Positions 1 through 42,699 of a stretch of DNA of 42,699 nucleotides are shown here, one piece after another. The stretch covers positions 1-42,699 of IMG/VR virus record IMGVR_UViG_3300047174_000188; one strand, 5' to 3'. Positions within the stretch are counted from its first letter, which is position 1. Every line of letters starts with the position of its first letter. The stretch comes from a virus. Under the pieces are notes generated by a model. It saw only the letters and a list, made by a program, of their open reading frames with translations, searched no databases and was not told the DNA's origin. A program made the position numbers and the translations under genes.

Positions 1-1
1 A

Positions 2-199
2 AATCATTATTTTGGAAGAGTAGATGTAAACCTTGTTTCACTTGGGCGCCCACAAAGTTACACGCTGGGATGTCTCAATTACATTGAGATTTTTCGAGAC
101 AATGGCGATACATTAGTCGCCGCAAAATCCCTTCAAGAATTGGCGGCGACGTGTCAAAATTTATTTGCAGGGTGTCGTCAGAAGAGTATGCTGCAATAG
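2..199 (+). CDS. Unknown protein, C-terminal part (truncated by window edge)
   Basis: The second frame is open from the first base to a TAG at 197-199 and gives 65 residues ending in CRQKSMLQ. The start lies outside the window. The residues look protein-like (mixed charged and hydrophobic, with an alanine-rich helix near LQELAATCQNLFAG), but I recognise no family. It is the first member of the plus-strand run of small genes reaching 2170. Confidence 0.55.
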   Translation, partial: NHYFGRVDVNLVSLGRPQSYTLGCLNYIEIFRDNGDTLVAAKSLQELAATCQNLFAGCRQKSMLQ

Positions 200-223
200 T
201 TCGTATGGCTGTTAGGATTGATA

Positions 224-442
224 TTGACTGACCACGTTTATATTAAAATAGATGAAAATTTGAGTGTTATGCTTCCTGTAGGAACTCCGTTTCTAGATGA
301 TGAAATGGTTGCTCCTTGGGAGAACTGTGGTTACCCTATGTTTGCATGGTTACCAAAAAAATGTAGAAATGGTAAAATTAGATGGTTTTGCTGGGTTGAC
401 CGGCATACAAATAAGACATATACAAAGAGTAAGTATGGTTAA
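224..442 (+). CDS. Small unknown protein, 72 aa
   Basis: I chose the TTG at 224 because TTAGGA lies just upstream; a TTG at 218 in the same frame is the alternative. The product has an aromatic-rich C-terminal half (GKIRWFCWVDRHTNK). Its stop overlaps the ATG of the next gene at 435 (ATGGTTAA), the usual T4-type translational coupling. No family recognised. Confidence 0.5.
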   Translation: MTDHVYIKIDENLSVMLPVGTPFLDDEMVAPWENCGYPMFAWLPKKCRNGKIRWFCWVDRHTNKTYTKSKYG

Positions 443-956
443 TTTTATCTATTTAAGAAGTGTATTCAAGATGTTTTATTTCAAAGAGCGTACGCCATCA
501 TTGTGTCTACTTGAAACTTTACCACAGATTTTTTCGAGTGAGACTTTTGAGAGAAATCTATTCAAAGCTGAATATGAACATAATGATATGGGTTGTTGGA
601 ATAGAATATTTGATTACCTTTATGGTAAATTTCTAATATCCTCCAAAGGTAGTTTGGGCGATTTATCGTGGCAAGCTTCAAGCACAATTGTAAGCTTGAA
701 TCATGAACAATGGACTTGGCGAGACTCCACTATAAAGCGTAGTGCTCGCGCCCTTGAGATTCATTTACACAATCAGACTTTGGTTGCAGCTTTTGTCCCA
801 CACGTCTATAATGAAGATGGCAAAATTCCGTTTGCCGATCATAGGTTCGTTGTCGGCTGCACAGACGAATCTATGATCCCGCTGGTTATTCTTTTTAGCG
901 ACGTAATCCTTGGAGATGAGACTTGGGACGAGAATTTGCAGCCAACTCTCGTCTAA
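435..956 (+). CDS. Unknown protein, 173 aa
   Basis: The ATG at 435 overlaps the stop of the preceding gene, which is why I prefer it to the ATG at 297 in the same frame. The protein is mixed alpha/beta in appearance, with several tryptophans (WNRIFDYLYGKF, EQWTWRDS) and an acidic end (GDETWDEN). No motif recognised. The next gene would overlap its 3' end by 34 bases. Confidence 0.55.
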   Translation: MVNFIYLRSVFKMFYFKERTPSLCLLETLPQIFSSETFERNLFKAEYEHNDMGCWNRIFDYLYGKFLISSKGSLGDLSWQASSTIVSLNHEQWTWRDSTIKRSARALEIHLHNQTLVAAFVPHVYNEDGKIPFADHRFVVGCTDESMIPLVILFSDVILGDETWDENLQPTLV

Positions 957-1351
957 AGCGTCGGCGCCGTATTCCTGTCGATATGGGTTATCCACAGTGG
1001 CGTTCGGCGGTCCCCACGGCTACGAGACGCGAGATAGAATCCAGTGATTGGCATAAGATAAGCCAATTTTTTATTTATTGCTCTCATGATGTATATGGAA
1101 AAAGTTGCGGATGGCAATGGGCTATAGATAGCGTAAATTTATCTTTTAGCATAGATGTTGGTCAAGATATAGTTGCTATTCATCTTCACACACCTGAAAT
1201 TGGAACGCATAGACGTGCATATGTCGATGTCTATTCCACTTCTGAAGAAGCTATGATCAAAGTTCTAATGTTCATTGATGAAATTAGCGAAGAAGTTCGT
1301 ATAAAAATTAAAGTTTCCAAGGCTGCAGCGTTCTATTATAGAAAACTCTAA
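923..1351 (+). CDS. Unknown protein, 142 aa; possibly frameshifted at its 3' end
   Basis: The start is probably the TTG at 923, with GGAGATGAG upstream; an ATG at 979 is the alternative. Near the C-terminus is a stretch (VDVYSTSEEAMIKVLMF) that loosely resembles the conserved tail of the local FKM family. Reading stops at TAA 1349-1351. Directly beyond it, in the +1 frame, protein-like sequence continues into the next gene, so the two may be one broken gene or use an unusual junction. Confidence 0.5.
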   Translation: MGREFAANSRLKRRRRIPVDMGYPQWRSAVPTATRREIESSDWHKISQFFIYCSHDVYGKSCGWQWAIDSVNLSFSIDVGQDIVAIHLHTPEIGTHRRAYVDVYSTSEEAMIKVLMFIDEISEEVRIKIKVSKAAAFYYRKL

Positions 1352-1463
1352 ATTTCCTAAATGGAAGTCAGAAATCCTTGAGCACGATGAATTTACTGAT
1401 GCGCTCGCAAAAATATATGGAGCCGAACATCAAGTTTTAGTAGAAAATGCTTCCAAGGAAATA

Positions 1464-1835
1464 TTGCTTAGTATACTAACAATTGGTTGGCTTTATGGCG
1501 TGCGGTTTATGTCTATATCAGACAATGACTTGATCTGCTTTGAAGACGCAAAAATAAAGGATTCAATTAGTAATTGGAAGAAACCTACTGCTTGGTCTAT
1601 TGCTCGTAAATTAGGAATGCTGGTAGGGAATGGCGCTCAAGCTCAGATCAACTTGCATAATTTTCTCGTCAAGGAGCATTGGGGGACTTACGACATTCGT
1701 GACGGGTCAATGCGTAAAGTGGCTTCTCATATTTCTCTAAGAGAAATGCATAGCGATTGGATTAATAAAACCTTTGAAGACACTCATCTTACGCTTGAAA
1801 ATTGGCTCCTAAAATGTGGGGCGCGAGCGTTATGA
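1464..1835 (+). CDS. Unknown protein, 123 aa (frame open further upstream)
   Basis: The TTG at 1464 has AAGGA five bases upstream and is the only usual start codon in this frame. The frame is open from 1305, however, and encodes convincing protein sequence before the TTG (FPKWKSEILEHDEF, then LAKIYGAEHQVLVENASKE). The real product may therefore be longer, through a frameshift near 1349 or a non-canonical start. The body contains a hydrophobic segment (ILTIGWLYGVRF). No family recognised. It ends in an ATGA overlap with the next gene. Confidence 0.5.
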   Translation: MLSILTIGWLYGVRFMSISDNDLICFEDAKIKDSISNWKKPTAWSIARKLGMLVGNGAQAQINLHNFLVKEHWGTYDIRDGSMRKVASHISLREMHSDWINKTFEDTHLTLENWLLKCGARAL

Positions 1836-2170
1836 CAATCCGAGAAATTACTACCGACGAAGAACTTATTCGATCCGGATTTGAGGGATCACAGTATTAT
1901 GAAGGCAAACCTCTGCTTTTAATTCCTCTGATTGATGATTCTTTAATTCAAAAAGACTCTAAATACTCTAAATTCTATGCTACATACTATACATTATCTA
2001 ACGAAGCAAAAGATTGGTTTCTACAAAATTCACCAACCTCATATTATACTGTTCGATCTGGTCTAACAGATAGTTATGGGAAAAAAATGATGTATGGTTG
2101 TTTCGTTTTTGATGATGAAAACGAAATGCTGCATTTCAAGATGCGTTGGTGGCCAGAAGGCGGCATCTAA
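1832..2170 (+). CDS. FKM-family small protein, 112 aa
   Basis: The ATG at 1832 overlaps the previous TGA (ATGA). The C-terminus carries the signature I see in about nine proteins of this window: an acidic turn, then a hydrophobic stretch with F-K-M and an aromatic end (DDENEMLHFKMRWW). Function unknown. It is the last gene of the left plus-strand run; the next gene converges from the other strand two bases later. Confidence 0.6.
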   Translation: MTIREITTDEELIRSGFEGSQYYEGKPLLLIPLIDDSLIQKDSKYSKFYATYYTLSNEAKDWFLQNSPTSYYTVRSGLTDSYGKKMMYGCFVFDDENEMLHFKMRWWPEGGI

Positions 2171-2172
2171 TC

Positions 2173-2403
2173 TTATTCTATAATCTCTGGTTTTGTTTCT
2201 GTCATTATAACAAGTCTGGCTCCGCATGGTAGAATTGGCGTGCTCATAGAGGATAAAACCCGAACAGGGCCGTTTATGGCAATCTCTTTGGCATAGCTTG
2301 GCTTTCCATGCTTTCCTTTTTTGATTGTTATAACAGGCTCATCTCGACCATGCTTTCGGTTCGAATCGATCTTTCCTCTATTGACATGGATGTAGTAGGT
2401 CAC
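2173..2403 (-). CDS. Small unknown protein, 76 aa
   Basis: It starts with GTG overlapping the stop of the GNAT gene (GTGA). The protein is basic and beta-rich in appearance, with a central RKHGRDEPVITIKKGKHGKP and a C-terminal LPCGARLVIMTE. It resembles small conserved proteins in other T4-like phages, but I cannot name a family. It is the last gene of the minus-strand operon and converges on the plus-strand gene ending at 2170. Confidence 0.55.
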   Translation of the reverse strand: MTYYIHVNRGKIDSNRKHGRDEPVITIKKGKHGKPSYAKEIAINGPVRVLSSMSTPILPCGARLVIMTETKPEIIE

Positions 2404-2870
2404 GACGCCAATACCATTCCGCCGAAAAATGAGACGCTTCGGTTATTACTAACCAACTTGTGGCACATTAGCCGAGTACGTTTGTTGACTCGCCACGGCA
2501 TTATTGTTCTCGGAACATCTTTTGGTGGAACACCCACGAAGCCAAGTTTTTCATAGAACCGAGAGTTCCAGAAATAAGTCTCAAGCCATACAGCCTCATA
2601 CTTGCAAAAGGCAGCATGTTCTATGTTCTCATTGACAATCGCTTTGCCGATTCCCATACGCTTATGAGACTTTGCGACGGCGACAGATGCCAGCCAGCCG
2701 CAATTCTCATGGCTCCACTGCCCCATTTCTATAATGCCACCAGTTCCAACGATTTCATCGTTGATGATGGCTACATATTGGCGCGAGGCAAGCGAGGTGT
2801 TCATCCCATTTTCCAACAGGATTTCCTCTACACGAGGGCGATCAGATTGTTCAAAGAGACGAATGATCAA
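2400..2870 (-). CDS. GNAT-family N-acetyltransferase, 156 aa
   Basis: Length and fold order fit a single-domain GNAT acetyltransferase, which moves an acetyl group from acetyl-CoA to an amine. Motif A, the acetyl-CoA pyrophosphate loop, is visible at about residues 67-77 (KSHKRMGIGKA, fitting R/Q-x-x-G-x-G). It follows a beta strand (GWLASVAV) and precedes a helix and the typical WNSRFYEKLGF near residues 100-112. The substrate is unknown; phage GNATs may act on host proteins or small molecules. It overlaps its neighbours on both sides by four bases. Confidence 0.8.
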   Translation of the reverse strand: MIIRLFEQSDRPRVEEILLENGMNTSLASRQYVAIINDEIVGTGGIIEMGQWSHENCGWLASVAVAKSHKRMGIGKAIVNENIEHAAFCKYEAVWLETYFWNSRFYEKLGFVGVPPKDVPRTIMPWRVNKRTRLMCHKLVSNNRSVSFFGGMVLAS

Positions 2871-3235
2871 GTTACGTTCGACACGATATGAAGTTTGACG
2901 GGATCAGTCATACCAAAGCGTTCAAACAATATTGATGACACTTCGGCTATTTCCTTTGACAATCGGTCTACATCGAATTCTTCACAGAAATCCGTGCCGT
3001 TAGACCATTTGCCCTTATCCATTTTTATGACCCGACCAATATAGGCTTTGTGTCCATCGACGTTATCGAAGAAGACTAGATCGCCGGGCTCAGGCTCGTA
3101 GATTACCAAGTATCCGTAGCGATCACACCAATCATCATATTCATCTTGGTCGCCTGTTCCATCAGTCGGCAGAGAGCCCCAATCATCGGAAACTTTTGCG
3201 CCTATCAAGATGTAAGTATCAACGCTACAGCCCAT
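2867..3235 (-). CDS. Unknown acidic protein, 122 aa
   Basis: The ATG at 3235 opens a 122-residue acidic protein with a Gly/Asp-rich first third (TDGTGDQDEYDDW) and a beta-like centre (YEPEPGDLVFFDN). No motif I can name. It overlaps the GNAT gene start by four bases, so the two are probably co-translated. The terminator-like hairpin at 3253-3298 lies just upstream, separating it from the gene at 3311-3676. Confidence 0.55.
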   Translation of the reverse strand: MGCSVDTYILIGAKVSDDWGSLPTDGTGDQDEYDDWCDRYGYLVIYEPEPGDLVFFDNVDGHKAYIGRVIKMDKGKWSNGTDFCEEFDVDRLSKEIAEVSSILFERFGMTDPVKLHIVSNVT

Positions 3236-3252
3236 TTTAATTGTCTCTAAAA

Positions 3253-3298
3253 ATGGCCGATCTTTCCAGAATCAGGACAACTGAAACAGATCGGCCAT
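3253..3298 (-). terminator. Probable rho-independent terminator, minus strand
   Basis: A perfect 11-bp inverted repeat (ATGGCCGATCT at 3253-3263 and AGATCGGCCAT at 3288-3298) encloses a 24-base loop. On the minus strand the hairpin is followed directly by ATTTTTAG. It lies just after the stop of the DUF488-like gene, so it should end or attenuate that transcript before 3235. Confidence 0.65.
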
Positions 3299-3310
3299 AA
3301 TGATCATCAT

Positions 3311-3676
3311 TTAGATTTCCGAAACGGTCGCTACTTCGGCGCCGTTCAGAATTTCCGACAAAATGAATCGGTGACAGATAGAGATATCACCGTCTTCATA
3401 ATCGTAGCAGATGAAGATAGTGCCATCTTCGTATTTGTCGGCGATGGACTCAGGCGTTAGACCGCGAGACGTTAGAAGCGCAGCATACTGTGCGGCATAC
3501 TCGTCATGACTGATTTGACGGTCATGATACTCCGTCAGCATTTCGGAGGTGGGCGACAGGTCTTCATCCCAGACACCGTCATAAGAAGCAGGGATATCAT
3601 ATTCGTTGCTGATAGCAACAGCCTTGGGGTTTGACCCGTTCGTTTCGTAGTTGGAAGTATAGAAGGTCTTGGTCAT
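3311..3676 (-). CDS. DUF488-like protein, 121 aa
   Basis: The C-terminal half ends in a strand followed by CHR (IFICYDYEDGDISICHRFILSE), which matches the end of the DUF488 family, whose members finish with a cysteine-containing strand, a CHR motif and a helix. The N-terminal part (FYTSNY) fits the usual start. The biochemical role of DUF488 is not settled. A TTGACA at 3735-3730 lies upstream but has no good -10 box. Confidence 0.55.
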   Translation of the reverse strand: MTKTFYTSNYETNGSNPKAVAISNEYDIPASYDGVWDEDLSPTSEMLTEYHDRQISHDEYAAQYAALLTSRGLTPESIADKYEDGTIFICYDYEDGDISICHRFILSEILNGAEVATVSEI

Positions 3677-3737
3677 TGTGTGTGCCTTGGAGGAAGAGAA
3701 AGCTCAGTTTGGTTTCGTACACCGAAAATGTCAATGA

Positions 3738-3878
3738 TTATTCGGTAACGAGAGGGTATTTCGCTTCGAGATACGCTTTCGCCTCAAGAATGGCTTCGTT
3801 CAGTTCAGCCATGTCATCAAAGGTTAATTGTGCTGGTCCATTCATTGCCAAATGAATTTGAATACCCGCAGGAATCAT
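3738..3878 (-). CDS. Small unknown protein, 46 aa
   Basis: An open frame from ATG 3878 to TAA 3738 encodes a small protein with an amphipathic helix (DDMAELNEAILEAKAYLEAK). It sits between the BI-1 gene and the DUF488-like gene on the same strand, starting 12 bases after BI-1 ends. An internal ATG 11 codons in could also be the start. The position and helix make it likely to be real, but no family is recognised. Confidence 0.5.
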   Translation of the reverse strand: MIPAGIQIHLAMNGPAQLTFDDMAELNEAILEAKAYLEAKYPLVTE

Positions 3879-3889
3879 CAGGCGATCCG

Positions 3890-4615
3890 TTAATCGTCGT
3901 CTCGGGCGACGCCGACGAATTGCAGGAGGAACATGAACATGTTCAGGAAGTCGAGATAGAGGCTCAACGCCATCATGTTCGACACCAAAGCCAGATCATC
4001 GCTGTGAATGGTCGGATCATAGGCTTCCTTCAACTTTTGAGTGTCGTAGGCTGTAAAGCCTGCGAAAATTAAGACACCCAGCAGATTGATGGTTAGCGCA
4101 AAGATGGATGAGTGAATGAACACATTCAACACCATCGCTGCGATCAGTCCAATCAGAGCTATGAACAAAAAGTTGCCTATGGCTCCCAAATTGATTTTGG
4201 TCACATATCCGAAAAGCGAAAGGCTACCGAAAGCCGCTGCTGTGAGGGCGAAAGTTGTGCCGATACTCACGCCCGTATATCGCATGACGATTGTTCCAAG
4301 CGACAAGCCGAACAGAGCGGTTGTCGCCCAGTACATAAAGGAGCTGCTTCCCTTGTTGACGCCTGTAAAAAGAGAGCTGCTGATCAACAGCAGGGGACCG
4401 AGACCAACAATCCATCCAAGCATGGTATAGCCAACGTGTTGTCCAGTGCCGGGACCGCCGGTAAAAAGCAGTTCGCGCAAAGGATCGTTGCTGGCAAGAT
4501 ATGCCATCAAAGCGGTGATCAGTAGCCCAAGGCCGATCTTGTTGTAGACACCGATCAGAAATGATCTAAGACCAGCGTCATAGCTCAAATTTGAGCCAGA
4601 GATGATTTTTTCCAT
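3890..4615 (-). CDS. Bax inhibitor-1 / YccA family membrane protein, 241 aa
   Basis: I chose the ATG at 4615 because AAAGGA lies eight bases upstream; the frame is open to 4654. The protein has an N-terminal cytoplasmic stretch (SYDAGLRSFLIGVYNKIGLGL) typical of alphaproteobacterial BI-1 homologues. Six or seven hydrophobic segments follow, then a conserved end with the family's TAYDTQKLKEAYD and the last hydrophobic stretch near LYLDFLNMFMFLLQF. Bacterial YccA of this family binds and restrains the inner-membrane protease FtsH. By inference, a phage copy could protect phage membrane proteins or regulators from FtsH. It was probably acquired from a host. Confidence 0.9.
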   Translation of the reverse strand: MEKIISGSNLSYDAGLRSFLIGVYNKIGLGLLITALMAYLASNDPLRELLFTGGPGTGQHVGYTMLGWIVGLGPLLLISSSLFTGVNKGSSSFMYWATTALFGLSLGTIVMRYTGVSIGTTFALTAAAFGSLSLFGYVTKINLGAIGNFLFIALIGLIAAMVLNVFIHSSIFALTINLLGVLIFAGFTAYDTQKLKEAYDPTIHSDDLALVSNMMALSLYLDFLNMFMFLLQFVGVARDDD

Positions 4616-4652
4616 TTGCGTAGTCCTTTCTTTGTGAAGAGAATATACACCC

Positions 4653-4674
4653 ATATTGCGAACCTTCGCAATAT
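4653..4674. promoter_or_regulatory. 22-bp perfect palindrome between RMF-like and BI-1 genes
   Basis: ATATTGCGAA and TTCGCAATAT flank a two-base centre. The element lies five bases after the RMF-like stop and about 37 bases before the BI-1 start. It could be an operator for a dimeric regulator or an RNA hairpin that separates expression of the two genes. No T-tract follows it on either strand. Confidence 0.5.
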
Positions 4675-4679
4675 CGTTC

Positions 4680-4886
4680 TTATCGCCTTTTTAAGACGTT
4701 TCTGGGACTCAAAAGGCTTGAGGGGTTCATTGGATTAGCAAAATCCGCAGCAACTATCTCTGCGTTTGCTTGTTCCCATCCTGCTACCCAATACCGACTT
4801 TCGGTGTCGCGTACATAAGGATTCTGATCCAATTTCTTACCAGAATACCGATCCATATGTCCGCGATTACGCGCTCGTTCACTCAT
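4680..4886 (-). CDS. RMF-like (ribosome modulation factor family) protein, 68 aa
   Basis: The core (YSGKKLDQNPYVRDTESRY, then WVAGWEQANAE) matches the RMF pattern: a glycine segment, an N/C-P-Y motif, an arginine, and W-x-x-G-W-x-x-A. RMF converts 70S ribosomes to inactive 100S dimers in starved bacteria. Family size is about 55 residues, and this copy has a basic C-terminal extension. It lies directly upstream of BI-1, in the same operon. A role in host translation control is inference. Confidence 0.65.
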   Translation of the reverse strand: MSERARNRGHMDRYSGKKLDQNPYVRDTESRYWVAGWEQANAEIVAADFANPMNPSSLLSPRNVLKRR

Positions 4887-4902
4887 TGTTTTTCACTCCT
4901 TG

Positions 4903-5661
4903 TCAAAACAGCTTGCCAAAACTTTCAAACAATGAATTTAAATCCATTTCTTGTTCAGTGTCATCCATACCCGACATGTGACGAAACACTGTTGTCAAGG
5001 CATCGGTCTCGGAGTTTTCGCTCAAATCGGCGCCGAAAAAGAACTTCATGTCTTGGGAATCCACATCGGTGATTAAGACTTGATTGATCAATTCAGGAGT
5101 AGCGCCGAATAAATCACGTAGCTGTTTCGTATCTGGACTGTTGGCAAGATAGTCCAAGCAAAGCTTGGCTGCTTCCTTTGCGTTTACCCCGATCCACATT
5201 TTATGATAGTCGCAGAAACTTGCACCTCTGACGTAATTGACGGAAATACGATAGCGATGCTGGCCCTCGGGCGCTTCAGGATAAGGCACGCCTTGGAGAT
5301 CGCATAGCGACATAGGAACACCATCAGTGTTTATATGCTGACCATCCTCATCCATACGAAAACAAGATCGAATATCAACACGATTATCAGAGTCAATCGT
5401 CGCCAACCAAACGTGATGACCATCATCAATAAGATTGTTGATCAACAGTCGTTGATCTTGTGCGGGAGTCTCAATTTCTACAAAATTGGGAAACCATTTT
5501 ACAGCAGCTTTATTGAACGATGATCTGTCGCGTACTTTGAATCGACTCCAAGCTTTAGCGAATTCCCGTTCAGAATAGCTTGCGGAGGAGTTCAATGGCA
5601 CAGGATCGCCCAAATCAAATGTAACGAGCGCACCACCAAATGTAGTGATCAAAATATTCAT
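4903..5661 (-). CDS. Unknown protein, 252 aa
   Basis: A long open frame starting at ATG 5661 and overlapping the previous gene's last base. The N-terminus is a hydrophobic strand (NILITTFGGALVTFDL), the middle holds a Cys/His-containing stretch (YVRGASFCDYHKMWIG), and the C-terminus is acidic (DDTEQEMDLNSLFESF). I recognise no family and see no signal peptide or transmembrane segment. Confidence 0.6.
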   Translation of the reverse strand: MNILITTFGGALVTFDLGDPVPLNSSASYSEREFAKAWSRFKVRDRSSFNKAAVKWFPNFVEIETPAQDQRLLINNLIDDGHHVWLATIDSDNRVDIRSCFRMDEDGQHINTDGVPMSLCDLQGVPYPEAPEGQHRYRISVNYVRGASFCDYHKMWIGVNAKEAAKLCLDYLANSPDTKQLRDLFGATPELINQVLITDVDSQDMKFFFGADLSENSETDALTTVFRHMSGMDDTEQEMDLNSLFESFGKLF

Positions 5662-6263
5662 CAGGATTCACCTTCAGAAATTGAAGCAGCGACGGTTTTG
5701 CCGAGTTTGGTTATTTTGTATGGGTATTCTTTTTTATTCGTGTATGTAATGACTATGAGTTTTTCTTTTTCTAAAATTTGGATTCCTTCTTGGCGTTCGG
5801 GAATGAGAACTCCGTTGATTCCCATGCCTCGAAAAGGTTGATCGTTATAAAAGTTCATGAGATCAACGCGCGCCTCTTCGGTCAATTTTGACTTGATGTC
5901 GGCGACTTTGGCGGCGAGATGTTTTTCAGTTTCTTCCTTCGGTTCATCGCCGATTGCGTCCGACCGAATATTGTTGTCTACGAGGATAGCAACTGTATAA
6001 TGCACTTCACAAAGGTCACAACCACCACCATTCTCATCAATTCGTCTAATTTTCCTAAGATGTTCTTCAACATCAAATATTTGACTTATTTGAATTGAAT
6101 CTCGCAGAGTTTTTTGGAGCATGGTTTTATATTGCGTTACCAGATCATTGAGAACCACGACATCAGCTAACGCATCTTCTTCAGACGCGTAAATTCCTGC
6201 GATCCACTCTGAACCGCTGTCATAGTCCCGATCATCGCCCCAGATCGCCCAAAGTTTGGTCAT
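5661..6263 (-). CDS. Unknown protein, 200 aa
   Basis: ATG 6263 overlaps the end of the upstream gene (6260). The N-terminus (WAIWGDDRDYDSGSEWIAG) resembles small phage proteins that begin with a short strand and turn. The middle has a GGGCDLCEVHY stretch with a CxxC pair. The C-terminal third (LIVITYTNKKEYPYKITKLG) looks like a winged-helix-type end, which is weak evidence only. Function unknown. Confidence 0.55.
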   Translation of the reverse strand: MTKLWAIWGDDRDYDSGSEWIAGIYASEEDALADVVVLNDLVTQYKTMLQKTLRDSIQISQIFDVEEHLRKIRRIDENGGGCDLCEVHYTVAILVDNNIRSDAIGDEPKEETEKHLAAKVADIKSKLTEEARVDLMNFYNDQPFRGMGINGVLIPERQEGIQILEKEKLIVITYTNKKEYPYKITKLGKTVAASISEGES

Positions 6264-6502
6264 TGGGGATTGTCCACAGGCATTACTATCTTAAAGGAAT
6301 TTTTCTTCAGAATCTCATAAAGATCGGCGCTTCCATCATCGCGATATCGCTCGCCGACCAGCGGGTTCTTGAACAGATCATCGCGATATCGCTCGTCAAA
6401 CAGTGGGTTCTGGTCCTTCTTAAAGAAGGCACGTCTCGCAGCCTTACGCGCTTGGATGCGAATCTCATGTGGCAATTGACGCTGCTTGTTCCAGTTTTTC
6501 AT
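6260..6502 (-). CDS. Small basic protein with a 14-residue tandem repeat, 80 aa
   Basis: The N-terminal half is basic (RIQARKAARRAFFKKDQ). Two adjacent copies of a 14-residue unit follow (NPLFDERYRDDLFK and NPLVGERYRDDGSA), encoded by a 42-bp tandem DNA repeat. The N-P-x-x-x-x-R pattern is reminiscent of the RMF-like protein at 4680 but lacks its W-x-x-G-W end. Starts and stops overlap both neighbours. Confidence 0.55.
   Translation of the reverse strand: MKNWNKQRQLPHEIRIQARKAARRAFFKKDQNPLFDERYRDDLFKNPLVGERYRDDGSADLYEILKKNSFKIVMPVDNPQ
6335..6418. repeat. 42-bp imperfect tandem repeat, two copies
   Basis: The shared core ATCATCGCGATATCGCTCG begins at 6335 and again at 6377, a period of 42 bases (14 codons). 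The copies differ at a few positions and keep the reading frame of the gene at 6260-6502. Confidence 0.7.
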
Positions 6503-6816
6503 TAGTAAATATCTCCCATACTTTGCATAGGTTTGTGAACATAGGATTTGGCGGTAGCCATGATGCCATCACATTGTTTGAGGAAATGCGGTGGATCATA
6601 ACCGTGTTTTGCTTTATAAACGTTGTATAAATCATAGCATGAATCAGCGAGGTGCTTGGTATTGATATATTCGTGTTCAGCGTAACGACCAGCCTCGAAG
6701 CCGTCTTTGGCGCCGTCTTGGTGGATCGTATAAGCTATGACGCCAAGATTTGCGATTATAAGAACGCACACGACCGCCTTCAAAGCAAACTCACCATATT
6801 TTTCAAGCTTGCTCAT
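6502..6816 (-). CDS. Small membrane-anchored unknown protein, 104 aa
   Basis: One hydrophobic segment lies near the N-terminus (FALKAVVCVLIIANLGVIAY, about residues 10-29), followed by a soluble domain with two cysteines (SCYDLYNVYK and FLKQCDG). This suggests a single-pass inner-membrane protein with its domain probably in the periplasm. Its stop at 6502 abuts the next start. No family recognised. Confidence 0.6.
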   Translation of the reverse strand: MSKLEKYGEFALKAVVCVLIIANLGVIAYTIHQDGAKDGFEAGRYAEHEYINTKHLADSCYDLYNVYKAKHGYDPPHFLKQCDGIMATAKSYVHKPMQSMGDIY

Positions 6817-7027
6817 GTCTCTTCTCCATTTTTAGAGGCACACCGTCAGGATATTGCCGACCAATTTCTTCAATTCTATCCGCAACTTTGTTGAGTGTTT
6901 TGGTAGCCAAAATTGCGTCTTCATCACTCAGGATTTGACGCATTTGACCTATGATGTTTCGCTGTTCGTATCTCTTGGCTAAGACACGTAAAATAAGAAT
7001 GTCTTCATTGTTGATAAAGTCAGCCAT
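6803..7027 (-). CDS. Small helical unknown protein, 74 aa
   Basis: ATG 7027 lies one base after the stop of the gene at 7029. The product is almost entirely helical in appearance (ILRVLAKRYEQRNIIGQMRQ, TKTLNKVADRIEEIG) with a basic tail. It overlaps the start of the membrane protein gene by 14 bases. No family recognised. Confidence 0.55.
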   Translation of the reverse strand: MADFINNEDILILRVLAKRYEQRNIIGQMRQILSDEDAILATKTLNKVADRIEEIGRQYPDGVPLKMEKRHEQA

Positions 7028-7028
7028 A

Positions 7029-7475
7029 TCATAAACCTATCATGAACCCAGACATCACGGCTTCGTGGCTGATGGACACACCGTGGACTTCTTCGAAATC
7101 CCGAACCGCCTCATCTTCCCAGAGATCGGCTTCCCATTGCTCGATGTCGGGATCAAAACGATCATCATTTTCTTCGTCGTCTTCTTCGTCTTCCAGCGGC
7201 GGAATGTTGTCCATGAAAGCCTTCATGGTCGCATAGGTATGACCGCGCGGACGGACGTTATAGCGATCCTTGTAGAGATCGGAGTAGATATCGAACATCC
7301 AAGGATCGACCAAATTCGCTTGCGCGTTTTCACCATACATCTCCAAAAGTTCTTTTTGAACTTGGTCATAGATGACACGCCGAGTTTCTTGCTCTTCAGT
7401 GGAGCACATATAGAACCCATCGCTCAATTCGGCGATCTGGTCTTGGATCATGCTCAGTGCGTTCATCTTGCCCAT
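7029..7475 (-). CDS. Acidic unknown protein, 148 aa
   Basis: First gene of the left minus-strand operon, starting at ATG 7475 behind the promoter at 7506-7534. It has a helical start (LSMIQDQIAELSDGFYMC) and a very acidic stretch near residues 94-112 (LEDEEDDEENDDRFDPDIE). The C-terminus is hydrophobic (AVMSGFMIGL). Its early-promoter position and acidity are compatible with a regulator or inhibitor, but that is a guess. Confidence 0.6.
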   Translation of the reverse strand: MGKMNALSMIQDQIAELSDGFYMCSTEEQETRRVIYDQVQKELLEMYGENAQANLVDPWMFDIYSDLYKDRYNVRPRGHTYATMKAFMDNIPPLEDEEDDEENDDRFDPDIEQWEADLWEDEAVRDFEEVHGVSISHEAVMSGFMIGL

Positions 7476-7505
7476 GAAAGAAACTCCTTCTGCAACCGTT
7501 AAATT

Positions 7506-7534
7506 GATACTACCTCAGAAACGCAAATCGTCAA
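7506..7534 (-). promoter_or_regulatory. Sigma-70-like promoter for the left minus operon
   Basis: On the minus strand TTGACG (7534-7529) is followed after 17 bases by AGTATC (7511-7506), or TAGTAT one base earlier. The element shares the GGTTGACG context with several other promoters here and lies about 30 bases before the ATG at 7475. Confidence 0.55.
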
Positions 7535-7562
7535 CCAAAATAAATTGACTTTTAGAGCATAA

Positions 7563-8264
7563 ATGGCGTTTTTAGAGCTTATGTTCGTAGAAGATTTGAT
7601 TTCTGAGTTCGCCAGCAAAGTTAAAAGCAAAGACGACCAAAGTCTCCTTGCTGAAATGCTTCGGGCTGATGATTGGACGAAAAGATTTGTTCAAAGCGTT
7701 GATAAATCCGTAGAAGCTGGGCGTCCACTCTCCACGGAACAAAGTCGAGTTTTCATGAACATAGTTAAAAGATATCACAAAAAAGGCATATTCAATATTA
7801 TGCGTAATTTTGATATAGACAGCTTTATAGCCTCTCCTCGCCATCGGCAACAACCATATGCATCTACAAACGTTCCGAAAGAAGTTCGTTATCTTGGCGA
7901 CAACAAACTTGCCTTCCGAAGTAAATGGATTGATGAAATAGTTAATGATATTAAGTCTCTTTCTAATAAAAGCAAAGATTATTCTTGGAAAGAATATCAG
8001 CGTCCATATTGGAATAGTCAAGGACGTTTCTGGGTTGTTTCTTTAACTTCTGATAATTATAATTCTGTGATGAAAATCATTGCCGATCATGATTTTCATT
8101 TTGACGATGCTGTAGCAGAATATTTGGCTTTGGCTTCAAATAGCAGAGGCGAGAAAGCCACTTTCGTCCTCGACGCTGAAAGTGGAAATATAATAGCTAA
8201 TGTTTGCGATAACGAAATTCTTGAAAGCTGGATCAAACGCGTATTATTTGGAGAAATTTTGTGA
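7563..8264 (+). CDS. Unknown protein, 233 aa, upstream partner of a helicase-like protein
   Basis: ATG 7563 opens a 233-residue protein. Its C-terminal two thirds (KWIDEIVNDIKSL, then YWNSQGRFWVVSLTSDNY, then DDAVAEYLALA) resemble the accessory region found N-terminal to some SNF2/UvsW-type phage helicases. The next gene starts inside its stop codon (GTGA) and resembles a decayed RecA-like domain. The two may have come from one split helicase; this is inference from sequence flavour. Confidence 0.6.
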   Translation: MAFLELMFVEDLISEFASKVKSKDDQSLLAEMLRADDWTKRFVQSVDKSVEAGRPLSTEQSRVFMNIVKRYHKKGIFNIMRNFDIDSFIASPRHRQQPYASTNVPKEVRYLGDNKLAFRSKWIDEIVNDIKSLSNKSKDYSWKEYQRPYWNSQGRFWVVSLTSDNYNSVMKIIADHDFHFDDAVAEYLALASNSRGEKATFVLDAESGNIIANVCDNEILESWIKRVLFGEIL

Positions 8265-9025
8265 ATCACGACTTTATGTTGTCGGGGAACGCCGCAATGG
8301 CGCGGCGTCTGGTACGCTTGTCTGGAATTATAGATATCAACCTCGATCCCGAAATAATCTCACTGGCTAAAACTAATTTACTCACAGACGCAGATTTTTC
8401 GGCAATATCACTCACACAATACGAAAGACAAGCAATACAGAGTTTAATAGATTTTGGTTTTAGAGCCATTCTGCCTTCAAGTAATGGAAAAAGTGCAAAA
8501 GTGGCGCTTGCCGCTGCGAAAATTGCAAATGTTTCTCCCATATTTGTAATGGCTCACCAATCAAAAAAACTCTGGAAAAGCAGTCTAGAAGAATATGAGT
8601 TCACGGACTACGAAATTATTGAACCATCAGGTAAAATCGACGCTGATCTAATACGTGATCGGCGGCACGGACTATTGATAATAGAAGAAGGTGATATTCT
8701 AGTTACAGATGAGATGTCACTTTTACTCAAGGATTTTTATAAAACCGTGATTTTATCTAAAAGACGATTGGTGAGCGATCTATTGTCTTTGGTTGAACAT
8801 CTGTTTGAAGGTGTACCACACGAAATCATTTCTAACGTCAATCCTTATTTTAAGAAAGACCTTGAACGAAAAGGTTTCACGACTACGCGTGTAGAAGATA
8901 TGGCGTTTCTGTTCAATATCGTTACAGATATGATAGCTATTACCAAAGATGAGACTCCAAATATAGATATTGATTATACTAATCTTCAAAGAGAAATAGA
9001 ACTTGGTCATCTTCGTTTAGGATAA
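8261..9025 (+). CDS. Degenerate SF2-helicase-like protein, 254 aa
   Basis: It begins with GTG overlapping the previous stop. The order of elements recalls the first RecA domain of an SF2 helicase. There is a Q-like segment (LTQYERQAIQSLIDFG), a Walker-A-like loop with altered residues (ILPSSNGKSAKVAL), a motif-Ia-like strand (PIFVMAHQSKKLW) and a motif-II-like strand reading LLIIEEGDIL instead of DExH. The second RecA domain is missing. It is probably not an active helicase and may bind DNA or a partner such as the UvsW protein encoded next. Confidence 0.55.
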   Translation: MNHDFMLSGNAAMARRLVRLSGIIDINLDPEIISLAKTNLLTDADFSAISLTQYERQAIQSLIDFGFRAILPSSNGKSAKVALAAAKIANVSPIFVMAHQSKKLWKSSLEEYEFTDYEIIEPSGKIDADLIRDRRHGLLIIEEGDILVTDEMSLLLKDFYKTVILSKRRLVSDLLSLVEHLFEGVPHEIISNVNPYFKKDLERKGFTTTRVEDMAFLFNIVTDMIAITKDETPNIDIDYTNLQREIELGHLRLG

Positions 9026-9108
9026 ATAAAGCTATACTATATTTGAATATTGCTTTTTAGAACACTAAGCAATTAGGCTGGGGTTCATTTTATGTTTGGT
9101 ATATTTCA

Positions 9109-10587
9109 TTGTCGCCCCCACCAGCAACACTTAGGATTATCGATCAAGTAAACGTTCATTTCCAAGGTCTCGAACCAGAAGTACGCCGAAAGATTTCCGA
9201 AGCTTGTAAGTATTTTGTCCCATATGCGCGCCATATGCCTGCGTTCAAACTTGGGCGTTGGGATGGTAAGATCGCATTTGCTACAATTGGGGGACGAACC
9301 TACCTAAACATGCTTGATCGCGTGCTTCCTATTGTTTTGGATGCTGGTTATGAAATAGACGTAAATCTTCATATCGTTGATGAACGTCCCGAGTATGTTT
9401 TTAAATTTCCCGAGATTACCGAAGATATGTTTGCCGATAAAGTTTGGCCGCCCGGTCATACGTTTGCTGGCGAACCAATTATGCTTCGTGATTATCAAGT
9501 AGAAGCGATCAAGCGTTATATTGATAATTTACATTCCATTCAATCTATAAGTACGGGGGCTGGAAAAACCTTACTGACAGCAGCTCTTTCGCAACTTATA
9601 GAACCTTACGGTAGGTCTATTGTTATTGTTCCAAGCAAAAGTCTTGTTGAACAAACAGAAGAAGATTACAAAAACCTTGGACTTGACGTTGGAGTATTTT
9701 TTGGGGATCGTAAAGAATGGGGGCATACGCATACCATTTGTACTTGGCAGAGTCTTACCGTATTCAGTAAGAATACGAAAAAAGGTGAAGTAGAAATCCC
9801 CATACAAGATTTCTTAAAAGATGTTATTTGCATAATGGTTGACGAAGTTCATTCAGCGAAAGCTCAAGAACTCAAAGACCTTTTGACTGGTCCCATGGCG
9901 CATATTCCTATTCGTTGGGGATTAACTGGAACGATACCCAAAGAAGAATTTGAATACATGTCTATTGTAACTTCTTTGGGTCTTGTGGTCGGCGAGATCA
10001 AAGCTTCAGACCTTCAAGAGCAGGGTGTGCTCGCTCGATGTGAGGTTGAAGTTTTACAACTGCAAGATGACGATGTTGAGTTTGATAATTACCACGCAGA
10101 ATACGAATATCTGACAACTCACCCCATTCGTCTTGCGTGGATCGCCGATAAAATTAAAACGATTTCCGAGACGGGAAACACCTTAATTCTGGTTGACCGA
10201 ATTGAAACTGGGGAATATCTTCGTGATGCAATTGGAGACGGAGCCGTCTTCATTTCGGGCAAAGTTAAGACGAAGGATCGAAAGAAAGAATATAACGAAG
10301 TTCAACTCGCCGAAGGAAAGATTATTATCGCCACCTACGGCGTAGCCGCAGTAGGAATCAACATTCCTCGAATATTTAACCTCGTTATGTTTGAAGGCGG
10401 AAAATCGTTCGTACGAATTATTCAATCCATCGGTCGAGGCATCCGAAAAGCGGCAGACAAGGACTTTGTTCAGATTTACGATTTGACATCATCTTTGAAA
10501 TTTTCTGCTCGCCATCTGACTAAGCGTAAAGGCTTTTATCGCGACGCGCAGTATCCCTTTAAAGTCACAAAAGTGAAATATAGATGA
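9109..10587 (+). CDS. uvsW: UvsW-type DNA helicase, 492 aa
   Basis: An SF2 helicase of the T4 UvsW class, which remodels recombination intermediates and R-loops and helps switch from origin- to recombination-driven replication. The N-terminal DNA-binding domain contains the typical F-x-x-G-x-W-D-G-K pattern (residues 46-54, FKLGRWDGK). Walker A is STGAGKT (148-154), motif II DEVH (245-248), motif III GLTGTI (271-276) and motif VI QSIGRGIRK (439-447). Length is close to T4 UvsW. The start appears to be TTG 9109; the nearby ATG at 9092 is out of frame. It overlaps the next gene by four bases. Confidence 0.92.
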   Translation: MSPPPATLRIIDQVNVHFQGLEPEVRRKISEACKYFVPYARHMPAFKLGRWDGKIAFATIGGRTYLNMLDRVLPIVLDAGYEIDVNLHIVDERPEYVFKFPEITEDMFADKVWPPGHTFAGEPIMLRDYQVEAIKRYIDNLHSIQSISTGAGKTLLTAALSQLIEPYGRSIVIVPSKSLVEQTEEDYKNLGLDVGVFFGDRKEWGHTHTICTWQSLTVFSKNTKKGEVEIPIQDFLKDVICIMVDEVHSAKAQELKDLLTGPMAHIPIRWGLTGTIPKEEFEYMSIVTSLGLVVGEIKASDLQEQGVLARCEVEVLQLQDDDVEFDNYHAEYEYLTTHPIRLAWIADKIKTISETGNTLILVDRIETGEYLRDAIGDGAVFISGKVKTKDRKKEYNEVQLAEGKIIIATYGVAAVGINIPRIFNLVMFEGGKSFVRIIQSIGRGIRKAADKDFVQIYDLTSSLKFSARHLTKRKGFYRDAQYPFKVTKVKYR

Positions 10588-11126
10588 CCGAAGAAGAAAT
10601 GGAAGAAGCTGCCGAGCGAGCTATGAACGCTGCTTCTCATTTGCTTTCGTCTAACCCCAGTCATGCAAAAACTTGGCCGAGCGGGTTAATTGTCGTTCCA
10701 CATTACAAAATATGTGCAATGATTTTACCAAAAATCACACATAAGATTAGGATTTCGAAGATGCTAGGAGGAAATCAGGAGGTAAATGATCGGGCGGCAA
10801 ATCTTGCGCCTCTGTTCGTGATGAAATTTGAGAAGGAACCAAAGCATATATTGTTAATTATACCTGAAAATTTACTCTGCCTTTCAGTTTGTGATAAAAT
10901 TCGTGAAAAAATTAAAGGTTCAGACTTACGTATGCAGGGTGATGTCGTATATGTTGGAAAGAAAGGATGTATAATAGTGCGAGGGTTAGATACAACAATA
11001 TCTCTGCCACTTTTTCATCATTTATACCTTCCCTTTAGAGAATCTTGGTTTTCAGAAAATCAAGTTAAAAATTTAAATAATTGGATGGTGATGGGTCAAC
11101 ATATTAGTAAAAGCTTTTTCTATTAG
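10584..11126 (+). CDS. Unknown protein, 180 aa
   Basis: ATG 10584 overlaps the uvsW stop. The protein begins with an acidic helix (TEEEMEEAAERAMNAASHLL) and then alternates strands and helices. It has no cysteine pattern, membrane segment or nucleotide motif that I can identify. The position suggests a recombination or replication accessory protein, without direct support. Confidence 0.55.
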   Translation: MTEEEMEEAAERAMNAASHLLSSNPSHAKTWPSGLIVVPHYKICAMILPKITHKIRISKMLGGNQEVNDRAANLAPLFVMKFEKEPKHILLIIPENLLCLSVCDKIREKIKGSDLRMQGDVVYVGKKGCIIVRGLDTTISLPLFHHLYLPFRESWFSENQVKNLNNWMVMGQHISKSFFY

Positions 11127-11134
11127 GGGCGATC

Positions 11135-11641
11135 ATGGCAAGAATTCTCCTTCGTTTAGTTCAGGATAGCAGCTTTCACACCCTTCACCATCGCGATTGT
11201 GAACGCATAATAGACGAACTCGGTGTCTACAAAAAAGCAGGACATCATGTCACGGTTGGTTTGGAAAGCCTGACAGGTGGCAGTTCTCATTGGGGGCTGA
11301 TGCTGGCGAACGTGATCAAAGAGTTTGGTTACGATACGCACGCCTTCACCGATTGTTATTCGGCGGCTTGCCTCGTATATGCGGGTGGACATATCCGCAC
11401 AGCCTCCCCAACCGCTCATTTCATGCTGCATGAGGCTACAATTGGTGGGAAGCGCGATCCGCTTCAAACCGAAATATCTTATCAACGTTTTCGTCAGGAT
11501 TTTGGTTGGGGGCCTGATTTGATTGAAAAGTATTTCGGAGAAAAAGAAGAATACCTTTGGGTAGATGAGGCAAAAAAGCTTGGACTTGTTAATAGTTCTG
11601 AAATAAAACACTATGATGAAATGATAAAATTCAGATATTAA
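11135..11641 (+). CDS. ClpP/crotonase-fold serine protease-like protein, 168 aa
   Basis: The fold order matches ClpP. A first strand is followed by a helix, then a hydrophobic strand, then the nucleophile loop (DCYSAACLVYAGG, with Ser76 as candidate) and the histidine region (AHFMLHEAT, His99). The Ser-His spacing of 23 is near ClpP's 25. The loop before the serine reads CYSAA rather than GQAAS, so the protein is divergent. A small ClpP-like protease in a phage could process virion or regulatory proteins. AGGGGCG precedes the ATG. Confidence 0.75.
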   Translation: MARILLRLVQDSSFHTLHHRDCERIIDELGVYKKAGHHVTVGLESLTGGSSHWGLMLANVIKEFGYDTHAFTDCYSAACLVYAGGHIRTASPTAHFMLHEATIGGKRDPLQTEISYQRFRQDFGWGPDLIEKYFGEKEEYLWVDEAKKLGLVNSSEIKHYDEMIKFRY

Positions 11642-11689
11642 ATACAAGTTTATTTAGACTATTCAAGTAAGTTGTTGTATAGATTAGAT

Positions 11690-12178
11690 ATGAAGGATAT
11701 TCTTCTCAAAAATTTAGATAGATGTTATGATGGGTATGCCTACGAAGATAGTAAACTCATGCATAATTTCGCTCGTGCTTTAACTGAAAATTTTATTGAT
11801 CAATATGAGAATGTGTTTTCGGGTCTTGTAATGACTCGCAAACAAGAATGCATTAATGATAAAATCATAATAGCAAGAATCATTCGTTTGAAAACAATGT
11901 TTAATTTTTCATCAGAGCAACCATTATTTGTTAAAGGTATACAACCAGTATTTGGAAAAGCTAATACCGAAAATAAAATTGAGAATATTAATCCCTTTCA
12001 GTTGCGATTTTTGATTGATGACCTTTACGAAGAAATTAGTTATAATGTAAAAAATATGAGAACTCGTGGATTGCTTTTGTGTCCGCATGTTGTTTTAATA
12101 TGTAGTGCGTCTTTTGATCCCTCGACTTATGAATCCATCATATCATTTAGAACCAGCTACGGTGTTATTGAAGCCTAA
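11690..12178 (+). CDS. Unknown protein, 162 aa
   Basis: I chose ATG 11690 over an in-frame TTG at 11672. The protein is helical, with a first helix MKDILLKNLDRCYDGYAYED and a central FLIDDLYEEISYNVKN. No motif recognised. A TAAATA at 11639-11644 overlaps the previous stop but lies about 45 bases from this start, so it is not the leaderless arrangement seen elsewhere. Confidence 0.55.
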   Translation: MKDILLKNLDRCYDGYAYEDSKLMHNFARALTENFIDQYENVFSGLVMTRKQECINDKIIIARIIRLKTMFNFSSEQPLFVKGIQPVFGKANTENKIENINPFQLRFLIDDLYEEISYNVKNMRTRGLLLCPHVVLICSASFDPSTYESIISFRTSYGVIEA

Positions 12179-12210
12179 TTAATTCGGGCTTTGACCCGTA
12201 GAAAGATAAA

Positions 12211-12714
12211 ATGAGAATTTTGACTAATGAGAATACAGCTTTCGATATGAATCAATTACCAGATCAGATTGGTGATCTTAGGTATTGTGTTTTAGATTAT
12301 TCTAATGTTAATGATGTAGACTTTTTATGGCCTCCATTGATTTTCTTAGATCAGTTTCCAAGGCCCGCCGCCGATCTACAGATTGGCAAGTATCGAATCC
12401 AAATGCCTCTCGATTGGTCTATTGTTATTTGTGACAAGCATCTTGGAAACATGGAAATTATCGAACTCAAACATCTCAATGATCGTGATTTTGAAGTATT
12501 CGTTTTAAATCCTATCAATGGATATATGCCTCAATTTCTTGACATCACGATTCAGAATATCTTTCCAGATGTTACTTGGAATATGCCAAAATTGAAACGC
12601 GGACATATTCTTGCTGTTCCATTAAATGATACGAATTGTGCTCCGTGTGCATTTTTTGTTAAAGATGTAAACAAGCTACCTGACGGTTTAGACATTTCAA
12701 AAGTTTTAGCTTAA
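12211..12714 (+). CDS. Unknown protein, 167 aa
   Basis: A compact, mostly beta protein: GKYRIQMPLDWSIVICDKHL, then a conserved-looking EVFVLNPINGYMPQF and a C-terminal HILAVPLNDTN. Similar small proteins occur in other T4-like phages, but I cannot assign a function. It is preceded by AGAAAGATAAA as a weak ribosome site. It begins MRILTNE, but without the TAAATA-ATGCG module or an (L/I)-x-E site, so I do not count it among the capsid-targeted set. Confidence 0.6.
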   Translation: MRILTNENTAFDMNQLPDQIGDLRYCVLDYSNVNDVDFLWPPLIFLDQFPRPAADLQIGKYRIQMPLDWSIVICDKHLGNMEIIELKHLNDRDFEVFVLNPINGYMPQFLDITIQNIFPDVTWNMPKLKRGHILAVPLNDTNCAPCAFFVKDVNKLPDGLDISKVLA

Positions 12715-12731
12715 GAAAATAGGATTAAAAA

Positions 12732-13259
12732 ATGACGACTCGCGCAAAAATTAATACACTACTCTCTGTTTATGAGAATTACATCGGCACAGGCAATATG
12801 AAGCAAGCTGGGCGAACCCTGCCAAAGATTGTCCATGCTTTGATGGAATTTGTTGAAAATTACGACACCATGCGTAAGCAAGAGCGACAAGTTTATACTA
12901 TGGATAATATTCCGCCCGACCTTGCTCAAGACATTTTGGCGGGCTTAGATGAACTTCGTGCACCACGTGCCGACGATGAACCAGAAAAGCTTTTTGAATC
13001 TCCGGCGCCATGTGTCCAGTGTGATGTGTCAATCCCCAACAATCCAGACCTTATCGAAGAGTTCAAAAATCCTCTGGAAGCCGTTGCAGAAAAGGCAACG
13101 GAATTGGTGGGCGATATGGAAGTTGATTTAGAAGAAGAAATTAAGGGCGATGTCGATTTGACAGAAACACCCGAGCCAGAAGTCGAAACCTCGGCCGAAG
13201 TTAAGGAAGTTACTGTCCCCGCACCCAAGACACCGAAAAAGCCTAAAGCTGCAACCTGA
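12732..13259 (+). CDS. Acidic protein with a low-complexity tail, 175 aa
   Basis: The N-terminal 75 residues form a helical domain (ARTLPK is read here as GRTLPKIVHALMEFVENY). The C-terminal half is acidic and Pro/Val/Glu-rich and ends with a Lys/Pro tail (PAPKTPKKPKAAT). Two CxxC-like cysteines (APCVQCDV) sit at the junction. Function unknown. AGGA lies upstream of the ATG, and a strong hairpin follows the stop. Confidence 0.6.
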   Translation: MTTRAKINTLLSVYENYIGTGNMKQAGRTLPKIVHALMEFVENYDTMRKQERQVYTMDNIPPDLAQDILAGLDELRAPRADDEPEKLFESPAPCVQCDVSIPNNPDLIEEFKNPLEAVAEKATELVGDMEVDLEEEIKGDVDLTETPEPEVETSAEVKEVTVPAPKTPKKPKAAT

Positions 13260-13268
13260 TTTGGAAAA

Positions 13269-13311
13269 CAAGTTCCCGTCGATGAAGTAATTCTCTATCG
13301 ACGGGAACTTG
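13269..13311. terminator. 15-bp perfect hairpin after the uvsW operon
   Basis: CAAGTTCCCGTCGAT (13269-13283) and ATCGACGGGAACTTG (13297-13311) are perfect complements around a 13-base loop. It follows the stop at 13259 and precedes a fresh promoter at 13348, as expected for a transcription end. There is no T-tract after it, so it may work as an RNA 3'-end stabiliser or processing site instead of a classical intrinsic terminator. Confidence 0.65.
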
Positions 13312-13347
13312 GAGCAACCAAATAGCAGGGAGATGCCATCGGAAAAA

Positions 13348-13377
13348 TTGACTCTAGTGTCTGTCTTTATTTATAAT
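13348..13377 (+). promoter_or_regulatory. Sigma-70-like promoter with consensus -10
   Basis: TTGACT (13348-13353) and TATAAT (13372-13377) are separated by 18 bases. The element lies directly after the hairpin at 13269-13311 and 35 bases before the ATG at 13413, so it should drive the block starting with the clamp-loader-like gene. Confidence 0.75.
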
Positions 13378-13412
13378 GAAATAGTAAATGATAACGGATA
13401 GAGGCATTTTTT

Positions 13413-13940
13413 ATGGCTGGACATAAACTTGATATTTTTTCTACCTTATCCGCTATAGATAAGAACAATTCAGACTTTTATTCAAGTCTCACTGAAGAAG
13501 AGCAAAAGGGATTTGCTCCTCCGGTCGTATTGCGTTGGTTAAGTTCAGTAACTGGATCGGAAGCCGAACATTATATTTGGCTCACCAACGAACGCGCAAA
13601 CATCAACTTCAATGAAATATGGCAATATCCCGAGCTTCAGTATAAGCTTATGGCATCATGTGGATGTGGACGAAATCAATCTCATAAATGGATACCGATG
13701 GCTGGTCGGCGGAAAAAGTATGACGGTGTTAGAGAATTTATTGAGAGATTTTGGCCAGATGCCAATGATACTGAAATCGATATTTTGCTAAATCAATTTA
13801 CCGATGAGAGTTTTGAAGAGTTTGTTTTGGGGAGTGGTGTTACTCCCGAAGAAATTAAAGAGGTCTTAGAAGCATATGGTCGTCTCACTGGCAAAACAGT
13901 CAAGACCAAAAGCAAAAAAAGCAGTAAGTCTCGCGCCTGA
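13413..13940 (+). CDS. Probable sliding-clamp-loader small subunit (gp62-like), 175 aa
   Basis: The pattern fits the gp62-like proteins of T4-superfamily phages. It starts with a DIFSTLSAIDKNNSDFYSSL segment, followed by a proline and an aromatic helix (FAPPVVLRWLSSVTG), and then has LQYKLMASCGCGRNQSHKW. The C-terminus is a helical domain with a Lys/Ser tail. gp62 works with the gp44 ATPase to load the gp45 clamp; neither partner gene is in this window. GAGG precedes the ATG. The assignment is by remembered family flavour, not by an unmistakable motif. Confidence 0.5.
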   Translation: MAGHKLDIFSTLSAIDKNNSDFYSSLTEEEQKGFAPPVVLRWLSSVTGSEAEHYIWLTNERANINFNEIWQYPELQYKLMASCGCGRNQSHKWIPMAGRRKKYDGVREFIERFWPDANDTEIDILLNQFTDESFEEFVLGSGVTPEEIKEVLEAYGRLTGKTVKTKSKKSSKSRA

Positions 13941-14613
13941 ATTTGCGTGCGACTATTGCAAAAAATCCTTTTCGAAGGAAAGCACACTTCTTGTTCATAT
14001 GTGTGAACGGAAGCGTAGGTTAATTGTTGACCAAGATATCAAACATGTGAAACTTGCTTTTTCTGTATTTCAACGCTTTCACGAAATCAATTATAAAGGA
14101 AGAAAGCCCAAAACATTTGAAAATTTTGCAGAGAGTCAACTATATGGTGACTTTGTTCGGTTTGGTCGCTATCTACTTCATTTGAACGCAATTGATCCGA
14201 AGGCATTCGTGGATTTTTTAATTAAAACGGAAGTAAAGATCAACAAGTGGGATAGTCCATCAGTCTATGAGACATACATAAGAGAGTTGAATAAGAAAGA
14301 AACCGCAACGGCGGCTATTCAAAGAAACTTTATGCTTATGACTCAATGGTCGAATGATACTGGAGAAAACTGGATTGATTTTTTCAGAAAAATAAGTCCT
14401 TCGCAAGCGACACTTTGGATCAAGTCGGGACGTATCAGTCCATGGATTCTTTTTACTGCTTCTAGTTCAGCCGATCTTTTTTCTCGTTTATCAGATGAAC
14501 AGCTCGCATTGGTTCAAGAAAATATTGATCCTGATTTTTGGCGAGTAAAACTACAACGAGCCAAAGAAGAAGTTGACCATATCAAGACTATATTGGATGA
14601 GGCTGGATTATGA
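13876..14613 (+). CDS. T4-type zinc-finger protein of unknown role, 245 aa
   Basis: An N-terminal C2HC finger (FACDYCKKSFSKESTLLVHM, followed by CERKRR) is followed by a helical body with segments I associate with a conserved T4-superfamily protein (YGDFVRFGRYLLHLN, then SGRISPWILFTASS, then NIDPDFWRVKL). The family is widespread but has no established function. Placement directly after the clamp-loader-like gene suggests replication or late transcription. The ATG at 13876 overlaps the previous gene by 65 bases. Confidence 0.75.
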   Translation: MVVSLAKQSRPKAKKAVSLAPEFACDYCKKSFSKESTLLVHMCERKRRLIVDQDIKHVKLAFSVFQRFHEINYKGRKPKTFENFAESQLYGDFVRFGRYLLHLNAIDPKAFVDFLIKTEVKINKWDSPSVYETYIRELNKKETATAAIQRNFMLMTQWSNDTGENWIDFFRKISPSQATLWIKSGRISPWILFTASSSADLFSRLSDEQLALVQENIDPDFWRVKLQRAKEEVDHIKTILDEAGL

Positions 14614-14975
14614 CACCCGAAGAAAAAGCTGCCCTTCACGCGGCTATGTATCAACCCGAAGAAGAAACAGAAGAGACTTCTGATCCACAACCTCTGACCA
14701 AGGCGTGGTTTGACAAGCAAAATTTAGACAAGAATTTTGAAATAGAAAATTCTGGAAAGTTTGTCACGATTCAAGTGGATGGTAAGCGCATAACTTTACC
14801 GAGTGTTAGTTATGTGAGTAGTCTTGAAAAAATTATTTTGAGCCAAGCCAAAGAAATTTTGCGTTTAAAAGCCTCCAACGCTCAGATTAGAAATCTTGTT
14901 AATCAACATTCAACTGAGCTTAACGATGTTAACAAAGAGCTTGATAAAAAACTGAATATGAGGGATCGTCTATGA
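14610..14975 (+). CDS. Coiled-coil protein, 121 aa
   Basis: ATG 14610 overlaps the previous TGA. The N-terminus is acidic (YQPEEETEETSD). The centre holds a short beta element (GKFVTIQVDGKRITLPS), and the C-terminal 50 residues read as a coiled coil (LEKIILSQAKEILRLKASNA, then LNDVNKELDKKLN). No family recognised. Overlapping starts tie it to both neighbours. Confidence 0.6.
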   Translation: MTPEEKAALHAAMYQPEEETEETSDPQPLTKAWFDKQNLDKNFEIENSGKFVTIQVDGKRITLPSVSYVSSLEKIILSQAKEILRLKASNAQIRNLVNQHSTELNDVNKELDKKLNMRDRL

Positions 14976-15436
14976 CAACGGTCATAATCAATGATTTTTC
15001 TACGGATCGCCGTGTGGCAATCCTCTTTAATCATCCGCAAGACTTTACGCGGGTTGATGCTTACTGGGAAGTAGAAGATAAATTACTTGTAAATCTATCT
15101 GAGTTGAACGTCGCCTTCAAAGATCGCAGACGGTGGTGTGATCTGTCGCCGACACATTATCGTTTTCTGATTATGGAAAATCTGAATAAGGTGGCGGCAT
15201 TGAGTGATGAAGATCAGGCTAACGATACGAATCCAACGATGGTCAGCCTGACTTTCATTTTGACAGCGTTCATAAAACTTTTGGAGAATGTTACCGAAAG
15301 CACTATCGAGCTTTTACGCATAAACCGACTTGGTGAGCACGAAGTTCTATACGATTATTCAGGTAGTATAAACATGCATCTCGATTCCATTCGTCCAAAA
15401 CGCGATGGTTTAAGAGTCATCGTGGATAATACCTAA
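14972..15436 (+). CDS. Unknown protein, 154 aa
   Basis: ATG 14972 overlaps the previous stop, and its own stop is followed at once by the next ATG at 15436. The protein starts with a strand (TTVIINDFSTDRRVAILF) and has a central helix (TFILTAFIKLLENVTEST). No motif I can assign. It begins the series of small overlapping genes that includes the FKM family. Confidence 0.55.
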   Translation: MTTVIINDFSTDRRVAILFNHPQDFTRVDAYWEVEDKLLVNLSELNVAFKDRRRWCDLSPTHYRFLIMENLNKVAALSDEDQANDTNPTMVSLTFILTAFIKLLENVTESTIELLRINRLGEHEVLYDYSGSINMHLDSIRPKRDGLRVIVDNT

Positions 15437-15699
15437 TGGCTGATTTAAAAGTAAAGGCTGACGATATTTCTGAATATGTTTTGGATGCACATTGGGCGAA
15501 ACATTGGTTAAATCAGTTAGATTTTACACCTGTCAGAATTTTTAGTTTCAAGACCAATGAAAATATCAATGATACGTTAGTGAAATTTCGAGAAGTTACC
15601 AGAGGTAAGTTGGGAGCTTACAGTGTCACATCTCGCAGCCTAGTTTTGTTTTTAGAAAATGAAGATGATGCGGTCTTAATCAAGATGTTTTTTGAATGA
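15436..15699 (+). CDS. FKM-family small protein, 87 aa
   Basis: It ends in the family signature (VLFLENEDDAVLIKMFFE): a strand, an acidic turn, Asp-Ala, then a hydrophobic run with K-M. The rest is a compact alpha/beta domain. Start and stop both overlap neighbours. Function unknown. Adjacent paralogs suggest expansion by local duplication. Confidence 0.6.
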   Translation: MADLKVKADDISEYVLDAHWAKHWLNQLDFTPVRIFSFKTNENINDTLVKFREVTRGKLGAYSVTSRSLVLFLENEDDAVLIKMFFE

Positions 15700-16148
15700 C
15701 TGGTTTTTATGTTTGCGTTCCATCGGCAAGAGATAAACTCTGGAAAGATATGCTCCAATGGTGCGAAATAGTTCTTGGACCAGTGGGGAGAGAATGGGCA
15801 ATTGATACGCATCCAGAGGATTTGATCTTCGAGTTTAGTTCAGAAAAGAACGCAATTCATTTTTCTAACGTATGGAATCGCGATCCTCTTATTGTTCCAT
15901 ACAAGGTATGGAAAGAATTTTGCCAAAGTAGCATATCATGTGCGAGACTGAATTATTATTGGGATCGCATTGGTTGGACACCGCAATCAGTTTTCTTTTG
16001 TAATCTTTATGGTGGTCCGATGATAGGAAAACAAAACACATTGGGTGGAAGACGACATTATCGCCCAAGCCTAAAGCTATATTTTTTTGAATTTGAAACA
16101 GATGCATTGATACATTGGATTGAACGTTATGGTTCGAGTTACAACTGA
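15696..16148 (+). CDS. FKM-family related protein, 150 aa, possibly two half-domains
   Basis: Two stretches resemble the family tail: IFEFSSEKNAIHFSNVWNR near the middle and YFFEFETDALIHWIERY at the end. This suggests a duplicated or extended version. The protein starts at the ATGA junction with the previous gene and overlaps the DnaE-like gene by 20 bases. Function unknown. Confidence 0.55.
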   Translation: MTGFYVCVPSARDKLWKDMLQWCEIVLGPVGREWAIDTHPEDLIFEFSSEKNAIHFSNVWNRDPLIVPYKVWKEFCQSSISCARLNYYWDRIGWTPQSVFFCNLYGGPMIGKQNTLGGRRHYRPSLKLYFFEFETDALIHWIERYGSSYN

Positions 16149-16728
16149 TATTGACATAGACTTTGCCGATAGAGATCACGCGCTAAAAGGTCTCATGCAT
16201 GTTCCTGCCAGTATGGAACAAAAAGGCGAACCCGTGCGTCATCCCACTGGAGTCTATTTTCAAAATGTTCCTGTTGATCCTCTAAATGGATATTCATCTC
16301 TGAATTACGAAGATGCCGCTGATAACGGCTACTTCAAAATAGATTTTCTTAACAATTCTCTTTATACCGGCATCAGAGATGAAGAACATTTAATATCTTT
16401 GATGGCTGAACCCGAGTGGGATATGTTAGAAGCCGAAGAAGTTGTTGAACGTTTGGCTCATATTCATTCGAGTTTTGGGATTGTTAAAAGCATAAAACCT
16501 AAAAGTGTTGATGACTTGGCAGTTGTACTTGCTCTTATGCGACCGGGCAAAAGACATTTGATGGGTAAACCTCGTGCTGAAATTGATAGTGAAATCTGGA
16601 AAGAAGGAAAAGATGGTTATCAATTTCGCAGAAGCCACGCAATCGCTTATGCAGTTTCGATTGTAGTTCAGTTAAACCTTCTTTGTGAAGTGCTCGGCGC
16701 CCAGATAGACGAGGCGACACGTGAGTAG
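16129..16728 (+). CDS. DnaE-derived (DNA polymerase III alpha-like) small protein, 199 aa
   Basis: I chose ATG 16129. The N-terminus contains TTDIDIDFADRDHAL, echoing the P-D-I-D-x-D-F catalytic strand of DnaE. Further on, DDLAVVLALMRPGKR matches DnaE's FEDIVALxALxRPGPM, and FRRSHAIAYAVSIVVQLNLL matches its FNKSHSAAYGLxxYQxxxLK. At 199 residues it is only a condensed fragment of a roughly 1,100-residue polymerase. Polymerase activity is unlikely. Similar proteins exist in other T4-superfamily phages; the role is unknown. Confidence 0.7.
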   Translation: MVRVTTDIDIDFADRDHALKGLMHVPASMEQKGEPVRHPTGVYFQNVPVDPLNGYSSLNYEDAADNGYFKIDFLNNSLYTGIRDEEHLISLMAEPEWDMLEAEEVVERLAHIHSSFGIVKSIKPKSVDDLAVVLALMRPGKRHLMGKPRAEIDSEIWKEGKDGYQFRRSHAIAYAVSIVVQLNLLCEVLGAQIDEATRE

Positions 16729-17113
16729 TTACACGCGCTGGCCAAACAGCAATAATTGTTATGTTTACTGTGGCGCAAAAGGATATGGATGCAGTCTTTG
16801 TTTTGATGTGGTTAAAAATCTTCAGCATCTTTATACAATGTATTTGATGGATATTAATAGTTCCGAACTTCAGCTTAATGGAGGTCGATTTGAATATTTC
16901 ACATTTGAAGAACAAGAGTATTCGATTAATTTACCGTTCAATTATAATGGACAAGAGTTCAAGGCAAAGTTCACCGAACTTGTAAACTGGATAGCCGAAC
17001 ACGAAGGTATTTGGACCTTCACTATAAAACCAGAGTCGGTTGGCATGTGTAGTATAGATTTTGGATTTGAAAATGCTACCACTGCAGTAGCTTTTAAAAT
17101 GGTATGGTTCTAA
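16721..17113 (+). CDS. FKM-family protein, 130 aa
   Basis: GTG 16721 overlaps the previous stop. Cysteines near the N-terminus (YVYCGAKGYGCSLCFD) could form a small metal or disulfide site. The end carries the clear family signature (FGFENATTAVAFKMVWF). The stop is directly followed by the ATG of the next paralog. Function unknown. Confidence 0.6.
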   Translation: MSSYTRWPNSNNCYVYCGAKGYGCSLCFDVVKNLQHLYTMYLMDINSSELQLNGGRFEYFTFEEQEYSINLPFNYNGQEFKAKFTELVNWIAEHEGIWTFTIKPESVGMCSIDFGFENATTAVAFKMVWF

Positions 17114-17769
17114 TGGGTAAAGTAATTCTTGTTCCGCCTCCGTCAAATAAGCAATATTTGAAGGCTAACCCGTCATTTGGTAATACTAATTCAGGTGTTT
17201 TTATGAATTTTCCTGTGATGTTTACTCCGAATTACGACGGAAATTCGGGGCTTAACGCAACGGTGAGTATACCTATGCCTGTAACTGAAGTTGAATGTTA
17301 TGATCCTATGCAAGCATATATGCGCTTCTATAATTTCACTTCAAAACGTGAACGGGGTTGTGGCTACATGATCCACCACGTTTATGATATTGAAAAAACT
17401 TTTTGGGGACATGGAGAAATTGAAGAAATTGCTACGTCTATGTACGGTGATCTGTTAGTTCAAATTGATGAAGGAAATGGAGGTAATAATTCGTGGAACT
17501 TTATGGCTTGTGACTACAAAGATTATAAAATTGTTGCAGAGTTTCCCAGTAGAAAAAAGAGCCATAGATTTGAAATTTCGAAATTATTGAGAAAAGAAAT
17601 TCAGGTTTGGATCAGCGAAAACGTCAAAGATGACTATGATTTTTATGAAAATGCCGGATGGCTAGCGACCAATGACGAATATTTTATTAAAGACGATGTT
17701 GAGGCAATTCACTTCAAGATGAAATGGTTCGGTGCTGAACCAGATTCCGAGATAGAGGATTTTAGTTGA
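17113..17769 (+). CDS. FKM-family protein, 218 aa
   Basis: I prefer the ATG at 17113, which overlaps the previous TAA (TAATG), to an in-frame ATG at 17104. The N-terminus is Pro/Asn-rich (ILVPPPSNKQYLKANPSF), the middle is glycine- and asparagine-rich (DEGNGGNNSWNF), and the tail bears the signature (YFIKDDVEAIHFKMKWFG) followed by an acidic end. It is the longest member of the family here. Function unknown. Confidence 0.6.
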   Translation: MGKVILVPPPSNKQYLKANPSFGNTNSGVFMNFPVMFTPNYDGNSGLNATVSIPMPVTEVECYDPMQAYMRFYNFTSKRERGCGYMIHHVYDIEKTFWGHGEIEEIATSMYGDLLVQIDEGNGGNNSWNFMACDYKDYKIVAEFPSRKKSHRFEISKLLRKEIQVWISENVKDDYDFYENAGWLATNDEYFIKDDVEAIHFKMKWFGAEPDSEIEDFS

Positions 17770-17793
17770 CGAAATAAGATTTAGTTATAGATT
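17766..17793 (+). promoter_or_regulatory. Sigma-70-like promoter
   Basis: TTGACG (17766-17771) and TAGATT (17788-17793) are separated by 16 bases. The start of the box overlaps the stop of the preceding gene. The promoter sits 28 bases upstream of the ATG at 17821 and closely resembles the one at 18588. Confidence 0.6.
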
Positions 17794-17820
17794 GTAAAAT
17801 CATTGGATGGGAGAAATTTT

Positions 17821-18069
17821 ATGATTTTTGGAGAAACCATTAGCCGTCCGATCAACCCAGTTGATATGGAATTCTATGAAAGCGCCATCGTTCTCCGCAT
17901 GGCTTTGTTATTTTCGGGACACGACGAAGCAAAATGGAATTCCTTGAACCATAGGACGCGCGCACGCTGGCTTGATCGTGCTGCCGAGGCTTCGTGTCGT
18001 CTTTTCAATGATACCGCTGTAGTGGCTTCCCTGCCCCTTCTGGCGGAGAATCTTCGGAGCCGAGTGTGA
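17821..18069 (+). CDS. Small unknown protein, 82 aa
   Basis: The ATG at 17821 has GGGAG about nine bases upstream, so I prefer it to an earlier TTG in the same frame. The protein is helical and rich in Ala/Arg/Leu (HRTRARWLDRAAEASCRLFN), with a more host-like codon choice than its neighbours. It may bind nucleic acid or protein; no family recognised. Confidence 0.6.
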   Translation: MIFGETISRPINPVDMEFYESAIVLRMALLFSGHDEAKWNSLNHRTRARWLDRAAEASCRLFNDTAVVASLPLLAENLRSRV

Positions 18070-18097
18070 GACAGATTACCGCCGAAGACATCACACG

Positions 18098-18577
18098 ATG
18101 ACCGACGAACTGAATGATATTGTAGATGAGCGAGCCCGCTTTGCTGAATGTCTGGGTGGCATTTCTGGCAAAGAAGTTGTCGGGCTTTTGCTGCAAATCA
18201 TGCGGAGAGAATATCACGTCTATACGACCACGACATCTGGTAAGACGGTTCGTCTTTGGCGCGGCAATCTGATTGGTATTCCAATTGAAGTTATTGAAAC
18301 CAATGTTGGGAATACAAAATTACTCAACCAAGAATTAGATTATTTCATCAGCAATGTAGAATGGGAATTCTCATTCTCGATGATGCGGAAAGCTGATTCA
18401 TTCGCGAGTCCAAAAACAATGGATGTCGTAAACTTTGGCGGCACACGCGTGCAACTCACCTACCCAAAATTCGAGGGCGATCTAGATGACTATCGTCATG
18501 ATATGTCTTTGATACGCCTAATGGGATTGGATCAAGAAGTTGAGGTTGCGGAAGTTATGCTCCCGTTTGAAAAATGA
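18098..18577 (+). CDS. Unknown protein, 159 aa, possible distant member of the HDxSLLR family
   Basis: Near its C-terminus is DYRHDMSLIRLMGLD, matching the conserved ends of the proteins at 19901-20281 (YKHDLSLLRLTL) and 20278-20694 (FKHDMSLLRMML). A central strand (GNLIGIPIEVIE) matches their NIIGVPINF/KILGIKLNF element. So it appears to be a longer member of the same local family. Function unknown. Confidence 0.6.
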   Translation: MTDELNDIVDERARFAECLGGISGKEVVGLLLQIMRREYHVYTTTTSGKTVRLWRGNLIGIPIEVIETNVGNTKLLNQELDYFISNVEWEFSFSMMRKADSFASPKTMDVVNFGGTRVQLTYPKFEGDLDDYRHDMSLIRLMGLDQEVEVAEVMLPFEK

Positions 18578-18587
18578 TTCGTTTTCC

Positions 18588-18615
18588 TTGACCAATTATG
18601 GTTTCGTAGTAGATT
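18588..18615 (+). promoter_or_regulatory. Sigma-70-like promoter
   Basis: TTGACC (18588-18593) and TAGATT (18610-18615) are separated by 16 bases, the same spacing and -10 box as the promoter at 17766. It lies just upstream of the gene at 18647, which has a good AGGAG ribosome site. Confidence 0.6.
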
Positions 18616-18646
18616 AGTTCAGAATGTTCAGTTAGGAGATTTCATT

Positions 18647-19360
18647 ATGAACTACACAGACCTTGAGCAAATGGAAGACGTGTTCACCTTAAAGGATGAT
18701 ACCTTTTATGGGTCTGTGCATAAAACGATTGGTGATTCGACCATCACTGTTTCAAATTCTATGGAAAACGGCATCTCTTACCATATTGATGGGCACATTT
18801 GTTCGAGAGAGGATGCTGTTTGCTGGTGGGAGACACCAGTTTCGTCCAAAGAACTAAAAAAACTCCGAGCCGAAATTAAATCTGCTTTAGCAGAACATCG
18901 AGCAGCGCAGGAGAAAGATATTCGCGTCGTTACTCGCACGGGTTATAAAGAAATATTTTGTGAAGCAATCGATAAAGCCTCACAAGTTTTTGAAATGTTT
19001 ATGAGTTCATATTCTTCGCCGATAGAAGTCGGCGTTCGTGAAGGTATGATTCGTTGGGCGATTAATGAGCTGATCTATGCTCATAATTACCTAGAGTCTA
19101 TGACAAGTTTTGGGTCAAAGTTCAAAGAGATTGACGAAAAGACGGCTGTGATTAGTCCCTACAATTTGAAGAATTTTCTGAACTCTTCGCGCTTAAGCAA
19201 TGATGTAATGTTTCTCAAAGGGGCGATCAGCGATCCCTTTATAAACTTGCAAGTTGAAGACGCGGGTATTGGTATGAGTATGCATCAGCATGCAGCTATG
19301 AATGTGCGTAAAGCACAATTCATTCTCAAAAACCGCATCGATTTCTTGTTGAAGGTATAA
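18647..19360 (+). CDS. Unknown protein, 237 aa
   Basis: ATG 18647 follows AGGAG. The N-terminal third is beta-like (GDSTITVSNSMENGISYHID) and the rest is long helices (SKELKKLRAEIKSALAEHRA, then MNVRKAQFILKNRIDFLLKV). No recognised domain. The stop overlaps the next ATG by one base, so it forms an operon with the FKM-family gene downstream. Confidence 0.6.
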   Translation: MNYTDLEQMEDVFTLKDDTFYGSVHKTIGDSTITVSNSMENGISYHIDGHICSREDAVCWWETPVSSKELKKLRAEIKSALAEHRAAQEKDIRVVTRTGYKEIFCEAIDKASQVFEMFMSSYSSPIEVGVREGMIRWAINELIYAHNYLESMTSFGSKFKEIDEKTAVISPYNLKNFLNSSRLSNDVMFLKGAISDPFINLQVEDAGIGMSMHQHAAMNVRKAQFILKNRIDFLLKV

Positions 19361-19911
19361 TGCCTAATACCATAACAAAAATCTGGGTTGAACGGGTTGG
19401 CGACTCTTATCAAGTGTCGCTAATGAACAACTGTAAGCAGAAGTTGGAAATCGGCGAGCCGAAGACTTTACAAGCTGCGCTAACCGATGCTCACGAACTC
19501 GGTGATTATTTCGATGTGACCGTGAAGCCATTTTTGGATGATAATTTTAAGGTAGTTAAACCAGAAATTCTCAGAATCACTTTCAACAATAAGCGTGTTA
19601 GAACGCGCGACCAACTTATTGCCCAATATCGACTGACGACAGGCGAATTGAATTGGAACAGGCTCATGCATTATGAGTGGACAAAGTTCCATAATCAAAA
19701 CCCTAACGGTTTTTCACAGAAAAACGATCTCAGAAATTGGCTTTTTCCTTTTCAGGTTTCAGGACCCAAGAATGCGGATGCGGCGTCAGCCGCGCGAGAT
19801 TGGCTCAAAACTTCAACCAATGGTGCATGGCTACTATCCAAGGGAAATATCTATCTTTTCAGTGATGATCGTGACGCAGCACTGTTCAAGATGTTTCACC
19901 ATGAATCTTGA
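19360..19911 (+). CDS. FKM-family protein, 183 aa
   Basis: The C-terminal signature is among the clearest in the window (NIYLFSDDRDAALFKMFHHE). The N-terminal part is a beta-rich domain (ITKIWVERVGDSYQVSLMNN). The gene at 19901 starts inside its 3' end. Function unknown. Confidence 0.65.
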   Translation: MPNTITKIWVERVGDSYQVSLMNNCKQKLEIGEPKTLQAALTDAHELGDYFDVTVKPFLDDNFKVVKPEILRITFNNKRVRTRDQLIAQYRLTTGELNWNRLMHYEWTKFHNQNPNGFSQKNDLRNWLFPFQVSGPKNADAASAARDWLKTSTNGAWLLSKGNIYLFSDDRDAALFKMFHHES

Positions 19912-20281
19912 CAAAAATTTGCGCGGTTTATCGCTTTCGGAATTTGAAAAGTTAATCAACGCATGCTGCATGGAAGGTAAGCGCAGTCATGATGTCGCTA
20001 AAGATGATTTTTATCCCAATATTTATTGGGAACACAATATAATCGGCGTTCCTATTAATTTCTATTATCACAAAGATGCAGAAATCAAGGTTCGCAATTT
20101 CAAACTTTTTGGTGACGGTTGGTCCATTCATTTTAAGGGTACTCGGTCAAGTATCGATTTACCCGTGAATGAGTATCATATGGTATTCATTCCAGTTCGT
20201 TGGTATGTTTTTGATTTTCAGCGGCGGGGCAACCTTGGTAGGTATAAGCATGACCTATCTCTTTTGAGGTTGACGTTATGA
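19901..20281 (+). CDS. HDxSLLR-family protein A, 126 aa
   Basis: I chose ATG 19901 because the alignment with its neighbour begins there (RGLSLSEFEKLINACC against CGLSMDELEGLIKLCC). Shared elements continue with the NIIGVPINF strand, the FKLFGDGWSIHFKG strand pair and the final YKHDLSLLRLTL. The pair clearly arose by tandem duplication. The role is unknown, and the conserved cysteine pair may be structural. Confidence 0.65.
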   Translation: MNLDKNLRGLSLSEFEKLINACCMEGKRSHDVAKDDFYPNIYWEHNIIGVPINFYYHKDAEIKVRNFKLFGDGWSIHFKGTRSSIDLPVNEYHMVFIPVRWYVFDFQRRGNLGRYKHDLSLLRLTL

Positions 20282-20694
20282 AAAAACCTATGTCTATAGA
20301 AGAAATACTTTGTGGCTTGTCTATGGATGAGCTTGAAGGGCTCATTAAGTTGTGTTGCACCGAAGGGGAATTCTCACATAAAGTCCATATATTTCATTTG
20401 TCTCGTGAAGATTCTATGAATTGGAAACACAAAATATTAGGCATAAAGTTAAATTTCAGATCAAATTGGATAATGAATGGAATGCTGTCTGACTTTAAGT
20501 TGTCAGGAAAAGGATGGTCTTTGAATTTTTCTGGAGTTGTTTCGATAAACACAATTCTCAATGAGGACGAAATCCCGATGAGAATTGGACCTATACACGA
20601 AACTATTCAAAGCTATAAAGTTTATCATTTCTATCATCGTGGAGATATTCAAAAGTTTAAGCACGACATGTCCTTATTGAGGATGATGCTATGA
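20278..20694 (+). CDS. HDxSLLR-family protein B, 138 aa
   Basis: A paralog of the preceding gene with the same layout: GLSMDELEGLIKLCC, then KILGIKLNFRS, then LSGKGWSLNFSG, and a FKHDMSLLRMML end. It starts at an ATGA junction. Directly after it begins a truncated third copy of the same family (20710), so this was once a longer tandem array. Confidence 0.65.
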   Translation: MKKPMSIEEILCGLSMDELEGLIKLCCTEGEFSHKVHIFHLSREDSMNWKHKILGIKLNFRSNWIMNGMLSDFKLSGKGWSLNFSGVVSINTILNEDEIPMRIGPIHETIQSYKVYHFYHRGDIQKFKHDMSLLRMML

Positions 20695-20709
20695 CCAATG
20701 ATCTAACGG

Positions 20710-20781
20710 ATGTATGGACTAACTCTAAATGAGCTTGGAAATCTGCTCAATATTTGCTGCACCCCCAAAAATAACCCTTGA
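20710..20781 (+). pseudogene. Truncated third tandem copy of the HDxSLLR family
   Basis: The frame from ATG 20710 reads MYGLTLNELGNLLNICCTPK and stops at TGA 20779. GLTLNELGNLLNICC aligns residue for residue with the starts of both upstream paralogs. Homology ends at about 20766, where base composition shifts to GC-rich. The original start is probably the ATG at 20691, now one base out of frame. The copy seems to have been cut by insertion of the GC-rich segment. Confidence 0.65.
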
Positions 20782-20806
20782 CTTACGCCCGCCCCGGCCC
20801 TAAGCT
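20778..20806 (+). promoter_or_regulatory. Sigma-70-like promoter in the GC-rich island
   Basis: TTGACT (20778-20783) and TAAGCT (20801-20806) are separated by 17 bases. The promoter is positioned to transcribe the small ORF at 20855 and the hairpins after it. Confidence 0.5.
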
Positions 20807-20854
20807 GCTTCTTGTCGGGCCGGTCGGGTCCGGGTTGATCGCTGGAGAGTGGTT

Positions 20855-20959
20855 ATGGTCCTGCTAACTGAAGAACAAGCGCGCGAAATTGTTGAGCGCA
20901 CGCGCGAACAACTTAAAAACTTCGCCCGGCGCACCGCGCAAAGCCCGTTCAAAGGCTAG
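20855..20959 (+). CDS. Small ORF, 34 aa, in the GC-rich island
   Basis: ATG 20855 lies seven bases after GGAGAG, a strong ribosome site, and downstream of the promoter at 20778. The product is a charged amphipathic helix (LLTEEQAREIVERTREQLKN) with a basic end. Codon use is GC-rich, unlike the phage genes. No family recognised; it could be a small regulatory or leader peptide. Confidence 0.45.
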   Translation: MVLLTEEQAREIVERTREQLKNFARRTAQSPFKG

Positions 20960-21002
20960 GTCGCCAAAAACCTCATAATTATTAACTACGGTGATCTCTA
21001 TG

Positions 21003-21030
21003 GGGTCTCGGTCGGTCCTCTTCGAGACCC
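21003..21030 (+). repeat. 8-bp perfect inverted repeat (hairpin)
   Basis: GGGTCTCG (21003-21010) and CGAGACCC (21023-21030) surround a 12-base loop. Further weaker hairpins follow (GGGC/GCCC near 21067-21084 and GCTGG/CCAGC near 21090-21115). Together they suggest a structured RNA or a terminator cluster behind the small ORF. Confidence 0.5.
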
Positions 21031-21144
21031 GAACCCCCGGCTTCTCGTCGCTCGCCGGTGTACCGGGCGCCCTAATGCCCGTTAAGTGCTGGCTTTAATT
21101 TGTCAATCCAGCGCCGCCTACCTTGGATATCGTTCACACGATGA

Positions 21145-21150
21145 TAAATA
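21145..21150 (+). promoter_or_regulatory. T4-late-like TAAATA box upstream of 21156
   Basis: GATAAATA ends five bases before ATGCG at 21156. This is the same geometry as the seven effector promoters and predicts a leaderless transcript. Confidence 0.5.
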
Positions 21151-21155
21151 GGTTT

Positions 21156-21389
21156 ATGCGATATCCTGAATTAAACGATGACAGTCTCGTCTTTGGTGTG
21201 GACTATGATGTGGAGTTCAAAAGTGTCCCTGAATCGGAGGGATGCCACCTTCTATACGAGCGCGTTCCTTTGACACCTGAGCAAGCAGAACTTTACAGAA
21301 TTCATCTGTCGCAGTTAGCGCGCGGTGCTGAGCCGCCTCACGGCTTGGGGCGTCCTGTATTGGAACCTCAATCGCAAAAGACTGACTGA
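21156..21389 (+). CDS. Possible late protein, 77 aa
   Basis: I place the start at ATG 21156 because a TAAATA box lies five bases upstream and the gene begins ATGCGATA (MRYPELNDDS), like the effector genes. Unlike them, it has no (L/I)-x-E site. The middle (ERVPLTPEQAELYRIHLSQL) is helix-like. Most of it overlaps, on the opposite strand, a frame that becomes a 110-residue protein once a tandem duplication is collapsed, so one of the two may be false. Confidence 0.4.
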   Translation: MRYPELNDDSLVFGVDYDVEFKSVPESEGCHLLYERVPLTPEQAELYRIHLSQLARGAEPPHGLGRPVLEPQSQKTD

Positions 21390-21580
21390 TTCCGCCCCCA
21401 GAGATCGTAACCGTCAAATTTCCTGACCCCAGAGATCGTAACCGTCAAATTTCCTGACCATCCACCATTCTCATGTTTTAGGTCGGGGACGCCTGACACT
21501 TTAACGCTGACGGTCACGCTTGCCACTATCTTCCAAGAATGGGGCGAAGATATAAAGTCTATGTGTTCGCCAATGAGCAA
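21217..21580 (-). pseudogene. Gene broken by a 31-bp tandem duplication (ancestral product about 110 aa)
   Basis: Reading the minus strand from TTG 21580 gives a beta-rich sequence up to NLTVTISG, which then goes out of frame. A second frame repeats LTVTISG and continues with GISQSFAIEVPIQ to a stop at 21217. The break coincides with a 31-bp perfect tandem duplication. Removing one copy yields one uninterrupted 110-residue frame. The family is unknown. It overlaps other candidate reading frames on the plus strand. Confidence 0.5.
21397..21458. repeat. Exact 31-bp tandem duplication
   Basis: Two adjacent identical units occupy 21397-21427 and 21428-21458; each starts CCCAGAGATCGTAACC. Since 31 is not a multiple of three, it shifts any frame crossing it. 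Confidence 0.9.
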
Positions 21581-21610
21581 GATGCCCTCATGTTCAAGAT
21601 GTGTTTATAG
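21497..21610 (+). pseudogene. C-terminal remnant of an FKM-family gene
   Basis: After a TGA at 21494 the plus frame is open for 37 codons and ends with RYKVYVFANEQDALMFKMCL, an excellent match to the FKM-family tail. No start or N-terminal domain is visible, so this is the stump of a gene lost in the same damaged region. Confidence 0.5.
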
Positions 21611-22066
21611 ATCGTAAGCGACCACATTTCCCTTGCGTGTCGTTCCGATTTGTCGTGAGTCAATTTGACCCGACCATCTGGGGTATTCATCGCCTGACGT
21701 GTGTGGCTTAACTTTCTCCATAACCAAAATCGGCAAACCAATTTCTTTGTTAAAATAGAAAATTCGGCATGGCGCTATTGGAGCGAAATCGTTCTTGCGA
21801 TCATGTTGGTAATATTTTGCTTCTCGCATGTTATCCCATATTCCCTTATCATTTTTAGGAACTTTGAAAACATACTTGTCGCCTATAAAGGTCATCCGAT
21901 AGTTTCCAGTGCTATACGGGTAATTTTTATTAAGAAAATACTTGATAATTTCCATAGCATGGTCTTTTAATATTTTTTCATACTCAGAATTAACCGAATC
22001 AAAATGCAGGAAATGCTCCAACCATTCAAGATCGGTTTTCTCAGTGATGATTTCGTGATATCGCAT
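21605..22066 (-). CDS. Capsid-targeted kinase-like protein, 153 aa
   Basis: The start is ATG 22066, five bases after a TAAATA box; the frame extends further upstream but without signals. The first nine residues are MRYHEIITE, a predicted capsid-targeting peptide with an I-T-E cleavage site. The body resembles a minimal protein-kinase fold. It has a strand with a lysine (DKYVFKVPK, Lys68), a helix glutamate (NMREAKYY, Glu82), a hinge-like strand (LPILVMEKV), an IDSRQIG segment with Asp136 and a terminal VVAYD (Asp152) in the place of DFG. There is no C-lobe beyond it. Activity is uncertain. Confidence 0.65.
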   Translation of the reverse strand: MRYHEIITEKTDLEWLEHFLHFDSVNSEYEKILKDHAMEIIKYFLNKNYPYSTGNYRMTFIGDKYVFKVPKNDKGIWDNMREAKYYQHDRKNDFAPIAPCRIFYFNKEIGLPILVMEKVKPHTSGDEYPRWSGQIDSRQIGTTRKGNVVAYDL

Positions 22067-22071
22067 CAAAT

Positions 22072-22077
22072 TATTTA
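22072..22077 (-). promoter_or_regulatory. T4-late-like TAAATA box for 22066
   Basis: The minus strand reads CATAAATA, then five bases, then ATGCG at 22066. There is no ribosome site between the box and the ATG. The divergent gene at 22088 has GAGGAA in the same 21-base gap. Confidence 0.65.
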
Positions 22078-22087
22078 TGAGGAACAT

Positions 22088-22396
22088 ATGAAACTTTTTC
22101 TAGATGACGAACGCTTCCCGCCGGGATCGGGCGAAGGCTGGATTGTTGTTCGGAGTATGCGGGAAGCCATAGATTATATGGAAGCCAATGGTTGTCCTTC
22201 TTATTGGTCGTTTGATCATGATCTGGGCGATAACGAACCTACTGGATACGATCTGGTCAACTGGATCATAGAGCGCGATCTTGACGCGGAAGGGAAGTTC
22301 ATTCCAATAGATTTTGACTTTTATGTTCATAGTCAGAATCCAACAGGGAGAGACAACATCAATTTCAAGCTCCGTCCCTATCTGGATCAGCGGTGA
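22088..22396 (+). CDS. cREC-type receiver domain protein, 102 aa
   Basis: The start is ATG 22088 with GAGGAA upstream. The sequence follows the cyclic-phosphate-processing receiver (cREC) family: MKLFLDDERFPP at the N-terminus, SFDHDLGDNEPTGYDLVNWI in the middle, and a strand ending in VHSQNPTGRDNI. The family carries the receiver acidic pocket and was proposed from comparative genomics to act on cyclic nucleotides or phosphate ends. Divergent from the kinase-like gene, 21 bases away. Confidence 0.75.
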   Translation: MKLFLDDERFPPGSGEGWIVVRSMREAIDYMEANGCPSYWSFDHDLGDNEPTGYDLVNWIIERDLDAEGKFIPIDFDFYVHSQNPTGRDNINFKLRPYLDQR

Positions 22397-22417
22397 AACC
22401 AAAGGTCAAGCTTTTCG

Positions 22418-22446
22418 TTGACTAATTTTGATTTTGCGGGTAAATA
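22418..22446 (+). promoter_or_regulatory. Composite promoter: TTGACT with a TAAATA box
   Basis: TTGACT (22418-22423) is followed after exactly 17 bases by TAAATA (22441-22446), six bases before ATG 22453. It could be read as an early promoter, a late box, or both. Either way the transcript would start at or next to the ATG. Confidence 0.5.
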
Positions 22447-22452
22447 TTGCTC

Positions 22453-22713
22453 ATGATGATTACAACAAGAGCCCAACAACAAAAAGTTGGTGCAGCCGCC
22501 ATAAAAGTTGGTGGTTATAGAGAACTTGTCCGTCTTAGCCAAGAATGGCAAAAGACGAATGATCCTATTCTTCGTTGTGATCGATCTGGCAGATACTACG
22601 TAGGAGAACGGAATGAGACAGAGAAAGCCGAGAAAGCCTCGGAACATGGTGGCAAGAGCTGTGCGAGAGTGCAAGCTTTTCTCGCCAAAAGTCGTTCCCG
22701 CCAAAAAGGGTAA
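22453..22713 (+). CDS. Possible small protein, 86 aa
   Basis: ATG 22453 lies six bases after TAAATA with no ribosome site. The first 50 residues look like a helix-turn protein (KVGGYRELVRLSQEWQKTND). The last 34 codons overlap the better supported basic protein starting at 22613, so either the C-terminus is an out-of-frame overlap or the whole frame is doubtful. Confidence 0.4.
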   Translation: MMITTRAQQQKVGAAAIKVGGYRELVRLSQEWQKTNDPILRCDRSGRYYVGERNETEKAEKASEHGGKSCARVQAFLAKSRSRQKG

Positions 22714-22804
22714 GGGGACAGTTTATCAACGTCGGAGCCGGAACGCCAATGAGCCTTCCGGCTCTTATCATTTCTGGTTGACGAAAAGTTACATGTGGGC
22801 TTAG
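22613..22804 (+). CDS. Small basic phage protein, 63 aa
   Basis: GGAGAACGG precedes ATG 22613. The protein is strongly basic (RQRKPRKPRNMVARAVRECK, then PKVVPAKKGKGTVYQRRSRN) and resembles short RNP-VAR-x-KVV-KK-x-Y basic proteins found in many phages (DUF7230-like), of unknown role. A 9-bp hairpin and an early promoter lie within its 3' end, so the functional part may end near residue 45. Confidence 0.55.
   Translation: MRQRKPRKPRNMVARAVRECKLFSPKVVPAKKGKGTVYQRRSRNANEPSGSYHFWLTKSYMWA
22735..22764 (+). terminator. 9-bp perfect hairpin inside the 3' end of 22613-22804
   Basis: GAGCCGGAA (22735-22743) pairs with TTCCGGCTC (22756-22764) around a 12-base loop, and TTATCATTTCT follows. It lies directly before the promoter at 22778, as expected for an intrinsic terminator that uses coding DNA. 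Confidence 0.5.
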
Positions 22805-22807
22805 TAT
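22778..22807 (+). promoter_or_regulatory. Sigma-70-like promoter ahead of the ART genes
   Basis: TTGACG (22778-22783) is followed after 18 bases by TAGTAT (22802-22807). The context TTTCTGGTTGACGAAAA is shared with the promoter at 23936. Its predicted start point lies just before the TAAATA box of the same gene, so the gene may have both early and late promoters. Confidence 0.55.
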
Positions 22808-22813
22808 TCGACC

Positions 22814-22819
22814 TAAATA
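22814..22819 (+). promoter_or_regulatory. T4-late-like TAAATA box for 22824
   Basis: CCTAAATA is followed by four bases and then ATGCG at 22824. No ribosome site is present between the box and the start. Confidence 0.65.
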
Positions 22820-22823
22820 TTAG

Positions 22824-23339
22824 ATGCGCCCCCGTGAATTTCTGAACCTGAATGAGAACGCTCCGGCGATCCGTCTCTATCATGGTTCACGCATAGATTT
22901 TCCAGTCGGTACTATTCTGACCGCGCAAAAGGAAGGCTACGCCCACGGAAGCGGATACGACGGTGAAGAGTTGATCGCTCGTCAAATGTGCGAGGCTGGT
23001 CTTGACCGCTATCGTCCGACAGGAGCCCCAAGTCGTAAGCAAGCCGTTTTTATGTGCGATAATCCCGATAAGATTGATCTGGCTGGCGGTTATGATGATT
23101 TTATCTACGAGGTTGAGCCTATCGGAGACGTGTTTAAAGCTAACTTGTATTGGTATAGTGATCTCGAAGGCTATTGCTTTCATCTAGCGGTCGAAGCTGA
23201 AGAACCAGACGAAAATGATGTCCGACGCTGCGCTAAAGGCTATTGGAATTGTGTTCCGAATGATCTGGGAGAACCGGGGCGAGATTTGATCGAATATCTT
23301 GCGGGGACCGCTCGCATTATCAGAAAAATTTCTGGTTGA
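22824..23339 (+). CDS. Capsid-targeted ADP-ribosyltransferase-like protein, 171 aa
   Basis: It starts at ATG 22824 directly behind a late box. The leader is MRPREFLNLNE with cleavage predicted after L-N-E. The mature part begins with the ART strand (IRLYHGSRID), and further on has a SRKQAVFMCDNPDKIDLAGG segment and a strand IYEVEP, matching the H-G-T/S and second-strand regions of PARP/mART-like folds. A candidate catalytic glutamate is in LIEYLAGTARII. ARTs transfer ADP-ribose from NAD to a protein or nucleic acid; T4 packages one (Alt) that modifies host RNA polymerase. The target here is unknown. Confidence 0.75.
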   Translation: MRPREFLNLNENAPAIRLYHGSRIDFPVGTILTAQKEGYAHGSGYDGEELIARQMCEAGLDRYRPTGAPSRKQAVFMCDNPDKIDLAGGYDDFIYEVEPIGDVFKANLYWYSDLEGYCFHLAVEAEEPDENDVRRCAKGYWNCVPNDLGEPGRDLIEYLAGTARIIRKISG

Positions 23340-23348
23340 AGAAACGCA

Positions 23349-23354
23349 TAAATA
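23349..23354 (+). promoter_or_regulatory. T4-late-like TAAATA box for 23359
   Basis: CATAAATA is followed by four bases and then ATGCG at 23359. A damaged copy of the early promoter context (TTTCTGGTTGAAGAAA) lies just upstream, overlapping the previous stop. Confidence 0.65.
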
Positions 23355-23358
23355 AGTA

Positions 23359-23835
23359 ATGCGCTGGAATGAGATCATCAACGAGAGTCGTTCTGCGGAA
23401 CTTTACCACGGAACGACGGCGGAAGCCGCCGAGCAAATCGCGCATAGCGGCTTTCTACAGTCTGGCCGTCTCTACAAAATCAATGGCCGTGAGAACCCCG
23501 GCATCAGTGCTACCCGCGACAAACATCTGAATTATAGCTGCGAGGATGGCCCCGGTAGCGCCAGTGTGATTTTCGTTCTCAATCAAAGGAACATCGCGGC
23601 CCGTTATCGCATCGTCCCGTATATGGACAACGGGTTTTCCCGAGCAGACACCACGGAAAGCGAAGAGGTGATCTGCACGAAGCAACTTCCGCTCAACGCA
23701 AAAACTGTTGATTCGGTTGTGTTTCGTCAACCAGCGCCGACCCTTTTGAAGTGGTGCGAGGCAACCGGTATTCCAACCCATATTGAGTATTTCGAGCACG
23801 ACGAAAACGATCATTGGGACCCTGACCTATGGTGA
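23359..23835 (+). CDS. Capsid-targeted ADP-ribosyltransferase-like protein, 158 aa
   Basis: Leader MRWNEIINE with an I-N-E cleavage site. The mature part shows ART features: ELYHGTTAEAAEQIAHSGFL, then GISATRDKHLNYS, a strand SASVIFVLNQR, and a candidate catalytic glutamate loop in TTESEEVICTKQLPL. This is the H-Y-E-like order of PARP/Tpt1-type folds. The stop follows DPDLW. In the +1 frame an acidic tail (DDDDDDQDDEFDFREFGQ) continues to a TAG at 23888, so the end may have been cut by a one-base change. Confidence 0.75.
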   Translation: MRWNEIINESRSAELYHGTTAEAAEQIAHSGFLQSGRLYKINGRENPGISATRDKHLNYSCEDGPGSASVIFVLNQRNIAARYRIVPYMDNGFSRADTTESEEVICTKQLPLNAKTVDSVVFRQPAPTLLKWCEATGIPTHIEYFEHDENDHWDPDLW

Positions 23836-23935
23836 CGATGACGACGATGATCAGGACGATGAATTTGATTTTCGCGAGTTTGGTCAGTAGTCACCGGGGG
23901 CTTATCCTCATAGCGCACTAAAGGCTATTTTCTGG

Positions 23936-23964
23936 TTGACGAAAAATTTTATGAGCTATATGTT
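23936..23964 (+). promoter_or_regulatory. Sigma-70-like promoter
   Basis: TTGACG (23936-23941) and TATGTT (23959-23964) are separated by 17 bases. The promoter lies seven bases before ATG 23971, so that gene's message would be leaderless or nearly so. Confidence 0.6.
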
Positions 23965-23970
23965 GGGCTT

Positions 23971-24222
23971 ATGCCCTCGTTTGATTTTACCAGTCCTACC
24001 GAAACAATTTTGAAGCTTGCCAGCGCAGCTCCGATCTATCGGGGAATTTTAGGCTGGCCGAAGTCAATTGATCATAGAGATATTCGCAATCTTGTAGAAG
24101 CGAACTATTTGCGTCTTTTCTATGACTGGCAAAGAGACAGAGTTCTCGTGAAAATCACGCCCGCCGGGCAGTCTAGGTATAATGATATTATATGTGCCGA
24201 TCTCCAACCACTGGACAAATAA
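23971..24222 (+). CDS. Small winged-helix-like protein, 83 aa
   Basis: The sequence has a helix, a second helix (RDIRNLVEANYLRLFYD) and a beta hairpin (RDRVLVKITPAGQSRYND), the order of a small winged-helix DNA-binding domain ending in an x-I-T-P-x-G-x-x-x-Y wing. It may be a transcription regulator for the surrounding accessory genes. The following lipoprotein gene starts two bases after its stop. Confidence 0.5.
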   Translation: MPSFDFTSPTETILKLASAAPIYRGILGWPKSIDHRDIRNLVEANYLRLFYDWQRDRVLVKITPAGQSRYNDIICADLQPLDK

Positions 24223-24223
24223 C

Positions 24224-24556
24224 ATGAAAAGATCAACATGTGCGGCGATCTTGCTGGGCACAATATCTTTGTATGCCTGCTCCTCTAATGTTAGTCAACC
24301 ATCCACACCACACGATATTATCGCCGCCTACTTGACCAAGAATGGGTTTCACGTGGTTGATGTATCGATGATTGCTTCAACTGGTGCAGAATCGGTTTAC
24401 TCGGGTTCTGAAGCTACGATTGAAAAGCCAGAAACTGTCTGTCTTTCAGCTCCTTTCGGCGCCATGTATCGCGCGTATAGTGCTGATGGACAACAACACA
24501 TTGGCATCGCATGTTTGGAAAAAGACAACTCCATCACGATTCCTCTTCAACGCTGA
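24224..24556 (+). CDS. Putative lipoprotein, 110 aa
   Basis: ATG 24224 gives a short basic start (MKRS), a hydrophobic core (CAAILLGTISLYAC) and a lipobox LYAC with Cys19 as the lipidation site, followed by SSN. The mature domain is small and soluble with two cysteines (ETVCLSAP, IGIACLE) that could form a disulfide. Phage lipoproteins of this size block receptors against superinfection (as T5 Llp does) or serve in lysis; which applies is unknown. Confidence 0.65.
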   Translation: MKRSTCAAILLGTISLYACSSNVSQPSTPHDIIAAYLTKNGFHVVDVSMIASTGAESVYSGSEATIEKPETVCLSAPFGAMYRAYSADGQQHIGIACLEKDNSITIPLQR

Positions 24557-24572
24557 TTTTTAGGAAAAAATT

Positions 24573-25610
24573 ATGACCAACCCAAGCACAAATATCGTCT
24601 TTGCGGATCAATGGGGTGGGAGCGCTGATTTTATAAGTCGCGCCTTCAATCATCCAATAATTGAAAGTTTTGATGCCGCTTATGCTACACAAATCAAGGT
24701 CTCTATTGTCATCAATATGACGGGCACCTTTAAAGAGGTCATTGAATTTATTGTTCGGGATATACCTTCTCCCAATATTAAATTCTCCGAAGCTGGTAGT
24801 TTCATTGTTCAAAACCATAATGTAATTAAATCTTTGTTAATCCACGGAAGCGTAGATGTCAAAGACCCCTTTAAAATTTTCAATCGTTCATGTAAAATTT
24901 ATTTGAACGGTAGTTATGACGCAGTTGAACAGACTTATAATCGCCTTAATGACTACAATATAAACAATAAGAAAACTTTGTTATATTGGTGTTTTAAATC
25001 GAATGATAATATAGAGTTCGTTAAGTTTCCTCTCACTACTAATAGCCCAATTAGGTCTGAGTTTTATCCGTGGCTCGGGAAAGAAAATGTCAACGATTAC
25101 ATTGATCGTTTTGAAAATTCAAATTCAAACATTTTGATTCTTTTAGGAGAACCCGGAACTGGGAAAACTTCTTTTATACGTTACCTTATTACAAGAGCGA
25201 ACCAGCACTGTTTTACCACTTATGACGAAGAGGTAATGCAGCAGGATCAGCTTTATGTGAAATTTTTGTCGGAAGATGTCCGTTATCTTATTTTGGAAGA
25301 TGCTGACCTACTTTTGACAGATCGTATCAACACGGGTAACCGTGTCATGAGCAAAATGCTGAATGCGGCAGATGGGCTTGTTTCGTTCAATGATAAGAAA
25401 ATGATTTTTACGGCGAATATCCGAGACAAGGCAAAAATCGATGAGGCATTAGTTCGCAAAGGACGCTGCTTCGATGTTGTAGAATTTGAAGCTATGTCTC
25501 CGGAGCAAACAGTCAACGCGGCGAAGGCGGCTGGGTTAGATTTTAAATTCAATCCTAACCAGATACCGCGACGTTATTCTCTGGCAGAAATGTTCAGTTC
25601 GGCAGCTTAA
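24573..25610 (+). CDS. AAA+ ATPase, 345 aa
   Basis: A C-terminal AAA domain follows about 185 residues of unknown N-terminal domain. Walker A is GEPGTGKT (192-199), Walker B YLILEDAD (238-245), sensor 1 FTANI (279-283), and an RKGRC (295-299) likely supplies the arginine finger. The arrangement resembles BCS1-type or phage AAA chaperone ATPases. The target is probably set by the N-terminal domain. It is the last gene before a strong promoter and a non-coding stretch. Confidence 0.8.
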   Translation: MTNPSTNIVFADQWGGSADFISRAFNHPIIESFDAAYATQIKVSIVINMTGTFKEVIEFIVRDIPSPNIKFSEAGSFIVQNHNVIKSLLIHGSVDVKDPFKIFNRSCKIYLNGSYDAVEQTYNRLNDYNINNKKTLLYWCFKSNDNIEFVKFPLTTNSPIRSEFYPWLGKENVNDYIDRFENSNSNILILLGEPGTGKTSFIRYLITRANQHCFTTYDEEVMQQDQLYVKFLSEDVRYLILEDADLLLTDRINTGNRVMSKMLNAADGLVSFNDKKMIFTANIRDKAKIDEALVRKGRCFDVVEFEAMSPEQTVNAAKAAGLDFKFNPNQIPRRYSLAEMFSSAA

Positions 25611-25615
25611 CTTAT

Positions 25616-25644
25616 TTGACAGCACATTTGTTTAACCATATATT
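25616..25644 (+). promoter_or_regulatory. Near-consensus sigma-70 promoter
   Basis: TTGACA (25616-25621) and TATATT (25639-25644) are separated by 17 bases; it is the best-matching promoter in the window. It begins six bases after the AAA ATPase stop and points into 446 bases without a recognisable gene. Confidence 0.75.
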
Positions 25645-26056
25645 GGTTTTGTAGGAAGCAGATGCATATGGTTCTTACAAACGCCCGTCGTTTTGTGGTC
25701 CGGTAGACGTTAAACACCCAAGACTGCCCTTTGCTTGTTTTGGTAAATGAGCACTGCTGTGGAGAGCACTCGTCCTTCTCCTACGTTGTGGTGAGACGTT
25801 AAAGCACATCACGGTCTCGCTTAAGACCATAGACCCAGAATTGGCACTTCGGGGTCATAGCATTTTTAAAAGAGAGATGATGTGAAACCACTATTACAAG
25901 TCGTTGATGTTGCGTTAGCGCGCAGTCTACCGATGGGCGAAAACCAAGTATAGCTTCGAATCTAAACCGATATGGATGCGTAAGAGCTGCAGTTCGAACA
26001 GCTATGAAGAAAAATCAAGTTCTCGTAAAAATCGGGGTTACCCGACTGAGAATGAC
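25645..26056 (+). ncRNA. Candidate non-coding RNA locus with mini-ORFs
   Basis: No ORF over 30 codons is convincing. Short hairpins are visible: GAGAC/GTCTC (25793-25818) and GACCC/GGGTC (25832-25856), and AGCTG/CAGCT near 25985-26003. GACGTTAAA occurs twice (near 25707 and 25795). Three mini-ORFs have plausible signals: 25662-25706 (14 codons, with AGGAAG upstream), 25882-25953 (23 codons, GTG start with AGAGAG) and 26004-26060 (18 codons). It could be a regulatory RNA, a leader or a set of small peptides. Confidence 0.4.
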
Positions 26057-26335
26057 TTAACCTATAATGAAATCAGGCTCGGGCATCGTTTCGTCACTAT
26101 AATACAACCTGAACAAAACGCGATCATTTTCATCTGAAAAATAGAATGAACCATATCTTTCACTATAGCTCATAGGATTCTTGATATTTTCCCGACACCA
26201 TTCAACCATGCTGTTTAACATTTCAGAATTGTAGTTGCGATCATTGAAAAATGCCGCAGGATAAAGACCGAACTCAAATCGTCCTTTTCTTTGGTCCAGT
26301 TCAGGAAATGGTTCCGTATGCCAAAACTTAGCCAC
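26057..26335 (-). CDS. FKM-family small protein, 92 aa
   Basis: I chose GTG 26335, which overlaps the end of the upstream gene, over the longer frame from 26410. The protein is compact: FEFGLYPAAFFNDRNY, MLNSMVEWCRENI, and the tail GSFYFSDENDRVLFRLYY, a member of the F-x-(5)-D-x-(2)-F-(K/R)-(M/L) family. It is the last gene of the right minus-strand operon. Function unknown. Confidence 0.55.
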   Translation of the reverse strand: MAKFWHTEPFPELDQRKGRFEFGLYPAAFFNDRNYNSEMLNSMVEWCRENIKNPMSYSERYGSFYFSDENDRVLFRLYYSDETMPEPDFIIG

Positions 26336-26747
26336 GGACGATAACCAAATCAGGATTCTCGTAAACATGCACGAGCGTATTGACGGGGATGTAATCGGTA
26401 TCGATATCACGGCTGTAATGCAGATATTCGATTGCAGCTAATAATTGCTGCTTGTCAAACTCACTTGGCACTACAATCTCGATGATCGTAACCCATTGTT
26501 GATCTTTGCCCTTTGATTCATCGTAACGAACCATAGTTTTATCTTCGGATCGAACCGGGAGTGCGATCAGATCGTTACCTTCGCGCCAACGCAGATAGCG
26601 CCGAAAATCTTGGCAAAGACCAACAACCCATTCGGGTCCAAATTCTTCGCCAAAATGAATCAAGATCGGTAAAAGAGCAAATAAGCCTATCAGGGCAAAG
26701 ATGTCTCGAAAAATTCCTATAGCGTTCATAGCGTCATTCCATTTCAC
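26328..26747 (-). CDS. Membrane-anchored unknown protein, 139 aa
   Basis: A hydrophobic segment at about residues 11-31 (GIFRDIFALIGLFALLPILI) is followed by a soluble domain with a beta-strand end (NTLVHVYENPDLVIVRG). Single-pass membrane protein predicted. Overlaps both neighbours. No family recognised. Confidence 0.55.
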   Translation of the reverse strand: MKWNDAMNAIGIFRDIFALIGLFALLPILIHFGEEFGPEWVVGLCQDFRRYLRWREGNDLIALPVRSEDKTMVRYDESKGKDQQWVTIIEIVVPSEFDKQQLLAAIEYLHYSRDIDTDYIPVNTLVHVYENPDLVIVRG

Positions 26748-27312
26748 ATTCGTGCAGCAAACGAAACTCTACATAGTCTGTTAGGCTTTCAAAAAGAAAC
26801 ACTATACCATCGTCTGCTGTTTCGTCTTTGGCGGACCAGCGTCCTGTTTGGCTGCGTTTTTGGTGAAACCTAACTATTTCGTAGAACTGCTTATCAGAAA
26901 TTTGCGTAGTTATAGTATGAAACTTGATTTCTTGTCCAGCCAAGTGTAACTGATCCTCGGGAACATATTTTGAAAAAGGATCAAACCAAAAATTCATGTT
27001 ATCGGAAAACACTAGAGGGTTTCCCTGTAAAAATCTCAAATCACGAGCTAATTTAATAATCTTGCGAATTCTTTCTTTGTATTCATCGCTGAATTCAGAT
27101 GGAGAACAACGAAGGTCGCATCGTCCTCGTTGGAGAATTAATCTATAATTTCTAATGGTCGCGAATTGATCAAAAATTATATGACGATTACCATTATGCA
27201 ATCCAGATAAAGCAGAAATGTATTCTCGAATTTCTTTTTTCTTTTTGGTATAAAATTCGATCCTGATGTGCGTGAGCGAATCATACCCCGAATGCGCTCC
27301 TGACCACGCCAA
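26734..27312 (-). CDS. FKM-related protein, 192 aa
   Basis: The body is helical and basic (YTKKKKEIREYISALSG, then YKERIRKIIKLARDLRFLQG) and ends with IVFLFESLTDYVEFRLLHE, a divergent FKM-type tail. The true start is unclear: TTG 27312 is the only usual start near the observed domain, though the frame is open further upstream into the previous gene. Function unknown. Confidence 0.5.
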   Translation of the reverse strand: MAWSGAHSGYDSLTHIRIEFYTKKKKEIREYISALSGLHNGNRHIIFDQFATIRNYRLILQRGRCDLRCSPSEFSDEYKERIRKIIKLARDLRFLQGNPLVFSDNMNFWFDPFSKYVPEDQLHLAGQEIKFHTITTQISDKQFYEIVRFHQKRSQTGRWSAKDETADDGIVFLFESLTDYVEFRLLHECEME

Positions 27313-27374
27313 TGATCTCTCGACATCTTGGCCGCGAGCACGCTTGTTCTGTCTCCAAAGAAGAATATCTTTTT

Positions 27375-27767
27375 TCAGAATCGTATTCCCGAACGATACC
27401 GCACTTCGACTTTGCCGGGTGTCAGTATATAATAACTGCTTTCGTTGCCTTCAACTTCAAGATATAACACAAGCTTTCCGGCCGTCATGCCGTCAGCAAT
27501 TATTTGTGCTGCATCAGTGTCCCAGCAATACCAAACTTGAATTCTGTCATTGTAGCCGCCGAAATAGGCTTCGTCGCGCTCACTTAGAAGAATGGAGCCA
27601 TCTTCGTTTTGGCTGATCCAACCCTCAAAATCTTCTGGATTTGGATCGTCAAACTCAACCAATTCACGAATGGCTGAATTTTCAACCAGAGTTTTATTCA
27701 ATTCATCAAGGTCTTTGAAAACGATGCCTTCATTTTGATGAACGGTCAGATAGCAAGCCAAAACCAT
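27375..27767 (-). CDS. Unknown protein, 130 aa
   Basis: ATG 27767 has AAGGAA upstream; I prefer it to the longer start at 27794. The protein is acidic and beta-rich (EGWISQNEDGSILLS, then AGKLVLYLEVEGNESSYYIL). It is the first gene of its minus-strand operon behind the promoter at 27793-27820. No family recognised. Confidence 0.55.
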   Translation of the reverse strand: MVLACYLTVHQNEGIVFKDLDELNKTLVENSAIRELVEFDDPNPEDFEGWISQNEDGSILLSERDEAYFGGYNDRIQVWYCWDTDAAQIIADGMTAGKLVLYLEVEGNESSYYILTPGKVEVRYRSGIRF

Positions 27768-27792
27768 TGGTCTATTCCTTAGAATTAGAACC

Positions 27793-27820
27793 AAATTACC
27801 ATCTCATATGATTCCGTCAA
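27793..27820 (-). promoter_or_regulatory. Sigma-70-like promoter, minus strand
   Basis: TTGACG (27820-27815) and TAATTT (27798-27793) are separated by 16 bases, in the GGTTGACG context. It drives the minus operon 27767-26057 and lies back to back with the late box of the gene at 27841. Confidence 0.55.
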
Positions 27821-27830
27821 CCAAAAATTC

Positions 27831-27836
27831 TAAATA
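27831..27836 (+). promoter_or_regulatory. T4-late-like TAAATA box for 27841
   Basis: TCTAAATA is followed by four bases and then ATGCG at 27841, with no ribosome site. It is back to back with a minus-strand early promoter. Confidence 0.65.
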
Positions 27837-27840
27837 GAGT

Positions 27841-28428
27841 ATGCGCGCTTACGAAGTCCTATCGGAAGGTTTCAGTTATATCGGAAACTGCACTGACAAA
27901 TATACGGCTCCTCATCTTGAAGAAATGATGGATAAAGCTAAGCAAATCACTTATCGCACCTTTGTTAAAGCAGTCGGTCTTGATAATGTAAGAGAAATTT
28001 TTGGTGACTATTCATGGGGATATCAGCGTGGAGATGTTCGTATGAAGAATGATCCTTATGTATCATACTATCGTAGCACTTTTGATGGACAACCATGCTA
28101 TTATGTTCGTCACTCTGGAATCGAATACATCTTTGTAGGAGAACAAACAGAAGGTGAATTAGAAAAGAAAACCATACCGATCTCCGCAAATCGGTTTTCT
28201 ATTCTTGGAGATGGCGCCATCGTTCAAGGGATGTCTGACAGTGCCAGTGTGTTCCATGGCTCCAAAACTCCGAATTCGCTTGAAATTATGACATCGCGTG
28301 CACCAAGTGCAAAAGCAGCCAAATCTTTGATGCGGATGATTCGTCAATCTAAATTAGAAATGATCGAATGCGATGGTGATGAAACATCGGCAAAAGAAAT
28401 AATGTCTTGGCTTCGCAAGTTTATCTGA
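27841..28428 (+). CDS. Capsid-targeted protein of unknown function, 195 aa
   Basis: The leader is MRAYEVLSE with an L-S-E cleavage site followed by glycine, the residue preferred by gp21. The mature part contains a charged helix (LEEMMDKAKQITYRTFVKAV), a strand-rich centre (DPYVSYYRSTFDGQPCYYVR) and a helical end (SAKEIMSWLRKFI). I see no ART or kinase motif. Its stop overlaps, from the other strand, the end of the ART at 28421. A novel ejected effector is possible. Confidence 0.65.
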   Translation: MRAYEVLSEGFSYIGNCTDKYTAPHLEEMMDKAKQITYRTFVKAVGLDNVREIFGDYSWGYQRGDVRMKNDPYVSYYRSTFDGQPCYYVRHSGIEYIFVGEQTEGELEKKTIPISANRFSILGDGAIVQGMSDSASVFHGSKTPNSLEIMTSRAPSAKAAKSLMRMIRQSKLEMIECDGDETSAKEIMSWLRKFI

Positions 28429-29554
28429 GAATAGAATTGGCTCGAATGCCTTTTTCTATTGGTCCAACTTCATCATCCTGAACAGGTATATTGGCAACAC
28501 GGAACGAATTTATATCGTCATCATTCCAAAATACGTAAGCATTATGAAGAACTCCTATTGCCCCGCCGCCACGAGCCCCAGCCCCGGCAAGTTTGATGCC
28601 GCCGTCATATTGCAGTCCAACGTATCCAGAATTTTGAAGGGCGGACATGAGCTTGTATTGGTTTTCTTTCTTGTGAAACAAAGTTGTTCCGGCGTGTGTT
28701 CCATTCCAAAGAATATCTAGAGAAGGATTTTCTCCTTTACCACCAAAAATACTATCGGTCCAAGCATAACGGGCGCCATGCTTTTTGAAACCAGAAACAT
28801 AGCTATCAAAAGTATGGCCCATAGTTTCTTGGTGACCATCCATAGCACGCAAGTCCATCGGACGATCTTCTTTGCCGTCTAAAAATAATTCTTTAACTAT
28901 TTTTAGAACTTCATCGGAAAGTGGACGATCTGTGTGAACAACCCGTGCTACATAGTTTTCGGGAACTTCAAATTTTGAAATTGAGCCTGAGCGATTGGGT
29001 TTGGCTAGAACATATTCACCAGTGGTCAATTTTACAATACGAAGATTCGGGCGGCGATTTTTAAATACAGCCTTTGCTTTGTCAACATAAACGCGAATTG
29101 CTTTGGATCGAGCTATTTTAAATGCTTCATTAAACTCTTGGCTAAGTTTTTTCTCAACAGCTCTGTTTTCTTCTGCTTTAGAAGAATCGCTCCAGTCTAA
29201 ATCTCCTCTGGCTTTATAAAAATTAGCCTGATATTCTTTCTTTAGCTTTTCAACTGCTTCATCAAAGCCAAGTTCAGCCATGATTTTCCGAAGATAATTA
29301 CGCATTAAATCCTGTGTAGTATATGGAATCAGTTCATCATTCCGTTCATTTGCACGATATTCTATATCATCGCCGCCAACGTCTTTTACGGTATAATCAC
29401 CAGCAATATCAGGACTATCGGTTAGATATATACCTTGACCAAAAAGCCCCCACTCTTTTGTTTTCGCGACTTCAAAACGCTCAATAGTTTCACTGTCGCC
29501 CCGATAGAGAGTTACAGTGCCAGAAGCCTCAAAGAGTTTTATCCATTCGCGCAT
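28421..29554 (-). CDS. Capsid-targeted ADP-ribosyltransferase-like protein, 377 aa
   Basis: The leader is MREWIKLFE with an L-F-E site followed by alanine. The ART core is split. The first part is VTLYRGDSETIERFE and LFGQGIYLTDSPDIAGDYT; a helical charged insertion follows (about residues 70-180). The later YVGLQYDGGIKLAG and HNAYVFWNDDDINSFRV match the second half of ART-PolyVal-type domains, which end Y-D-G-...-x-F-x-x-x-x-I-x-S. It is the largest of the set. Target unknown. Confidence 0.78.
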   Translation of the reverse strand: MREWIKLFEASGTVTLYRGDSETIERFEVAKTKEWGLFGQGIYLTDSPDIAGDYTVKDVGGDDIEYRANERNDELIPYTTQDLMRNYLRKIMAELGFDEAVEKLKKEYQANFYKARGDLDWSDSSKAEENRAVEKKLSQEFNEAFKIARSKAIRVYVDKAKAVFKNRRPNLRIVKLTTGEYVLAKPNRSGSISKFEVPENYVARVVHTDRPLSDEVLKIVKELFLDGKEDRPMDLRAMDGHQETMGHTFDSYVSGFKKHGARYAWTDSIFGGKGENPSLDILWNGTHAGTTLFHKKENQYKLMSALQNSGYVGLQYDGGIKLAGAGARGGGAIGVLHNAYVFWNDDDINSFRVANIPVQDDEVGPIEKGIRANSILR

Positions 29555-29558
29555 ACGA

Positions 29559-29564
29559 TATTTA
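29559..29564 (-). promoter_or_regulatory. T4-late-like TAAATA box for 29554
   Basis: The minus strand reads GCTAAATA, four bases, then ATGCG at 29554. It sits inside the 14-base gap after the stop of the upstream gene, giving each effector its own late promoter even within a run of same-strand genes. Confidence 0.65.
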
Positions 29565-29568
29565 GCTC

Positions 29569-30108
29569 TTAGGCTATCGTATTCATATTTGGCGAAGATA
29601 TTGTTTTTCCAGATTGTTCGTCCACAATGGATTCCAATTTTACTGGACCATCCAAGTATAGCTCGTTTTCATCTGGATGCGTAAAATGAGATGTGAGACT
29701 TTTCATCCAATTAATTGATGAAGCAGGAGCAACTCCAAATAAAATAATAACATGTGCTTTTGGAGCTTGATCGTGATAACCAACCGACGCACTACTCTCA
29801 TTGTAGGTCCAATGATGTCCGAGCTTTGCTCCATTTTCGGTAGCAACAAGAAAAGAATTGATATCATCAACCGAAATCATACGGCAGACATCTATAATAC
29901 CCCTCGACTGTATGAAATAAAAAGTCTCCATACAGTGGTCAAAATAAGCACTCAGAAGACCGTCTTCGTCTCCTTCATAGTCTGGTAATAGATATTGTAT
30001 TGAGCTTTCTTCAGCGTGGGGTGCAATATTTAAAAGAAACTTATCCTTATTATCTACCAGATAATCAATCGGATTGGCAGAAGCTTCTTTTATTTCCGAA
30101 TATCGCAT
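29569..30108 (-). CDS. Capsid-targeted protein, possibly ART-like, 179 aa
   Basis: I set the start at ATG 30108, four bases after a late box; the frame runs further upstream. The leader is MRYSEIKE with an I-K-E site followed by alanine. The mature part has a helix (SSIQYLLPDYEGDE), GAKLGHHWTYNESSASVGY, then HVIILFGVAPASSINW and HPDENELYLDGPVKLESI. The last element resembles the third ART motif with a glutamate pair (E-N-E), but the first motif is not clear, so the ART call is tentative. Confidence 0.6.
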   Translation of the reverse strand: MRYSEIKEASANPIDYLVDNKDKFLLNIAPHAEESSIQYLLPDYEGDEDGLLSAYFDHCMETFYFIQSRGIIDVCRMISVDDINSFLVATENGAKLGHHWTYNESSASVGYHDQAPKAHVIILFGVAPASSINWMKSLTSHFTHPDENELYLDGPVKLESIVDEQSGKTISSPNMNTIA

Positions 30109-30112
30109 CCGA

Positions 30113-30118
30113 TATTTA
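30113..30118 (-). promoter_or_regulatory. T4-late-like TAAATA box for 30108
   Basis: The minus strand reads AATAAATA, four bases, then ATGCG at 30108. The box begins directly after the upstream gene's stop codon (TAA at 30121-30119). Confidence 0.65.
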
Positions 30119-30418
30119 TTAGGAGAAGTCCTCCAACTGGTCTTCAGCGGGTTCCATCCGCCAAGCGCAGACGATGAGCTTGGAGCCATCCTTGAAGGTC
30201 GCCGTGTAGCTCAGTCCATATTCGTATTCGAAATCTTCCAGTTCCCATTTCCAGTGACGATCAACGATCTTCGCGGCATCATAGATAATCAGATCGTCAC
30301 TATCGATCCCGGCGAAGCTGTTGATTGCGAGGTGCGCGATGGAAACGGCGGCTCCGAACTTCTCGCCGGTCATGTCGATCCCGAACTTCAAACCGTCTTT
30401 GTTGACTTGCATGTCCAT
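30119..30418 (-). CDS. Unknown protein, 99 aa
   Basis: I chose ATG 30418, just after the previous stop. The protein is compact and beta-rich (DGLKFGIDMTGEKFGAAVSI, then YTATFKDGSKLIVCAWRM) with an acidic end. No family recognised. Codon use is slightly more GC-rich than in the ART genes beside it. It lies in an early operon with the next gene upstream. Confidence 0.55.
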   Translation of the reverse strand: MDMQVNKDGLKFGIDMTGEKFGAAVSIAHLAINSFAGIDSDDLIIYDAAKIVDRHWKWELEDFEYEYGLSYTATFKDGSKLIVCAWRMEPAEDQLEDFS

Positions 30419-30423
30419 TTTTA

Positions 30424-30681
30424 TTAGCACCCGTGATAGATCGTAAGAAGCTTCACATTGGTGTTGGGATGACGAGGCACGTAAAGAGCCATTTCGCCGT
30501 CCCAGCCGTCCTCGTCATATCGGGGATGATCGCTGGTGATTTGCTCAAACAGAACTTCGTTTCCAGTGTGATAGCTCTTGATCGTCAAAGAACGCGGAAA
30601 ACGACCATCAGGCAAATGATCGCTCGTGAGAAGGAGATCGCCAGTTTCCTTACGGAATTCGCAATCGGCAGTCGAGATCAT
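30424..30681 (-). CDS. Unknown protein, 85 aa
   Basis: AAGGAGA lies eight bases upstream of ATG 30681, so I prefer this to ATG 30696. It is a small beta-rich protein (GDLLLTSDHLPDGRFPRSLT, then VKLLTIYHGC). It is the first gene behind the TTGACG element at 30736-30731. No family recognised. Confidence 0.6.
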   Translation of the reverse strand: MISTADCEFRKETGDLLLTSDHLPDGRFPRSLTIKSYHTGNEVLFEQITSDHPRYDEDGWDGEMALYVPRHPNTNVKLLTIYHGC

Positions 30682-30709
30682 AAAATTCTCCTTCATTGCT
30701 ACAATAGAA

Positions 30710-30736
30710 GGATACTATAACCCGAAATTTCGTCAA
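30710..30736 (-). promoter_or_regulatory. Sigma-70-like promoter, minus strand
   Basis: TTGACG (30736-30731), in the context TTTTTGCTTGACGAAAT shared with the element near 38226, is followed by TTATAGTATCC. The -10 is ambiguous (TAGTAT at a short spacing or TATCCT at 16 bases). Confidence 0.45.
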
Positions 30737-30746
30737 GCAAAAACTT

Positions 30747-31124
30747 CTATTCGGGTCTCCGAACCAAAGTTACTTGACGCTTCCTAACACGGCGTGAAAT
30801 CGTTTCTTGCAGGCTTACACTGGGACCAGCTTGTAGGTCAAAGTCTTTACGACTGAAGTGTTTCAAATATGGGCGGAAAGGTCGCATAGCTTTCCCCAAA
30901 AAAATGTTAATCGGGATTTGGCGATTACTCTCCCACCACCATTGTTGCCCACAAAGCAAGAATTGTTTACGCAATGATTCCTCTGGAATTGAATCCAGAA
31001 CATACATAGACAACAGTTGACTATCAGAGTTTTGAATGATTCCAAGATACGGAGTATCAAGTAAAACACCATAGCTCAGAAAAGGAAACTTTGTCAGGAT
31101 TGCCGCGATACGCTCGTCGTCCAT
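30747..31124 (-). CDS. Conserved unknown protein, 125 aa
   Basis: It contains QWWWESNRQIPINIFL and a basic end (SRRVRKRQVTLVRR), a pattern I associate with a conserved small protein of T4-superfamily phages of unknown role. A perfect TATAAATA lies 26 bases upstream on the minus strand (31158-31151), leaving room for a leader, unlike the effector genes. Confidence 0.6.
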   Translation of the reverse strand: MDDERIAAILTKFPFLSYGVLLDTPYLGIIQNSDSQLLSMYVLDSIPEESLRKQFLLCGQQWWWESNRQIPINIFLGKAMRPFRPYLKHFSRKDFDLQAGPSVSLQETISRRVRKRQVTLVRRPE

Positions 31125-31150
31125 GAAACCATATATTACTGTTGGTTGGG

Positions 31151-31158
31151 TATTTATA
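31151..31158 (-). promoter_or_regulatory. Full-consensus T4 late promoter TATAAATA
   Basis: The minus strand reads TATAAATA, identical to the T4 late consensus, 26 bases before ATG 31124. It is divergent from the late box of the effector gene at 31198. Confidence 0.65.
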
Positions 31159-31187
31159 CACGGAAAATTTCATTTTGTTTCAGCCGA

Positions 31188-31193
31188 TAAATA
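31188..31193 (+). promoter_or_regulatory. T4-late-like TAAATA box for 31198
   Basis: GATAAATA is followed by four bases and then ATGCG at 31198. No ribosome site. Confidence 0.65.
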
Positions 31194-31197
31194 TCTG

Positions 31198-31812
31198 ATG
31201 CGATACCACGAAATCATTGCCGAGAATGCAGGAACCTTAACGCTTTGGCATGGTGGTCGCGATCTTGAATCATCGTATCACGAAGTTCGTTCTCATGCGA
31301 AAGGTCGCTGGGAGCATGGGCCGGGACTTTATTTGACAACACACTATGATACTGCCGCAAAATACGCCAAGGGTGGTGGAAAACTTTATAAAGTTACCGT
31401 TAGAAAAGGCACAGATATTAGCGAAGTGGAAATATCGTTTAATGACGCGATGGATTTTGTAAACAGCAATGTAAAAGGTTCAAAGCGTAAGCAAATGGAA
31501 ACTGATTTAGCTAATAATATGTCACGCCGAAATGCTAAAAGTATTCCTGCCGAAGTTATGATCAATCTCTGTTTGAATTGTGAAGCTATTCCTAACACTA
31601 AAACTAATGTTTTGCGCCAATTCTTAATTGATCAAGGTGTTGATTATGCTTGGGTTAATCGTTATGGCGGCAGAAACGAAAGTGTTATGGTAGTCATAAA
31701 CCCTAAAATTATAACACGAGTTCAAGTTGTCCCCGCAAAAGATGTCAAAGATGGCTTTGAGCTTCCTAATACTTTTCAAGAATCATTGAATGAAAAGCAG
31801 GAAGAGAACTAA
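31198..31812 (+). CDS. Capsid-targeted ADP-ribosyltransferase-like protein, 204 aa
   Basis: I start at ATG 31198 because of the late box and because MRYHEIIAE is nearly the T4 IPIII leader (MKTYQEFIAE), with the same I-A-E site. The mature domain shows LTLWHGGRDLESSYHE, then GPGLYLTTHYDTAAKYAKGG and the strand KLYKVTV, a typical ART-PolyVal-like core. It ends with DYAWVNRYGGRNESVMVVIN. The target is unknown. An in-frame extension to 31123 exists but has no start signals. Confidence 0.8.
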   Translation: MRYHEIIAENAGTLTLWHGGRDLESSYHEVRSHAKGRWEHGPGLYLTTHYDTAAKYAKGGGKLYKVTVRKGTDISEVEISFNDAMDFVNSNVKGSKRKQMETDLANNMSRRNAKSIPAEVMINLCLNCEAIPNTKTNVLRQFLIDQGVDYAWVNRYGGRNESVMVVINPKIITRVQVVPAKDVKDGFELPNTFQESLNEKQEEN

Positions 31813-31814
31813 AA

Positions 31815-32105
31815 ATGCTCACAGTTATCATTGCCGAAGGCTATCGTTGTGTTGGTACTTGCGTCACATCTTTTGACGATGATGGAAAGTGTAATGTCCC
31901 TGATCTTCCGTGGGCGACAATTTCTGATTTTGAATTGGCTGACGAACAAGCTGAACATCTTACTGTTCATGAATTTTACGCACATGTTCCGCCTGACCCG
32001 CACATTGAAGCCGAGCTTGATGGTCACGAAGTAGAATACTTGTTTGTTGATGGTGTCTTTATGGTATATGATTTAGATACTAATAGGCACTATTTCTTTG
32101 CTTGA
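31815..32105 (+). CDS. Unknown acidic protein, 96 aa
   Basis: ATG 31815 lies two bases after the ART stop. It is an acidic, beta-like protein (EVEYLFVDGVFMVYDLDTNR) with two cysteines near the start. The next gene overlaps its stop. No family recognised; possibly co-expressed with the ART. Confidence 0.55.
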   Translation: MLTVIIAEGYRCVGTCVTSFDDDGKCNVPDLPWATISDFELADEQAEHLTVHEFYAHVPPDPHIEAELDGHEVEYLFVDGVFMVYDLDTNRHYFFA

Positions 32106-32286
32106 CGCATACCTCTTTGATGAAGACGATCTCCTTGATTTTATAAAGACCACGCTTGCGCGGCAAAATAATTCTGTTCGTCTTTTCAAACAGATCGGCA
32201 CGGGAACCATTGATTACGATTTGATTTCCGAGAAGGCTCCTCCCGAACCCGATTCTAAATTGTTTGAAGAGATATTGACTGATTGA
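32098..32286 (+). CDS. Small acidic protein, 62 aa
   Basis: It starts with TTG overlapping the previous TGA. The product is acidic and helical (LFDEDDLLDFIKTTLARQNN) and ends KLFEEILTD. No family recognised. It precedes the PRPP synthetase gene by 43 bases. Confidence 0.5.
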   Translation: MLDAYLFDEDDLLDFIKTTLARQNNSVRLFKQIGTGTIDYDLISEKAPPEPDSKLFEEILTD

Positions 32287-32329
32287 TTTTTCTGGGTCAT
32301 AAAAAATTAGCAAACCAAAAGAGAGCTTC

Positions 32330-33262
32330 GTGAAAATCCTATCTGGTAATTCGAATCCGATGTTTGCCGCAGAGATTGCGAAATATCTGGACATCGATGT
32401 GTCCAACTCCCAACTCAAAACATTCTCGGATCAAGAAATTTCCGTCCGTATCGCAGATAACATGCGTGGAAAAGATTGTTTCATCGTTCAATCCACCTGT
32501 GCTCCCGCAAATGATCATTTGGTTGAGTTGCTTATTTGCATTGATGCCCTGAAGCGCGCTTCAGCAAGACGCATCACGGCAGTGATGCCATACTTCGGAT
32601 ATGCGCGGCAGGATCGCAAAGGCGGACGAACTGCTATTTCGGCAAAGTTGGTCGCCGACATTCTGACCGCTGCTGGCGCCCATCGTGTCCTTACGATGGA
32701 CCTCCACGCTGGGCAGATTGAAGGCTTCTTCAACATTCCCGTTGACAACCTCACAGCCATGACCGTGATCGCGGAAGATATAAAGCGAACGCACGATAAC
32801 GTTCGGATAATTTCTCCCGATGTCGGCGGCGTCGCGCGGGCTAGGGCTTTATCGTCAAAACTGGGCATCGGTCTTGCCATTGTGGACAAGCAGCGTCCAG
32901 AGGCGAATGTCAGCGAGGTTATGAACATCATCGGTGACGTATCAGGGTTTAACTGCATCTTATTTGATGATATCGTTGATACCGCTGGAACGCTCTGTCA
33001 CGCTGCCGAAGCGTTGCTCGAAAAAGGCGCCAAAAGTGTGTCGGCTTACGTTAGCCACGGCGTGCTTTCTGGTCCTGCACTGGCGCGGATCGCTGCATCT
33101 TCGCTAAACGAAGTGGTAATTACCGACTCTATTCCGCTTTCACGCGAAGTACTGGATAAATTCGGAAGCCCTGTTCGGGTAGTGTCTGTCGCCAATCTGT
33201 TTGGCGAAGCTGTGCGACGCGTAGCACAAGAGGAATCAGTCTCCAGACTATCCTATTATTAG
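32330..33262 (+). CDS. prs: Ribose-phosphate pyrophosphokinase (PRPP synthetase), 310 aa
   Basis: Makes PRPP from ribose 5-phosphate and ATP, the precursor for nucleotide and NAD synthesis. The length is normal for the family. Visible motifs are [10 protein letters not shown] (88-97, ATP region), the active-site [12 protein letters not shown] (His126), the catalytic loop [13 protein letters not shown] (186-198, keeping the Lys and second Arg) and the PRPP loop DDIVDTAGT (213-221). It starts with GTG. Codon use is more GC-rich than its neighbours, suggesting host origin. Its NAD link may matter because the neighbouring ARTs consume NAD. Confidence 0.95.
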
Positions 33263-33272
33263 GATTACGAAA

Positions 33273-33692
33273 ATGTTTGAAAAACCTCCTCAAAGTCAAG
33301 AAATAGACCTCAACGCCCTGTGCGAAGCTGCAGCGGATCGTTGTATATTATCTCCTGATGACTCTCTTAGAGAATTAACAGCTTCTGCGTTTGAAGACAC
33401 TGACGCAGTTATTAAGAAGCATCGCAAGGAAAAAAAGTATTTTAAAAAATTGATTAAGGGTATTCCATCCCTTAAAGCAGTACAGTTAAAAGAAAAGCCC
33501 ATATTTGAAAAACCATCTAAAAATGGTGTTCAGCACTACGTTGTTTATTTGGTGCTGGGACAAGTCGAGTCCGATCAACATTACATTTTGTTGAACCTCG
33601 TCACCGGAAAAATCCTAAAGGGTGCATATCGACTTGAAGATTTTATTGAAGCCGACGCATCGATAGCGATTCTTAACGCGCATTTCCCATGA
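33273..33692 (+). CDS. Unknown protein, 139 aa
   Basis: AGGATTACGAAA precedes ATG 33273. A helical N-terminal half (SLRELTASAFEDTDAVIKK) leads to a very basic loop (HRKEKKYFKKLIKGI), followed by a beta segment (HYVVYLVLGQVESDQHYILL). No motif recognised. It follows prs by ten bases, so the two are probably co-transcribed. Its end overlaps the convergent gene by 20 bases. Confidence 0.55.
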   Translation: MFEKPPQSQEIDLNALCEAAADRCILSPDDSLRELTASAFEDTDAVIKKHRKEKKYFKKLIKGIPSLKAVQLKEKPIFEKPSKNGVQHYVVYLVLGQVESDQHYILLNLVTGKILKGAYRLEDFIEADASIAILNAHFP

Positions 33693-33978
33693 TGAATTGA
33701 TAAAATTCATCGGAAGGCTTCACGTTGTGATCTTCGATGTAATGCTTATAACCTTCGGGCCAACGCCAATTGCTGGTTTTGAACTCGGTAGACCCATTGT
33801 TCTTATTGCATAGCCTGCAATTAGACCAACCTTTATAACGGTCTACGGGAGTCCTTGACTCTTTCTGGGTAAGCTTTTCTAAAAATTCAGCCTTCCCCTC
33901 CCACGGCTCGTCATTTGCGACGGGACTTGGATATTTCGGTTCGTATTTGCTGTACCAATAGCCTTCTATTTTGATCAT
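33673..33978 (-). CDS. Small zinc-site protein, 101 aa
   Basis: The sequence SNCRLCNKNNGSTEF, then WRWPEGYKHYIEDHNVKP, fits a family of small phage and bacterial proteins with C-x-x-C near the middle and a W-P-x-G-x-x-H-Y-x-x-x-H segment, which together can bind zinc. The role is unknown. It is the last of three small genes behind the promoter at 34398-34425. Confidence 0.65.
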   Translation of the reverse strand: MIKIEGYWYSKYEPKYPSPVANDEPWEGKAEFLEKLTQKESRTPVDRYKGWSNCRLCNKNNGSTEFKTSNWRWPEGYKHYIEDHNVKPSDEFYQFIMGNAR

Positions 33979-33984
33979 TGCGTC

Positions 33985-34167
33985 TTACGGACCTCCGTCA
34001 CCAGCTTGCCGCTTCGCGAGTTGTTGGGCTATCCATAGTTCTGCATCTTCAAGGTCTCGGCGCGGCAAATCTTCCGGCCAATCGCCTTGGTTTTCTTCTC
34101 CTGCTAGCATGGCGGTTACCGCTGATGACATCGCTTCAAGCAAGCGTTTTGTGAGCCGCCTAGTCAT
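33985..34167 (-). CDS. Small helical protein, 60 aa
   Basis: ATG 34167 lies four bases after the upstream stop. It is helical (MTRRLTKRLLEAMSSAVTAM) with a GDWPEDLPRRDLEDAELWIA segment, resembling other short phage proteins that end in a W-I-x-x-x-L-A-K-R helix. Function unknown. More GC-rich than average for the window. Confidence 0.55.
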   Translation of the reverse strand: MTRRLTKRLLEAMSSAVTAMLAGEENQGDWPEDLPRRDLEDAELWIAQQLAKRQAGDGGP

Positions 34168-34170
34168 GAC

Positions 34171-34368
34171 TTAATCCACCAGATCGCGCTTGGTGGGGGC
34201 GCTTTGATCGGGTCGCCGCCCACGAACGAAACGATGATAAGGAACATAACCCGAAACCTTCATCAATCCATCCTTCCAAGACTGCTGCCAACGAGCACCG
34301 AGAATGAGGCCCTTGCGGCGAGCGGCCTTGCACTGGTGGCAAGAACAAAATGAGCTTCCGCTTTTCAT
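34171..34368 (-). CDS. Small Cys-rich basic protein, 65 aa
   Basis: GGAGG lies five bases upstream of ATG 34368, which decides the start. The N-terminus has SSFCSCHQCKAARRKG, a three-cysteine cluster, followed by a basic tail (GRRPDQSAPTKRDLVD). It may bind a metal or nucleic acid. First gene of its minus operon. Confidence 0.6.
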   Translation of the reverse strand: MKSGSSFCSCHQCKAARRKGLILGARWQQSWKDGLMKVSGYVPYHRFVRGRRPDQSAPTKRDLVD

Positions 34369-34397
34369 AATTGCCTCCATTGCCTAATTGATGATTG

Positions 34398-34425
34398 ACG
34401 TTAGCATTTTTAATTTATCTGTCAA
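34398..34425 (-). promoter_or_regulatory. Sigma-70-like promoter, minus strand
   Basis: TTGACA (34425-34420) and TAACGT (34403-34398) are separated by 16 bases, 30 bases before ATG 34368. It is back to back with the late box of the fibre-like gene. Confidence 0.55.
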
Positions 34426-34441
34426 GTAAAACGGCAGCGGC

Positions 34442-34447
34442 TAAATA
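34442..34447 (+). promoter_or_regulatory. T4-late-like TAAATA box for 34452
   Basis: GCTAAATA is followed by four bases and then ATG at 34452, the same spacing as the effector genes but with ATGAC instead of ATGCG. It supports a leaderless late message for a structural gene. Confidence 0.6.
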
Positions 34448-34451
34448 CACA

Positions 34452-36254
34452 ATGACCGCTTCGATCTTCATCTTCAACATGCCAAAAGTTGTAACGTTGA
34501 CATTAGGCGGTAATCCCGGAGCCGCACTTATGAATTATCCCGTCAACTCAACTGATTTCAAGCTGATAAAGGGAATTACGAACGAGATATTCTTCTTCGT
34601 AAAAGATGTTGATAGACATCCCATCACAGCCAATTCGCTTGCAAACTCTGGAATCGTTGATCTTAGAATAATCATTACAGATGATGAAGATCACCATCTG
34701 TTGTTAGGTAATCAAAACTCTGCCACAACAACTTACACAACGACATTCCTAGAAACTACGACCATTCTTTCTAATAATACGGTAATTATTACAAATACAA
34801 CAGTGATCACGTCTAATTCAGTTGCTAATTCTTCTGGATCAAATTCGACAGCTAATTCCAATTCGGTTTCAAATACTCCCGTATCAAATACTGTTTTAAT
34901 TTCTTCTGTTGGTGCGGGGCAATACACTGTTCCTGATTATGTTAATTCTATAGTTATAGAAACATGGGGACCGGGTGGTGCAGCGGTTAATTCTCCCGAA
35001 ACGGGTGCTGCTGGCGGAGCATATGCTGAAAAAACTATTCCCGTCATGACAGGCGACACATTCGATTATTTTGTGGGTAATTCAGCTACTCCCGAACAAG
35101 CGACGTTTTGGGGAAATTCATCCGATCCAAACTCCGCTACTTTTGGTGCGTGGGGCGGCGCGTGGATTTCAAATAATGTTACGGACGTTTCTTATCAGCT
35201 TGGTTCGCCATTCGGCGCCTTCGATGTTGGCTTTTACGGTGGTGTATCAAATACAGGACAACTCATTGGTCAGGCTTCTGCGTGGTCTGGTGGAAACGCC
35301 GCCTCAAACCCCGCAGGGTTAAACGAAAGCAATGTTGAGGGTGGCGGACCAAGTAATGGAAATGCTGGAACAACTCCCGGAGGCGGCGCCCCCGCCGCTG
35401 CTGGCTTGGACACGGTATATGGTGGACCGGGACAAATTCGCATAACCGAAATCTATGATCAAGCCGCGTTAGCGAATGCTCTCGCCAATTCTAATTCAGT
35501 TTCGAATTCAGTTTCTAATTCAAATGTTTCTTCCAATTCGGTAACCATCACAAATACTGTTACTACGACAGTAACTTATATTACCAACACAATAAGTTAT
35601 GATCCAAGCGTACTTATTCCAGCACCCGGAATTGATCCAGCAAAAGGTGTTTGGATGCTTAGTCTTAAAGCATCTGACATTGCTGACTGGCCGATTGGTT
35701 ATCTTCGTTATGGCGTTGTGGGGGACCGTCTACAAGGCGATCAGGTGATGCTCTATACTGATAGAAATTATGGACCATATAGTGATTTAGAGGTTTTGGC
35801 TGGACCGTTCCCACAACCACCAGAAGCAACTATTATTACGCCCGAAATGTGCGTCCAACAAGGACGAAGCCTTTACAGTGGAGCTTTTCCGGGAGCCGCA
35901 CAAGTTGGAAATCTTAGTGGGCAACACGGTATTGTTTTACAACTGACGAATTTCACGGGTTCTATTTCAATGCAAGCATCTCTTGAGAATGAACCGCCAG
36001 TAAATAGTTCGGATTGGTTCGAAGCAAATATCACAAGCAGCACTGCTGGAATAATCGATTCAATTGGTAATCCATCTCCTCCACCGCCATGGAACAACAA
36101 CAATGGTTATGGAGGAACTATTACTTTCAGTACTGAAACAAATGGTCCTATATATGTATCGGCAGTCGGAAATTACATGTGGGTTCGTTTCATAGTTTAT
36201 TGCGTTCCCGCATCTGGTGGATCATGGACTCAAATTGATTATCGAAACGATTAA
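34452..36254 (+). CDS. Fibre- or head-decoration-like structural protein, 600 aa
   Basis: I place the start at ATG 34452, next to the late box. The N-terminal ~95 residues form a beta domain (SIFIFNMPKVVTLTLGG, then VDLRIIITDDEDHHLLL). A Ser/Asn/Thr/Val-rich linker follows (about 103-150), then a glycine-rich beta region (ETWGPGGAAVNSPETGAAGG) like the Gly-rich domains of phage fibres. A second linker of the same type (about 345-380, NSNSVSNSVSNSNVSS) leads to a C-terminal beta domain that probably caps the structure. A virion surface protein is likely. Confidence 0.7.
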   Translation: MTASIFIFNMPKVVTLTLGGNPGAALMNYPVNSTDFKLIKGITNEIFFFVKDVDRHPITANSLANSGIVDLRIIITDDEDHHLLLGNQNSATTTYTTTFLETTTILSNNTVIITNTTVITSNSVANSSGSNSTANSNSVSNTPVSNTVLISSVGAGQYTVPDYVNSIVIETWGPGGAAVNSPETGAAGGAYAEKTIPVMTGDTFDYFVGNSATPEQATFWGNSSDPNSATFGAWGGAWISNNVTDVSYQLGSPFGAFDVGFYGGVSNTGQLIGQASAWSGGNAASNPAGLNESNVEGGGPSNGNAGTTPGGGAPAAAGLDTVYGGPGQIRITEIYDQAALANALANSNSVSNSVSNSNVSSNSVTITNTVTTTVTYITNTISYDPSVLIPAPGIDPAKGVWMLSLKASDIADWPIGYLRYGVVGDRLQGDQVMLYTDRNYGPYSDLEVLAGPFPQPPEATIITPEMCVQQGRSLYSGAFPGAAQVGNLSGQHGIVLQLTNFTGSISMQASLENEPPVNSSDWFEANITSSTAGIIDSIGNPSPPPPWNNNNGYGGTITFSTETNGPIYVSAVGNYMWVRFIVYCVPASGGSWTQIDYRND

Positions 36255-36278
36255 TTTGAATGAAGCGTAATAAACAAT

Positions 36279-36307
36279 TTGACGATTTTCGTTAACCATA
36301 TTAGTCT
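36279..36307 (+). promoter_or_regulatory. Sigma-70-like promoter
   Basis: TTGACG (36279-36284) is followed after 17 bases by TAGTCT (36302-36307), seven bases before ATG 36314. A GTTAACCATAT stretch in the spacer resembles the one in the promoter at 25616. Confidence 0.5.
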
Positions 36308-36313
36308 GGAATT

Positions 36314-36607
36314 ATGAAACTTATAGACACATTCGTTGACATCAACGTCGGGCATGCCCTCAAAGGCATTTTAGCCGTTCTAACGTCTGGCTTTGTGCTA
36401 GCTTGCATGACGCTTGGCGAGATGGTGCTTTGTATAATACTGTCAGAAGTGCTTCATCTAAAGTATAACGCATTTGCTAGCCAAGAAATAAATGAACTTG
36501 CTGGTAATGCAATACTGTTCATACTTCCTTTGATCGGATCAATACCTTTAGCTGTTTTGGTTTGGAAGCAATTTTATCCACCCAAGAAAGAAGAAATTAA
36601 AGGCTAA
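36314..36607 (+). CDS. Two-pass membrane protein, 97 aa
   Basis: Two hydrophobic segments are visible (about residues 17-45, including LAVLTSGFVLACMTLGEMVL, and 66-86, NAILFILPLIGSIPLAVLVW), followed by a charged end (PPKKEEIKG). The size and topology fit a holin but equally any small inner-membrane protein. The next gene begins two bases after its stop. Confidence 0.6.
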   Translation: MKLIDTFVDINVGHALKGILAVLTSGFVLACMTLGEMVLCIILSEVLHLKYNAFASQEINELAGNAILFILPLIGSIPLAVLVWKQFYPPKKEEIKG

Positions 36608-36609
36608 TT

Positions 36610-37362
36610 TTGCGTATTCACCTATTAAGCGACTTACATTTTGAATTCAGTAAGATGCCCCGCAGTTATTCACCACCTGACTGCGATGTTGTTGTGCTGT
36701 CTGGTGATATTTGTTCTGGTTTACCCGGTGTAATGTGGGCGATTGAAACCTTCACGGTTCCAGTGATTTATATAAATGGAAATCACGAGTTTTATGTGAA
36801 ACGTCCATGGCGAGAGCAACTTGCTCGCATTAAAGCCAAGGCAGAGGGAACAAACGTTCACGTTCTAAACAATGAGTCAGTAGTTGTTGATGGCGTTCGC
36901 TTTATTGGCGCTACTTTGTGGGCAGATTTTGATTTGTATGGACTACAGTTTTTCCATCAAATGCAAGCTCAAAAAGGAATGAATGACTACAACTTCATTT
37001 GGTCAACCGAGCATACGAGATTTACTGCTGAAGATTCTTTGGCTGAACACAAAGTATCCCGATTCTATATCAATGAAGAGCTTTCCAAACCCTTTGAAGG
37101 CAAATCGGTTGTATGCACACACCACGCGCCCTCTGGTGTATCTGTTGTTGAAAAGTGGAAATCTCATCCACTGACACCAGCATATGCATCTCGTCTTGAA
37201 AACATAATGCTTGATCATAATCCAGTTCTGTGGACGCATGGTCATATGCACGATAGCGTGGACTACGTAATAGGTGATACACGCGTAGTAGCAAACCCGC
37301 GCGGGTATCACGGTCAAGAAGTCAACCCATTATACAATGATCAGTTGGTGATTGAGATTTAA
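36610..37362 (+). CDS. Calcineurin-like metallophosphoesterase, 250 aa
   Basis: TTG start. The family motifs are in order: SDLHFEF (D8, H10), VVVLSGDI (D33), NGNHEF (57-61), CTHHAPSG and THGHMHDSVDY, which together bind two metal ions. The TPAYASRLE insert and VANPRGY end resemble phage and bacterial YfcE/ICC-like phosphoesterases. The substrate may be a phosphodiester or nucleotide. Its stop overlaps, in TTAA, the stop of the convergent gene. Confidence 0.9.
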   Translation: MRIHLLSDLHFEFSKMPRSYSPPDCDVVVLSGDICSGLPGVMWAIETFTVPVIYINGNHEFYVKRPWREQLARIKAKAEGTNVHVLNNESVVVDGVRFIGATLWADFDLYGLQFFHQMQAQKGMNDYNFIWSTEHTRFTAEDSLAEHKVSRFYINEELSKPFEGKSVVCTHHAPSGVSVVEKWKSHPLTPAYASRLENIMLDHNPVLWTHGHMHDSVDYVIGDTRVVANPRGYHGQEVNPLYNDQLVIEI

Positions 37363-37913
37363 TTCTCGCGAAGCTTGAAGGTGAGTTTCAGGTCATCATC
37401 AATTAAACCGAACTCGATCATTTTTTCAATCAGTTCGGGAATGCGTTCTGAGACACCGAAATCTTCGTTCCATTTAGCATCGAAAACGAACTGAACCAAT
37501 TCACTTTCACTTTTGTTCGGAAGACCAACCCAATCAAGCAAGAGAGCAGCTAGCAAGCAGGCGCAATCTTCTTCAAAGGTGCAAACTTCATCTGGAACAA
37601 TTTGGTCAACATCCCCCATCGTGGAAAATCCTGATCCTAAACCAAATTCTGCCAGTTTGCGGCGTTCGGGCACAGAAATTAGAAAGTGAGCGATTTCATG
37701 AGCCAAGTCGAACGCATAACGAGACTGACTCACAATCCGAAAATATTCACCCGACCAACCATAGGGATATTCTTTAGTATCAAGAGACCGAATGACCGGC
37801 GCACCAAAACTATTGGCGAGCCCTTCGAGACGGTCATACGCATTTTGCTGGAAAGCGTCATCGAATTGAAAATCCGAAGACATGATTTTCAAAAGCTTGT
37901 CGGCTTTCATCAT
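37359..37913 (-). CDS. HExxH zinc-metallopeptidase-like protein (ImmA/IrrE-like), 184 aa
   Basis: A clear zinc motif HEIAH (72-76) lies in a helix (AFDLAHEIAHFLISVPERRK). A downstream acidic region (TFEEDCACLLAALLLDW) may supply the third ligand. This order is that of ImmA/IrrE-type peptidases, which cleave repressors, and there is no membrane segment. Here it could act on a host repressor or toxin-antitoxin regulator. It overlaps the next upstream gene by four bases. Confidence 0.7.
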   Translation of the reverse strand: MMKADKLLKIMSSDFQFDDAFQQNAYDRLEGLANSFGAPVIRSLDTKEYPYGWSGEYFRIVSQSRYAFDLAHEIAHFLISVPERRKLAEFGLGSGFSTMGDVDQIVPDEVCTFEEDCACLLAALLLDWVGLPNKSESELVQFVFDAKWNEDFGVSERIPELIEKMIEFGLIDDDLKLTFKLREN

Positions 37914-38173
37914 GCGCGCCCAGCCAGACGAGTAAAGCGAGCTTTTGCAGCCCGAAGAGTCTCGTGCGAATATTCACCTTTCTTGGTCGGCTTTTGATAC
38001 CATCCGAACGAAGACGGATCGTTGGGAAGTAGGCGGTAAGCTTCCATAATGGTGTAGGAAGGTGTGGGGTGACGATTTGTGTTTTCAACCAGCACCCAAC
38101 GACCGCGTCGTTCGATCATTTTACGACCAAACATTGGATCAAGGGTTAGTTCGCTGGGATCATCACGATACAT
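37910..38173 (-). CDS. Small unknown protein, 87 aa
   Basis: AAGGAGG lies seven bases before ATG 38173, one of the strongest ribosome sites in the window. The protein is basic and ends with a helical Arg/Ala-rich stretch (HETLRAAKARFTRLAGRA). It is translated together with the HExxH protein. No family recognised. Confidence 0.6.
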   Translation of the reverse strand: MYRDDPSELTLDPMFGRKMIERRGRWVLVENTNRHPTPSYTIMEAYRLLPNDPSSFGWYQKPTKKGEYSHETLRAAKARFTRLAGRA

Positions 38174-38197
38174 CTTTGCCCTCCTTTATTACAATTG

Positions 38198-38226
38198 AAT
38201 GATCTCACAGGTTCAGTATTCGTCAA
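38198..38226 (-). promoter_or_regulatory. Probable sigma-70-like promoter, minus strand
   Basis: TTGACG (38226-38221), in the same TTTTTGCTTGACGAA context as the one at 30736, is followed after 17 bases by ATCATT (38203-38198), a weak -10. It lies 25 bases before ATG 38173. Confidence 0.45.
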
Positions 38227-38310
38227 GCAAAAATATGAGAATCATTTTGCCAATAGAACAAAATCGTCTTATTGTAATAATTAATTAATCACAAAGGCTA
38301 AGAAAATTCC

Positions 38311-39387
38311 GTGAGTAATATGCTATCGACTGTGATACACGATGATTTCGTGTGGTCTACTATCGCGAGCACTATAACGGGCTCACGAAGGGGCGCCAAT
38401 GGTGCTCAGATGGTCAATTGTCCTATGTGTGTAACGAGAGGTGAGACACCTGACAAGCGGGGCAGACTCGGTCTCACGCGCCGCCCTGATGGTGTTATTT
38501 CGCACTGCTTCAATTGTGATTTTCGGGCTGAGTTTAAGATTGGAGAAACACTATCGAAGAATATGCGCGAACTATTAGAACGTCTTGGTGTTCCATCGCG
38601 TGATGTTCAAAGGATTAATCATAAGGCGCTTCAGTATCGCCGAATGATTAGTTCGAGTCCAGAAGCACAAGCAGTTATTCCGGTATCGCATAATCCTAGT
38701 TTCCCAAGTGTGGCATTACCAGAAGGTTCACATACATTATCCGAATGGGCGGATAATGGAGTTGATGAACAAGACTTTTTTGATGTTGCAGAGTATTTGT
38801 TCTCTCGCGGTGAAGCTATTTCTAATTCGGGTGACTATTATTGGTCACCATGGAAGCACAAAAATTTCAACAGAAGATTAATCATTCCATTTACTCATAA
38901 TGGAAACATTGTTGGATATACTGGTCGTCTGATTGATGATAGCACACCAGACAATCCAAAGTATTTCAATCGATCTCCGGCAAACTATCTTTTCAATAAT
39001 GAAGTTTTCGATCTGGATACAAAGTACGTTGTAGTTGTTGAAGGACCACTAGATGCAAAAGCAGTAGATGGAGTTTCTCCACTAGGCGCTAAACTTTCAA
39101 CTGAACAAACACAGTGGTTAAACACATGCGGAAAGCAAGTCATTGTTTTGGCTGATCGTGATAAGTCTGGTCAGCGTTTAATTGATCATGCCATAACAAA
39201 CAATTGGATGGTTAGCTTCCCAAAACTCAGAGATGGTCACGGTATGGAAAACTGGTGGGACTCCGAAGTCAAAGATGCTGCTGATGCATCTCTAAAATAT
39301 GGAAAGCTCTATACTATTAGATCAGTCATTTCTAGCGCGGTATCTAATAAAACTGAAATTAGCGTAAAAAGGAAATTGTTATATTGA
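38311..39387 (+). CDS. 61: DNA primase with zinc ribbon and TOPRIM domain, 358 aa
   Basis: Lays down RNA primers at the fork for the helicase encoded downstream. A Cys4 zinc ribbon (CPMC at 37-40 and CFNC at 66-69) is followed by a catalytic half with TOPRIM features: VVVEGPLDAKA (Glu244), then VIVLADRDKSG (Asp282, Asp284). Length matches T4 gp61. GTG start, with an in-frame ATG nine bases later as the alternative. The next gene overlaps its stop. Confidence 0.9.
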   Translation: MSNMLSTVIHDDFVWSTIASTITGSRRGANGAQMVNCPMCVTRGETPDKRGRLGLTRRPDGVISHCFNCDFRAEFKIGETLSKNMRELLERLGVPSRDVQRINHKALQYRRMISSSPEAQAVIPVSHNPSFPSVALPEGSHTLSEWADNGVDEQDFFDVAEYLFSRGEAISNSGDYYWSPWKHKNFNRRLIIPFTHNGNIVGYTGRLIDDSTPDNPKYFNRSPANYLFNNEVFDLDTKYVVVVEGPLDAKAVDGVSPLGAKLSTEQTQWLNTCGKQVIVLADRDKSGQRLIDHAITNNWMVSFPKLRDGHGMENWWDSEVKDAADASLKYGKLYTIRSVISSAVSNKTEISVKRKLLY

Positions 39388-39587
39388 GACCAATACAATT
39401 AAGCCGAAATTATGTAAAAAAAATCAGAATTGCGAGTCTTACATCTATAAGACGTAAAGATTTAAAAGTTTGGAATGACTATAAAAACAAAATAATTGGA
39501 CGTGCTTCTTTCTATATTTTCTCTATTATAATTTTTCTTATCGTTATTTCTATAGTGATTTTTCTATCTATTTCACAATATAACTAG
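39384..39587 (+). CDS. Small membrane protein, 67 aa
   Basis: It starts with TTG overlapping the primase stop. A basic N-terminal half (LTSIRRKDLKVWNDYKNK) is followed by a single hydrophobic helix (about residues 44-63, FYIFSIIIFLIVISIVIFLS). A positively charged cytoplasmic tail with one membrane span is likely. Placement between primase and helicase is unexplained. Confidence 0.5.
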   Translation: MRPIQLSRNYVKKIRIASLTSIRRKDLKVWNDYKNKIIGRASFYIFSIIIFLIVISIVIFLSISQYN

Positions 39588-39610
39588 GTTACCGAAAAAT
39601 TCAGAATGAA

Positions 39611-39626
39611 GCGGGGATTTGCCCGC
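39611..39626 (+). promoter_or_regulatory. Short hairpin in the gap before the helicase gene
   Basis: GCGGG (39611-39615) and CCCGC (39622-39626) pair around a six-base loop, 24 bases before ATG 39650. It could be a translational operator or mRNA processing site. The pairing is short, so this is a weak call. Confidence 0.3.
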
Positions 39627-39649
39627 CCGGTATATTTTGAGAGATTTTA

Positions 39650-41152
39650 ATGAGTGATTCACACGAAGAGTTCGGGTTCGAATTCCAAAAACTTATGATT
39701 GCTTTTATGATTAGTGATGCTGAGTCTTTTGCTCAGAGTCAAGATATAATCAAACCCGAATACTTTGACGATAAACTACGGCCCGCAGCACGTTTTATTC
39801 TTGAATATGCTGACACATATCGGCAAGTCCCAACTGTCGCCCAAATTTTAGCTATGACCAAAATAACAGTCATTGACTATCCACAAGCCGTTACACAACG
39901 TTCTTGGTATCTAGAAAAGATCGAAGCGTTTTGTCGCTATCGTGCTTTAGAAAACGCAATTCTCTCGGGTGTTGAACTACTTGAAAAGGGCGAGGGCGCC
40001 AATATCGAGCGTATGGTCAAAGAGGCTATGCAAATCAGTCTCGTTAAAGACCTTGGCACAAGTTATTTCGCTGATCCTACTGAAAGACTTGAACGCCTAA
40101 AAGATCGTTCAAATTTTGTTGCCACTGGTTGGAAGGCCATGGATGACAAGCTATATGGTGGTTTTACTCGTGGATCATTGAATATTTTTGCGGGTGGCTC
40201 TGGATCGGGTAAATCTCTATTTCTACAAAATCTTGCACGAAAATGGGCGACAAGCGGTCTAAATGTAATTTACATTACACTTGAACTTTCAGAAGACCTC
40301 GTAAACTTGCGTCTTGACGCAATGGTTACGAACAGAGGAACTAAAGAAGTTTTACGAAATGTTCGCGATACTGCTGCACATTTAGGGGCTTTTGTTAAGA
40401 AGAACAAGCCCGGTGATTTGAAGGTTAAAAAGTTTCCCGAAGCAGGAACAACTTGTAATACTATCCGTGCTTATCTTAAAGAATATGAAATCCAAGAAGG
40501 CAGGAAGCCTGATGTTCTGCTTATTGACTACCTTGATCTTATGCATCCAAATAATGCAAAGATCGACGTTTCAAGTTTGTTTACAAAAGACAAATATGTT
40601 TCTGAGGAAATGCGTGCTATTGGTTCCGATTGGAACATACCAGTTGTATCAGCTTCGCAGTTAAATCGGCAGTCTGTAGATGCCCCAGAATTTGATCATA
40701 GTCACATTGCGGGCGGCATTTCTAAAATTAATACTGCCGACAATGTGTTCGGTATTTTTACATCGATGAGTATGAAAGAACGTGGTGTTTATCAAATACA
40801 GTTTTTGAAAACTCGCTCCTCATCTGCTACAGGTCAAAAGATAGAACTCTCATATAACAATGATACGATGCTTATTGAAGATATTGAAGGGTATGGAGAA
40901 GAATCGCAGAGGCCATCAAGTCTTTCTGATATAAAGAAACAACTTGGTGGACCAACATCTATTAGGGCTGGAGCGGATTCTGATGTTCCAAAAATGGTAG
41001 TTCAGGAAATAAGAGAAGGGATGAGTATTAGTCAACTTGCTCATCCTGCTGGTAAAAGTAGAGAGCAAAAACAATCTGAAGCGAAAGTTGGGCCGCTCCG
41101 AGAAAATTTGTTTGATTTAGTTAAAAAAACCAGAAGCAATAGTGAAAATTAA
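39650..41152 (+). CDS. 41: Replicative DNA helicase (gp41/DnaB type), 500 aa
   Basis: The ring helicase of the phage fork. The N-terminal helical domain (residues 1-135) is followed by a RecA-like core with Walker A GGSGSGKS (182-189), a following strand YITLELSEDL (208-217), and Walker B VLLIDYLDL (289-297). Further conserved parts are SASQLNRQSVD and FLKTRSSSATG, the usual H4-like and arginine regions. The length exceeds T4 gp41 slightly because of a charged C-terminal tail. It follows the primase, its partner. Confidence 0.92.
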   Translation: MSDSHEEFGFEFQKLMIAFMISDAESFAQSQDIIKPEYFDDKLRPAARFILEYADTYRQVPTVAQILAMTKITVIDYPQAVTQRSWYLEKIEAFCRYRALENAILSGVELLEKGEGANIERMVKEAMQISLVKDLGTSYFADPTERLERLKDRSNFVATGWKAMDDKLYGGFTRGSLNIFAGGSGSGKSLFLQNLARKWATSGLNVIYITLELSEDLVNLRLDAMVTNRGTKEVLRNVRDTAAHLGAFVKKNKPGDLKVKKFPEAGTTCNTIRAYLKEYEIQEGRKPDVLLIDYLDLMHPNNAKIDVSSLFTKDKYVSEEMRAIGSDWNIPVVSASQLNRQSVDAPEFDHSHIAGGISKINTADNVFGIFTSMSMKERGVYQIQFLKTRSSSATGQKIELSYNNDTMLIEDIEGYGEESQRPSSLSDIKKQLGGPTSIRAGADSDVPKMVVQEIREGMSISQLAHPAGKSREQKQSEAKVGPLRENLFDLVKKTRSNSEN

Positions 41153-41155
41153 GTT

Positions 41156-41452
41156 ATGATTGAGATTATTAAAACATTTGAAGAAATGATTGTCGAAGCA
41201 GCTTCATTGGTTTTGGCTGTTGATGAATTTGTTTCAATAGAGGGACAGCAAAACGAAATTGTTTATGCTGGTCTTCAACTTGAACGAGATCATGCTTGTT
41301 TGGAACTTATTCAACATATATCAAACAACCCTCTTTTGAGAGTGTTAATACTTGGTGCCGAGGCTGATCGTATTAAAAACGGTCCTAACCTCCCTCCAAT
41401 AGCCGAGAATGAAATATTGAAAAGACTTTTTGGATCATGTCCTGAAGATTAG
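41156..41452 (+). CDS. Unknown helical protein, 98 aa
   Basis: ATG 41156 lies three bases after the helicase stop. The product is helical throughout (TFEEMIVEAASLVLAVDEF, then RDHACLELIQHISNNPLLRV). No family recognised. It may be a replication accessory protein by position only. Confidence 0.55.
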   Translation: MIEIIKTFEEMIVEAASLVLAVDEFVSIEGQQNEIVYAGLQLERDHACLELIQHISNNPLLRVLILGAEADRIKNGPNLPPIAENEILKRLFGSCPED

Positions 41453-41479
41453 CCTTTACTATGGTTAGCCTGATCAGGC

Positions 41480-41485
41480 TAAATA
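41480..41485 (+). promoter_or_regulatory. Possible late TAAATA box before 41491
   Basis: GCTAAATA is followed by five bases and then ATG at 41491. This matches the effector geometry but without the ATGCG start, so it may be chance; the upstream frame from 41461 is also open. Confidence 0.35.
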
Positions 41486-41490
41486 TAGCA

Positions 41491-41805
41491 ATGGGCGATT
41501 TATATACAGGCGATGAACTGATGAAAGACTCCATCAGGCTCACCGAAGAACTCTTGTCTTTTTATGCAAGAGTGACTCGGCCTGAGTCTTTTGTTGCTGA
41601 AGAAGTCGTTTTGACTGAATCGTTCGAAGAACATCCTGTTCTATCTGACTGTCGTGATCTTGTTTTCAAATTAAGATCGCACGAAGAGCATTCTCCATCT
41701 CCTGAATATTCATTGGGTATTGAAATGGGGATGCAGAGAGCCGCAGATATGATTGAAAATCTCATAAAGCGGCATGAGAAAGGTGACGATCTTGAGCAAC
41801 AATAA
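41491..41805 (+). CDS. Unknown protein, 104 aa
   Basis: I place the start at ATG 41491 behind the possible TAAATA box; ATG 41461 in the same frame is the alternative. The protein is acidic (VAEEVVLTESFEEHP) and ends with a helix (MGMQRAADMIENLIKRHEK). No family recognised. The next gene starts inside it. Confidence 0.55.
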   Translation: MGDLYTGDELMKDSIRLTEELLSFYARVTRPESFVAEEVVLTESFEEHPVLSDCRDLVFKLRSHEEHSPSPEYSLGIEMGMQRAADMIENLIKRHEKGDDLEQQ

Positions 41806-42049
41806 ATTTCGCAGTCTTGTCGATGAATTGACTGATTACGCTCCAGTCAAGGATCGTGATCTCTTTATTGAGAGTCGCGCACAACAAGTATTGGCAAGTG
41901 TTAGCCATCTCATGCATCTTATTCGAGAAAGTTATGACGAAGAGACTGCTGACGATCTTCAAAAACGTTTGCTAAATTCTATTCGAACAGAGGATGAAAC
42001 CAAGTTTCGCCGTAGAATTCGACAAATTAGGGAGAGCCGTGAGAAATGA
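41792..42049 (+). CDS. Unknown helical protein, 85 aa
   Basis: AAAGGTGA precedes TTG 41792, so I prefer it to ATG 41774. The product is helical and ends in a basic helix (TKFRRRIRQIRESREK). The stop overlaps the next ATG (ATGA). No family recognised. Confidence 0.55.
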   Translation: MSNNKFRSLVDELTDYAPVKDRDLFIESRAQQVLASVSHLMHLIRESYDEETADDLQKRLLNSIRTEDETKFRRRIRQIRESREK

Positions 42050-42699
42050 GCATTTCACAATTTCAAGCTCGTGTAGATCGATTAGTATCTGAAAACAACC
42101 TTGAAGGGCTTGAAGACCTTCATACAAAGCTTGTTATTCTTCACGACCAGCGCAGAATGCGATTCGAGAGAACAAAAGATAAAGGTAGTGAAAAGCTTTA
42201 TATTGCACTTGGTCAACAAATACCAATAGTTGCAGATGCTATTAAAAAGCTTAAAAATAGTGAGCCTCTCGATGAAGAAGGTATTGCCAGCAAACTCGGT
42301 AACATGGCTGTTCAGGGAGTCAAGAACGCACGTGATCGTGTTTTGCACAGTGCATTGGGTAGTGATAGCGCGCGAGCGCGTCTAGACCTCAATCTTGTTA
42401 CAAGAAAACTTAACAAGGATTGGAAGTATTTTTCAACTCGTAAAGCTACTGCTTTTCAGGATAAGCGTATTCTTAAAACACCTTTGATTGGAGACCTTCA
42501 AAAGTTTCTTGCAAGCATGTATGGATGGCGACTTCAGGCACATCAAATCAAACTTATTTTAACCGGTCAGGGTAAATCAGAAGAGGGTAGTTTACCTGCT
42601 CCGACAAAGCCTCCTGTAGTAGATGAACCAAATTCAAATCAAAGCGAAAAACCAGTTGCTAAGACTGCAGATGATATTGCTCGGGAAGCTTTAAAAAAT
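42046..42699 (+). CDS. Unknown protein, at least 218 aa (runs off the window)
   Basis: ATG 42046 overlaps the previous TGA, and the frame stays open to the last base. The first part is helical (FQARVDRLVSENNLEGLED). The middle is basic (RKATAFQDKRILKTPLIGDL), and a proline-rich linker (PAPTKPPVVDEP) follows near residue 185. No family recognised. The C-terminus is missing. Confidence 0.65.
   Translation, partial: MSISQFQARVDRLVSENNLEGLEDLHTKLVILHDQRRMRFERTKDKGSEKLYIALGQQIPIVADAIKKLKNSEPLDEEGIASKLGNMAVQGVKNARDRVLHSALGSDSARARLDLNLVTRKLNKDWKYFSTRKATAFQDKRILKTPLIGDLQKFLASMYGWRLQAHQIKLILTGQGKSEEGSLPAPTKPPVVDEPNSNQSEKPVAKTADDIAREALKN

Follow-up and report, generated by a model that had tools for sequence, protein, structure and literature searches.

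Positions 25611 to about 26050 of the window, that is, of the whole stretch of viral DNA analysed (42,699 nucleotides), probably hold an autonomous gene encoding a structured non-coding RNA in a jumbo-phage lineage, a putative assignment made from the sequence. A folded RNA is preferred to a protein product because a second, 415-kb genome (G002) holds a syntenic version of the element, with its start signal, two conserved blocks at their fixed spacing and a rebuilt hairpin. In favor of this reading are the synteny, the chain of matching blocks, the uniqueness of GACGTTAAA, a compensated 5' hairpin (P1), two helices (P2 and P3) that share one 3' strand, and the fold and terminator of the G002 copy. 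Against it are the membership of two, the failure of searches started from the window only, the unexceptional fold of the window copy and an inner domain that cannot be aligned. The regulatory RNA that an earlier note had proposed here survives, by virtue of the G002 counterpart, as a putative structured non-coding RNA gene, while the regulatory role is unsupported.

The window is a 42.7-kb virus record with a DnaB-type helicase that shares 55% identity with its counterpart in Agrobacterium phage Atu_ph07 (490 kb), 51% with that in Sinorhizobium phage Phosso (469 kb), and 77% and 75% with those in two IMG/VR contigs (45.9 kb and 415 kb). The 415-kb contig, IMGVR_UViG_3300050120_000230, is the comparison genome G002, where about 25 or more window genes are found in largely conserved order. 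Considering these helicase relatives and the gene order in G002, the window is, as judged from its sequence, a piece of a jumbo phage with nearest relatives of 415-490 kb. Thus, the earlier premise of a compact phage is wrong, and the window contains, in addition, another ORF-free gap, of 428 bases (20695-21122).

The stretch under study comprises 446 bases (25611-26056) without ORFs of at least 60 aa on either strand, confirming the claimed absence of a normal gene. The features of the locus are the following.

24573..25610, + strand: upstream AAA ATPase (Pfam AAA, phrog_14322), found elsewhere in G002
25616..25644, + strand: sigma-70-type promoter, TTGACA (25616-25621)-N17-TATATT (25639-25644), 11/12 match
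25635-25644, + strand: -10 region ACCATATATT, identical in G002
25649..25680, + strand: 5' hairpin P1, TTGTAGGAA/TTCTTACAA, with a palindromic UGCA apex in both genomes
25681..25689, + strand: conserved block 1, ACGCCCGTC, the last 8 bases being the 5' strand of the closing helix P2
25682-25689, + strand: 5' strand of P2 (CGCCCGUC in RNA), a long-range helix after P1
25702..25708, + strand: 5' strand of helix P3, GGTAGAC, an alternative of equal predicted energy
25706..25715, + strand: conserved block 2, GACGTTAAAC, 16 bases past block 1 in both genomes
25767..25803, + strand: degenerate second block pair, CACTCGTC-N20-GACGTTAAA, in the window only
25925..25931, + strand: 3' strand of P3, GTCTACC, with the 3' strand of P2 directly after
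25932..25939, + strand: 3' strand of P2, GATGGGCG (GAUGGGCG in RNA), pairing with 25682-25689
25949..26006, + strand: 3' hairpin, TATAGCTTCGAAT.../GTTCGAACAGCTATG, a fold prediction
26027..26045, - strand: terminator-like hairpin TCGGG-TAAC-CCCGA (26032-26045), then TTTTT on the - strand
26057..26410, - strand: convergent gene, function unassigned, with a 53% identical homolog right of the locus in G002

The promoter starts five bases past the stop of the AAA gene (25610) and is the top-scoring site within 22000-30000. Its earlier description as the best in the window is correct as to its sequence and for that interval, but a site at 13348 (TTGACT-N18-TATAAT) ties with it at 11/12. Since dinucleotide-shuffled windows hold 1.3 +/- 1.3 sites of 11/12, against two in the window, the match alone is not significant. 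At the other end, the stretch runs into the convergent gene, as had been described, and the hairpin at 26027..26045 (-) probably ends this gene and limits the RNA region; the window copy shows no evident terminator on the + strand.

The place compared in G002 was set by synteny. The counterpart lies at 204223-204508, as read within the non-coding stretch L020 4191-4508 (a segment of G002), and is flanked by homologs of window 23971-24222 and 26057-26410. Its promoter consists of a -35 TTGCAG, a spacer of 17 bases and TATATT, the ten bases ACCATATATT being the same as in the window, and in both genomes there follow a hairpin of differing sequence, ACGCCCGTC, exactly 16 bases, and GACGTTAAAC. 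The repeated sequence noticed earlier in the ORF-free stretch, GACGTTAAA, is indeed present twice, and these copies, at 25706 and 25795 and both inside the element, are the only ones in the window; its single occurrence in the 415 kb of G002, considering either strand, is also inside the element. Two or more copies anywhere in a shuffled window were produced by 10% of the shuffles. The collinear chain of exact matches (10, 9 and 10 bases) was reached by 1 of 20,000 dinucleotide-shuffled pairs and by none of 20,000 random real pairs. Gapped alignment of the window and G002 copies was unremarkable with one scoring and reached by 0/300 shuffles with another, while ungapped-segment and 35-mer identity tests gave unremarkable scores, being too coarse to distinguish the pair. 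The inner domains, of unequal length in the two copies, are not alignable.

Neighbors of the element differ between both genomes. To its left stands the AAA ATPase in the window versus the homolog of window 23971-24222 in G002, where the AAA homolog is found at 405532, some 200 kb away; as it is absent from this place in G002, the AAA ATPase is not considered part of the element. To its right, two ORFs absent from the window separate the G002 element from the homolog of 26057-26410. The element has kept its place and promoter while the neighbors on both sides were exchanged, and this persistence amid the exchange of flanking protein genes suggests a selected role during infection. The conservation in relatives on which the earlier note had made its proposal depend was looked for, and the G002 copy keeps the -10 region, the blocks with their spacing and a compensated hairpin.

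P1 begins about five to seven bases past the -10 in both genomes, so that the transcript would start near the base of this hairpin, around position 25651. Of its seven compared pairs, four carry changes in both partners, one in a single partner and two are identical, with none broken. Shifting the opposite strand by 1-3 bases lowered pairing to 50% or less. Because MAFFT misaligns P1, the G002 row of this two-sequence comparison was trimmed by hand, which meant taking out a bulged T, shortening the interior and inserting two filler bases; within these bounds, P1 presents the compensatory changes between homologous copies that are expected of a structured non-coding RNA. A 4.5S-RNA-like GGAAGCAG in P1 was discarded, G002 containing no such sequence.

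Regarding the long-range helices, the 3' strand of P2 comes directly after GUCUACC, the partner of GGUAGAC at 25702-25708, and therefore the GAC of block 2 belongs to P3. The minimum-energy fold of the window copy and the fold with P3 have the same predicted energy (-94.2 kcal/mol). P2 and P3 on one contiguous 3' strand were found in 2 of 3000 shuffles (a post hoc test on the window), and two of the five P3 pairs are, by inspection, compensated in G002. There, a roughly 30-bp imperfect stem with CGUC/GGCG and GAGGA/UCCUC lies at the same distance from CGUUAAAC. The transcript may extend through the 3' hairpin predicted at 25949..26006 or end before it.

The small stem-loops reported earlier are real, but the fold of the window copy has only a moderate advantage over shuffles (z -1.9 to -2.3) and is equalled by 4 of 29 other 298-base stretches. 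The G002 copy reaches a z of -4.35 (0/200 shuffles), or -3.2 without its terminator, and a few other stretches of G002 fold as extremely. It ends in a 12-bp G+C-rich hairpin, AAGGCCCCGGCG/CGCCGGGGCTTT, with a 3' arm ending in TTT, which is predicted to be a strong intrinsic terminator.

Searches for known families and further copies are in general negative. Rfam returned nothing at gathering score for either copy, with chance-level matches only up to E 10, and the GOLLD, ROOL and OLE covariance models gave no match in either copy up to E 10. Rfam matches to 6S RNA, self-splicing introns, RNase P RNA or small ribozymes were likewise absent, and ARAGORN detected no tRNA or tmRNA near the element. 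The region had no blastn match among phages and plasmids, and the G002 copy had a single one among phages, of 37 bases (E 0.3) and inside an annotated gene. Anchoring IMG/VR searches on the AAA ATPase or on the 377-aa gene of the - strand revealed no relatives. The block-pair pattern (15-17 spacing, then relaxed) revealed no convincing further copy in IMG/VR or in GTDB genomes, almost all other matches being in open frames and one group in a tRNA-like stretch; the best of them to the model (24.5 bits) has no hairpin and lies in a coding frame. About 60 further helicase- or neighbor-anchored records (about 48 of them helicase-anchored) contained no copy, and model R1 detected nothing beyond G002 on whole helicase-clade records, Atu_ph07, Phosso and neighbor-anchored contigs. 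The E-value of R1 for the G002 copy (2.8e-11) is circular and was excluded from the evidence. Since window-only searches (nhmmer and covariance model R2) did not find the G002 copy, homology rests on synteny together with the block chain. The members found are two, both metagenomic, and the accessory region holding the element seems specific to the clade of the window and G002. A CRISPR-repeat mimic was also considered and rejected, since the 16-base middle lacks conservation and exceeds the size of a repeat hairpin loop.

Among known RNAs, 6S RNA and phage 6S-like sRNAs resemble the element in being long, dominated by a stem (the imperfect one of the G002 copy) and in having their own promoter. 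It differs from 6S RNA in having no Rfam match, and the G002 stem lacks the large central bulge typical of 6S RNA. Similarly to GOLLD and ROOL, large structured RNAs of phages and prophages, the element is intergenic and would form its own transcription unit, with long-range helices predicted to close a multibranched structure; unlike them, it has no Rfam match at E values up to 10. Many GOLLD members exceed 800 nt, with conservation at the 3' end (PMC12286853), whereas the element measures about 270 to 400 nt, is conserved at its 5' end and has no tRNA near. In GOLLD and OLE, palindromic loops are reported to pair with each other as symmetric kissing loops (PMC12286853), of which the UGCA palindrome at the P1 apex of both copies is at most a hint. 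Novel RNA-seq transcripts have been described in lytic jumbo phages, for example phiR1-37 of Yersinia (reviewed in PMC12197685); these RNAs, likewise undescribed and from a large phage, were found as transcripts, while the element was found by genome comparison alone. It likely belongs to a known general class of RNAs as an undescribed member, drawn from two genomes. If confirmed, it would represent an undescribed RNA family in jumbo phages, where almost only proteins are annotated, and two diverged metagenomic phage genomes can expose an RNA that Rfam and single-sequence searches miss.

As a structured RNA gene, the element would be transcribed rightwards by host RNA polymerase from 25616-25644, starting near 25651, and the RNA would open with P1 at its very 5' end. 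The long-range helix of 25682-25689 with 25932-25939 would then close a multibranched domain, with the conserved GACGUUAAAC just inside. The host-type promoter suggests the use of the host polymerase, perhaps early, and we infer both that the element is transcribed and where its 3' end lies. A folded RNA acting by its shape, bound to protein or to itself and with the two blocks as recognition core, is a tentative proposal for its mode of action; it is favored because the RNA is long, mostly paired, and conserved in short blocks at helix ends and not in an open antisense seed. Much more speculative, and in our opinion very improbable, is a new self-associating RNA family operating via the palindromic UGCA loop of P1, resembling on a small scale the GOLLD/ROOL cages or a packaging-type RNA ring, with ACGCCCGUC and GACGUUAAAC as core. 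The UGCA apex, next to A-U in one of the copies and to G-C in the other, is equally explained by the closing base pair of the P1 hairpin.

An alternative that we regard as unlikely is a cis-acting DNA element, in which ACGCCCGTC-N16-GACGTTAAAC would bind a phage or host protein just downstream of the promoter, or act as an R-loop type origin, the RNA being incidental. Conservation of the blocks as sequence, the CGTC...GACG dyad (inverted half-sites spaced by 20 bp, with the 16-base gap unchanged between genomes), and the promoter with the same -10 upstream of them all agree with such a site. However, it is single-copy in the 415 kb of G002, while the binding sites of regulators are usually repeated in a genome, and no gene lies downstream in the direction of the promoter. 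In addition, the cumulative GC skew near 26 kb shows a local maximum instead of a minimum and tracks gene strand, and the compensated 5' hairpin and the terminator would be left unexplained.

A base-pairing small RNA, an antisense regulator of phage or host mRNAs that might include read-through antisense to 26057-26410, has a similarly low probability. The convergent layout and the lack of a clear terminator on the + strand of the window are consistent with it, and there is precedent for antisense and trans-acting sRNAs encoded by phages (review PMC12197685). On the contrary, the strong terminator of G002 ends the RNA right at the convergent ORF, and overlap with the convergent gene is therefore not conserved; nor is there a long unpaired conserved stretch.

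The micropeptide cluster suggested earlier was based on three mini-ORFs of 14-23 codons, which are present together with a longer frame.

ATG 25662: mini-ORF of 14 aa, with a weak AGGA five bases upstream
TTG 25731: mini-ORF of 23 aa
GTG 25882: mini-ORF of 23 aa
25976-26137: ORF of 53 aa, overlapping the convergent gene

Apart from the AGGA preceding the 14-codon ORF, the data speak against a peptide product. By inspection, the corresponding frame in G002 has no ATG, GTG or TTG start, the sequence upstream of block 1 being rebuilt there as another hairpin, and tblastx gave chance-level matches only (E 1 or more). Reading frames are not conserved between both copies, as expected of a structured non-coding RNA, and the cluster, sharing neither a common frame nor translated similarity, is unsupported and highly improbable. 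Equally implausible is ordinary unconstrained intergenic DNA with a chance promoter and a coincidental resemblance to G002: chance alone would yield such a promoter match somewhere along the window, the window copy folds weakly and single-sequence searches miss the G002 copy, but the block chain, at a position dictated by synteny, was reached by only 1 of 20,000 shuffled pairs, GACGTTAAA is unique and the hairpin is compensated.

Some other features of these genomes were also observed. In G002 (405484-407075), the AAA ATPase homolog is directly followed by an apparent ClpP-type protease, as judged by eye, hinting that this AAA family is possibly an unfoldase partner of a ClpP-type protease; in the window, the AAA ATPase stands alone, without adjoining protease. 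The promoter match at 13348 belongs to a region (13268-13390) where a 14-bp inverted repeat (AAGTTCCCGTCGAT...ATCGACGGGAACTT) comes after the gene ending at 13259 and before the match. The second ORF-free gap (20695-21122) has no matching non-coding stretch at the corresponding place in G002 and no Rfam match; it includes a G+C-rich stretch, shows a fold z of about -1, and may contain a 34-aa ORF (20855-20959) with GGAGAG upstream. The protein encoded at 28421-29554 (-) is 47-49% conserved in both close relatives, at differing genome positions, and weakly resembles, below cutoff, ADP-ribosyltransferase-type polyvalent proteins (PF18760). Finally, on either strand, the stretches 22451-22600 and 23301-23450 give folds far more stable than those of shuffles (z about -3.2 to -4.5).
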